This document shows, piece by piece, positions 1-36,735 of a stretch of DNA of 36,735 nt. The position numbers were made by a program, and so were the translations under genes. The DNA lies in the NCBI RefSeq assembly GCF_001294335.1, contig NZ_LGKG01000173.1, positions 1 to 36,735 on the forward strand. Direction: 5' to 3'. Under the pieces are notes generated by a model. It did not search any database. It was not told the DNA's origin and saw only the letters and a program-made list of their open reading frames with translations. This stretch comes from Streptomyces chattanoogensis. Lineage in GTDB: Bacteria > Actinomycetota > Actinomycetes > Streptomycetales > Streptomycetaceae. Each line of letters opens with the position of its first letter. Within the stretch, counting starts at the first letter, position 1.

Positions 1-577
1 CCCCCGCCCGCCGCAGGCGCAACGGCGAGAAGACGCATGGCGCCGCAGACAACAACGTACGGCCCAGGCAAAGCGCAGCGGAGGGGCCCGCCGCCAGGCG
101 CAACGGCGAACAACCCCCACGGCGGGAAAGCCGACAACGTACGGCCCAGGCAAACCGGCAGCGGAAAGACCTTTGACGTGATTCCGGTGGGGTATCCGAC
201 CCCGGAATGCAGGTGCCCGATTTGACCCATAAAAGAGCGAAATAGGCAATAGGCGAGGCCTAGCGGGCACCGGCTGTGCTTTTGCAATTACGGCTGGCTA
301 GATAAACCCCACCCCGGTGTGACCCCGCACATAGGACGCACATCACTTACGAGCCGGGGTAGTCGTCCCGCAGATGCCGTCTGAGCTGGACGTTCTCTAC
401 CCTCGACGCAATTTGCCGAGGACAGGTTCCACTAACCCGGGTCGTACGTCACAGCATTGCCGGGCGAATTTTCGGCCGCTAACAATGACTCCCGTCGCAA
501 GGCGCCGTGATCGGAATCGGCGCATTACGCCGCCGATGGTTCCTGCGACGTTCCCCTTTGGAGAGGTCGACCCAGCC
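1..577. other. Non-coding region upstream of the transglycosylase gene
   Basis: I see no convincing gene here; the short open frames lack a ribosome binding site and the codon bias of the neighbours. The first 154 bases carry an imperfect tandem duplication (separate entry). From about 230 the DNA is less GC-rich, as expected of a promoter/leader. TAGATA at 299-304 could be a -10 element, but no good -35 is visible. An inverted repeat (ACCCCGG at 311-317, CCGGGGT at 354-360, 36-base loop) follows. If transcription starts near 311 the mRNA leader is about 265 nt, long enough for regulation. Streptomyces cell-wall hydrolase genes can carry ydaO (c-di-AMP) riboswitches; I looked for the conserved blocks and did not find them. 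Confidence 0.5.
15..154. repeat. Imperfect tandem duplication, period about 81 bp
   Basis: Two blocks recur in the same order. AGGCGCAACGGCGA is at 15-28 and 96-109 (81 bases apart). ACAACGTACGGCCCAGGCAA is at 52-71 and 134-153 (82 apart). GCAGCGG follows each second block after a short variable spacer. The sequence between blocks differs, so the duplication is old or only the blocks are constrained. The first copy begins close to the window edge, so further copies may lie to the left. Confidence 0.75.
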
Positions 578-1339
578 ATGCCCAAGCACGCCATTCCTGG
601 ATTTACCCGCTTCACCCGGACCCACAAGCTTTCCGCGGCCGGTGTCGCCGCGGCCGGCGCCGCCGCCCTGGTCTTCTCCCTCGTCCCGGGTGCCGACGCC
701 GAGCAGGGCGCGAGCTCGAGCCAGGCCTCTGCCGCGGAGAACATCAACATCAAGCCGGTCGCCTTCAGCGAGGTCGCCACCGCGGTCAAGAGCCAGCAGG
801 CCACCGTCGCCAAGCAGGCCACCCAGACCGCCGCCCAGGCCAAGGCCGAGGCCGCCGCGAAGGCTGCTGCCGCGAAGAAGGCCGCCGCCGCGAAGGCCGC
901 CAAGGCCAGGGCCGCCGCCGCGGCGAAGGCGAAGGCCGAGAAGGCGCGCAAGGCGAAGCTGGCCGCGAGCCGGTCCGCGGCGCGTCCCGCCGCGCCCAAG
1001 CCGGTCAAGAAGGTCTACGCGAACAACCTGGACGGCTGGATCCGCGAGTCCCTGGACGTGATGGCCAAGAAGGGCATCCCCGGCTCGTACAACGGCATCT
1101 ACCGCAACATCATCCGGGAGTCGTCCGGCAACCCGATGGCGATCAACCTCTGGGACATCAACGCCCAGAACGGCATCCCCTCCAAGGGTCTGCTCCAGGT
1201 CATCGACCCGACCTTCAAGACGTGGCACGTCGAGGGCACCTCGTGGAACATCTACGACCCGGTCGCCAACATCACCGCCGCCTGCAACTACGCCGCCGAC
1301 AAGTACGGCTCGATGGACAACGTGAACTCGGCCTACTGA
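578..1339 (+). CDS. Secreted lytic transglycosylase-like (SLT domain) protein
   Basis: A 253-residue secreted protein. Residues 1-41 form a signal peptide (basic start, hydrophobic stretch about 20-36, cleavage likely after ADA). Residues about 72-145 are a low-complexity Ala/Lys/Arg-rich, probably helical linker that could contact anionic wall polymers. The C-terminal 105 residues resemble the goose-lysozyme/SLT fold: IIRESSGNP places the likely catalytic acid at Glu181, followed by the SKGLLQVIDPTF motif. The family cleaves the glycan strands of peptidoglycan outside the membrane. The start is the ATG after GGAGAGG (560-566); an upstream in-frame ATG at 374 would add 68 residues before the signal peptide and is rejected. 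It ends 22 bases before a strong bidirectional terminator. The family call is firm; enzymatic activity is inferred. Confidence 0.88.
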   Translation: MPKHAIPGFTRFTRTHKLSAAGVAAAGAAALVFSLVPGADAEQGASSSQASAAENINIKPVAFSEVATAVKSQQATVAKQATQTAAQAKAEAAAKAAAAKKAAAAKAAKARAAAAAKAKAEKARKAKLAASRSAARPAAPKPVKKVYANNLDGWIRESLDVMAKKGIPGSYNGIYRNIIRESSGNPMAINLWDINAQNGIPSKGLLQVIDPTFKTWHVEGTSWNIYDPVANITAACNYAADKYGSMDNVNSAY

Positions 1340-1360
1340 GCCGGCTCCCCCGTTCACACC

Positions 1361-1400
1361 GCCGAGGGGCGGCACCCGGTACCGGGTGCCGCCCCTCGGC
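1361..1400. terminator. Perfect 40-bp palindrome, bidirectional terminator
   Basis: Bases 1361-1380 and 1381-1400 are exact reverse complements with no spacer (arm GCCGAGGGGCGGCACCCGGT). It lies between the stop codons of two converging genes (1339 and 1422), where a bidirectional factor-independent terminator is expected. There is no clear U-tract, which is usual in Streptomyces. Confidence 0.85.
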
Positions 1401-1421
1401 GTTCTCGTACGGTGCGCGGTG

Positions 1422-3995
1422 CTACTTGCGCATGACCTCCGGCTCGTGGCGGCGCAGCAGCCGGGCGACGACGAAGGCGAGCCCGACGCCCAGCGCGAGC
1501 AGGATGATCACGTCCATCACATAGACGCCGGTCTGGTGCTTCCAGAGGGCGTCGGGGTTGCCCGGCTCCCACGGCAGCAGCGTGTTCATGTCGGCGGTCG
1601 CGCCCATCGCGGCGACGGCCCAGCGCGACGGCATCAGCCAGGCGACCTGGGCGACGCCCGGGGTGTCGAAGAGCTGGAAGAGGACGCCGGTGAAGACGAC
1701 CTGGACGATGGCGAACATGACCAGCAGCGGCATGGTCTTCTCAGCGGTCTTGACCAGCGCGGAGATGATCAGGCCGAACATCATCGAGGTGAAGCCGAGC
1801 GCGATGATCGCCACCGCCAGCTCGATGGCCGGGGCCTTGGGCACGATCAGGCCCTCGGAGGGCATGTTGCGGGTCGAGAAGCCGATCGCGGCGATGAGAC
1901 CGCCCTGGATGGCGGTGACCACCCCGAGCACGATGACCTTCGACATCAGATACGCCGACCGCGACAGGCCGGTGGCCCGTTCGCGCTCGTAGATGACCCG
2001 TTCCTTGATCAGCTCACGGACGGAGTTGGCCGCGCCGGAGAAGCACATGCCGACCGCGAGGATCAGCATGATGGTGCTGGCGTCGCGGTTGGTCCGGGCC
2101 TTGCGCAGCGGTCCGTACGCCAGGCCGTAGTCGCTGGGGATCAGCATCGAGACGACACCGAGCACCGCGGGCAGGATCAGCATCAGGGCCAGGAAGCCGC
2201 GGTCGGAGGCGAGCACCGAGACATAGCGCCGCATCAGCGTCCACAGCTGCGAGCCCCAGCTCTGGGACTTCTGCATCCGGGCCGGCGGCGCCTGGACGTT
2301 CACCGACTGCGGGGCGACGGCGTCGATGTCCGCGGCGTAGAGCTGGTAGTGCGGGGAGCCGCGCCAGCGGCCCATCCAGTCGTAGTCGCGGTAGTTCTCG
2401 AAGGCCGAGAAGACATCCGCCCAGGTGTCGTACTGGAAGAAGTTCAGCGCCTCCTCGGGCGGGCCGAAGTAGGCCACACCGCCGCCCGGGGCCATCACCA
2501 GCAGTTTGTCGCAGATGCCGAGCTCGGCGACCGAGTGGGTGACGACCAGGACGGTGCGGCCGTCGTCCGCGAGGCCGCGCAGCAGCTGCATGACATCGCG
2601 GTCCATGCCCGGGTCGAGGCCGGAGGTCGGCTCGTCCAGGAAGATCAGCGACGGCTTGGTCAGCAGCTCCAGGGCGACCGAGACGCGCTTGCGCTGGCCG
2701 CCGGAGAGCGAGGTGACCTTCTTCTCCTTGTGCACGTGCAGCTTGAGCTCGTGCAGGACCTCGTCGATCCGGGCCTCGCGCTCGGCCTCGGCGGTGTCAC
2801 CGGGGAAGCGGAGCTTGGCGGCGTAGCGCAGGGCCTTCTGGACGGTCAGCTCCTTGTGGAGGATGTCGTCCTGCGGGACCAGACCGATGCGCTGGCGGAG
2901 CGCGGCGAATTCCTTGTAGAGGTTCCGGTTGTCGTAGAGGACATCGCCCTGGTTGGCGGGGCGGTAGCCGGTCAGCGCCTTGAGCAGGGTCGACTTGCCG
3001 GAGCCGGACGGGCCGATGACGGCGATCAGCGACTTCTCCGGCACGCCGAAGGAGACGTCCTTGAGGATCTGCTTGCCGCCGTCGACGGTGACGGTCAGGT
3101 GGCGGGCCGAGAAGGAGACCTCGCCGGTGTCGACGAACTCCTCCAGGCGGTCGCCGACCAGCCGGAAGGTGGAGTGGCCGACGCCGATGATGTCGTTCGG
3201 GCCGACCGGGGCCTTGCCGGACTTGGGGACCGGCTGGCCGTTGATGTACGTGCCGTTGTGGCTGCCGAGGTCATGGATCTCGAAGCGGCCGTCGGGGGTG
3301 GCCCGGAACTCGGCGTGATGGCGGGAGACCTGGAGGTCGGAGACGACCAGTTCGTTCTCCAGCGCACGGCCGATCCGCATGACGCGGCCCTGGTCGAGGC
3401 GGTGGAACGTGGTCGGGCTGCGGTCGCCGTGGGCCTGCGGGGCCGGGCCGCCCGCGTTCTGGGCGGGGCGCTGCTGGGGGCCGGGCTGCTGCGGGGGCAC
3501 GGCCTGCTGCGGCTGCTGGCCCTGCTGCGGCGGGATGTACGGGGGCTGCTGGGCCTGCGGCGGCGCCTGCCAGCCCTGCGGGGCGGGCTGCTGCTGCGCG
3601 GGCGCCTGGTGACCGGGCGCCTGGTGTGCGGGCGGTGCCTGCCAGCCCTGCTGCTGCGGCGCCGCCGAGGGCTGCGCGCCGACGGCGCCGGCGGCCGGCG
3701 CGGCGGCGGCCGAGAGGCTCATCCGCGGACCGGAGGTCGCGTTGCCCAGGTGGACGACCGAGCCGGGGCCGATCTCCATCTGGTGGATCCGCTGACCCTG
3801 GACGTAGGTGCCGTTGGTGCTGCCCTGGTCTTCGATGATCCAGCTGCGGCCGGCCCACCGTACGGTGGCGTGCCGCCAGGAGACTCTGGCGTCATCGAGC
3901 GCCATGTCGCCCTGCGGATCACGGCCCACGGTGTAGGAGCGCGACGGATCGAGCGTCCACGTCCTACCGTTCAATTCGAGTACGAGTTCAGGCAC
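1422..3995 (-). CDS. ABC transporter with two FHA domains (ATPase-permease fusion)
   Basis: An 857-residue ABC half-transporter of the ABCG type. FHA domain 1 (about 5-85) has the RDPQG, S-R-H and STNGTY signature. A Gln/Pro-rich linker runs about 107-200. FHA domain 2 (about 203-275) has RIGR, SRHH and SHNGTY. The ATPase has Walker A GPSGSGKST near 328, LSGGQ near 428 and Walker B LIFLDEPTSGLD near 450. A six-helix ABC2-type permease fills about 580-857. FHA domains bind phosphothreonine, so a Ser/Thr kinase partner is expected; substrate unknown. I chose GTG at 3995 because the protein then begins directly with FHA strand 1; GTG at 4028 would add 11 unrelated residues. Transcription is convergent with the transglycosylase gene. 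Confidence 0.9.
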   Translation of the reverse strand: MPELVLELNGRTWTLDPSRSYTVGRDPQGDMALDDARVSWRHATVRWAGRSWIIEDQGSTNGTYVQGQRIHQMEIGPGSVVHLGNATSGPRMSLSAAAAPAAGAVGAQPSAAPQQQGWQAPPAHQAPGHQAPAQQQPAPQGWQAPPQAQQPPYIPPQQGQQPQQAVPPQQPGPQQRPAQNAGGPAPQAHGDRSPTTFHRLDQGRVMRIGRALENELVVSDLQVSRHHAEFRATPDGRFEIHDLGSHNGTYINGQPVPKSGKAPVGPNDIIGVGHSTFRLVGDRLEEFVDTGEVSFSARHLTVTVDGGKQILKDVSFGVPEKSLIAVIGPSGSGKSTLLKALTGYRPANQGDVLYDNRNLYKEFAALRQRIGLVPQDDILHKELTVQKALRYAAKLRFPGDTAEAEREARIDEVLHELKLHVHKEKKVTSLSGGQRKRVSVALELLTKPSLIFLDEPTSGLDPGMDRDVMQLLRGLADDGRTVLVVTHSVAELGICDKLLVMAPGGGVAYFGPPEEALNFFQYDTWADVFSAFENYRDYDWMGRWRGSPHYQLYAADIDAVAPQSVNVQAPPARMQKSQSWGSQLWTLMRRYVSVLASDRGFLALMLILPAVLGVVSMLIPSDYGLAYGPLRKARTNRDASTIMLILAVGMCFSGAANSVRELIKERVIYERERATGLSRSAYLMSKVIVLGVVTAIQGGLIAAIGFSTRNMPSEGLIVPKAPAIELAVAIIALGFTSMMFGLIISALVKTAEKTMPLLVMFAIVQVVFTGVLFQLFDTPGVAQVAWLMPSRWAVAAMGATADMNTLLPWEPGNPDALWKHQTGVYVMDVIILLALGVGLAFVVARLLRRHEPEVMRK

Positions 3996-4453
3996 TCCAG
4001 CCCCATTACATAGTCCCCCGAGCGACACCCTGGATGGGAAGTCAGGGATGGCGATTCATCGTGAGGAACTATTTCAGGCTCGGCCCGCCGACCGGAAACC
4101 GGGAGGGGACCGGGGCGCATCGGTCTCGCGGGGGCGCCCGGCGATGACTCCCCGCGGGCCGGAAGGGCCCGGAGATGCCGGGGATCGGCGGTTTACGGCG
4201 GTTCCGGGTGCTCTGCGTCCCGAGCCCGAGGCGCGCTTCGGGCGAAATGGCCGCATCGAAGGGGGAGTTGGCACCGCGGTTCACCCGTATGGGTGTATCC
4301 GGCGGTGCGGACCGGACACGAGTCGGTAACGATCGACTTCACCGGTGGGCATGGGGGCGCCGGGGGTACGGGCGCGGCAGTCGGGCGGACGCGCGGTCCG
4401 AAGCACGGACACCTGTACGGCCGGGCCCGGCCGCCGGTTACCGTAAGGACACC
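3996..4453. other. Divergent intergenic region before serB
   Basis: About 460 bases between the FHA-ABC gene (minus) and serB (plus). It must hold both promoters. Open frames here lack ribosome binding sites and known domains. TATGTAAT lies just upstream of the FHA-ABC start on the minus strand and could be its -10 element, which would give a very short leader. A small CACCC/GGGTG hairpin lies at 4282-4295. No promoter can be assigned confidently to serB, and I see no recognisable riboswitch. Confidence 0.4.
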
Positions 4454-5695
4454 ATGAGCGCATCGCAGATCCCACCTGCCACCGCCGTACCGGGCGATGA
4501 CGTACCGACCCTCCTCGTGAAGATCTTCGGGAAGGACCGGCCCGGCATCACCGCAGGTCTCTTCGACACTCTTGCCGCCTACTCCGTCGATGTCGTGGAC
4601 ATCGAGCAGATCGTGACGCGGGGCCGTATCACCCTGTGTGCGCTGGTCACCGCCCCCTCCCCCGGCGGGTCCGGCGCGGCCGAGGGCGATCTGCGGGCCA
4701 CCGTGCACAGCTGGGCCGAGTCGATGCAGCTCCAAGCGGAGATCATCTCCGGCCGGGGCGACAACCGTCCGCGCGGTGTCGGCCGCTCGCATGTGACGGT
4801 GCTGGGGCACCCGCTCACCGCGGAGTCGACCGCCTGTATCACCGCCGCCATAACGTCCGCGGGCGGCAATATCGACCGTATCTTCCGGCTGGCGAAGTAC
4901 CCGGTGACCGCTGTCGAGTTCGCGGTGTCCGGTGCGGCGACCGACGCGCTGCGGTCCGTGCTGGCGCTCGAAGCCGCGCGGCTCGGGGTGGATGTCGCGG
5001 TGGTCGCGGCGGGGCTGCAGCGCCGGGCGGAGCGGCTGATCGTGATGGACGTGGACTCCACGCTCATCCAGGACGAGGTCATCGAGTTGTTCGCGGCGCA
5101 TGCCGGCTGTGAGGCCGAGGTCGCCGAGGTGACCGCCGCGGCGATGCGCGGTGAACTGGACTTCGAGCAGTCGCTGCACGCCCGGGTGGCGCTGCTGGCC
5201 GGGCTGGACGCCTCCGTGGTGGAGACCGTGCGCAAGGAGGTACGGCTCACCCCCGGGGCCCGCACCCTGGTGCGGACCCTCAAGCGGCTCGGCTATCAAG
5301 TCGGCGTGGTCTCGGGCGGATTCACGCAGGTCACCGACGCGCTCAAGGAGGAGCTGGGGCTGGACTTCGCCGCCGCCAACACCCTGGAGGTCGCGGACGG
5401 CAAGTTCACCGGCCGGGTGACCGGCGACATCGTGGACCGGGCGGGGAAGGCGCGGCTGCTGCGCCGCTTCGCGCAGGAGGCCGGGGTGCCGCTGGACCAG
5501 ACGGTGGCGATCGGGGACGGCGCCAACGACCTGGACATGCTCAACACGGCGGGGCTCGGGGTCGCCTTCAATGCCAAGCCGGTCGTACGGGAGGCGGCGC
5601 ACACCGCGGTGAACGTGCCGTTCCTGGACACCGTGCTGTATCTGCTGGGCGTCACCCGGGAAGAGGTCGAGGCGGCGGACATGCACCTCGAGTGA
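4454..5695 (+). CDS. serB: Phosphoserine phosphatase SerB
   Basis: A 413-residue enzyme for the last step of serine synthesis (O-phosphoserine to serine plus phosphate), cytoplasmic and Mg-dependent. An N-terminal ACT domain (about 17-95, LLVKIFGKDRPGITAGLF) and a second ACT-like segment (about 112-180) precede a HAD phosphatase domain. HAD motif I DVDSTLIQDE starts near 198 and supplies the Asp nucleophile; motif II VVSGGFT is near 285 and motif IV GDGANDLDML near 355. This two-ACT-plus-HAD layout matches actinobacterial SerB, and the ACT part suggests regulation by amino acids. The ATG follows TAAGGA. It stands alone and is followed by a terminator shared with the next convergent gene. Confidence 0.95.
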   Translation: MSASQIPPATAVPGDDVPTLLVKIFGKDRPGITAGLFDTLAAYSVDVVDIEQIVTRGRITLCALVTAPSPGGSGAAEGDLRATVHSWAESMQLQAEIISGRGDNRPRGVGRSHVTVLGHPLTAESTACITAAITSAGGNIDRIFRLAKYPVTAVEFAVSGAATDALRSVLALEAARLGVDVAVVAAGLQRRAERLIVMDVDSTLIQDEVIELFAAHAGCEAEVAEVTAAAMRGELDFEQSLHARVALLAGLDASVVETVRKEVRLTPGARTLVRTLKRLGYQVGVVSGGFTQVTDALKEELGLDFAAANTLEVADGKFTGRVTGDIVDRAGKARLLRRFAQEAGVPLDQTVAIGDGANDLDMLNTAGLGVAFNAKPVVREAAHTAVNVPFLDTVLYLLGVTREEVEAADMHLE

Positions 5696-5721
5696 CCTGC
5701 TGAGACGGCTGAGACGTGAAG

Positions 5722-5750
5722 GGGGCCCGGCGCGCACTGTGCCGGGCCCC
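5722..5750. terminator. Bidirectional terminator hairpin between serB and the phosphatase gene
   Basis: GGGGCCCGGC (5722-5731) pairs with GCCGGGCCCC (5741-5750) across a 9-base loop. It sits between two converging genes (stops at 5695 and 5776). Confidence 0.8.
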
Positions 5751-5775
5751 TCCCGTTCCGCCGCCGTCCGCGGGA

Positions 5776-6294
5776 TCAGTCGTGCGGCGCCCAGAACGCG
5801 ACCAGCCGGCCGACGCCGTGCTCGACCGTCTTCCAGGAACCCGTGAAGGTCACCACGGCGATGGAGGCCGTCGGGAAGCCGCTGCGGTTCATCCGCGGCA
5901 GCAGATCGCCTTCCGCCTCGCCCGCGAGCGCGTCGGCGAGGGCGTGCATGCCCGGGTTGTGGCCGACGAGCATCAGATCTTGGACGTCGTCGGAGGTCTC
6001 GTTCAAAAGCGCGATGAGCTCGCCGAGGGAGGCCTCGTACAGCCGCTCCTCGTACACGGTCCGGGGTCGCTGCGGGAGCTCGTGGACGGCGAGCTTCCAT
6101 GTCTCACGGGTACGGACGGCCGTCGAGCACAGGGTGAGATCGGGGGTGACCCCGGTGCCTGCCAGCCAGCGGCCGGCGGCCGGGGAGTCCCTGCGGCCAC
6201 GGTCGGCGAGCGGGCGCTCATGGTCGTCGACATCCGACCATTCGGCCTTTGCATGTCGGAGGAGGACAATCCGGCGAGATGTTTCGGCGCTCAT
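5776..6294 (-). CDS. SixA-type histidine phosphatase
   Basis: A 172-residue histidine-phosphatase-superfamily protein. LLRHAKAEW (11-19) gives the RHG-like motif with His14 as the probable phosphohistidine nucleophile, and LVGHNPGMH (109-117) supplies the second catalytic His112. The size and HAKAEW/GHNPG pattern match the SixA branch, which removes phosphate from His residues in E. coli phosphorelay or PTS proteins; the partner here is unknown. The ATG is preceded by a weak GGGA. It converges on serB and probably shares its terminator. Confidence 0.85.
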   Translation of the reverse strand: MSAETSRRIVLLRHAKAEWSDVDDHERPLADRGRRDSPAAGRWLAGTGVTPDLTLCSTAVRTRETWKLAVHELPQRPRTVYEERLYEASLGELIALLNETSDDVQDLMLVGHNPGMHALADALAGEAEGDLLPRMNRSGFPTASIAVVTFTGSWKTVEHGVGRLVAFWAPHD

Positions 6295-6382
6295 GCGTCC
6301 CAGCTTCGCATGAAAGGCAGCGCGCGGCGCGGGGTGTTGAGGGCCTCCGCTCCGCCGGGTGACGGCCCGGCTCGCAAGATCA

Positions 6383-6607
6383 TCAGGCTCGTACGCCCAC
6401 CAGCCGCGCGAGGATCTCCAGCAGCGCCACCGGCCCGCTGTGGAACGCCTCGGCCGCGCTCGCCTCGGACGAGCCGGATATCAGCGCGAGGAGGGCGGCG
6501 AAGGAGAGCACCGGCAGGACCAGCGCCCACCAGGGCAGTCGCATCCGCAGGCCAGAGGCGCCCGGGGCGCTGGCGGCGGGCGGCGGCCTGCGGGACGCGG
6601 CGGGCAT
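6383..6607 (-). CDS. Small single-span membrane protein
   Basis: A 74-residue protein. Residues 1-23 are Pro/Ala/Arg-rich, one hydrophobic helix spans about 24-44 (WWALVLPVLSFAALLALI), and a short Ala-rich amphipathic tail follows. The ATG is preceded by a good GGAGG (6-7 bases upstream), which supports a real gene despite its size. I recognise no family. It lies 88 bases before the SixA-like gene on the same strand and may be transcribed with it. Confidence 0.6.
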   Translation of the reverse strand: MPAASRRPPPAASAPGASGLRMRLPWWALVLPVLSFAALLALISGSSEASAAEAFHSGPVALLEILARLVGVRA

Positions 6608-6710
6608 GGAGATCGCCTCCGTGACGGATCGAAGGGCTGCGCGGCCGCGGGCAGCGGCGCGCCCACCGCGGCGGGCGGTGTACTTCGAAGCTACGGATCT
6701 CCGGCGGCCG

Positions 6711-6762
6711 TTCCCTCAGGGAAACCCCCGACTTGTCCCTGAGACGGACCCCTAGGGGGATG
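6711..6762. promoter_or_regulatory. Cluster of short palindromes upstream of the 74-residue gene
   Basis: TTCCCTCAGGGAA (6711-6723) is a palindrome around one base; TCAGGGA and TCCCTGA form an overlapping wider inverted repeat; CCCCTAGGGG follows about 25 bases later. They lie between the small membrane genes on the minus strand, where an operator or promoter is possible. No regulator can be named. Confidence 0.3.
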
Positions 6763-6786
6763 GGGGAAGGCCCCGCCCCCGGCCCG

Positions 6787-6903
6787 TCATGGCGCGGCGA
6801 TACTCGCGATGATCCCGACGACGACGGTCACGCCGAGCATGAGGCCCAGGACGAGGAGCAGCTTCTTCTGGCTGCCCTGCGGGTTCGGTTCGAGCACTGG
6901 CAT
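6787..6903 (-). CDS. SGM_5486-type transporter-associated peptide
   Basis: A 38-residue peptide: a polar start (MPVLEPNPQGSQKK) then one transmembrane helix (LLLVLGLMLGVTVVVGIIA). From memory it matches the SGM_5486 family of transporter-associated peptides, found directly downstream of MFS transporter genes in Streptomyces; here it starts 16 bases after the MFS stop. The arrangement implies co-transcription and perhaps a role as a small accessory subunit. It is easily missed by automatic gene calling. Confidence 0.75.
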   Translation of the reverse strand: MPVLEPNPQGSQKKLLLVLGLMLGVTVVVGIIASIAAP

Positions 6904-6919
6904 GGGCCCAGTGTCGCAC

Positions 6920-8221
6920 TCACCTCTCGTCCTCGATGCGGCGGTCCCGGCCCGCCAGCATCCCCACCGCCATCTGCGGCACCAGCAGCCCCGCCATCAG
7001 CGCGATCGGCAGGCCCCAGCCGCCGCTGTGCTGGTAGAGCGCACCGACCAGCAGCGGACCGGGAAGGGAGATCAGATAGCCGACGGACTGCACGAAGGCC
7101 GACAGCTTGGCCACACCTGCCGAGCTGGACGAGCGCATCCCGATCATGGTCAGGGCCAACGGGAAGGAGCAGTTCGCGATGCCCATCAGCAGCGCCCAGA
7201 CCCAGGCGCCGGCGGCCGGGGCCAGCCACAGCCCGGCGTAACCGGCCAGACCGCAGGCGGCGAGCCCCACCGCGAGCGGACCCTGATGCCGCATCCGGGT
7301 GGCCAGCCGCGGCAGGACGAAGGAGAGCGGGACGCCCATCGCCATCGTGACGGCGAGCAGCACCCCCGCGGTGCCCGCGGAGACCCCGGCGTCGCGGAAG
7401 ATCTGCGGCATCCAGCCCATCGTGACGTAGGCGGCGGTGGCCTGGAGGCCGAAGAAGACGGCGAGTGCCCATGCGGTCGGCGACGAGGTGATCCGTACGG
7501 GGGGTTCCGCGGCGGTCCCGGCACCGTCGGCGGACGCTCCCGGGGCGGCGGGGCGCCGGCGGACGACCGCGAGCCAGGGCAGTACGGCGACGGCGGCGAG
7601 CCCCGCCCACACCGCCAGCCCGCTCTGCCAACTGCCGCCCAGCGCGGCGGTCATGGGCACGGTGACGGCCGCGGCCAGCGATGTCCCCAGGGCCAGCGCC
7701 ATGGAATACAGGCCGGTCATCGGGCCGACCCGGTCGGGGAACCAGCTCTTGATGACGACCGGCATCAGCACGTTGCCGACCGCGATACCGGCCAGGGCGA
7801 GCGCGCTGGCGGCGAGAAAACCCGCGGTGCCGCCGGTGAACGGCCGCAGCGCGAGGCCGGCGGCTATCGCGGCCATTCCGCCGCAGACGACGGCGCCGGG
7901 GCCGAACCGCCTGGCCAGGCGGGGTGCCGCGATCCCGAAGACGGCGAAGCACAGCGACGGTACGGAGGTCAGCAGCCCGGCGACGGTGCCGCTCATGCCG
8001 AGGCCCTCGCGGACCTCCTTCAGGAGCGCGCCGAGGCTGGTGATGGCGGGACGGAGGTTGAGCGCGGCGAGGACGATCCCGGCGATCACGATCCGGGACA
8101 GCCACCGTGCCTCTCCGCCGCCGGGGCGGGCGGCGGAGGCGTCCTCGCCGCTCTCGAGGGGGCGCGGGGTCGTGGCGGGCTCTGCGTCGGGGCCGAGGGT
8201 CGCAAGGTCTTCGTCTGCCAT
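6920..8221 (-). CDS. MFS transporter, CynX/NimT type
   Basis: A 433-residue protein with about 12 hydrophobic helices after a polar N-terminal tail of about 35 residues. LNLRPAITSLGALL in helix 1 is typical of the CynX/NimT family (cyanate, 2-nitroimidazole and other small organic solutes); substrate not predictable. Three in-frame ATGs lie at 8233, 8230 and 8221, none with a ribosome binding site. A TATGAT -10 overlaps the first two, which places the transcription start at or next to the 8221 ATG and suggests a leaderless mRNA. The divergent FadR-type regulator is the obvious candidate controller. Confidence 0.88.
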   Translation of the reverse strand: MADEDLATLGPDAEPATTPRPLESGEDASAARPGGGEARWLSRIVIAGIVLAALNLRPAITSLGALLKEVREGLGMSGTVAGLLTSVPSLCFAVFGIAAPRLARRFGPGAVVCGGMAAIAAGLALRPFTGGTAGFLAASALALAGIAVGNVLMPVVIKSWFPDRVGPMTGLYSMALALGTSLAAAVTVPMTAALGGSWQSGLAVWAGLAAVAVLPWLAVVRRRPAAPGASADGAGTAAEPPVRITSSPTAWALAVFFGLQATAAYVTMGWMPQIFRDAGVSAGTAGVLLAVTMAMGVPLSFVLPRLATRMRHQGPLAVGLAACGLAGYAGLWLAPAAGAWVWALLMGIANCSFPLALTMIGMRSSSSAGVAKLSAFVQSVGYLISLPGPLLVGALYQHSGGWGLPIALMAGLLVPQMAVGMLAGRDRRIEDER

Positions 8222-8228
8222 GCGCGCC

Positions 8229-8259
8229 ATCATAGAATCATGGGATGAATGGTTGTCCA
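8229..8259 (-). promoter_or_regulatory. Probable promoter giving a leaderless MFS mRNA
   Basis: On the minus strand TATGAT (8234-8229) matches a -10 element, and TGGACA (8259-8254) matches the -35 consensus at 5 of 6 positions, with a 19-base spacer. Transcription would start about 7 bases past the -10, at or next to the ATG at 8221, so the message would have essentially no leader. That fits the missing ribosome binding site. The spacer is slightly long. Confidence 0.5.
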
Positions 8260-8369
8260 CTCGTCGAGGCCGCGGTTGCGGATAGCCTCTGCCGTCGCGC
8301 ACCGCGCCAGGGACCGCACGGGCCCGCCGGCGCCGCCCTCCGTACGCCCCACCCCTCCGGAGCACCGTC

Positions 8370-9065
8370 ATGCCCCTGACCTCGCCCCGCCGGTCCGCGC
8401 TGGCCGACCAGGTGATCGCGCAGCTGCGCGCCCAGATCACATCCGGCGAGTGGCCGGTGGGCGCGCGGATCCCGACCGAGCCGGAGCTCGTCGAGGAGCT
8501 CGGGGTGGCCCGGAACACCGTCCGCGAGGCCGTACGGGCGCTGGCGCACAACGGGCTGCTCGACATCCGGCAGGGCTCGGGCACCTATGTGGTCGCCACC
8601 AGCGAGCTGGCCGGGGTGATGAACCGCCGCTTCGCGGACGCCGACCCCCGGCACGTCGCCGAGCTGCGCAGCGCCCTGGAGGCGGAGGCCGCCCGGCTCG
8701 CCGCGGAGCGCCGTACGGAGCAGGATCTGCGGCAGCTCGACGCGCTCCTGGAGCGGCGCGAGGCGGCCTGGGAGTCCGGGGCGGCCGAGGCGTTCGTGGA
8801 GGCGGACGCGACCTTGCACATGGCCGTGGTGGCGGCCTCGCACAACGAGGTGCTCGCCGAGATCTACGCCGACCTCGGGGGCGTCCTGCGCGATTTCCTG
8901 CGGGCCGATGTCGGCGAGGTGCTGCGGCCCGAGGCCCATATGGATCACGCCCGCCTGGTGGCGGCGATCCGCGCGGGCGACGGCGACCTGGCCGCCTCCG
9001 AGGCGGCCGCGCACTCCTTCGGCTGCCGGTTTCCGGCCCTCAGGCGGGCTGATCACGGGGGCTGA
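8370..9065 (+). CDS. FadR-subfamily GntR transcription regulator (FCD domain)
   Basis: A 231-residue regulator. Residues about 8-75 form a winged helix-turn-helix (IPTEPELVEELGVARNTVREAVRAL, then the wing LLDIRQGSGTYV). The C-terminal all-helical FCD domain has the expected Asp/His positions (DATLHMAV, ASHNEV, HMDHARLV), which in this family bind a metal and a small carboxylate effector. It starts 148 bases from the divergent MFS transporter gene, so it probably controls that gene and itself. The last codons and stop lie inside a 13-bp tandem repeat, so repeat-number changes would alter the C-terminus. Confidence 0.92.
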   Translation: MPLTSPRRSALADQVIAQLRAQITSGEWPVGARIPTEPELVEELGVARNTVREAVRALAHNGLLDIRQGSGTYVVATSELAGVMNRRFADADPRHVAELRSALEAEAARLAAERRTEQDLRQLDALLERREAAWESGAAEAFVEADATLHMAVVAASHNEVLAEIYADLGGVLRDFLRADVGEVLRPEAHMDHARLVAAIRAGDGDLAASEAAAHSFGCRFPALRRADHGG

Positions 9066-9106
9066 TCACGAGGGCTGATCAGGGCGGCTGATCACGGGGC
9101 TGATCA
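9047..9106. repeat. Five tandem 13-bp repeats with a TGATCA core
   Basis: GGCTGATCA occurs at 9047, 9060, 9073, 9086 and 9098, separated by 3-4 base spacers (CGGG, CGAG, GGGC, CGG). Each unit contains the palindrome TGATCA. The stop codon of the GntR-type gene (9063-9065) is within the second unit. Confidence 0.9.
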
Positions 9107-9380
9107 GGCGCGCGCTCGGTCCTTTCGCGCCGGGGCGCGGGCGCCCCTTAAGGGTTGGTCGAACAGATCCCTTAGGGGATGAGAGCGCCCCTTGCAGACC
9201 GCAACGCGGCGGGCACAGGGGGTATTCCCGCGAGGGCGGGTTCCCGCGGGGGCCCGCGGGGGGGGTCCCGCGGGGGGGCCGCGGGGGGGGGATCCCACGA
9301 GGGCGCGACTCCGCGGAGGTGATGCCCACGAGGGCGGGGTTCCCGCGAAGGGTATTCCCACAGGGTCCCGCCGAGGGACC
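9066..9380. other. Gene-free repeat island between converging genes
   Basis: About 315 bases between the stop of the GntR gene and the stop of the small secreted protein. It holds the rest of the 13-bp repeats, the paired motifs CCCCTTAAGGG (9146-9156) and CCCTTAGGGG (9170-9179), and a degenerate G/C repeat from 9221 to 9378. Open frames are products of the repeats and lack start signals. Confidence 0.6.
9221..9378. repeat. Degenerate G/C-rich short repeat
   Basis: About nine loose copies of a 13-17 base unit of the type TTCCCGCGAGGG: for example at 9225, 9241 and 9340, with variants CCCACGAGGGCG at 9294 and 9324. The ends are near copies of each other (GGTATTCCCGCGAGGG at 9221 and GGTATTCCCACAGGG at 9351). 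The centre has runs of 8-9 G. CRISPR is excluded because there are no constant-length spacers. Confidence 0.7.
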
Positions 9381-9725
9381 TCACCCCGGTTCCTGGCTCA
9401 CCCAGAGATCCTCTATCTCCTGCCAGCAGTGCCCGGTCACGGTGATCCTCCGGGCCGGGCCGGCCGCCACGGCGCGGGTGTCCACGTCCGGGTCGTACCA
9501 GCGCTTGCACTCGATGTGCAGGCGTACCCGGCTGATGGTGCCGTTGGGGTTGAAGCAGCGGGCCACGCCGGTGCTGCCCACGACGGCGGTGCGGCACCGG
9601 GCGCGCGGCACCTCGCGGGGGTCGTCGGGGGCGGGTGGCACGGCCCGTGCGGCCGATGCGGTGGCGGCCAGCAGGGCGGTGAGTGTGACGGTGAGGAGTG
9701 CCGTACGGCGGCGGGAGACGGGCAC
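9381..9725 (-). CDS. Small secreted protein with four cysteines, function unknown
   Basis: A 114-residue precursor. Residues 1-28 are a signal peptide (SRRRTALLTVTLTALLAATA, cleavage near ASA or ARA). The mature part is about 86 residues with Cys44, Cys57, Cys73 and Cys100, likely two disulfides in a small beta-rich fold (TISRVRLHIECKRWYDPDVD, ITVTGHCWQEI). The start is GTG at 9725, with GGAGG placed correctly upstream; an ATG at 9797 would put 24 extra residues before the signal peptide. I recognise no family. Confidence 0.75.
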   Translation of the reverse strand: MPVSRRRTALLTVTLTALLAATASAARAVPPAPDDPREVPRARCRTAVVGSTGVARCFNPNGTISRVRLHIECKRWYDPDVDTRAVAAGPARRITVTGHCWQEIEDLWVSQEPG

Positions 9726-9842
9726 GCCGAAACCTCCTCCCGGGGTGCACGAGGTGCCGGAAATGCTGCGCCGGGCGGATCGCTCCGGGCGCCTCATCCA
9801 GTGTGTGGCGGCGGCTGCCGCTTCTCGACTCGAAAACGCGTT

Positions 9843-9872
9843 CTGCCCGCCCCGGCGGACCGGGACGGGCAG
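9843..9872 (-). terminator. Terminator of the fabG-fabI operon
   Basis: CTGCCCG (9843-9849) pairs with CGGGCAG (9866-9872) and CCCGG with CCGGG inside it, with one mismatch and a 4-base loop. It starts 20 bases past the fabI stop on the minus strand and is followed on that strand by GTTTT a few bases later. Confidence 0.7.
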
Positions 9873-9891
9873 TGGAGATGCGCTGTCGGCG

Positions 9892-10668
9892 TCAGGCGCC
9901 CATCATGTGCACGCCGCCGTCGACGTGGACGATCTCGCCGGTCGTCTTCGGGAAGAAGTCCGAGAGCAGACCGACGACGCCGCGGCCCGCCGGCTCCGGG
10001 TCGGCCAGGTCCCAGCCGATCGGCGCGCGGTGGTTCCAGACGTCCGCCAGCTCCTCGAAGCCCGGGATGGACTTGGCGGCCATCGACTTGATCGGACCGG
10101 CCGAGACCATGTTGACACGGATGTTCCGTCCGCCCAGGTCACGGGCCAGGTAACGCCCGGTGGACTCCAGGGCGGCCTTGGCGACGCCCATCCAGTCGTA
10201 CTTCGGCCAGGCGATCGACCCGTCGAAGGTGATGCCGACGACCGAGCCGCCGCCGCGCTTCTCCATCAGCGGCAGCAGCGCCATGGTCAGCGACTTCAGG
10301 GAGTACGAGGAGACCTGGAGCGCGGTCGAGACGTCCTCCCAGCCCGCCTCCAGGAAGTTGAAGGCGCCCTGCGGGCCGAAGGCGATCGAGTGCACGACGC
10401 CGTCGATGCCCTCGTCGTCACCGAAGTACTCGCTGACCTTGGCAGCCAGACCGTCCAGGTGCTCCGGGTTGGTGACGTCCATCTCGATGACCGTGGTCGG
10501 CTTGGGCAGCCGCTTGGCGATGCGCTCCACGAGCGAGACCCGCCCGAAGCCGGTGAGAACGACCTCGGCGCCCTGCTCCTGCGCGACCTTGGCCGCGTGG
10601 AAGGCGATGGACCCCTCGGTGAGGACTCCGGTCACGAGGATGCGCTTGCCTGCAAGGATTCCACTCAT
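9892..10668 (-). CDS. fabI: Enoyl-[acyl-carrier-protein] reductase, InhA type
   Basis: A 258-residue NADH-dependent enzyme that reduces the trans-2 double bond of enoyl-ACP in each round of fatty acid elongation. The start MSGILAGKRILVTGVLTEGSI is the FabI nucleotide-binding fold. Tyr157 and Lys164 form the Y-x6-K catalytic pair, and His93-Ser94 in VVHSIAFGPQ fall almost exactly where InhA has Ser94, so isoniazid/triclosan-site residues can be compared. It lies 5 bases downstream of fabG and is probably translationally coupled, since it has only a weak ribosome binding site. Confidence 0.96.
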   Translation of the reverse strand: MSGILAGKRILVTGVLTEGSIAFHAAKVAQEQGAEVVLTGFGRVSLVERIAKRLPKPTTVIEMDVTNPEHLDGLAAKVSEYFGDDEGIDGVVHSIAFGPQGAFNFLEAGWEDVSTALQVSSYSLKSLTMALLPLMEKRGGGSVVGITFDGSIAWPKYDWMGVAKAALESTGRYLARDLGGRNIRVNMVSAGPIKSMAAKSIPGFEELADVWNHRAPIGWDLADPEPAGRGVVGLLSDFFPKTTGEIVHVDGGVHMMGA

Positions 10669-10673
10669 GCTGA

Positions 10674-11378
10674 TCAGTGACCCATGCCCAATCCGCCGTC
10701 TACGGGAATGACGGCTCCAGTGATGTACGCGGCCTCGTCGGAGGCCAGGAAGCGGACCGAGGCGGCGATCTCCTCGGGCTGCGCATAGCGCGCGAGCGGC
10801 ACCTGCTTGACGATGTTCTCCCGCTGCTCGTCGCTGAGCACCCGGGTCATGTCGGTGTCGACAAAGCCCGGCGCCACGACGTTGACGGTGATGTTGCGGC
10901 TGCCCAGCTCGCGGGCGAGCGAACGGGCGAAGCCCACCAGACCGGCCTTGGAGGCGGCGTAGTTCGCCTGGCCCGGGGCGCCCATCAGGCCGACCACGGA
11001 CGAGATCAGCACGATCCGTCCCTTACGGGCCCGCAGCATCGCCCGGTTGGCGCGCTTGACCACCCGGAACGTGCCGGTGAGGTTGGTCTCGAGGACCGAG
11101 GTGAAGTCCTCCTCGGACATCCGCATCAGCAGCTGGTCGCGGGTGACGCCGGCGTTGGCCACCAGCACCTCGACCGCGCCCTGCTTCTCCTCGATCTCCT
11201 TGTACGCCTGCTCGACCTGCTCGCTGTCCGTGATGTCGCACTTCACGGCCAAAAATCCCGCGGGGGGCTCGCCCGAGCGGTAGGTGATGGCGACCTTGTC
11301 GCCTGCCTCGGCGAAGGCACGGGCAATGGCAAGGCCGATGCCGCGGTTGCCTCCGGTGACCAGAACCGAGCGGCTCAA
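10674..11378 (-). CDS. fabG: 3-oxoacyl-[acyl-carrier-protein] reductase
   Basis: A 234-residue short-chain dehydrogenase that reduces 3-oxoacyl-ACP with NADPH in fatty acid synthesis. GGNRGIG (9-15) binds the cofactor; Ser127, Tyr140 and Lys144 (ANYAASK) form the catalytic set; NAG at 75-77 is present. The start is the rare TTG at 11378 (LSRSVLVTGGN), with AAAGGG upstream; no ATG or GTG lies at the right place in frame, and longer frames reach into non-coding DNA. It heads the fabG-fabI operon, so the two reductive steps of the elongation cycle are co-expressed. Confidence 0.95.
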   Translation of the reverse strand: MSRSVLVTGGNRGIGLAIARAFAEAGDKVAITYRSGEPPAGFLAVKCDITDSEQVEQAYKEIEEKQGAVEVLVANAGVTRDQLLMRMSEEDFTSVLETNLTGTFRVVKRANRAMLRARKGRIVLISSVVGLMGAPGQANYAASKAGLVGFARSLARELGSRNITVNVVAPGFVDTDMTRVLSDEQRENIVKQVPLARYAQPEEIAASVRFLASDEAAYITGAVIPVDGGLGMGH

Positions 11379-11559
11379 GAGATCACCCTTTCGTTTCCTG
11401 ATCCGTCCTGAGTTCGCTACGAAACTATCGGTCACAAGGCGTTTCCGGGGAATCGACCCCGCACAGGGGCGCGCGCCGGTCACTGTCGGGTCCCCACATA
11501 ACCCGGGCACGGTCCAGGCGGTCAGGGCATGATCTATCCGCCGACTACGGGAGGATGCC

Positions 11560-13092
11560 GTGCCTGCTGCACCCCATGCCCTTGATGAGACTTTCCTGGC
11601 GCTGCCGTTGCGCGCGCTGGCCGATGCCGCCCTGGCCCGGGCCCGCGCGCTGGGCGCCGAACACGCCGACTTCCGCCTGGAGCGGGTGCGCAGCGCGTCC
11701 TGGCGGCTGCGGGACGCCCGTACGTCCGGGACCTCGGACACCACCGACCTCGGGTACGCGGTGCGCGTGGTGCACGGCGGCGCCTGGGGCTTCGCGTCCG
11801 GGGTGGATCTGACGATGGATGCGGCGGCGCGGGTGGCGTCGCAGGCGGTCGCGATGGCCAAGCTCTCGGCCAGGGTGATCGAGGCCGCCGGGTCCCAGGA
11901 GAGGGTGGAGCTGGCCGAAGAGCCCGCCTACCCGGACCGGACCTGGATCTCCTCGTACGAGATCAACCCGTTCGACGTACCGGATGCCGACAAGACCGGG
12001 CTGCTGGCGGACTGGAGCGCGCGGCTGCTGGCGGCGCCCGGGGTGGCGCATGCGGATGCCTCACTGCTGACCGTCCAGGAGAACAAGTTCTACGCGGACA
12101 CGGCGGGGACGAGCACCACGCAGCAGCGGGTGCGTCTGCATCCGGAGCTGACGGCGGTCGCGGTGGACGACGCCAGCGGCGAGTTCGACTCGATGCGCAC
12201 CCTCGCCCCGCCGGTGGGACGCGGCTGGGAGTACCTGACCGGCGGCGGCTACGACTGGGACGGCGAACTGGCACAGATGCCGGAGCACCTCGCCCAGAAG
12301 ATGAGCGCCCCGGGCGTCGAGCCGGGTGCGTACGACCTGGTGGTGGACCCCTCGAACCTCTGGCTGACCATCCATGAGTCGATCGGGCACGCGACCGAGC
12401 TGGACCGGGCGCTGGGCTACGAGGCGGCGTACGCGGGCACCTCGTTCGCCACCTTCGACCAGCTGGGGAAGCTGGCGTACGGCTCCGGGCTGATGAACGT
12501 GACCGGTGACCGGACCGCCGAGCACGGGCTGGCGACGGTCGGCTACGACGACGAAGGGGTGGCCGCGCAGTCCTGGGACCTGGTCCGGGACGGCACCCTG
12601 GTCGGCTATCAACTCGACCGCAGAATCGCCAGGCTGACGGGACTCGGGCGCTCCAACGGCTGCGCGTTCGCGGACTCGCCCGGCCATGTGCCGGTGCAGC
12701 GGATGGCCAATGTCTCGCTGCAGCCGGCGCCGGACGGGCCGTCCACCGAGGAGCTGATCGCGGGCGTGGAACGCGGTATCTACGTCGTCGGCGACCGCTC
12801 CTGGTCGATCGACATGCAGCGGTACAACTTCCAGTTCACCGGTCAGCGCTTCTTCCGTATCGAGAACGGCAGGCTGGCCGGGCAGGTGCGCGACGTCGCC
12901 TATCAGGCGACCACCACCGACTTCTGGGGTTCGATGCGGGCGGTCGGCGGCCCGGGGACGTACGTTCTGGGCGGCGCTTTCAACTGCGGCAAGGCCCAGC
13001 CGGGGCAGGTCGCGGCGGTGTCGCACGGCTGCCCGTCGGCCCTGTTCGAGGGCGTGAACATTCTGAACACGACGCAGGAGGCCGGGCGATGA
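11560..13092 (+). CDS. tldD: TldD/PmbA-family metalloprotease, TldD subunit
   Basis: A 510-residue TldD-type protein. HESIGH at 272-277 is the family's zinc-binding HExxxH motif with catalytic Glu273. In E. coli TldD pairs with TldE to form a protease that threads unfolded peptides and matures some ribosomally made peptides (microcin B17) and degrades CcdA. The start is GTG at 11560 after GGGAGGA. The next gene begins in a 4-base ATGA overlap, as expected for a complex. No RiPP precursor or modification enzyme is visible nearby, so the substrate is unknown. Confidence 0.93.
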   Translation: MPAAPHALDETFLALPLRALADAALARARALGAEHADFRLERVRSASWRLRDARTSGTSDTTDLGYAVRVVHGGAWGFASGVDLTMDAAARVASQAVAMAKLSARVIEAAGSQERVELAEEPAYPDRTWISSYEINPFDVPDADKTGLLADWSARLLAAPGVAHADASLLTVQENKFYADTAGTSTTQQRVRLHPELTAVAVDDASGEFDSMRTLAPPVGRGWEYLTGGGYDWDGELAQMPEHLAQKMSAPGVEPGAYDLVVDPSNLWLTIHESIGHATELDRALGYEAAYAGTSFATFDQLGKLAYGSGLMNVTGDRTAEHGLATVGYDDEGVAAQSWDLVRDGTLVGYQLDRRIARLTGLGRSNGCAFADSPGHVPVQRMANVSLQPAPDGPSTEELIAGVERGIYVVGDRSWSIDMQRYNFQFTGQRFFRIENGRLAGQVRDVAYQATTTDFWGSMRAVGGPGTYVLGGAFNCGKAQPGQVAAVSHGCPSALFEGVNILNTTQEAGR

Positions 13093-14525
13093 GTCCCCGT
13101 ACGAGCCGTACGAACGGTGCGAGCCGCAGCAACGCCCCGCACGAGATCGTCGAACGGGCCCTGGAGCTCTCCCGCGCGGACGGCTGCGTGGTCATCGCCG
13201 ACGAGCACTCCAGCGCCAATCTGCGCTGGGCGGGCAATGCGCTCACCACCAACGGCGTGACCCGCGGGCGGACGCTGACCGTGATCGCCGCCGTGGACGG
13301 CGCGCAGGGCACCGCGTCCGGTGTGGTCTCGCGGTCGGCGGTCACCGCGGACGAGCTGGAGCCGCTGGTCCGGGCCGCGGAGGCGGCCGCCCGGGACGCG
13401 GGGCCCGCCGAGGACGCACAGCCCCTGGTGGGCGGGACGAAGGCGTCGGCGGACTTCACCGACGCGCCCGCCGAGACCTCCTCGGACGTCTTCGCACACT
13501 TCGCGCCCGCGCTCGGCGAGTCCTTCCGGCAGGCCCGCGCCGGCGGCCGCGAGCTGTACGGATTCGCCCAGCACGAGGTCGTCTCGTCCTACCTGGGCAC
13601 CTCGGCCGGGCTGCGGCTGCGGCACGACCAGCCCACCGGGACGCTGGAGCTGAACGCCAAGTCCCCGGACCGCACCCGCTCGGCCTGGGCCGGGCGCGCC
13701 ACCCGCGACTTCGCGGATGTCGACCCGCTCGCGATGGACACGGAGCTGGGCCGGCGGCTGGGCTGGGCCGAGCGGCGGACCGAGCTGCCGGCCGGGCGGT
13801 ACGAGACGCTGCTGCCGCCCGCCGCCGTGGCCGACCTGCTGATCTACCAGCTGTGGTCGTCCTCGGCCCGGGATGCCGCGGAGGGCCGTACGGTCTTCTC
13901 CAAGGCGGGCGAGGGCGAGGGGGCCTCCCGTACCCGGGTGGGCGAGCGGCTCTCCGAGCTGCCGCTGACGCTGCGCAGCGACCCCGGTGCGCCCGGTCTG
14001 GAGTGCGCGCCGTTCGTGCTGACGCATTTCTCCGGCGACGATGCGTCCGTCTTCGACAACGGGCTGCCGCTGACGGCCACGGACTGGATGCGCGAGGGTG
14101 TGCTGAACCGGCTGCCGACCACCCGGCACAGCGCCGGGCTGACCGGTCTGCCGGTGGCGCCGGGGATCGACAACCTCCTTCTGGAGGGGGGCGGTTCGCG
14201 TTCCCTCGACGAGATGGTGGCCGGTACCGAGCGCGGGCTGCTGCTGACCTCCCTGTGGTACATCCGCGAGGTCGACCCGGCCACGCTGCTGCTGACCGGG
14301 CTGACCCGGGACGGCGTCTATCTGGTCGAGAACGGCGAGGTGACCGGCGAGGTCAACAACTTCCGCTTCAACGAGTCGCCGGTGGACCTGCTGTCGCGGG
14401 CGGTCGAGGCGGGCCGTACGGAGCGGACCCTGCCGCGTGAGTGGGGGGACGACTTCAGCCGGGCGGCGATGCCTGCGCTGCGGATCCCGGACTTCCATAT
14501 GAGCTCGGTCAGCCGGGGGGTCTGA
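13089..14525 (+). CDS. tldE: TldD/PmbA-family protein, non-catalytic TldE/PmbA subunit
   Basis: A 478-residue protein of the same superfamily, overlapping tldD by ATGA. It has no HExxxH motif, as expected for the TldE (PmbA) partner that completes the TldD active chamber. Motifs of the family include the central GRATRDFADVD region and the C-terminal TGLTRDGVYLVENGEVTGEV segment. An N-terminal Ser/Arg/Asn-rich tail of about 15 residues precedes the fold. Operon position and motif loss together support a heteromeric TldD/TldE. Confidence 0.9.
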   Translation: MSPRTSRTNGASRSNAPHEIVERALELSRADGCVVIADEHSSANLRWAGNALTTNGVTRGRTLTVIAAVDGAQGTASGVVSRSAVTADELEPLVRAAEAAARDAGPAEDAQPLVGGTKASADFTDAPAETSSDVFAHFAPALGESFRQARAGGRELYGFAQHEVVSSYLGTSAGLRLRHDQPTGTLELNAKSPDRTRSAWAGRATRDFADVDPLAMDTELGRRLGWAERRTELPAGRYETLLPPAAVADLLIYQLWSSSARDAAEGRTVFSKAGEGEGASRTRVGERLSELPLTLRSDPGAPGLECAPFVLTHFSGDDASVFDNGLPLTATDWMREGVLNRLPTTRHSAGLTGLPVAPGIDNLLLEGGGSRSLDEMVAGTERGLLLTSLWYIREVDPATLLLTGLTRDGVYLVENGEVTGEVNNFRFNESPVDLLSRAVEAGRTERTLPREWGDDFSRAAMPALRIPDFHMSSVSRGV

Positions 14526-14545
14526 GGGCGGCGTCACGCCGCGCC

Positions 14546-14581
14546 GAGGTCCCATGTGCACAAACCCGCGCGTGGGACCTC
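14546..14581 (+). terminator. Terminator after tldD-tldE
   Basis: GAGGTCCCA (14546-14554) pairs perfectly with TGGGACCTC (14573-14581) across an 18-base loop, 20 bases past the tldE stop and followed by TTG. It separates tldE from tyrS; attenuation of tyrS is possible but there are no T-box elements. Confidence 0.65.
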
Positions 14582-14666
14582 TTGCCATAGCAATAGAATT
14601 CTGTCGCTGTCCCTTCCGGGACACCCTGTCCTCCCTCACGGGAAAACCCGATCGATCAGGAACGCC

Positions 14667-16070
14667 ATGACACGCCTCGGCGAATCCGTCGCCCGCGCCA
14701 GCACGCTGCTCTCCGCCGACCTCTCCTCGGACGCCACGGTCCAGGAGCTGCTCGAGGAGACGGGCGCCCGGCGCTATCTGGATCTGTCGGACCTGGGCGC
14801 CAAGGAGCAGGCCGAGCTGATCGCGGCCCGTACGGTCGAGGTGCTGCCGGGCGTGGAGAAGCTGGCCGAGCGGATCGAGGAGCGCCGGGCGGCCGGCAAG
14901 GGTCTGCACATCAAGCTGGGCATCGACCCGACGGCGACCGATGTGCACCTGGGGCACGCGGTCCCGCTGATCATCCTGAGCCGGTTCCAGCGGCTGGGCC
15001 ATGACGTCACGCTGATCATCGGCGACTTCACGGCCAAGATCGGCGACCCGTCGGGCCGTACCGCCGAGCGCCCGCCGCTGACCGACGAGGACATCGCGCA
15101 CAACCTCGCCACCTACCGCGAACAGGTGCGTCCCTTCTTCGACTTCGAGAAGGTCAGCTTCCGGCAGAACAGCGAGTGGCTGGCGCCGTACACCTTCCCC
15201 GAGCTGCTCGCGCTGCTCGCCCATGTGCCGGCCTCGCAGCTGCTGCAGCGCGAGGACTTCCGCAACCGGCTGGCGGCCGGTTCCGGGCTGACGATGACGG
15301 AGCTGCTCTACCCCGTCGCGCAGGGTCTGGACTCGGTGGCGCTCAACTGCGACGTGGAGCTGGGCGGCTCGGACCAGCTGCTCAATCTGCAGATGGCCCG
15401 GAAGCTGATGGAGCTGCGCGGGCAGACGCCGCAGCTGGTCGTCACCATGCCGCTGATCGAGGGCACGGACGGCACCGGCGCCAAGATGTCGAAGTCCAAG
15501 GGCAATTACGTCGGTCTGAGCGCGCCCGCCGACGATGTCTTCGGCAAGATCATGTCGGTGCCGGACCGGCTGATGGAGCCGTACCTCAAGGCCTGGACGG
15601 AGTGGACGGACGACGAGATCGCACTCGTCCTGGGCCGGGTCGAGGACCGCTCGCTGCACCCGATGGACCTCAAGAAGATCCTCGCGGGTGAGGTCGTGGC
15701 GGCGCTGTACGGGCTGGAGACGGCGATGGCCGCGCGGGCCGGGTTCATCGCGCAGTTCTCCAAGAAGTCCTTCGCCGATGTCGAGTCCCTGCCGGTCGTC
15801 GATGTCGCCGAGCACGGCGGGGAGACCGTCGCGGCGGTGCTGACGAAGGTGCTGGAGTTCACGCCGAGCGCCTCGGCGGCGCGGCGGCTGGCGAAGCAGA
15901 ACGCGCTGCGGCTGGTGGTGGAGGGCGCGGACGGTCAGCAGACCGTGGTCCTCGCCGAGGCCGAGTCGGTACGGCCGCTGGCCGAGGTGCTGGCCGAGAA
16001 GCTGGCCGGGGCGCCGGGCACCGCGTACCTCAAGGCGGGGCGCAAGCTCGCGCAGCTCGAGGGCCGCTGA
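14667..16070 (+). CDS. tyrS: Tyrosyl-tRNA synthetase
   Basis: A 467-residue class I synthetase that charges tRNA-Tyr. HLGH at 94-97 is the HIGH motif, GGSDQ marks the tyrosine site (DVELGGSDQLLNL), and KMSKS sits at 273-277. The C-terminal about 70 residues look like an S4-type RNA-binding domain. The canonical KMSKS and the LGIDPTATDVHLGH block are closer to the Thermus-type (TyrZ-like) subclass than to the E. coli type. The ATG at 14667 follows CAGGA; an upstream in-frame ATG at 14556 lies in the terminator and is rejected. TAGAAT at 14594-14599 is a possible -10 element. Confidence 0.93.
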   Translation: MTRLGESVARASTLLSADLSSDATVQELLEETGARRYLDLSDLGAKEQAELIAARTVEVLPGVEKLAERIEERRAAGKGLHIKLGIDPTATDVHLGHAVPLIILSRFQRLGHDVTLIIGDFTAKIGDPSGRTAERPPLTDEDIAHNLATYREQVRPFFDFEKVSFRQNSEWLAPYTFPELLALLAHVPASQLLQREDFRNRLAAGSGLTMTELLYPVAQGLDSVALNCDVELGGSDQLLNLQMARKLMELRGQTPQLVVTMPLIEGTDGTGAKMSKSKGNYVGLSAPADDVFGKIMSVPDRLMEPYLKAWTEWTDDEIALVLGRVEDRSLHPMDLKKILAGEVVAALYGLETAMAARAGFIAQFSKKSFADVESLPVVDVAEHGGETVAAVLTKVLEFTPSASAARRLAKQNALRLVVEGADGQQTVVLAEAESVRPLAEVLAEKLAGAPGTAYLKAGRKLAQLEGR

Positions 16071-16091
16071 GCGGCAGCATTCCCCGGACGG

Positions 16092-16132
16092 GAGGCGGCC
16101 GGTGCGCATGTGTCACGCGCACCGGCCGCCTC
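16092..16132. terminator. Bidirectional terminator between tyrS and the GlsB-like gene
   Basis: A perfect 16-bp stem: GAGGCGGCCGGTGCGC (16092-16107) and its complement at 16117-16132, with a 9-base loop. It lies between converging stops at 16070 and 16149. Confidence 0.85.
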
Positions 16133-16148
16133 GATGTGTCCGCCGTCT

Positions 16149-16427
16149 TCAGATCCCCCGTCTCCTGCCGCCGCGGGCGGAGACCCAGAGCCGGTCGCCC
16201 ACCGCGACGATGAGGACCGCGCCGACCAGCTGGAGCAGGTGCCGGGTCCAGTCGATGCCCTTGGTCTCGTTGACGCCGAGGCCGGTGGCCGCCCAGTTGC
16301 CCAGGACGCTCCCCAGCATGCCGAAGATCACGGTCAGCCAGAGGGGAATCTGCTGCTTGCCCGGGATGACCGCCTTGGCGATCAGGCCCAGGATCAGGCC
16401 GACGATGATGGCCCACAACCAACTCAT
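16149..16427 (-). CDS. GlsB/YeaQ/YmgE-family small membrane protein
   Basis: A 92-residue protein with three hydrophobic helices (WLWAIIVGLILGLIAKAVIPG, LTVIFGMLGSVLGNWAA, HLLQLVGAVLIVAVGDRLWV) and the Gly-rich turns of the family; the tail is Arg-rich. Family members are called stress-response or transglycosylase-associated proteins, but a biochemical role is not established. The ATG is preceded by GAGGAGG. It is monocistronic, converges on tyrS and diverges from the DUF3099 gene. Confidence 0.9.
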   Translation of the reverse strand: MSWLWAIIVGLILGLIAKAVIPGKQQIPLWLTVIFGMLGSVLGNWAATGLGVNETKGIDWTRHLLQLVGAVLIVAVGDRLWVSARGGRRRGI

Positions 16428-16661
16428 GTCGCCTCCTCATCCGGCGTCGGAGCAGGCCGCCGCGCGGGCGGCCGTGCCCCGCCAGTGTCGCTCCATGGCG
16501 CCTACGCCGCACGCCGGAGCGGCGGCTACGCCGTCTGCCCCGGCAGACCTGGGCGCCGGTGGGCATGACCCGGTCTCGAACGCGGCGGAGCCGCGGCGTA
16601 CCGTGGAATCCGACCGGAAATCGGGGAGAATCCGGCAGGACCTAGCAGGTGGTGGAACGTG

Positions 16662-17051
16662 ATGCGGAAGCACGGCAGCACGCAGACCTTCCGGATCACG
16701 GGGGCGCGGCAGGGGCTGTCCGAGGACGTGAAGGGACGGCAGCGCCGCTATGTGATCTCGATGGCGGTCCGGAGCGTGGCGGTGGTGCTCTCCGTGGTGC
16801 TGTGGAACATCGAGCGACCGGTTGCCATTGCGACGCTGGTGCTGGGCATAGCGCTGCCGTACATCGCGGTGGTCATCGCCAACGCGGGCCGGGAGAACGC
16901 CCCTTCGCTGCCGTCGACGTTCGTCGCCCCGCCGGCGCGGCCCGTGCTGGGCCCCGGCGAACCGGCCGCCGACGGCCAGGGCGGCCCGGCGGAATCCGTT
17001 CCGGAGTCGGCGGAGGAGGACGCTCCGGGCCCCCGCCAGGAGCGAAGCTGA
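16662..17051 (+). CDS. DUF3099-domain membrane protein
   Basis: A 129-residue protein. The N-terminal segment (MRKHGSTQTFRITGARQGLSEDVKGRQRRYVISM) and two hydrophobic helices (about 35-75) match actinobacterial DUF3099; the C-terminal 45 residues are Pro/Glu-rich and low-complexity. No function is established. ATG at 16662 is chosen; GTG at 16659 adds one residue. A Shine-Dalgarno-like AGGTGGTGG lies upstream. Confidence 0.88.
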   Translation: MRKHGSTQTFRITGARQGLSEDVKGRQRRYVISMAVRSVAVVLSVVLWNIERPVAIATLVLGIALPYIAVVIANAGRENAPSLPSTFVAPPARPVLGPGEPAADGQGGPAESVPESAEEDAPGPRQERS

Positions 17052-17142
17052 TGGGCACGCGTCTGCAAAGCTCAAGAAAAGCTCAGATCAATCATGCAGA
17101 TCCGGTGCACCGCGCACCATTCCCCGTGACATACTGCGTAAG

Positions 17143-17209
17143 CGCTCCGCATCCCCCGTCGGAGCGACGGACCGACGCCGGGCGGCTCCCCCCGTGGCTG
17201 CCCGGCGTC
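17143..17209. terminator. Two GC hairpins after the DUF3099 gene
   Basis: CGCTCCG (17143-17149) pairs with CGGAGCG (17160-17166), and GACGCCGGGC (17174-17183) pairs with GCCCGGCGTC (17200-17209). They lie 90-160 bases past the DUF3099 stop and 40 bases before the next start. Termination of the upstream gene is most likely; a role in the next gene's leader is possible. Confidence 0.4.
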
Positions 17210-17249
17210 GCCATGTCCGCCCCCTGGTGAGGGACGTAGGGTTGAGGCC

Positions 17250-17528
17250 GTGACCTCCCCGAATCTCCCGAACTTCCCCGGCCTTCCCGGCTCTCCCGGC
17301 TCCGGCCCGGACACCGCCGTCTGCTCCGCCAAGGGCTGCCGCGCCGCCGCGGTCTGGGTGCTGGCCTGGAACAACCCGAAGCTGCACACTCCGGACCGCC
17401 GCAAGACCTGGCTGGCGTGCGAGGAGCACCGCGAGCATCTGTCGCAATTTCTGGGCGTACGGGGATTTTTGAAGGACGTGGTGACGCTGGAGGAGTGGGA
17501 GCGGCAGTCGTCAGCCACCGATGGCTGA
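17250..17528 (+). CDS. Small Cys/His protein, probable metal-binding knuckle
   Basis: A 92-residue protein. After a Pro/Gly-rich start, Cys25-x4-Cys30 (CSAKGC) and Cys57-x2-His60 (CEEH) could form one zinc site around a short beta sheet (AAVWVLAWNNPKLHTP). From memory, homologues next to moaA are sometimes labelled acetone carboxylase, which I consider a misannotation given the size. The start is GTG at 17250. The gene overlaps moaA tail-to-tail by 18 bases, and both stops are ends of one inverted repeat. Confidence 0.78.
   Translation: MTSPNLPNFPGLPGSPGSGPDTAVCSAKGCRAAAVWVLAWNNPKLHTPDRRKTWLACEEHREHLSQFLGVRGFLKDVVTLEEWERQSSATDG
17511..17528. repeat. Inverted repeat formed by two overlapping stop codons
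   Basis: TCAGCCA (17511-17517) and TGGCTGA (17522-17528) are perfect 7-bp arms around CCGA. The plus-strand TGA is the right end and the minus-strand TGA the left end. The same bases encode the C-terminal residues of both proteins. Confidence 0.85.
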
Positions 17529-18500
17529 CATCGGGCGCTCGGGCTGCAGGAAGGACGGGTCGTCCAGTCCGGAGCCCGCCTTCTTGCCCCACATCGCCTG
17601 CTTCCATATCCGGCCGATCTCGGCATCGGGGGCGTCCGAGCGCAGGGCGGCCCGCAGATCCGTCTCCTCGGTGGCGAACAGGCAGGTACGGACCTGACCG
17701 TCGGCCGTCAGGCGCGTACGGTCGCAGGCGCGGCAGAACGGGCGGGTGACCGAGGCGATCACACCGACGCGGTGCGGGCCGCCGTCGACGGTCCAGCGCT
17801 CGGCGGGCGCGGCGCCGCGCGCCTCCTGGCCCTCGGCGGTGAGCTCGAAGCGGGTGCGCAGCGAGGCCAGGATGTCGCCGGCGGTGATCATGCCGTCGCG
17901 CTTCCAGCCGTGCTGGGCGTCCAGCGGCATCTGCTCGATGAAGCGGAGTTCGTAGTCGTTCTCGATCGCCCAGGCGAGCAGGTCGGGGGCCTCGTCGTCG
18001 TTGAGCCCCGGCATCAGGACGGTGTTGACCTTGACCGGGGTGAGGCCGGCGGCGCGGGCCGCCTCCAGGCCGCGCAGGACGTCGTCGTGCCGCTTGCGGC
18101 GGGTCAGGGCCTGGAAGACGTCGGGGCGCAGGGTGTCGAGGGAGACATTGACACGGTCGAGGCCGGCGTCGCGCAGGGCCGTGGCGGTGCGCGCCAGGCC
18201 GATGCCGTTGGTGGTCAGGGACATCTGGGGGCGCGGGGTGAGCCGGGCGACGCGCTCGACGATGCCGACCAGGCCGGGGCGGAGCAGCGGCTCGCCGCCG
18301 GTGAAGCGGACCTCTTCGATGCCCAGGTCCCGTACGGCAATGGTGATCAGGCGGACTATCTCGTCATCGGTGAGCAGATCGGGCTTGGCGAGCCATTGCA
18401 GGCCCTCTTCGGGCATGCAGTACGTACACCGCAGATTGCAGCGGTCGGTGAGCGAAACACGCAGGTCGGTGGCCACACGGCCGTATGTGTCGATGAGCAC
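17511..18500 (-). CDS. moaA: GTP 3',8-cyclase MoaA
   Basis: A 329-residue radical-SAM enzyme that starts molybdenum cofactor synthesis, converting GTP to 3',8-cyclo-GTP. CNLRCTYC (Cys21, Cys25, Cys28) binds the SAM cluster; the second cluster uses Cys256, Cys259 and Cys273 (CRACDRTRL...RTC). The protein ends in Gly-Gly, the conserved MoaA tail. The start is GTG at 18500 with GGAGGGGG upstream. No other moa gene is nearby, so the pathway is split in the genome. Its last codons overlap the convergent small Cys/His gene. Confidence 0.96.
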   Translation of the reverse strand: MLIDTYGRVATDLRVSLTDRCNLRCTYCMPEEGLQWLAKPDLLTDDEIVRLITIAVRDLGIEEVRFTGGEPLLRPGLVGIVERVARLTPRPQMSLTTNGIGLARTATALRDAGLDRVNVSLDTLRPDVFQALTRRKRHDDVLRGLEAARAAGLTPVKVNTVLMPGLNDDEAPDLLAWAIENDYELRFIEQMPLDAQHGWKRDGMITAGDILASLRTRFELTAEGQEARGAAPAERWTVDGGPHRVGVIASVTRPFCRACDRTRLTADGQVRTCLFATEETDLRAALRSDAPDAEIGRIWKQAMWGKKAGSGLDDPSFLQPERPMSAIGG

Positions 18501-18607
18501 AGGGCCCCCTCCCCGACAGTTTTCGATCGGCTGCCTTCAGCGGTGGATCAGTACGTGTTCGAGCCTACGCGATGGGTCCGACAGTGAGCAGGGCTGAGAA
18601 GCACGAG

Positions 18608-18653
18608 GTGGGCGGGGCGGCGTCGTAGATCTCTACGACGCCGCCCCGCCCAC
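18608..18653 (-). terminator. Long terminator hairpin after the symporter operon
   Basis: A perfect 22-bp inverted repeat (18608-18629 with 18632-18653; outer arm GTGGGCGGGGCGGCG) around a 2-base centre. It lies 36 bases past the symporter stop on the minus strand and also shields the divergent side of moaA. Confidence 0.85.
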
Positions 18654-18688
18654 GCGCTGTACGGACGGCTCAGAGGGCGGTCCGGCGG

Positions 18689-20302
18689 CTAGTGGGCGCC
18701 GGTTCCGGTCAGCGAGCGCACCTCGAGTTCGGCGTACTTCCGGGCGTCCGGCTCCTCCTTGGAGAGCAGGGAGCCGAGCCAGCCGAGGAGGAAGCCCAGC
18801 GGGATGGAGATCAGGCCGGGGTTCTCCAGGGGGAAGAAGCCGAAGTCGGCGCCGGGGAACATCGAGGTCTCCTTGCCGGAGACGACCGGGGAGAAGAGGA
18901 CCAGCAGGACGGACGAGGCGAGGCCGCCGTAGATGGACCACAGCGCGCCCTGGGTGGTGAAGCGCTTCCAGAACAGGCTGTAGAGGAGGGTCGGGAGGTT
19001 GGCGGAGGCGGCGACCGCGAAGGCGAGCGCCACCAGGCCGGCGACGTTCAGGCCCCGTGCGAAGACGCCGAGGACGATGGCCACCGCCCCGATGCCGACG
19101 GTCGCCCAGCGGGCGGCGCCGACCTCCTCCTTCTCGGTGGCCTCGCCCTTGCGGAGCACATTGACGTAGATGTCGTGGGCGAAGGACGAGGACGAGGCGA
19201 GGGTGAGGCCGGCGACCACGGCGAGGATCGTGGCGAAGGCGACCGCCGAGATGACGGCGAGCAGCACCGCGCCGCCGGTGGATCCGGCGCCGCCGCCGAT
19301 CACCTCGGCGAGCTGCGGGGCCGCGGTGTTGCCCGGCTTCTCGATGTCACCGGGCTTGATCAGGGCGGCGGCGCCGAAGCCCAGCGCGATGGTCATCAGG
19401 TAGAAGACGCCGATGATGCCGATCGCCCAGTTCACGGACTTCCGGGCGGCCTTGGCGGTGGGGACCGTGTAGAAGCGGATGAGGATGTGCGGCAGGCCCG
19501 CGGTACCCAGGACGAGGGCGATGCCCAGCGAGATGAAGTCGATCTTCGAGGTGGCGGTGGCGCCGTACTTGAGGCCGGGCTCCAGGAAGGCTTCGCCCTT
19601 GCCGCTGTTCGCCGCGGCGGCGCCGAGCAGCTCGGAGAGGTTGAAGTGGAATTTGAGCAGCACCAGGAAGGTGATCAGCAAGGTGCCCGCGATCAGCAGC
19701 ACCGCCTTGATCATCTGGACCCAGGTGGTTCCCTTCATGCCGCCGATGGTGACGTAGAGGATCATCACGATGCCGACGAGGACGACGACGAGGATCTTTC
19801 CGGCCTCGCTGGTGATGCCGAGGAGCAGGGTGACCAGGGCGCCGGCGCCCGCCATCTGGGCGAGCAGGTAGAAGATCGAGACGACGATGGTGGAGGCGCC
19901 CGCGGCCGTACGGACCGGGCGGCGGCGCATCCGGTACGCGAGGACGTCGCCCATGGTGAACCGGCCCGAGTTGCGCAGCGGTTCGGCCACCAGGAGGAGG
20001 GCGACGAGCCAGGCGACGAGGAAGCCGATGGAGTAGAGGAAGCCGTCGTAGCCGAAGAGGGCGATGGCGCCGGCGATGCCGAGGAAGGACGCGGCGGACA
20101 TGTAGTCGCCGGAGATGGCCAGGCCGTTCTGGAAGCCGCTGAACTGGCGGCCGCCGGCGTAGAAGTCCTCCGCGCCCTTGGTCTGCCGGCCGGCCCAGAC
20201 GGTGATGCCGAGGGTGGCGGCGACGAAGGCCGCGAAGAGGGTGATGATCAGGGCGCGGTGCTCGCCCGCACCGCCCGCCGCGAGCTGCTGGGAGAGGTTC
20301 AT
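18689..20302 (-). CDS. Solute:sodium symporter, cation/acetate type (ActP/MctC-like)
   Basis: A 537-residue SSS-family protein with about 13 membrane helices. GGRQFSGFQNGLAISGDYMSAASFLGIAG near the N-terminus is typical of the acetate/monocarboxylate symporter branch (ActP in E. coli, MctC in Corynebacterium), which takes up acetate, propionate or pyruvate with a cation. The ATG at 20302 overlaps the upstream DUF485 gene by ATGA and has AAGGACGG upstream; longer in-frame starts are rejected. DUF485 next to ActP is the E. coli yjcH-actP arrangement, which strengthens the substrate inference. Confidence 0.93.
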   Translation of the reverse strand: MNLSQQLAAGGAGEHRALIITLFAAFVAATLGITVWAGRQTKGAEDFYAGGRQFSGFQNGLAISGDYMSAASFLGIAGAIALFGYDGFLYSIGFLVAWLVALLLVAEPLRNSGRFTMGDVLAYRMRRRPVRTAAGASTIVVSIFYLLAQMAGAGALVTLLLGITSEAGKILVVVLVGIVMILYVTIGGMKGTTWVQMIKAVLLIAGTLLITFLVLLKFHFNLSELLGAAAANSGKGEAFLEPGLKYGATATSKIDFISLGIALVLGTAGLPHILIRFYTVPTAKAARKSVNWAIGIIGVFYLMTIALGFGAAALIKPGDIEKPGNTAAPQLAEVIGGGAGSTGGAVLLAVISAVAFATILAVVAGLTLASSSSFAHDIYVNVLRKGEATEKEEVGAARWATVGIGAVAIVLGVFARGLNVAGLVALAFAVAASANLPTLLYSLFWKRFTTQGALWSIYGGLASSVLLVLFSPVVSGKETSMFPGADFGFFPLENPGLISIPLGFLLGWLGSLLSKEEPDARKYAELEVRSLTGTGAH

Positions 20303-20664
20303 GCGCCGTCCTTCTCGAGAGTTACCGCGCCCTCCAGGCGGGCCCTGATGGCCTCGGCCTTCGGGTCGAGCCGGGCGGCGGCGTGCCGGGAGTACCACCA
20401 GGCGATCAGGAACGTCGTGGCGAACTGGGCGATGCCGAGGACGAAGGCGACGTTGAGATGGCCGAGGACCTTGGTGCCCATGAAGCCGCCGGCGTAGCTC
20501 GACAGCAGGACGTACCCGAGGTACCAGAGGATGAAGGCGAGGGTCAGCGGGAAGGCGAACGAGCGGTGGGAGCGGCGCAGTCGGGCGAATTCCGCGCTCG
20601 ACTGCACCTGGCGGTAGTCGGGCGGTTCCTGTGTCCCCGGGTCACGGGTGGGTGCGGAGCTCAC
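20299..20664 (-). CDS. DUF485 (YjcH-like) membrane protein
   Basis: A 121-residue protein. Residues 1-25 are polar; two helices (FAFPLTLAFILWYLGYVLLSSYAGGF and LNVAFVLGIAQFATTFLIAWWYSRHA) match DUF485, a family that accompanies acetate symporters and may be an accessory subunit. The start is GTG at 20664, with AGGAGA 5 bases upstream; a longer frame to 20715 lacks a ribosome binding site. It is the first gene of the two-gene operon. A CRP-like palindrome lies 66 bases upstream. Confidence 0.92.
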   Translation of the reverse strand: MSSAPTRDPGTQEPPDYRQVQSSAEFARLRRSHRSFAFPLTLAFILWYLGYVLLSSYAGGFMGTKVLGHLNVAFVLGIAQFATTFLIAWWYSRHAAARLDPKAEAIRARLEGAVTLEKDGA

Positions 20665-20729
20665 GGACTCTCCTGAAGCGTAGAGGCTGATATGTCGGAT
20701 TTGCACGGCCGACAATAAGGCCCGGATAA

Positions 20730-20743
20730 GTGATGTGGATCAC
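20730..20743. promoter_or_regulatory. CRP-like palindromic operator upstream of the acetate symporter operon
   Basis: GTGA-TGTGGA-TCAC matches all eight core bases of the CRP consensus (GTGA-N6-TCAC). Its centre is about 72 bases before the DUF485 start. TTGTCG (20715-20710) and TATCAG (20692-20687) at 17-base spacing are a weak minus-strand promoter; if used, the palindrome is centred near -56, close to a class I activator position. Confidence 0.5.
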
Positions 20744-20934
20744 GCATGGTAGAGCCGCGGACACCGATACGACAGAGGGCGGCCGACGGAAACCGCGAAG
20801 AAAATCGCAGGAATGCCACCCCCGGCCGCCACCGCCGCGCGGGCGCCTCGTTGAGCCGGATGTGACTCCGCCGCCCGCGCAGGCTCCGCAGCCCTCCGGT
20901 CCCCGTCGGCACCCCTACGGCAGCGTCCGGCTGC

Positions 20935-20980
20935 CCGCCCCTCCCCCACTCTCGGCTTCGCTCGAGCGGGAGGTGCCCCC
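20935..20980. repeat. Streptomyces-type interspersed hairpin repeat
   Basis: CTCCCCCACTCTCGGCTTCG and CTCGAGCGGGAGGTGCCCCC follow one another and can fold into an imperfect stem. From memory near-identical elements are scattered between genes in many Streptomyces genomes. It interrupts any reading of the surrounding frame as a conserved protein. Confidence 0.55.
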
Positions 20981-21215
20981 TCCCGCCGCCCCGGTGGTAC
21001 GGCGCCCGGCCGGGCCGCCCCCGCACCGCTGGTACGGCCCCCGCATCGCGCTGCCCCCACTGAGCATCGCCACCCTGCGGCGCGGCGCCTGAACCGGGCC
21101 GGCGGCCTGTCGGGAGATGGGCTGACAGTGCATCACTTCGCCGTTCCTGACAGGTTTTTTCCCGGTTCCATTGCTGCGCATCGCAGAACGCCGCTAACTT
21201 CACCTCTCATTGCAT

Positions 21216-21245
21216 CCGCCCGTGCGCAAACCCGCGCACGGGCGG
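21216..21245 (+). promoter_or_regulatory. Perfect hairpin in the protease mRNA leader
   Basis: CCGCCCGTGCGC (21216-21227) pairs with GCGCACGGGCGG (21234-21245) across AAACCC. It ends 24 bases before the protease ATG, outside the ribosome binding site. It could stabilise the message, act as an attenuator, or be read as a terminator. Confidence 0.6.
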
Positions 21246-21269
21246 TCTCACGGATGATGTGGAGTACCC

Positions 21270-22787
21270 ATGGCTCATCCCCGATCCAGACGCGCGCGGG
21301 CCCTGGCCCTGCCGCTCGGACTGGCTCTGACGGCGTCGCTCGGTTTCCTCCCCGGAGCGGCCACCGCCGCCCCGCAGGACTCCGCCCCCGCCGCCGCGGC
21401 CTCGACCAACGGCCCGCTCCTGTCGTACGTCGTGAACACCACGCCGGACCACGCCACGGTCGGCCAGGTGCAGAAGGCGATAACCAAGGCCGGCGGGAAG
21501 GTGATCGTCGCCCATGAGCGCATCGGCGTGATCGTCGTCCACTCGGCCAACCCGGACTTCGCCAAGACCATCCGCACGGTGCCGGGTGTGCAGTCGGCGG
21601 GCGCGTCCCGTACCGCGCCGCTCAAGGCGTCCGGCACCACCGACATCGGCAAGCCGCAGAAGATCGACCGGCTGTCGAAGTCGCAGCTGAGGTCGGTGGC
21701 CACGGCGGCGAAGGCGAACGGCGAGGAGCCGCTCGAGCCGCTCCAGTGGGACCTGCCCGCCATCAAGGCCGACCAGGCCGCGAAGGTGAACCCCGGCAGC
21801 AGGAACGTCACCGTCGGCATCATCGACACCGGTGTGGACGACACCCACCCGGACCTGAAGGCCAACTTCTCCGCGAAGCAGTCCGCCAACTGTGTGGGTG
21901 GCGTGGCGGATACGTCCAAGGGGGCCTGGCGGCCCTGGGACCCGGACGAGGACTACCACGGCACGCATGTCGCGGGCACGATCGCCGCGGCCCGCAACGG
22001 CGTGGGCGTCGCGGGTGTCGCGCCCGGCGTGAAGATCTCCGCGATCAAGGTCAGCGAGCCCAAGACCTCCCTGTTCTACGCCGAGAGCGTGGTGTGCGCC
22101 TTTGTGTTCGCGGCCGACCACGGCATAGCGGTCACCAACAACAGCTATTACGTCGACCCGTGGATGTTCAACTGCAAGGATGACGCCGATCAGGCCGCGA
22201 TCATTGACGCGGTCGGCCGGGCCGCGAAATACGCCCAGGGCAAGGGCGTGCTGAACGTCGCCGCGGCCGGCAACTCCAATCTGGACCTGGCGGCCGACAA
22301 GCTCACCGACAGCGGCAGCCCCAACGACTCGACCCCCGTCGAGCGCACCATCAGCCCCAAGACCTGCTGGGACGTGCCCACCCAGCTGCCGGGCACGGTG
22401 ACCGTCTCGGCGACCGGGGTGCACAAGGCCAAGTCGTTCTACTCCAACTACGGCCTGGGACAGATCGATGTGGCCGCCCCGGGCGGCGACTCCAAGCAGG
22501 TGCCCGAGCTGCCCGCCAAGAACGGCAACATCCTGTCCACCGTGCCGGGCGGCGACTGGGCCTTCCTGGCCGGTACGTCCATGGCGACTCCGCATGTCGC
22601 GGGCGTGGCGGCGCTCCTGAAGAGCACGCACCCCAAGTCGAGTCCGCAGGAGATCCAGTGGCTGCTCAAGCAGCAGGCGGACAACCCCGGCTGCCCCACG
22701 GGCGACGCCACCTGCACGGGGACTAAGCAGATCAACAGCCACTACGGCTACGGCATCGTCAACGCGCTGGACGCGGTCAAGAGCTAG
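21270..22787 (+). CDS. Secreted subtilisin-like (S8) serine protease
   Basis: A 505-residue exported endopeptidase. A signal peptide (1-34, ending ATAAPQ) is followed by an I9-like propeptide (about 48-115) that would assist folding and inhibit the zymogen. The catalytic triad is Asp186 (GIIDTGVD), His233 (HGTHVAG) and Ser437 (GTSMATPHVAG), with the oxyanion Asn in AAAGNSN. Four to six Cys in the mature part suggest disulfides. No membrane anchor or sorting motif, so it is probably released to digest extracellular protein. The ATG follows TGTGGAG. It overlaps the convergent YhhN gene by 11 bases. Confidence 0.94.
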   Translation: MAHPRSRRARALALPLGLALTASLGFLPGAATAAPQDSAPAAAASTNGPLLSYVVNTTPDHATVGQVQKAITKAGGKVIVAHERIGVIVVHSANPDFAKTIRTVPGVQSAGASRTAPLKASGTTDIGKPQKIDRLSKSQLRSVATAAKANGEEPLEPLQWDLPAIKADQAAKVNPGSRNVTVGIIDTGVDDTHPDLKANFSAKQSANCVGGVADTSKGAWRPWDPDEDYHGTHVAGTIAAARNGVGVAGVAPGVKISAIKVSEPKTSLFYAESVVCAFVFAADHGIAVTNNSYYVDPWMFNCKDDADQAAIIDAVGRAAKYAQGKGVLNVAAAGNSNLDLAADKLTDSGSPNDSTPVERTISPKTCWDVPTQLPGTVTVSATGVHKAKSFYSNYGLGQIDVAAPGGDSKQVPELPAKNGNILSTVPGGDWAFLAGTSMATPHVAGVAALLKSTHPKSSPQEIQWLLKQQADNPGCPTGDATCTGTKQINSHYGYGIVNALDAVKS

Positions 22788-23496
22788 CGGTACGGCGCTG
22801 GGCGCCGACTGCCGTGGGGGGCCGGGTGGTTCGCCGCCCGGCCCCCTCCGGCCCCGCGGCCGCCCGCAGCACCCCCTCGGCCAGCGCGAGCTGCGCCGCC
22901 GCATAGGTGAGCATGATCCAGAACTGCGGGACCGGCAGCTGCGGCCAGTGGGCGATACCGCTCGCGATGAGGGTGTCGGAGAGCAGGAAGAGCAGCCCGC
23001 CGGCCGCCGCCCACGGGCCCGCGCGGAGCGCCCCGAAGGCCATCGCGGTCAGCAGAAGGCTGTAGCCGGCGACCGGGACCCGCAGATCGGCCGGGAGGTC
23101 CGGCCACAGCAGGACGACGGTGCCGGCCAGCACCGCGCCGTACACCGCCCCCAGACCGCCCGTACGGGCCCGTCCGCCCACCGGTGCCCCGTGCCGGGCG
23201 GACAGCACCAGGTAGCAGACGTGTCCGGCGGCGAACGACCCCATCCCCGCCAGGAAGACGGTGTCCCCGCCGATCTGGAGGAAGGTGTCGCCGCCGCAGC
23301 CGAACAGCAGCGCACCGGCGAGCAGCGGCGGGCCTCCGCGGGCCAGGACGGACGCGGCGAGCACCGGCATCAGCGCGGGCTTGGTGAGCTGCGCGAGGGT
23401 GGAGGCGCCCGCGGCCAGGGCGCCGAGGTGGACGACGGCGAGCGCGGCGAAGGCGCCGAGCAGGGGCCGTACGGCCCAGGGCAGCCGAGCCGTCAC
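22777..23496 (-). CDS. YhhN/TMEM86-family protein, putative lysoplasmalogenase
   Basis: A 239-residue integral membrane protein of about eight helices. The LLFGCGGDTFLQ and LFLLSDTLIAS motifs carry the conserved acidic residues of the YhhN/TMEM86 family. Animal TMEM86B hydrolyses the vinyl-ether bond of lysoplasmalogens; bacterial members have been linked to the same reaction. It overlaps the upstream sterol-desaturase-superfamily gene by ATGA, which implies a shared pathway. The C-terminal 25 residues are polar and arise where the gene overlaps the protease stop. Confidence 0.85.
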   Translation of the reverse strand: MTARLPWAVRPLLGAFAALAVVHLGALAAGASTLAQLTKPALMPVLAASVLARGGPPLLAGALLFGCGGDTFLQIGGDTVFLAGMGSFAAGHVCYLVLSARHGAPVGGRARTGGLGAVYGAVLAGTVVLLWPDLPADLRVPVAGYSLLLTAMAFGALRAGPWAAAGGLLFLLSDTLIASGIAHWPQLPVPQFWIMLTYAAAQLALAEGVLRAAAGPEGAGRRTTRPPTAVGAQRRTASS

Positions 23497-24386
23497 GCGA
23501 CCGTTTCCTCTACGGAGGCGGAGGCGGAGGCGGCGGCGGACGGGGAAGGGGCAGCCGCGGCCGGCTGCCAGCCCGGCCCGCGGAAGATCCGCCCCGCCCG
23601 CTCCCCCCAGCTGCGCGCGGCCCGGACGTCGCGGGCGATGGCCGCGTACTCATGGGTGGCCACCCGCAGCGGGTTGTAGGTTTTGATGTTCTTGGTGAGG
23701 CCGTAGACGGGCCGCTTGGTCTCGGCGACGAACGAGCCGAACATCCGGTCCCAGATGATCAGGATCCCGCCGAAGTTGCGGTCCAGGTAGCCGCCCTGCG
23801 AGGCATGGTGCACCCGGTGGTGGGAGGGCGTGTTGAACACGAACTCGAGGGGGCGGGGCAGCTTGCCGACGCGTTCCGTGTGCACCCAGAACTGGTAGAC
23901 GAGGTTGGCCCCGGAGGTGAAGGCGATCGCGGCCGGGTGCACGCCGAGGGCGATCATCGGGACGTAGAACGGCCAGACGGTCCACGTCGTCCACGGCTGG
24001 CGCAGCGCGGTGGTGAGGTTGAACTTCTCGCTGGAGTGGTGCACCACATGGCAGGCCCACAGGATGCGGATGACGTGGTGCCCGCGGTGCGACCAGTAGT
24101 AGAAGAAGTCCTGGGCGAGCAGCATCAGCAGCAGCGTCCACCAGAGCACCGGGACGCGCAGCGGGGTGAGTTCGTAGACCGCGGCGTAGATCGCCACGAT
24201 GGGTATCTTCCACAGCGCGTCGAAGACGAGGCTGCCCAGCCCCATGCCGACGCTGGTGGCGGCGTCCTTGGCTTCGTAGCCTTCCGCGTCCTCGTCGGGA
24301 TGCAGGCGATAGCTCACCATCTCCACGACGGTGAGCAGGACGAAGGCCGGTACGGACCACAACACGACATCGGGCAGGTGCGGCAT
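23493..24386 (-). CDS. Sterol desaturase superfamily, alkylglycerol-monooxygenase-like
   Basis: A 297-residue integral membrane di-iron oxygenase. Histidine boxes: HRGHH (100-104), HVVHH (113-117), His169 and HHRVHH (189-194). The pattern HHSSEKFNLTTALRQ, NTPSHHRVHH, LIIWDRMFGSF and VYGLTKNIKTYNP closely resembles animal alkylglycerol monooxygenase (TMEM195/AGMO), which cleaves glyceryl ethers, more than C5 sterol desaturases. The Ala/Ser-rich tail (from about 265) is variable. I chose ATG at 24386; ATG 24398 and GTG 24410 are alternatives without better signals. It is the first gene of a two-gene unit with YhhN. Confidence 0.88.
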   Translation of the reverse strand: MPHLPDVVLWSVPAFVLLTVVEMVSYRLHPDEDAEGYEAKDAATSVGMGLGSLVFDALWKIPIVAIYAAVYELTPLRVPVLWWTLLLMLLAQDFFYYWSHRGHHVIRILWACHVVHHSSEKFNLTTALRQPWTTWTVWPFYVPMIALGVHPAAIAFTSGANLVYQFWVHTERVGKLPRPLEFVFNTPSHHRVHHASQGGYLDRNFGGILIIWDRMFGSFVAETKRPVYGLTKNIKTYNPLRVATHEYAAIARDVRAARSWGERAGRIFRGPGWQPAAAAPSPSAAASASASVEETVA

Positions 24387-24468
24387 GCCCCGCACCATAA
24401 GGGCGGTCACGGGGGCGCCGCTAGGGGTTGTTACCGAGAAGTATGTAAGACGGGCCGTCAGCTACCGG

Positions 24469-24496
24469 GGGCGGGCGTACCGGTGGTAGCCCGCCC
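24469..24496 (-). terminator. Terminator after the motif-sharing pair
   Basis: GGGCGGGC (24469-24476) pairs with GCCCGCCC (24489-24496) across a 12-base loop, 6 bases past the stop at 24503 on the minus strand. It separates this pair from the sterol-desaturase-type gene. Confidence 0.65.
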
Positions 24497-24502
24497 GCGG
24501 CC

Positions 24503-25393
24503 TCAGGACTTCGGGGGCACCACGGTGCCGTCGGCCTGGATCTGGGCGGTGCGCGACCGCTGCATCGTCCCGTGCGTCCGGGGAGCGAGCTCGGCGTCGG
24601 GATCGAGGACAGCCCAGGCGGCCGCCTGCACGGCATAGCCCTCCACGGCGTCGGCCGAGCACGAGAGGGGGCTGTACCAGGTCGTGTCCGGGTCGATCAC
24701 GACGTGCTGCCGCAGCGCGCTCCCCGTCTCGCACTCCTTGAACTTCCGCTGCCGGAGCCAGGCGACGTCCACGGACACCACGGCCTGTTCCGACCGCGTG
24801 TTGCGGACCTTGACCCCGAACTGCGCGGTGCCCTTGTGGTCCACGGCCTGGACGCACGGGCTGATGTCCAGACCGCTGGATCCCGAGCCACGCCATTCCC
24901 CGCAGTAGACGTCGGAGGACGGATACGCACTGATGGGTGACGCCTCCAGTTCCCGGGCCCCGGACGCCGACGGCTCGGCGGGCCGTTTCCGCTCCGGCGG
25001 TGCGGGGTTCGTGGACGGTTTCGGCGTCGGGGACCGGTCCTTCGGTGTCGCCGTCCCGGACGGGTCCGTCGACCGGCTCGGGCCCGGCGGCGCAGCCGAC
25101 GGGCGCTGCGCTCCCGGCCGCGCGGCGTCCGCCACCTCGCCCTGCGTGCCGAACCACGTCCGGCCGCCCACCGCGAGGGCCACCACCGCGGCCAGCAGCA
25201 CCCCGCCCGTGACCAGCGGCACCGGCCGGAGCAGCCGGGCCCGGAGCGGTTGCGGCCGCTCCGGCGGGACGGCGGGGAGGGTGACGAAGGTGTACTGCCG
25301 GTTGTCGGAGCGGTCGTTGATGTCTCCGTTGCCGGTGATGTTCTGCTGCCCGCCGTCCTGGGCCCGGTTGTGCTGGGCGCCCGGAGTCGTCAT
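24503..25393 (-). CDS. Single-span membrane protein with an N-terminal Q/N/G motif (gene B)
   Basis: A 296-residue protein of no family I recognise. Residues 7-26 (QHNRAQDGGQQNI...GDIN) repeat, gap-free, the C-terminal motif of the preceding gene (13 of 20 identical). Residues 57-77 are one membrane helix with Arg on its N-terminal side, so the motif should be cytoplasmic. A Pro/Ser/Thr-rich stretch (about 90-150) then leads to an extracellular-type domain with four Cys (VYCGEW, ISPCVQ, KECETG, LSCSAD). The ATG at 25393 lies in an ATGA overlap with gene A. The layout suggests an outside domain connected to an inside interaction motif. Confidence 0.8.
   Translation of the reverse strand: MTTPGAQHNRAQDGGQQNITGNGDINDRSDNRQYTFVTLPAVPPERPQPLRARLLRPVPLVTGGVLLAAVVALAVGGRTWFGTQGEVADAARPGAQRPSAAPPGPSRSTDPSGTATPKDRSPTPKPSTNPAPPERKRPAEPSASGARELEASPISAYPSSDVYCGEWRGSGSSGLDISPCVQAVDHKGTAQFGVKVRNTRSEQAVVSVDVAWLRQRKFKECETGSALRQHVVIDPDTTWYSPLSCSADAVEGYAVQAAAWAVLDPDAELAPRTHGTMQRSRTAQIQADGTVVPPKS
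25316..25375 (-). repeat. Motif copy 2: 60-nt segment shared by genes A and B
   Basis: Encodes residues 7-26 of gene B. Compared with 25420-25479 it is gap-free over 60 bases, with about three quarters identical; the protein motif is identical at 13 of 20 positions. Start-to-start distance is 104 bases, so the copies are in different frames of the minus strand and cannot be one repeated tract. Confidence 0.85.
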
Positions 25394-25827
25394 CCGGCAT
25401 GTCCCGGGCCGTTGTGGACGTTGATGGTGCCGCTCTGGAGGATGTTCTGGGTGCCGCCCGCCTGGGCGGTGTTGTGCTGGACGAAGGTCTGCTCGACCGC
25501 CGGCCCGCCGTTCGCCTGCGCCCGGGCGACGAGTTCCCGCAGCCGTTCCGCGATGTCGGGCCGTTCGGCGAGCAGGGCCTGCAGTTCGTCCGCCCACTGT
25601 TCGGCCTGCATCCGCCGGGCGAGCTCGCGTTCCGCGTCCCCGGTGCGGGCGAGGACCGCGGCCGAGCTCTCCAGCCGGCGGTCCGCCTCCTGCGTACGGT
25701 CCCGGTCGCCGCGTCCGAGCAGTTCGGCGAAGCCCGTCCGCACCGAGTTCCATGTGTCCGTCGCCATCGCACCGATCAGCGCCGTACCGCCGGCCGTCGC
25801 CAGCTGGCCAAGGACTTCTGGGATCAC
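25390..25827 (-). CDS. Small cytosolic helical protein with a C-terminal Q/N/G motif (gene A)
   Basis: A 145-residue protein without signal peptide or membrane helix. Residues 1-40 contain a small-residue helix (LGQLATAGGTALIGAMATDTW) and 45-105 are charged, Glu/Arg/Ala-rich and probably coiled coil. Residues 117-136 (QHNTAQAGGTQNI...GTIN) are a Q/N/G-rich, low-charge motif also present at the start of gene B; the protein stops 9 residues later. The start is GTG at 25827 after AGGGGG. I recall similar Streptomyces proteins with a GTALVxAMATDAW start and a variable Q/N-rich tail, but know no function. It is the first gene of a coupled pair (ATGA with B). Confidence 0.8.
   Translation of the reverse strand: MIPEVLGQLATAGGTALIGAMATDTWNSVRTGFAELLGRGDRDRTQEADRRLESSAAVLARTGDAERELARRMQAEQWADELQALLAERPDIAERLRELVARAQANGGPAVEQTFVQHNTAQAGGTQNILQSGTINVHNGPGHAG
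25420..25479 (-). repeat. Motif copy 1: 60-nt segment shared by genes A and B
   Basis: Encodes residues 117-136 of gene A, the counterpart of 25316-25375. Invariant positions in both proteins: Q-H-N-x-A-Q-x-G-G-x-Q-N-I-x-x-x-G-x-I-N. Confidence 0.85.
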
Positions 25828-25952
25828 CGAACGCCCCCTGTATTCCGTTGAGTTGACTCATCCGCCCGGCAGCAGGCAATGAGGGAAGGAAAAATTACCC
25901 CCCTTCGCCGGGTCGCGCCACATCACCGTGGGTGATCGCGGACTGCGGGGTG

Positions 25953-27191
25953 TCACCACACCCGCACCTCGCCGCCCCGCGCGAACGCCGGGCTCGTCGC
26001 GTCCGGCGGGACCGTCTCCAGGGGTTCGGCGATCTCGGTGACGGCCGGGCCGACGCGGGCCGCTACAGGGGCGAGCCGGGCGAGGTCGAAGCCGTAGACG
26101 CGGGCGGCGTTGCCGCCGAGCATCGCGGCGACCTCGTCGGCGGGCAGGCCCGCGTAGGCCAGGCGCAGGGCCTCCCGGGAGTAGGGCGGGGTGCCCTCGT
26201 CGTGGGGGTAGTCGCTGCCCCACATGATCTTGTCGAGGCCGATGCGGTGGCGCAGCGGGACCTCGTGGGGCCGCATGAAGCTGGCGCCCACATAGCAGTG
26301 GTCGCGCCAGACGTCGGCCGGGGCGGCGCCCATCGACTCCGCCAGTCCGGCGCCGAATCTGGCCTCGGCGGTGGCCGCGCGGGCGGCGGACGCCACCAGG
26401 CGTGCGTGGTAGTAGTCCAGCATGTCCAGGACGCCGGGGATCCAGCCGGAGCCCTGTTCCGTGAGGACGAGCTTGAGAGCCGGGTGGCGGCGGAAGGCGC
26501 CGCCGAAGATGAGGTGCCACAGGGCGCGGTGGGCGAACCAGGTGGTCTCCACCATGAAGACGGCGCGGGCGGCGGGTGCGTCGCCGAGCGGCGGGGAGGC
26601 CGAGCCGCCGTGGTGGTTGACCGGGACGTCCAGCTCGGCGCAGGCGGCCCAGAGCGGGTCGTAGACCTCGGAGTGGAGTTCGGGCAGGCCCGAGCCGGGC
26701 GGGGTGCCGGGGAGCATGATGCCGCCGGTCAGGCCCGCTGCCTTGGTGCGGCGGACCTCCCGTACGGCCTCGTCCACGTCGTGCAGGAGGATCTGGGCGA
26801 CGCCCGCCCGGCGGCCGGGGGCCTGGGCGCAGAAGTCGGCGAGCCAGCGGTTGTGGGCGCGCAGGCCCGCCCAGCGCTGTGCGGACTCCTCGCGGGTGGG
26901 CGGCGGGGCCATCAGTGAGGCGCTCGGGAAGAACGGCGGGATGGTGTTGGGGAAAATGACCTCGGCGACGATGCCGTCGGCCTCCATCTCGGCGAGCCGC
27001 CGGGCGGAGTTCCAGTTGCGGTCGGCGGTGTCGGCGAGCAGGTCCTCGTGCGGGTTGACGTAGGTGGCGGCCCAGGCGTCGAAGGCCTCGTGGTGCTCCG
27101 CCTCCAGGTACGGCCGGTAGTCGAGGAGGTCGGCGCCGGCGTGGCAGTCGGCGGAGATCACGGTGTAGCGGTCCGCTGGCACGGCTGTCAT
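25953..27191 (-). CDS. Amidohydrolase-2 family protein (second paralogue)
   Basis: A 412-residue TIM-barrel metal-dependent hydrolase or decarboxylase of the ACMSD-like amidohydrolase-2 family. Metal ligands are expected in ISADCHAG (near 16), in VPVNHHGG and in IMWGSDYPHDEG. It starts at the ATG (27191) that overlaps the upstream paralogue by ATGA, and both proteins share the DCHAG...YRPYL beginning, so they arose by duplication. It is the last gene of the ADC-SDR-amidohydrolase operon. Substrate unknown. Confidence 0.88.
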   Translation of the reverse strand: MTAVPADRYTVISADCHAGADLLDYRPYLEAEHHEAFDAWAATYVNPHEDLLADTADRNWNSARRLAEMEADGIVAEVIFPNTIPPFFPSASLMAPPPTREESAQRWAGLRAHNRWLADFCAQAPGRRAGVAQILLHDVDEAVREVRRTKAAGLTGGIMLPGTPPGSGLPELHSEVYDPLWAACAELDVPVNHHGGSASPPLGDAPAARAVFMVETTWFAHRALWHLIFGGAFRRHPALKLVLTEQGSGWIPGVLDMLDYYHARLVASAARAATAEARFGAGLAESMGAAPADVWRDHCYVGASFMRPHEVPLRHRIGLDKIMWGSDYPHDEGTPPYSREALRLAYAGLPADEVAAMLGGNAARVYGFDLARLAPVAARVGPAVTEIAEPLETVPPDATSPAFARGGEVRVW

Positions 27192-28474
27192 GCCTGCACC
27201 CCCAGCACCGGGAAGTCGTGGCCGGTGAGCCAGTGCCGGCCCGTCTCGCGGGAGGGGGCCCAGGAGGCCTCGACCGCCGACTGGTCGGCGTCCTGGCCGA
27301 GTTCGGCCGGTGCCGGGCCGATACGGCGGGCCAGCGGGGCCAGCTTCGCGGTGTCGAAGCCGAAGACCTCGGCGGCCGACAGGCCGAGCATGCGCCGGGT
27401 TTCGGCCACCGGAATGTCGTGGAAGGTCTTCTTGAGCCAGGCGCGGGTGTCGGGCCAGGTGCCCTCGGGGTGCGGGAAGTCGCTGCCCCACAGGATGTTG
27501 CCGACACCGATCTCGTAGCGCTGGGCCAGTTCGCGGCGTTTGGTGTTGGTGGCGCAGACGAAGACCTGGCGGTCGAGGTACTCGTGCGGGGGGCGGGTGA
27601 GGGCGGCGAACGGGCTGAGTTTCTTGCCCCCGTGGGCGCCGAGATAGAGGCGGTCCATGAACCAGAGGAGGTTCGGCAGCCACCAGCAGCCGGATTCGGC
27701 GATGCCGAACTTCAGGCCGGGATGGCGTTCGAAGACACCGGACCACAGGAGGAACCAGAGGGGGCGGGCCGGCCACCAGGTGACCTCGGAGACGAAGATG
27801 CCGAGGTGGTCGCCGTATTCGTGGCGGGGCGTGGCACCGGAGTGGGTGACCACCGGCATCGCGCACTCGGCGGCCGCGGCCCAGACGGGGTCGTAACGGC
27901 GGTCGTGGTACGGGGCCTTGCCGCCCCACATGGCGGGGATCATCAGCGCGCCGAGCCCGGACTCACGGGCGCGGTGGATCTCGGCGACGGCCTTCTCCGG
28001 CTCGGCCGTGACGGGCAGCAGGGCGACGCCGCAGTGCCGTTCGGGGTGCTCGGAGACGAGGTCGGCCAGCCAGCGGTTGTGGGCCTGGGCGCCCGCCATG
28101 CCCAGCTCCGGGTCCTGGTCGCCGGACAGGCCCAGGCCCACGCCGAAGGGGGCGGCCGTACCGCTGTCGACGGCGTCCGCGTCCGGGAAGACGACCTCCG
28201 CCGCCACGCCGTCGCCGTCGAGTTCCTTCACGCGCTGGGCGGGGTCCCAGCCGCCCCGCAGCCCCTCTTCGTTGTCCCGGAACCACTTGGCCGCAAAGGC
28301 CTCGTTGCGGATCCCGAGGCGGGTGGCCTCCGCGCGGCGGGCGTCGCGCTCGCCGAGGAAATCGTCGAAGGCGCGATGGAAGCGGGCGTCGAGGTAGGGC
28401 CGGTACTCCTCGGTGGGGAGGCCGGCGTGGCAGTCGGAGGAGATGATCAGGTACGGGTCGTGCGGGTTCGTCAT
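27188..28474 (-). CDS. Amidohydrolase-2 family protein (first paralogue)
   Basis: A 428-residue amidohydrolase-2 protein. SSDCHAG (12-18), MPVVTHSG and ILWGSDFPHPEG hold the probable metal ligands. It is longer than its paralogue mainly through an insert after the first beta-strand (RLGIRNEAFAAKWFRDNEEG) and a longer C-terminus. ACMSD-type enzymes decarboxylate or hydrolyse small carboxylic acids, often from aromatic breakdown. The ATG at 28474 is preceded by a weak GGGAGCC; a 67-base gap separates it from the SDR. Confidence 0.88.
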   Translation of the reverse strand: MTNPHDPYLIISSDCHAGLPTEEYRPYLDARFHRAFDDFLGERDARRAEATRLGIRNEAFAAKWFRDNEEGLRGGWDPAQRVKELDGDGVAAEVVFPDADAVDSGTAAPFGVGLGLSGDQDPELGMAGAQAHNRWLADLVSEHPERHCGVALLPVTAEPEKAVAEIHRARESGLGALMIPAMWGGKAPYHDRRYDPVWAAAAECAMPVVTHSGATPRHEYGDHLGIFVSEVTWWPARPLWFLLWSGVFERHPGLKFGIAESGCWWLPNLLWFMDRLYLGAHGGKKLSPFAALTRPPHEYLDRQVFVCATNTKRRELAQRYEIGVGNILWGSDFPHPEGTWPDTRAWLKKTFHDIPVAETRRMLGLSAAEVFGFDTAKLAPLARRIGPAPAELGQDADQSAVEASWAPSRETGRHWLTGHDFPVLGVQA

Positions 28475-28494
28475 GACGGCTCCCACAGTCGTCC

Positions 28495-28520
28495 GGGGCG
28501 GTCGGTCGGGGCGGTCGGTC
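28495..28520. repeat. Two tandem 13-bp repeats in the operon gap
   Basis: GGGGCGGTCGGTC occurs at 28495-28507 and 28508-28520, between the SDR and the first amidohydrolase gene. Possibly a slipped-strand duplication; no function claimed. Confidence 0.7.
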
Positions 28521-28541
28521 GGGTACGCAATGCCGGTCGGG

Positions 28542-29426
28542 TCAGTCGAGAACGAAACGTTCCAGGTAGTCCGGGTTCGTCCGGTCGAGCATCGACCGCG
28601 ACCGGGCCCGGATCTGGCGGTCGCTGTGCTCGCTGTCGGGCAGCAGCCAGAAGCGGTCCGCCGCAATGCCGTCGGCGACGAAGTCCGCCACCTGCTCGAC
28701 GGGCGTGAACGCGATCTCGTGGCCGGCCTCCTTCATGGCGGCCTCCCACTGTCCGAGGCTGCGGTACGGCGTCCTGCGGGGCCGCTGCTTGGCGTACCGC
28801 TCCGGCCGGTTGCGGTGCGACTCCCACAGTCCGGTACGCAGCATGTGCGGGCCGGGGAAGAGCACCGAGGCGCCGACCGGGGCGCCCTCGGCCCTGAGGT
28901 GGGCGTAGAGCGATTCGGTCATCGTCACCACGGCCGCCTTGGTGACGGCGTAGACGGACGCGGTGGGCAGGGGCGCGATGCCGCCGTCCGTCGAGGAGGT
29001 GTTGACGACATGGCCGGGCTCGCCGGCCGCCAGCATCCGCGGCACGAAGCACTGCACGCCGTGGAAGACGCCCCAGACGTTGACCGCGAACGCCCACTTC
29101 CAGTCGTTGGGCTCGTGCTCCCACATCCGGCCCTCGGCGCCGGAGCCGACTCCCGCGTTGTTGCACAGGACGTGCACCGCGCCGAAGGCGTCGTAGGCGG
29201 CGTCGGCGAGGGCCGCGACCTCCTCCCGTACCCCGACGTCCACGGTGCGCGCCAGCACCTCGGCGCCCTCCGCGGCCAGCCCGTCGGCGGCGGCGCGCAG
29301 CGGCTCCTCCTCCACGTCGCCGAGGACGACCCTGAGGCCGTCGGCGGCGAACCGGCGCGCCATCGCCAGGCCGATACCGCTTGCGGCGCCCGTGACGACC
29401 GCGACCTGTCCCGCCCGCAGCCGCAT
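28542..29426 (-). CDS. Short-chain dehydrogenase/reductase
   Basis: A 294-residue classical SDR. TGAASGIG (12-19) binds the cofactor, NNAG is present, and YAVTK supplies Tyr and Lys with an upstream Ser (NTSSTDGG). The acidic residue after strand 2 (GDVEEE) favours NAD(H). The C-terminal 90 residues extend beyond the minimal fold. The ATG at 29426 shares TGATG with the stop of the ADC-family gene, so translation is coupled. Probably oxidises or reduces an intermediate of the same pathway. Confidence 0.9.
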   Translation of the reverse strand: MRLRAGQVAVVTGAASGIGLAMARRFAADGLRVVLGDVEEEPLRAAADGLAAEGAEVLARTVDVGVREEVAALADAAYDAFGAVHVLCNNAGVGSGAEGRMWEHEPNDWKWAFAVNVWGVFHGVQCFVPRMLAAGEPGHVVNTSSTDGGIAPLPTASVYAVTKAAVVTMTESLYAHLRAEGAPVGASVLFPGPHMLRTGLWESHRNRPERYAKQRPRRTPYRSLGQWEAAMKEAGHEIAFTPVEQVADFVADGIAADRFWLLPDSEHSDRQIRARSRSMLDRTNPDYLERFVLD

Positions 29427-30223
29427 CAGACACTCCCCTCCGGCGGCCCGTCGAGGATCTGCTGCGGGTCGTCGTAACGCTGGTGGAGGTACGGCAGCAG
29501 AGCCCGGGCGTCGACCCGCTCGGCGACCCGGCCCTTCTGGTCGGAGGTCTTCTCGCCGAGGGTGATCCCGACGAGGGTGCGTACGGGGAGGTCGGCGACG
29601 GGGTCGTACATCGACTCGCGCAGGACCACGTCGCCGGTGACCTGCTCCAGCCTGCGGACCTTCTCGTTGCGGACGCAGTGGACGAGCACGGGGCCGAGAT
29701 CGAAGCCCGAACCGTCCACGGCGGGCAGGAACTTGAAGTAGAAGTCGGTCTTGCGCGTGGGTCCGGGCAGCGGCAGCGGGGCGCTGACCGCGCCGCGGAT
29801 CTCGACGAAGGCGATGCCGTGGCGGGCGAGCACGGCGCGGACGACCGGGCCGTCGCGCTCGACGGTGACCTCGCCCAGCTTCTTGGGCTCGCCGAAGACC
29901 TCGCGGCCGCCGGTCAGGGCCCGTTCGTGGGTCATCGGCATGACGAGCGGATACCAGCCCTCGACGCCGCGGTGCCCGGCCGCGACGGCGACCGAGCCCG
30001 CACCGAGCGGATAGCCCGGCAGGCCGACCGTGCTGACGGTGGCCCGGACCAGGGGGCGGCCGGTGGGTTCGAGCGGCGGCGGGAGGACCGCCGCGACCGC
30101 GTACGGATCGCTCTCCCAGACGGCCACCACACCGGTGGACCAGATGTCGGGGAGCCCGGCGCTCGTGGTGCGCGCGGCGGCGATCTCCGTTTCGGTGCGC
30201 GCTCCGTAGCGGATGCGTGCCAT
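29426..30223 (-). CDS. Acetoacetate decarboxylase (ADC) family protein
   Basis: A 265-residue ADC-family protein. VFGEPKKLGEV puts Lys114-Lys115 exactly where Clostridium ADC has its Schiff-base lysine and the activating neighbour (115-116), so a Schiff-base mechanism is plausible. Family members also include aldolase-dehydratases, so decarboxylation of acetoacetate itself is not assured. The start is ATG at 30223 with GAAGGG upstream. It is the first gene of the operon, facing the TetR operator. Confidence 0.88.
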   Translation of the reverse strand: MARIRYGARTETEIAAARTTSAGLPDIWSTGVVAVWESDPYAVAAVLPPPLEPTGRPLVRATVSTVGLPGYPLGAGSVAVAAGHRGVEGWYPLVMPMTHERALTGGREVFGEPKKLGEVTVERDGPVVRAVLARHGIAFVEIRGAVSAPLPLPGPTRKTDFYFKFLPAVDGSGFDLGPVLVHCVRNEKVRRLEQVTGDVVLRESMYDPVADLPVRTLVGITLGEKTSDQKGRVAERVDARALLPYLHQRYDDPQQILDGPPEGSV

Positions 30224-30287
30224 GTCGTACCGCCCTTCGTCGAGGGTGACTCGCGGGGGTCGTGACGTACGGGGTGGACCAGGCGCC

Positions 30288-30302
30288 TGTAACACTGTTA
30301 CA
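30288..30302. promoter_or_regulatory. Palindromic operator for the TetR-family regulator
   Basis: TGTAACACTGTTACA, perfect 6-bp arms around three bases, lies between the ADC-family gene (start 30223) and the divergent TetR gene (start 30365). Size and position are typical of a TetR-family operator that represses both directions. Confidence 0.75.
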
Positions 30303-30364
30303 CCGAGCGGGACGAAGGGTAAAGAGCCTTGCGTCCCGGGGAATTGTGGGGGTAGGTGGAGGTC

Positions 30365-31084
30365 ATGGCACGAACCGCACTGACCGGCGAGAAGATTCTG
30401 ACGACGGCCGCCCGGCTGGTCCGGGCGCACGGACCCGGGGCGCTGACGATGCGCCGGCTCGCCACGGAGCTGGGCACCGCCGTCACCTCCATCTACTGGC
30501 ATGTGGGCAACCGCGAGTCACTGCTGGACGCCTTGGTGGAGCGCACCGTCCAGGAGATGGGCGAGATCCGCCCCACCGGACGGACACCGCACGCACGGAT
30601 CGTCTCGGTCGCCCGCGCGCTGCGCACCGCGCTGCGCGAACGCCCGCATCTCATCGCGATGGTGCATGAACGCGGCCTGACGGAACGGATGTTCCTGCCC
30701 GCACAGCAGGCACTGGTCCATGAGGCGCACGCCGCCGGGCTGCGCGGGGAACTCGCGGCCGAGGCGGTACGGGCGGTGCAGTTCCAGGTGGTCGGCTTCG
30801 TACTGATCGAGCGCAACCGGGAGCGGTCGCCGGAGCAGCACCCCAGCGAGGGCGAACTGTGGGACTCCCCCACCGCCGGGCACGATCCCGCACTGGCCCG
30901 CGCACTGGCCGCCCCGGTGGACACCGAGCGGCTCTTCCTGGTCTCGCTCCATGCGCTGGTGACGTCGCTGCTGGCGGCGGGGGACACGGGGCGGGCGGCC
31001 GCGGGGCGGGCGGACGCGGGGCAGGCGGACGCGGGGCGGACGTACACGGAAAACGACTGGCCGTCGCGATCAACGGCGTCCTAG
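30365..31084 (+). CDS. TetR-family transcriptional regulator
   Basis: A 239-residue repressor. The N-terminal helix-turn-helix (about 8-55, ILTTAARLVRAHGPGALTMRRLATELGTAVTSIYWHVGNRESLLDAL) is canonical; the rest is the helical ligand domain. The ATG at 30365 follows GGAGG, which decides against GTG 30356. It is divergent from the catabolic operon and should bind the palindrome between them, responding to a pathway compound. The C-terminal GRAAA-GRADA-GQADA stretch comes from 15-bp in-frame tandem repeats (30991-31035). Confidence 0.92.
   Translation: MARTALTGEKILTTAARLVRAHGPGALTMRRLATELGTAVTSIYWHVGNRESLLDALVERTVQEMGEIRPTGRTPHARIVSVARALRTALRERPHLIAMVHERGLTERMFLPAQQALVHEAHAAGLRGELAAEAVRAVQFQVVGFVLIERNRERSPEQHPSEGELWDSPTAGHDPALARALAAPVDTERLFLVSLHALVTSLLAAGDTGRAAAGRADAGQADAGRTYTENDWPSRSTAS
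30991..31035 (+). repeat. Three 15-bp in-frame repeats in the TetR C-terminus
   Basis: Units GCGGGCGGCCGCGGG, GCGGGCGGACGCGGG and GCAGGCGGACGCGGG (30991, 31006, 31021) encode pentapeptides of the GRADA type. Confidence 0.8.
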
Positions 31085-31255
31085 ACTCGTGGCCGCGGGG
31101 GCGGCTCCGCGGCGTGCTTCCTTCTTCATTAGGTGACAGGGGGCGCAGCTCCTCGAACCGGCGCAGCGAAGGCACGCAGCACCGCTCCCAGAACTCCCCA
31201 CAACTGCCCACGGCAGGCTGGTTGGCCAGGCTCGGACGGTGGAGTGACCACCACG

Positions 31256-31660
31256 ATGCACTCCGCGCGGCTCGAGATGACCGCCCGTCACCTCATCGAG
31301 CGGTACACCGACGCCGGCCGGGTCACCCTCTGGGACCTTTCGGTGTGGCACGCTGCCCACACCGACGACGTTGCGGTGCTGCGGCGCACAACGGGCCTCG
31401 CGGACCGCAAGGATCCGGACAACTCACCCGGGCCGGGCGGTCCCGGCGAGGTGTGGACGTACCGCCGGGCGCCGGACGAGACCGACACTTCGTTCGCGGC
31501 GCGCATCCGTACGGGCGGTCCGGGGCCCGTTGACGGTGTCCCGGGCCTGCGCCGGATCGCCGCGGGCGACCTCGTCGCCGCCCTGGAGACCGGTACGGGC
31601 GCGCCGGCCCCGGACGACGGCGGTTCGGTGGCTGTCAGTGGCGGCCCGTATCCTCAGTGA
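31256..31660 (+). CDS. Hypothetical protein, function unknown
   Basis: A 134-residue protein. Residues 1-45 (MHSARLEMTARHLIERYTDAGRVTLWDLSVWHAAHTDDVAVLRR) look ordered and helical; the rest is Gly/Pro-rich with a RIAAGDLVAALETG segment. No family recognised. ATG at 31256 is chosen, with GGTGGAG 11-12 bases upstream; GTG at 31244 is possible. It ends 2 bases before the exonuclease ATG, and a GTG for that gene even overlaps its stop, so the two are probably co-transcribed. Confidence 0.65.
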   Translation: MHSARLEMTARHLIERYTDAGRVTLWDLSVWHAAHTDDVAVLRRTTGLADRKDPDNSPGPGGPGEVWTYRRAPDETDTSFAARIRTGGPGPVDGVPGLRRIAAGDLVAALETGTGAPAPDDGGSVAVSGGPYPQ

Positions 31661-31662
31661 CC

Positions 31663-32718
31663 ATGCTCGAAGACCGCATGGCAGCAGCTCACTCGACCGC
31701 GCCGGAGAAGGCGCCGAAGATCGGGCAGCAGCCTGGCCCGCAGACGCCGCCCGCCGCCTGGCCGGACGAGTATCCCCAGGGGTACGCGGTGGTCGACGTG
31801 GAGACCACCGGCCTGGCCCGCGACGACCGCATCATCTCCGCCGCGGTGTACCAACTCGACGCCCGGGGCGAGGTCCAGGACCACTGGTACACCCTCGTCA
31901 ATCCGCAGCGGGACCCGGGCCCGGTCTGGATCCACGGCCTGACGAGCGAGGTGCTGGCCGACGCACCGCTGTTCCCCGACATCGTCCCGGAGCTGTCGCG
32001 GCGCCTCGCGGACCGCGTGCTGGTCGCGCACAACGCGATGTTCGACTGGTCGATGATCGCCCGGGAGTACGCCCGCGCCCGGGCCACCGCCCCGGTGCGC
32101 CAGCGGCTGTGCACCATCGCCCTCTCCAAGGAGCTGCGGCTGCCGCTGCCCAACCACAAGCTGGAGTCCCTGGCGGCCCATTACGGCGTCGTACAGGAAC
32201 GCGCCCACCACGCCCTGGACGACGCCCGGGTGCTGGCCGAGGCCTTCCGGCCCAGTCTGCGCCGCGCCGCCCGGGAGCAGCTGCGGCTGCCGCTGCTGAC
32301 CTGCCAGCCGCTGACGGAGTGGTCGGACTCCCCCGCGTCCCGCCCGCAGTCCCCGTCCTCGCCGTACCGCCCCGCCTCCTGGCGGCCGTCCCGTAAGCGC
32401 CCCCAGTGCCCGTACCCCAACCCGGGGCGCTATGTGGCGGGCGGCCGGCTCGTCCAGGGGATGCGGGTTGCCTTCTCCGGGGACACCTCCGTGGACCGCG
32501 AGCTGCTGGAGGACCGGGCCATCGAGGCCGGGCTGCACGTCGCCACCAGCATGTCCCGGCTGACCAGCCTGCTGGTGACCAACGACCCCGACGCCCACAC
32601 GTCCAAGACGGCCAAGGCGGCCCAGTTCGGCACGGTCGTGGTCGACGAGGCGGCCTTCATGCAGCTGCTGCGGGACGTGGCGCCGGCCACTCCGGCGGGG
32701 CCCGCCGCACCGGCGTAA
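31663..32718 (+). CDS. DEDDh 3'-5' exonuclease fused to a BRCT domain
   Basis: A 351-residue protein. The exonuclease domain (about 38-210) has VVDVETTG (Asp45, Glu47), HNAMFDW and HHALDDA, the DEDDh set of the DnaQ/epsilon family, with LVNPQRDPGPVWIHGLTSE typical of the family. After a Pro/Ser-rich linker a BRCT domain (about 263-340, GMRVAFSGDTSVDRELLEDRAIEAGLHV) follows. BRCT domains bind phosphopeptides or DNA ends, so a repair-linked nuclease is likely; it is not the replicative epsilon subunit. ATG 31663 is chosen over GTG 31657 and ATG 31678, as none has a strong ribosome binding site. Confidence 0.88.
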   Translation: MLEDRMAAAHSTAPEKAPKIGQQPGPQTPPAAWPDEYPQGYAVVDVETTGLARDDRIISAAVYQLDARGEVQDHWYTLVNPQRDPGPVWIHGLTSEVLADAPLFPDIVPELSRRLADRVLVAHNAMFDWSMIAREYARARATAPVRQRLCTIALSKELRLPLPNHKLESLAAHYGVVQERAHHALDDARVLAEAFRPSLRRAAREQLRLPLLTCQPLTEWSDSPASRPQSPSSPYRPASWRPSRKRPQCPYPNPGRYVAGGRLVQGMRVAFSGDTSVDRELLEDRAIEAGLHVATSMSRLTSLLVTNDPDAHTSKTAKAAQFGTVVVDEAAFMQLLRDVAPATPAGPAAPA

Positions 32719-32802
32719 CGCGCGGCGGCGTCCGGGTGAAGCCCGGCCAACACACCCGCCCGCAGCGCGTGCGGCGGCGCCCCCGCCCGCACCCTGTGGC
32801 GC

Positions 32803-33036
32803 ATGGCACGTTGTGAGGTCTGCGGAAACGAATACGGCATGACGTTCGAGGTGCACGCGCAGGGCGCGGTGCATGTCTTCGACTGCTTCTCCTGCGCCAT
32901 CCACCGCATGGCGCCCATCTGCGAGCACTGCCGGTGCCAGATCATCGGCCAGGGAGTCGAGGTGGACGGCCACTTCTACTGCGGCGCCCACTGCTCCCGG
33001 GCGGAAGGGAAGGTGGGCATCGTCGATCACGTCTGA
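32803..33036 (+). CDS. Cysteine-rich small protein, LIM/zinc-ribbon-like
   Basis: A 77-residue protein with ten or eleven potential metal ligands: Cys4, Cys7, Cys28, Cys31, His34, Cys40, Cys43, Cys45, Cys60, His63, Cys64. The order C-x2-C ... C-x2-C-x2-H ... C-x2-C resembles LIM or treble-clef folds, and two metal sites are possible. From memory similar proteins are annotated as metallothionein-like or hypothetical; a structural zinc site is the safest call. The ATG lacks a strong ribosome binding site. Confidence 0.72.
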   Translation: MARCEVCGNEYGMTFEVHAQGAVHVFDCFSCAIHRMAPICEHCRCQIIGQGVEVDGHFYCGAHCSRAEGKVGIVDHV

Positions 33037-33134
33037 ATTCCCCGGCCCTCCCCCGGCCCCGCCGGGATGCGGCTCACGGCCCCCGGCAGGACCCCCTGGC
33101 CGGGGGCCGCCGCATGCCAGGTACGGTCGTTGCC

Positions 33135-34025
33135 GTGTACCGCTTCCTGTTGTCCCGGCAGTGGGTGATCCTCACCCTCGTGGGCCTCGTGCTGATCCCC
33201 GTCATGATCAAGCTGGGCTTCTGGCAGCTGCACCGCCATGAGCACAAGGTGGCGCAGAACACCCTGATCGCGGACAACCTGGCCGCCCGGCCGGTCCCGG
33301 TCACCGAGCTGACCGCCCCCGGGCGGACGCTCCCGCGGCACGACATGTGGCGCACGGTCACCGCCACCGGCACCTACGACACCGCGCACGAGGTCGTGGT
33401 CCGCCAGCGCACCGCCGCCGACGAGCAGAGCATCGGCTACTACGTCCTGACCCCGCTCGCCCTCGCGGACGGCAAGGACGTCCTGGTCAACCGCGGCTGG
33501 ATCTCGGCCGGCAACGACCTCACCAAGTTCCCGGACATCCCGGCCGCCCCCCGGGGCAAGGTCACCGTCACCGGCCGGATCATGGCCGACGAGACCACCG
33601 CGGCGAGCGGCATCAAGGACACCAAGGGCCTGCCGCCCCGCCAGATCATGCTGATCAACAGCGAGAACATGGCGAAGCGGCTGGCCCGGCCGGTGCTCGG
33701 CGGCTACATCGAGCAGACCGGGCCCGGCCAGACCGGCGGCAGGCCCGAGCTGGTCCCCGAGCCGGACCACGACAGCATCGGCCCGCACATGGCGTACGCC
33801 ATCCAGTGGTGGCTGTTCGCGGCGGCGGTCCCGGTCGGCTGGATCATCCTCGTACGCCGCGAGCGCCGCGACCGGGCGCAGGCGGCGGAGAAGGAGAGCG
33901 CGGAGGCGTCGGAGGTTCCCGGGGAACCGGCGGACGACACCACGGACCGCACCACGGACGACACCGCTGACCGCACCGCGGATGCCGGCGACCGGGTAGC
34001 CCGGACGGCCGCCGCCACCGAGTAG
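33135..34025 (+). CDS. SURF1-family protein (cytochrome oxidase assembly)
   Basis: A 296-residue membrane protein. Helix 1 (about 9-30, WVILTLVGLVLIPVMIKLGFWQL) and helix 2 (about 217-238, HMAYAIQWWLFAAAVPVGWIIL) flank a periplasmic domain with GYYVLTPLALADGKDVLVNRGWI, the SURF1 pattern. SURF1 helps insert haem into cytochrome c oxidase. The C-terminal 45 residues are an Asp/Thr-rich repeat (DDTTDRTTDD) and probably disordered. GTG at 33135 is chosen; ATG at 33114 would add seven residues. Confidence 0.92.
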   Translation: MYRFLLSRQWVILTLVGLVLIPVMIKLGFWQLHRHEHKVAQNTLIADNLAARPVPVTELTAPGRTLPRHDMWRTVTATGTYDTAHEVVVRQRTAADEQSIGYYVLTPLALADGKDVLVNRGWISAGNDLTKFPDIPAAPRGKVTVTGRIMADETTAASGIKDTKGLPPRQIMLINSENMAKRLARPVLGGYIEQTGPGQTGGRPELVPEPDHDSIGPHMAYAIQWWLFAAAVPVGWIILVRRERRDRAQAAEKESAEASEVPGEPADDTTDRTTDDTADRTADAGDRVARTAAATE

Positions 34026-34054
34026 CGCACGCCCCGGGCGGGAAGGCGACCTGC

Positions 34055-35842
34055 GTGCACCCCCGCATCGAGGACTATGCGCTCATCGGCGACCTGCAGA
34101 CCGCCGCGCTCGTCGGCCGCGACGGCTCCATCGACTGGCTGTGCCTGCCGCGGTTCGACTCCGGCGCCTGTTTCGCCGCCCTCCTCGGCGGCCGGGACAA
34201 CGGCCACTGGCGCCTGGCCCCCACCTCCCCCGACGCCCGCGCGGAGCGCTCGTACCGCGGTGACTCCCTGGTCCTGGACACCGTCTGGGAGACCCCCGCC
34301 GGCGCCGTCCGGGTCACCGACTTCATGCCGCAGCGCGACCGCGCGCCCGACGTCGTACGGATCGTGGAGGGACTCCGCGGCAGCGTCGAGATGCGCGGGG
34401 TGCTGCGGCTGCGGTTCGACTACGGGCGGGTGATCCCCTGGGTCCGGGCCGCCGAGGGCTCCCGGGTCGCGATCGCCGGACCGGACTCGGTGTGGCTGCG
34501 CACCCCCGACCGGGGCCACACCTACGGCAAGGACTTCAGCACCCGCTCGGACTTCACCGTCGGCGCGGGCGAGCGCGCCGCCTTCGTCCTGACCTGGCAC
34601 CCGTCCCAGGACCCCCGCCCCCGCCAGATCGACCCGTACGACGCCCTCGACAGCACCCTGGAGGACTGGCACAGCTGGTCCGCGCGCTGCCGCTACAACG
34701 GCCCCCACCGCGGCGCGGTGATCCGCTCGCTGATCACCCTCAAGGCCCTCACCTACGCCCCCACCGGCGGCATCGTCGCGGCCCCCACCACCTCGCTGCC
34801 CGAACAGCTCGGCGGCGTCCGCAACTGGGACTACCGCTACTGCTGGCTGCGCGACGCCAGCCTCACCCTGAACTCCCTGATCTCCGCCGGCTACCTGGAC
34901 GAGGCCGGCGCGTGGCGGGAATGGCTGCTGCGCGCGGTGGCCGGCTCCCCCGAGGACCTGCAGATCATGTACGGACTGGCGGGCGAGCGGCGGCTCCCGG
35001 AGGCCGAGCTGCCCTGGCTCACCGGATACGCCGGCTCCGCGCCCGTACGGATCGGCAACGCCGCCGTCGAACAACGCCAGCTCGACGTCTACGGCGAGGT
35101 CCTGGACTCCTTCCACATCGGGCGCCAGGCCGGCATGGAGTCCGAGGAACACGCCTGGAGCATCCAGCGCGCCCTGGTGGACTACCTCGAGTCCGCCTGG
35201 CGCGACCCCGACGAGGGCCTGTGGGAGATCCGCGGACCGCGCCGGCACTTCGTCCACTCCAAGGTCATGGCCTGGGTCGCCGCGGACCGCGCCGTACGGG
35301 CCCTGGAGGCCGACCCGAAGCTGGGCGGGGACATCGACCGCTGGCGGGCGATGCGCGAGGACGTCCACCGCGAGGTCTGCGAACGGGGCTACGACGCGGA
35401 GCGCGGCACCTTCACCCAGTACTACGATTCCGCCGAACTCGACGCCGCGACACTGCTCATCCCCCGCGTCGGCTTCCTGCCCGGCGACGATCCCCGGGTC
35501 GTCAAAACCGTCGACACGGTACGCCGGGAGCTCTCCCGCGACGGCCTTGTACAGCGTTACAGCACCGACGGCGGTACCAACGTCGACGGCCTGCCCGGCG
35601 GCGAGGGCACCTTTCTGGTCTGCTCGTTCTGGCTGGCCGATGCGCTCGAACTGACCGGCCGCAGCCAGGAGGCACACGCCCTGTTCGAACGGCTGCTGGC
35701 GCTGCGCAACGACGTCGGCCTGCTCTCCGAGGAGTACGATCCGGCGGCCCGGCGGCAACTCGGCAACTTCCCCCAGGCATTCAGCCATCTCGGCCTGGTG
35801 GGGACCGCCTTCGGGCTGTTCGGGTGCACGCAGGCAGACTAG
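34055..35842 (+). CDS. Glycoside hydrolase family 15 protein, trehalase-like
   Basis: A 595-residue cytoplasmic enzyme. The N-terminal beta domain (IEDYALIGDLQTAALVGRDGSIDWLCLPRFDSGACFAALLG) and the (alpha/alpha)6 barrel (GGVRNWDYRYCWLRDASLTLNSL, TDGGTNVDGLPGGEGTFLVCSFWL) are those of the GH15 branch that in mycobacteria includes a trehalase. Glucoamylase and trehalase activities cannot be separated by sequence alone. Start GTG 34055 follows GGAAGG at 8 bases. It is 29 bases past SURF1 and 5 bases before the SDR, so these genes may be one transcript. Confidence 0.92.
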   Translation: MHPRIEDYALIGDLQTAALVGRDGSIDWLCLPRFDSGACFAALLGGRDNGHWRLAPTSPDARAERSYRGDSLVLDTVWETPAGAVRVTDFMPQRDRAPDVVRIVEGLRGSVEMRGVLRLRFDYGRVIPWVRAAEGSRVAIAGPDSVWLRTPDRGHTYGKDFSTRSDFTVGAGERAAFVLTWHPSQDPRPRQIDPYDALDSTLEDWHSWSARCRYNGPHRGAVIRSLITLKALTYAPTGGIVAAPTTSLPEQLGGVRNWDYRYCWLRDASLTLNSLISAGYLDEAGAWREWLLRAVAGSPEDLQIMYGLAGERRLPEAELPWLTGYAGSAPVRIGNAAVEQRQLDVYGEVLDSFHIGRQAGMESEEHAWSIQRALVDYLESAWRDPDEGLWEIRGPRRHFVHSKVMAWVAADRAVRALEADPKLGGDIDRWRAMREDVHREVCERGYDAERGTFTQYYDSAELDAATLLIPRVGFLPGDDPRVVKTVDTVRRELSRDGLVQRYSTDGGTNVDGLPGGEGTFLVCSFWLADALELTGRSQEAHALFERLLALRNDVGLLSEEYDPAARRQLGNFPQAFSHLGLVGTAFGLFGCTQAD

Positions 35843-35847
35843 GGCCC

Positions 35848-36603
35848 ATGGACCTTGGACTCACCGACCGGACATACCTCGTCACCGGAGCGACCCGCGG
35901 CCTCGGCTTCGCCACCGCCCGCGAACTGGTCGCCGACGGCGCCAACGTCGTCATCACCGGCCGCACCGAGGAGAACGCCGCCGCGGCAGCCGCCTCCCTG
36001 GGCGACCGGGCACTGGGCGTGGCGGCCGACAACGCCGACCCCGGAGCCGCCGCGCGCCTGGTGACCGCCGCCCGCGAACGCTTCGGCCGCCTGGACGGCG
36101 TCCTGATCAGCGTCGGCGGCCCGGCCCCGGGCACCAGCGCCGACAACACCGACGACCAGTGGCAGTCCGCCTTCGAGTCGGTCTTCCTCGGCGCGGTACG
36201 CCTCGCCCGCACGGCCGCCGCCGAACTCGACGAGGGCGGCGTCATCGGCTTCGTCCTGTCCGGCTCGGTGTACGAGCCCATCGACAACCTGACCATCTCC
36301 AACGGCCTGCGCCCGGGACTCGCCGGCTTCGCCAAATCCCTCGCCAACGAACTCGGCCCCCGCGGCATCCGCGTCGTCGGCATCCTGCCCGGCCGGATCG
36401 CCACCGACCGGATGACCCAGCTCGACGCCCTCTCCGGCGACCCCGAGGGCACCCGCGCCCGCAACTCCGCCTCGATCCCCCTGGGCCGCTACGGCACCCC
36501 CGCGGAATTCGGCCGCACCGCGGCGTTCCTGCTGTCACCGGCGGCGTCGTATGTCACCGGGGTGATGGTGCCGGTGGACGGCGGGGCACGGCACGGGTTC
36601 TGA
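35848..36603 (+). CDS. SDR-family protein lacking the catalytic Tyr/Lys pair
   Basis: A 251-residue classical SDR fold. GATRGLG (14-20) binds the cofactor and the C-terminal YVTGVMVPVDGG is standard. Where Y-x3-K should lie, the sequence is TISNGLRPG: Ser151 and Arg155 occupy the Tyr and Lys positions 13 residues past the strand-5 Ser. This S-N-x-L-R pattern recurs, from memory, in a divergent subgroup, so it is probably fixed and not a sequencing error. It may bind cofactor without classic catalysis or use other residues. ATG at 35848 follows CTAGGG. Confidence 0.88.
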   Translation: MDLGLTDRTYLVTGATRGLGFATARELVADGANVVITGRTEENAAAAAASLGDRALGVAADNADPGAAARLVTAARERFGRLDGVLISVGGPAPGTSADNTDDQWQSAFESVFLGAVRLARTAAAELDEGGVIGFVLSGSVYEPIDNLTISNGLRPGLAGFAKSLANELGPRGIRVVGILPGRIATDRMTQLDALSGDPEGTRARNSASIPLGRYGTPAEFGRTAAFLLSPAASYVTGVMVPVDGGARHGF

Positions 36604-36690
36604 CGGCTTTTCACGTGTCCTGACGGCTTTTCCGCCGCCTTTCTGCCCCCTTTTCGCCGCCCTTTCGCCGCCCCCGCCCCCACCCCCCGC

Positions 36691-36725
36691 CACCCTCCCT
36701 CCCCCCTACGGGGGGAGGGAGGGTG
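36691..36725 (+). terminator. Strong G/C hairpin at the right end of the window
   Basis: A perfect 16-bp stem: CACCCTCCCTCCCCCC (36691-36706), loop TAC, complement at 36710-36725. Each arm is nearly all pyrimidine or all purine. It is about 90 bases past the SDR stop and can terminate it; the G-rich arm and the following G5-C-G5 could also form a G-quadruplex. Confidence 0.75.
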
Positions 36726-36735
36726 GGGGCGGGGG

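What the first reader, a model, noticed from the sequence alone, without database searches (positions are those of the whole stretch)
25316..25479. Adjacent genes share a 20-residue Q/N/G motif at touching ends: possible amyloid-type signalling pair
Seen: residues 117-136 of gene A and 7-26 of gene B align without gaps, 13 of 20 identical (QHN-AQ-GG-QNI-G-IN). One motif ends a soluble helical protein; the other begins a membrane protein with an extracellular Cys domain, and the genes are ATGA-coupled. Known: bacterial amyloid signalling sequences (BASS) join a sensor and an effector encoded next to each other through the same short Q/N/G-rich motif, one at a C-terminus and one at an N-terminus. 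Inferred: an outside sensor (B) may template assembly of A. The motif does not contain an evident RHIM core, so it may be a new class.
Basis: partly seen in the sequence, partly recalled or inferred. Interest (0 to 1): 0.8.

Follow-up and report, generated by a model that had tools for sequence, protein, structure and literature searches.

The report
Membrane sensor paired by amyloid-like motif
Two overlapping genes of a soil bacterium appear to encode a sensor in the cell membrane and a small cell-death-type protein that share a short matching motif, a membrane version of a signalling scheme so far described mainly for sensors inside the cell.

Summary
In detail: A 117-136 and B 7-26 match 13/20 ungapped; no shuffle exceeded 10/20. 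A belongs to a Streptomyces family: helical bundle plus disordered, variable C-terminal motif. In many loci the next gene's N-terminus carries the same motif: by rule, 28 of 45 pairs (from 79 loci) match at p<=0.01; over 62 pairs, 17 hand-picked, own partners beat 20,000 re-pairings. 42 of 62 partners are long; 24 of those 42 have an NB-ARC, NACHT or nSTAND domain above cut-off: the published Bell/BASS layout. In the window and nine other pairs a single-pass membrane protein takes the NLR's place, with a beta-sandwich (B type), ricin-lectin or unrecognised ectodomain. A pair elsewhere (G084) carries a changed, again matching motif. Best reading: a transmembrane receptor signals to a Bell-like effector by templating between matched motifs. 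Amyloid, ligand and cell death are untested. One distant B homologue fails the pairing test; close orthologues show no co-variation.

The parts
25390..25827 (-). gene A: 145-aa Bell-like helical protein with C-terminal motif (putative effector)
25510..25818 (-). A residues 4-106: predicted five-helix bundle (first helix Gly/Ala-rich, moderately hydrophobic)
25420..25479 (-). motif of A, residues 117-136, inside the disordered tail (residues 108-145, pLDDT < 50)
25390..25393 (-). ATGA overlap of the A stop and B start
24503..25393 (-). gene B: 296-aa predicted single-pass membrane protein (putative receptor)
25316..25375 (-). motif of B, residues 7-26, on the predicted cytoplasmic side
25166..25222 (-). 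B predicted TM helix, residues 58-76 (mean hydropathy 2.32; 4 K/R in the 20 residues before, 2 in the 20 after)
24914..25165 (-). B Pro/Ser/Thr-rich stalk, about residues 77-160
   Evidence: sequence; low confidence
24539..24910 (-). B ectodomain, residues 162-285: beta-sandwich, Ig-like by my naming; C164, C180, C221, C245 conserved in the 6 aligned homologues

Best explanation
A and B form a two-component signalosome, a membrane-receptor variant of the bacterial Bell/BASS scheme. B sits in the membrane with its beta-sandwich domain outside and its motif in the cytoplasm. Binding or clustering outside gathers B motifs, which nucleate an ordered (probably cross-beta) stack. The stack recruits and templates the disordered tail of A, and the clustered helical domains of A then act at the membrane, most likely to permeabilise it and kill or arrest the cell. 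Shown or predicted from sequence: matched motifs, gene overlap, helical domain plus disordered tail, single-pass topology, NLR-type and membrane-type partners behind the same effector family. Inferred: amyloid templating, direction outside-to-A, membrane damage.
For: Motif match beyond composition. A-family members in 39 of 61 genomes, own genome included, and in 42 of 61 of a second, overlapping set. Matched motif in the next gene: 28 of 45 rule-picked pairs at p<=0.01, 24 of the 45 overlapping and 20 of them by 4 bases; own score >=45 in 37 of 62 pairs against 241 of 3782 mismatched; 0 of 20,000 re-pairings reach the observed sum. Of 42 long partners, 24 have NB-ARC (17), NACHT (1), nSTAND1 (4) or nSTAND_NTPase5 (2) above the curated cut-off, 12 have only sub-threshold NTPase hits and 6 have none. 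In L061 the A-family frame continues into NB-ARC and TPR. Ten membrane-type pairs, 8 at p<=0.01 and 9 at p<=0.05; four with ricin-type lectin ectodomains. Lectin-type membrane partners (L012, L039, L068, L141) and long partners with sub-threshold NTPase hits (L016, L017) share one motif class, by eye and by cross-scores among the membrane ones. A-B pair in G084 between other genes, with jointly changed motif: A ..IQYITQGGDINV, B ..IQYITSGGDINV. Structure predictions.
Against: No amyloid assay or predictor was run. A's first helix is only moderately hydrophobic (1.25 over 19 residues), not a clear TM helix. A's model has no reliable fold match. The S. hygroscopicus B homologue (L035) fails the pairing test with its upstream gene (450 of 2000 shuffles as good; p 0.476). 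For the close A/B orthologues own pairing is not better than swapped pairing. 22 of 62 pairs do not reach p<=0.01, and 34 of the 79 rule-treated loci gave no pair (26 without a close downstream ORF, 8 with an A frame outside 90-185 residues). Six of 42 long partners show no NTPase, two of them protein phosphatases (L070, L071). B ectodomain homologues also occur without a seen motif or A partner (L078, L083).
Confidence: 0.66

Rival explanations
1. The motifs are a homotypic, non-amyloid docking element (for example a small beta-solenoid or heterodimer) that tethers A to the membrane protein B. B is then an anchor or regulator that holds A inactive, and activation is by release.
For: The sequence and genomic evidence for a matched A-B interaction fits docking equally well; no amyloid evidence was obtained here.
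Against: The arrangement is that of published Bell/BASS pairs, and a Streptomyces BASS3 motif formed foci as a GFP fusion in Podospora while two proline mutants did not (PMC9815663, passages); the tail is predicted disordered.
Confidence: 0.2
2. Signal runs the other way: A senses something in the cytoplasm and B, with its stalk and ectodomain, is the output (surface display or membrane effector).
For: A's family is large and diverse; ricin-type and beta-sandwich ectodomains could act outward.
Against: In the same family the partner slot is often taken by NB-ARC, NACHT or nSTAND proteins, i.e. receptor types (24 of 42 long partners), and in L061 the A-family domain lies N-terminal to NB-ARC, the usual effector position (position rule recalled).
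Confidence: 0.09
3. Leftover of a local duplication or of shared Q/N/G-rich low complexity, without function.
For: Q/N/G-rich termini; the motifs lie close together on the DNA.
Against: Composition-preserving shuffles never reach the match; matching is kept in the diverged Ru73 orthologues (A 61%, B 57% identical) and recurs with other motifs and partners.
Confidence: 0.04

Closest known systems
Bell-NLR amyloid signalosomes with BASS motifs (Dyrka et al. 2020, itself not held; seen through passages of PMC7889193, PMC8086366, PMC12261475 and PMC9815663)
   Same: Small helical protein with a C-terminal motif, next to (adjacent or overlapping) a gene with the same motif at its N-terminus; A's own family has NLR-type partners in this way.
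   Different: The window's partner is a predicted single-pass membrane protein with an extracytoplasmic domain and no NTPase found; whether A matches the Bell profile or any of the ten BASS profiles was not testable.
RHIM / BASS3-type motifs
   Same: RHIM-like tails (classed by eye) occur in A-family relatives with NB-ARC partners (L043, L044, L045 above cut-off, L030 below), and a profile of them hits the small helical gene beside the S. hygroscopicus B homologue (22.7 bits, best shuffle 9.6).
   Different: The window motifs do not score on that profile (-0.6 and -2.2 bits) and Pfam reports no RHIM hit.
HeLo, MLKL and RPW8 helical death domains, listed as relatives of Bell in PMC9815663 (passages)
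   Same: Helical bundle thought to act by clustering (analogy only).
   Different: No reliable structural match among the 29 chains compared; homology not shown.
Animal cell-surface innate receptors that signal through cytoplasmic assembly motifs (recalled)
   Same: Outside sensing coupled to a cytoplasmic assembly motif.
   Different: Analogy only; no homology tested.

Membership tests
Bell-NLR/BASS amyloid signalosome | Same short motif at the effector C-terminus and the neighbour's N-terminus, genes adjacent or overlapping | tested here: met
   13/20, ATGA overlap; 0 of 2000 shuffles
Bell-NLR/BASS amyloid signalosome | Effector is a small alpha-helical bundle | tested here: met
   by prediction: five helices, residues 4-106; mean pLDDT 71.8 over the whole protein
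Bell-NLR/BASS amyloid signalosome | Hydrophobic transmembrane helix in the Bell domain | tested here: inconclusive
   best hydropathy in the first 40 residues only 1.25 over 19 residues
Bell-NLR/BASS amyloid signalosome | Motif-bearing neighbour is an NLR (NB-ARC/NACHT) | tested here: not met
   B has no Pfam family at E<=10, one predicted TM and a beta-sandwich; met in relatives: 17 NB-ARC and 1 NACHT above cut-off among 42 long partners
Bell-NLR/BASS amyloid signalosome | Match to the published Bell profile or one of BASS1-10 | not testable with these tools
   profiles not held; the defining paper is not in the library
Bell-NLR/BASS amyloid signalosome | Amyloid/prion formation and templating | not testable with these tools
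   needs bench work
RHIM | RHIM profile match | tested here: not met
   no RHIM family for A or B at E<=10 (HMMER's filters drop most weak matches); own RHIM-like profile -0.6 / -2.2 bits
HeLo/MLKL-type four-helix bundle | Fold similarity | tested here: inconclusive
Known anti-phage defence systems (PADLOC-DB) | Profile match | tested here: not met
   0 families at E<=1 for A, B and the L035 effector

The most novel reading that the evidence does not exclude
Streptomycetes have a class of transmembrane pattern-recognition receptors, with beta-sandwich or ricin-lectin ectodomains, that signal across the membrane by seeding amyloid in Bell-like cell-death effectors. The receptors are interchangeable with NLRs behind the same effector family, so each matched motif pair is the private wire of one receptor-effector pair.
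Probability: 0.5. Interest if true: 0.87.

Novelty: new variant of a known kind. Interest (0 to 1): 0.72.

Why it matters
In the papers seen here, amyloid signalling in bacteria is described around intracellular NLRs. If membrane receptors can take the NLR's place, the same scheme could report what is outside the cell (glycans, rivals, phages, cell-wall damage) to a death effector, a bacterial counterpart of surface innate receptors. It also supplies many naturally varied motif pairs for testing how specific amyloid templating is.

Tried and rejected

Survey caveats: 14 of the first 27 A-family loci analysed (L025 and L029 of the 29 left out) entered the pair set because a coupled downstream gene was visible, i.e. 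chosen by hand; window, Ru73 and L035 were added by hand too (17 in all). The later 79 loci (39, 40) were handled by a rule (A frame 90-185 residues; ORF start -40 to +120 bases from the A end; GC3 > 0.75; highest GC3 taken; applied), giving 45 pairs. L075 was fetched but not analysed (same locus as L002), and L089-L118 were not analysed. The loci are not phylogenetically independent. Only the first 600 residues of long partners were scanned.

Full report
WHAT IS THERE. On the minus strand of the window, gene A (25390-25827, 145 aa) and gene B (24503-25393, 296 aa) overlap by ATGA. The organism is a Streptomyces by its nearest relatives (A 97% identical to an S. chattanoogensis protein). A's C-terminal residues 117-136 and B's N-terminal residues 7-26 match 13/20 without gaps; none of 500 whole-protein or 20,000 terminus-only shuffles exceeded 10/20.

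A BELONGS TO A FAMILY OF MOTIF-TAILED HELICAL PROTEINS. A has no Pfam family above cut-off and no NCBIfam hit. Searching 61 genomes (own included) found relatives in 39, and a profile search of a second, overlapping set of 61 found them in 42. The first ~100 residues are conserved; the tail is variable. AlphaFold2 gives five helices (4-106) and a disordered tail from 108.

THE TAIL PREDICTS THE NEXT GENE. In many loci the tail of the A-like gene matches the start of the next gene. Of 79 loci treated by rule, 45 gave a pair; 24 of the 45 genes overlap, 20 by four bases, and 28 of the 45 match at p<=0.01 against shuffles. Over all 62 pairs (17 chosen by hand) 40 match at p<=0.01; own partners score >=45 in 37 of 62 against 241 of 3782 mismatched pairs, and none of 20,000 re-pairings reaches the observed sum; the own partner ranks first among 62 in 21 cases. 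Of the 42 long partners (>=390 residues), 28 match at p<=0.01. All 42 were scanned against Pfam (first 600 residues at most): 24 have NB-ARC (17), NACHT (1), nSTAND1 (4) or nSTAND_NTPase5 (2) above the curated cut-off, 12 show only sub-threshold NTPase hits, and 6 show none, two of these being protein phosphatases. In L061 the A-family frame continues into NB-ARC and TPR. This is the arrangement described for Bell and BASS (PMC7889193, passages): adjacent or overlapping genes, motif at the C-terminus of a small helical domain and at the N-terminus of an NLR.

INTERCHANGE OF RECEPTORS. One motif class, roughly F-G--xxQxG--xQ-N by eye, links A-like effectors both to long partners with sub-threshold NTPase hits (L016, L017) and to membrane lectin proteins (L012, L039, L068, L141); among the membrane ones the cross-scores confirm it. 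This argues that NLR-type and membrane proteins do the same job in these systems.

RESULTS AGAINST. Close A-B orthologues show no preference for their own partner; over five orthologous pairs 12 of 120 pairings, the true one included, do at least as well as the true one. The S. hygroscopicus pair is not supported on the B side. The first helix of A is only moderately hydrophobic and A's fold gave no reliable match. B-type ectodomains also occur without a seen motif or A partner. The window's own motifs score weakly on the class profile (5.2 and 6.1 bits).

MECHANISM. Most likely B clusters on an outside ligand, its cytoplasmic motifs nucleate an ordered stack, A's tail is templated onto it, and clustered A acts at the membrane. 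Matching, coupling and predicted topology come from the sequence; templating, direction and outcome are inferred by analogy with published systems, in which a Streptomyces BASS3 motif formed foci in Podospora (PMC9815663, passages).

NOVELTY. Only three papers in the library hold the words BASS, Bell and amyloid signaling together. In the passages shown the receptors are NLRs, and I saw no membrane-anchored receptor mentioned. I recognised no paper describing one in the listings; preprints are not held, nor is the defining 2020 paper. I therefore call it a new variant of a known kind.

On re-reading I scanned the remaining 37 long partners, L141 and the G084 B; this replaced an earlier general statement about NB-ARC/NACHT partners by counts.

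Noticed in passing
L055 (G000:C112:305800-310900): The window's own genome has a second A-family gene whose tail (RADGNARIYQAGRDLRV) matches the N-terminus of a coupled 452-aa TPR protein (RADGRDAARIYQAARDLHI) without an NTPase hit.
   Followed up: partly
L062, L072, L126, L127: Partners of about 1200 aa with an N-terminal motif, an nSTAND1 NTPase and one predicted TM segment near residue 521-535: a possible second kind of membrane-embedded receptor.
   Followed up: partly
L057 and L153: Tail and short partner (238 and 225 aa, no clear TM) share a QHNHG-G-FI-GD motif, in L153 17 of 18 identical: the partner type is neither NLR nor membrane protein as far as seen.
   Followed up: no
L061 and L154: The A-family frame continues into TPR-bearing proteins (with NB-ARC in L061); in L154 a stretch that looks RHIM-like by eye lies between the two parts.
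   Followed up: partly
L070 and L071: A-family genes overlapped by a gene for a PP2C-type phosphatase with two predicted N-terminal TM segments; no significant motif match.
   Followed up: partly
L007, L008, L010, L028: Tandem A-family paralogues in which neighbouring or internal copies carry related C-terminal motifs.
   Followed up: no
L078 and L083: Homologues of the B ectodomain without a recognisable motif or an A-like neighbour in the stretch held.
   Followed up: partly
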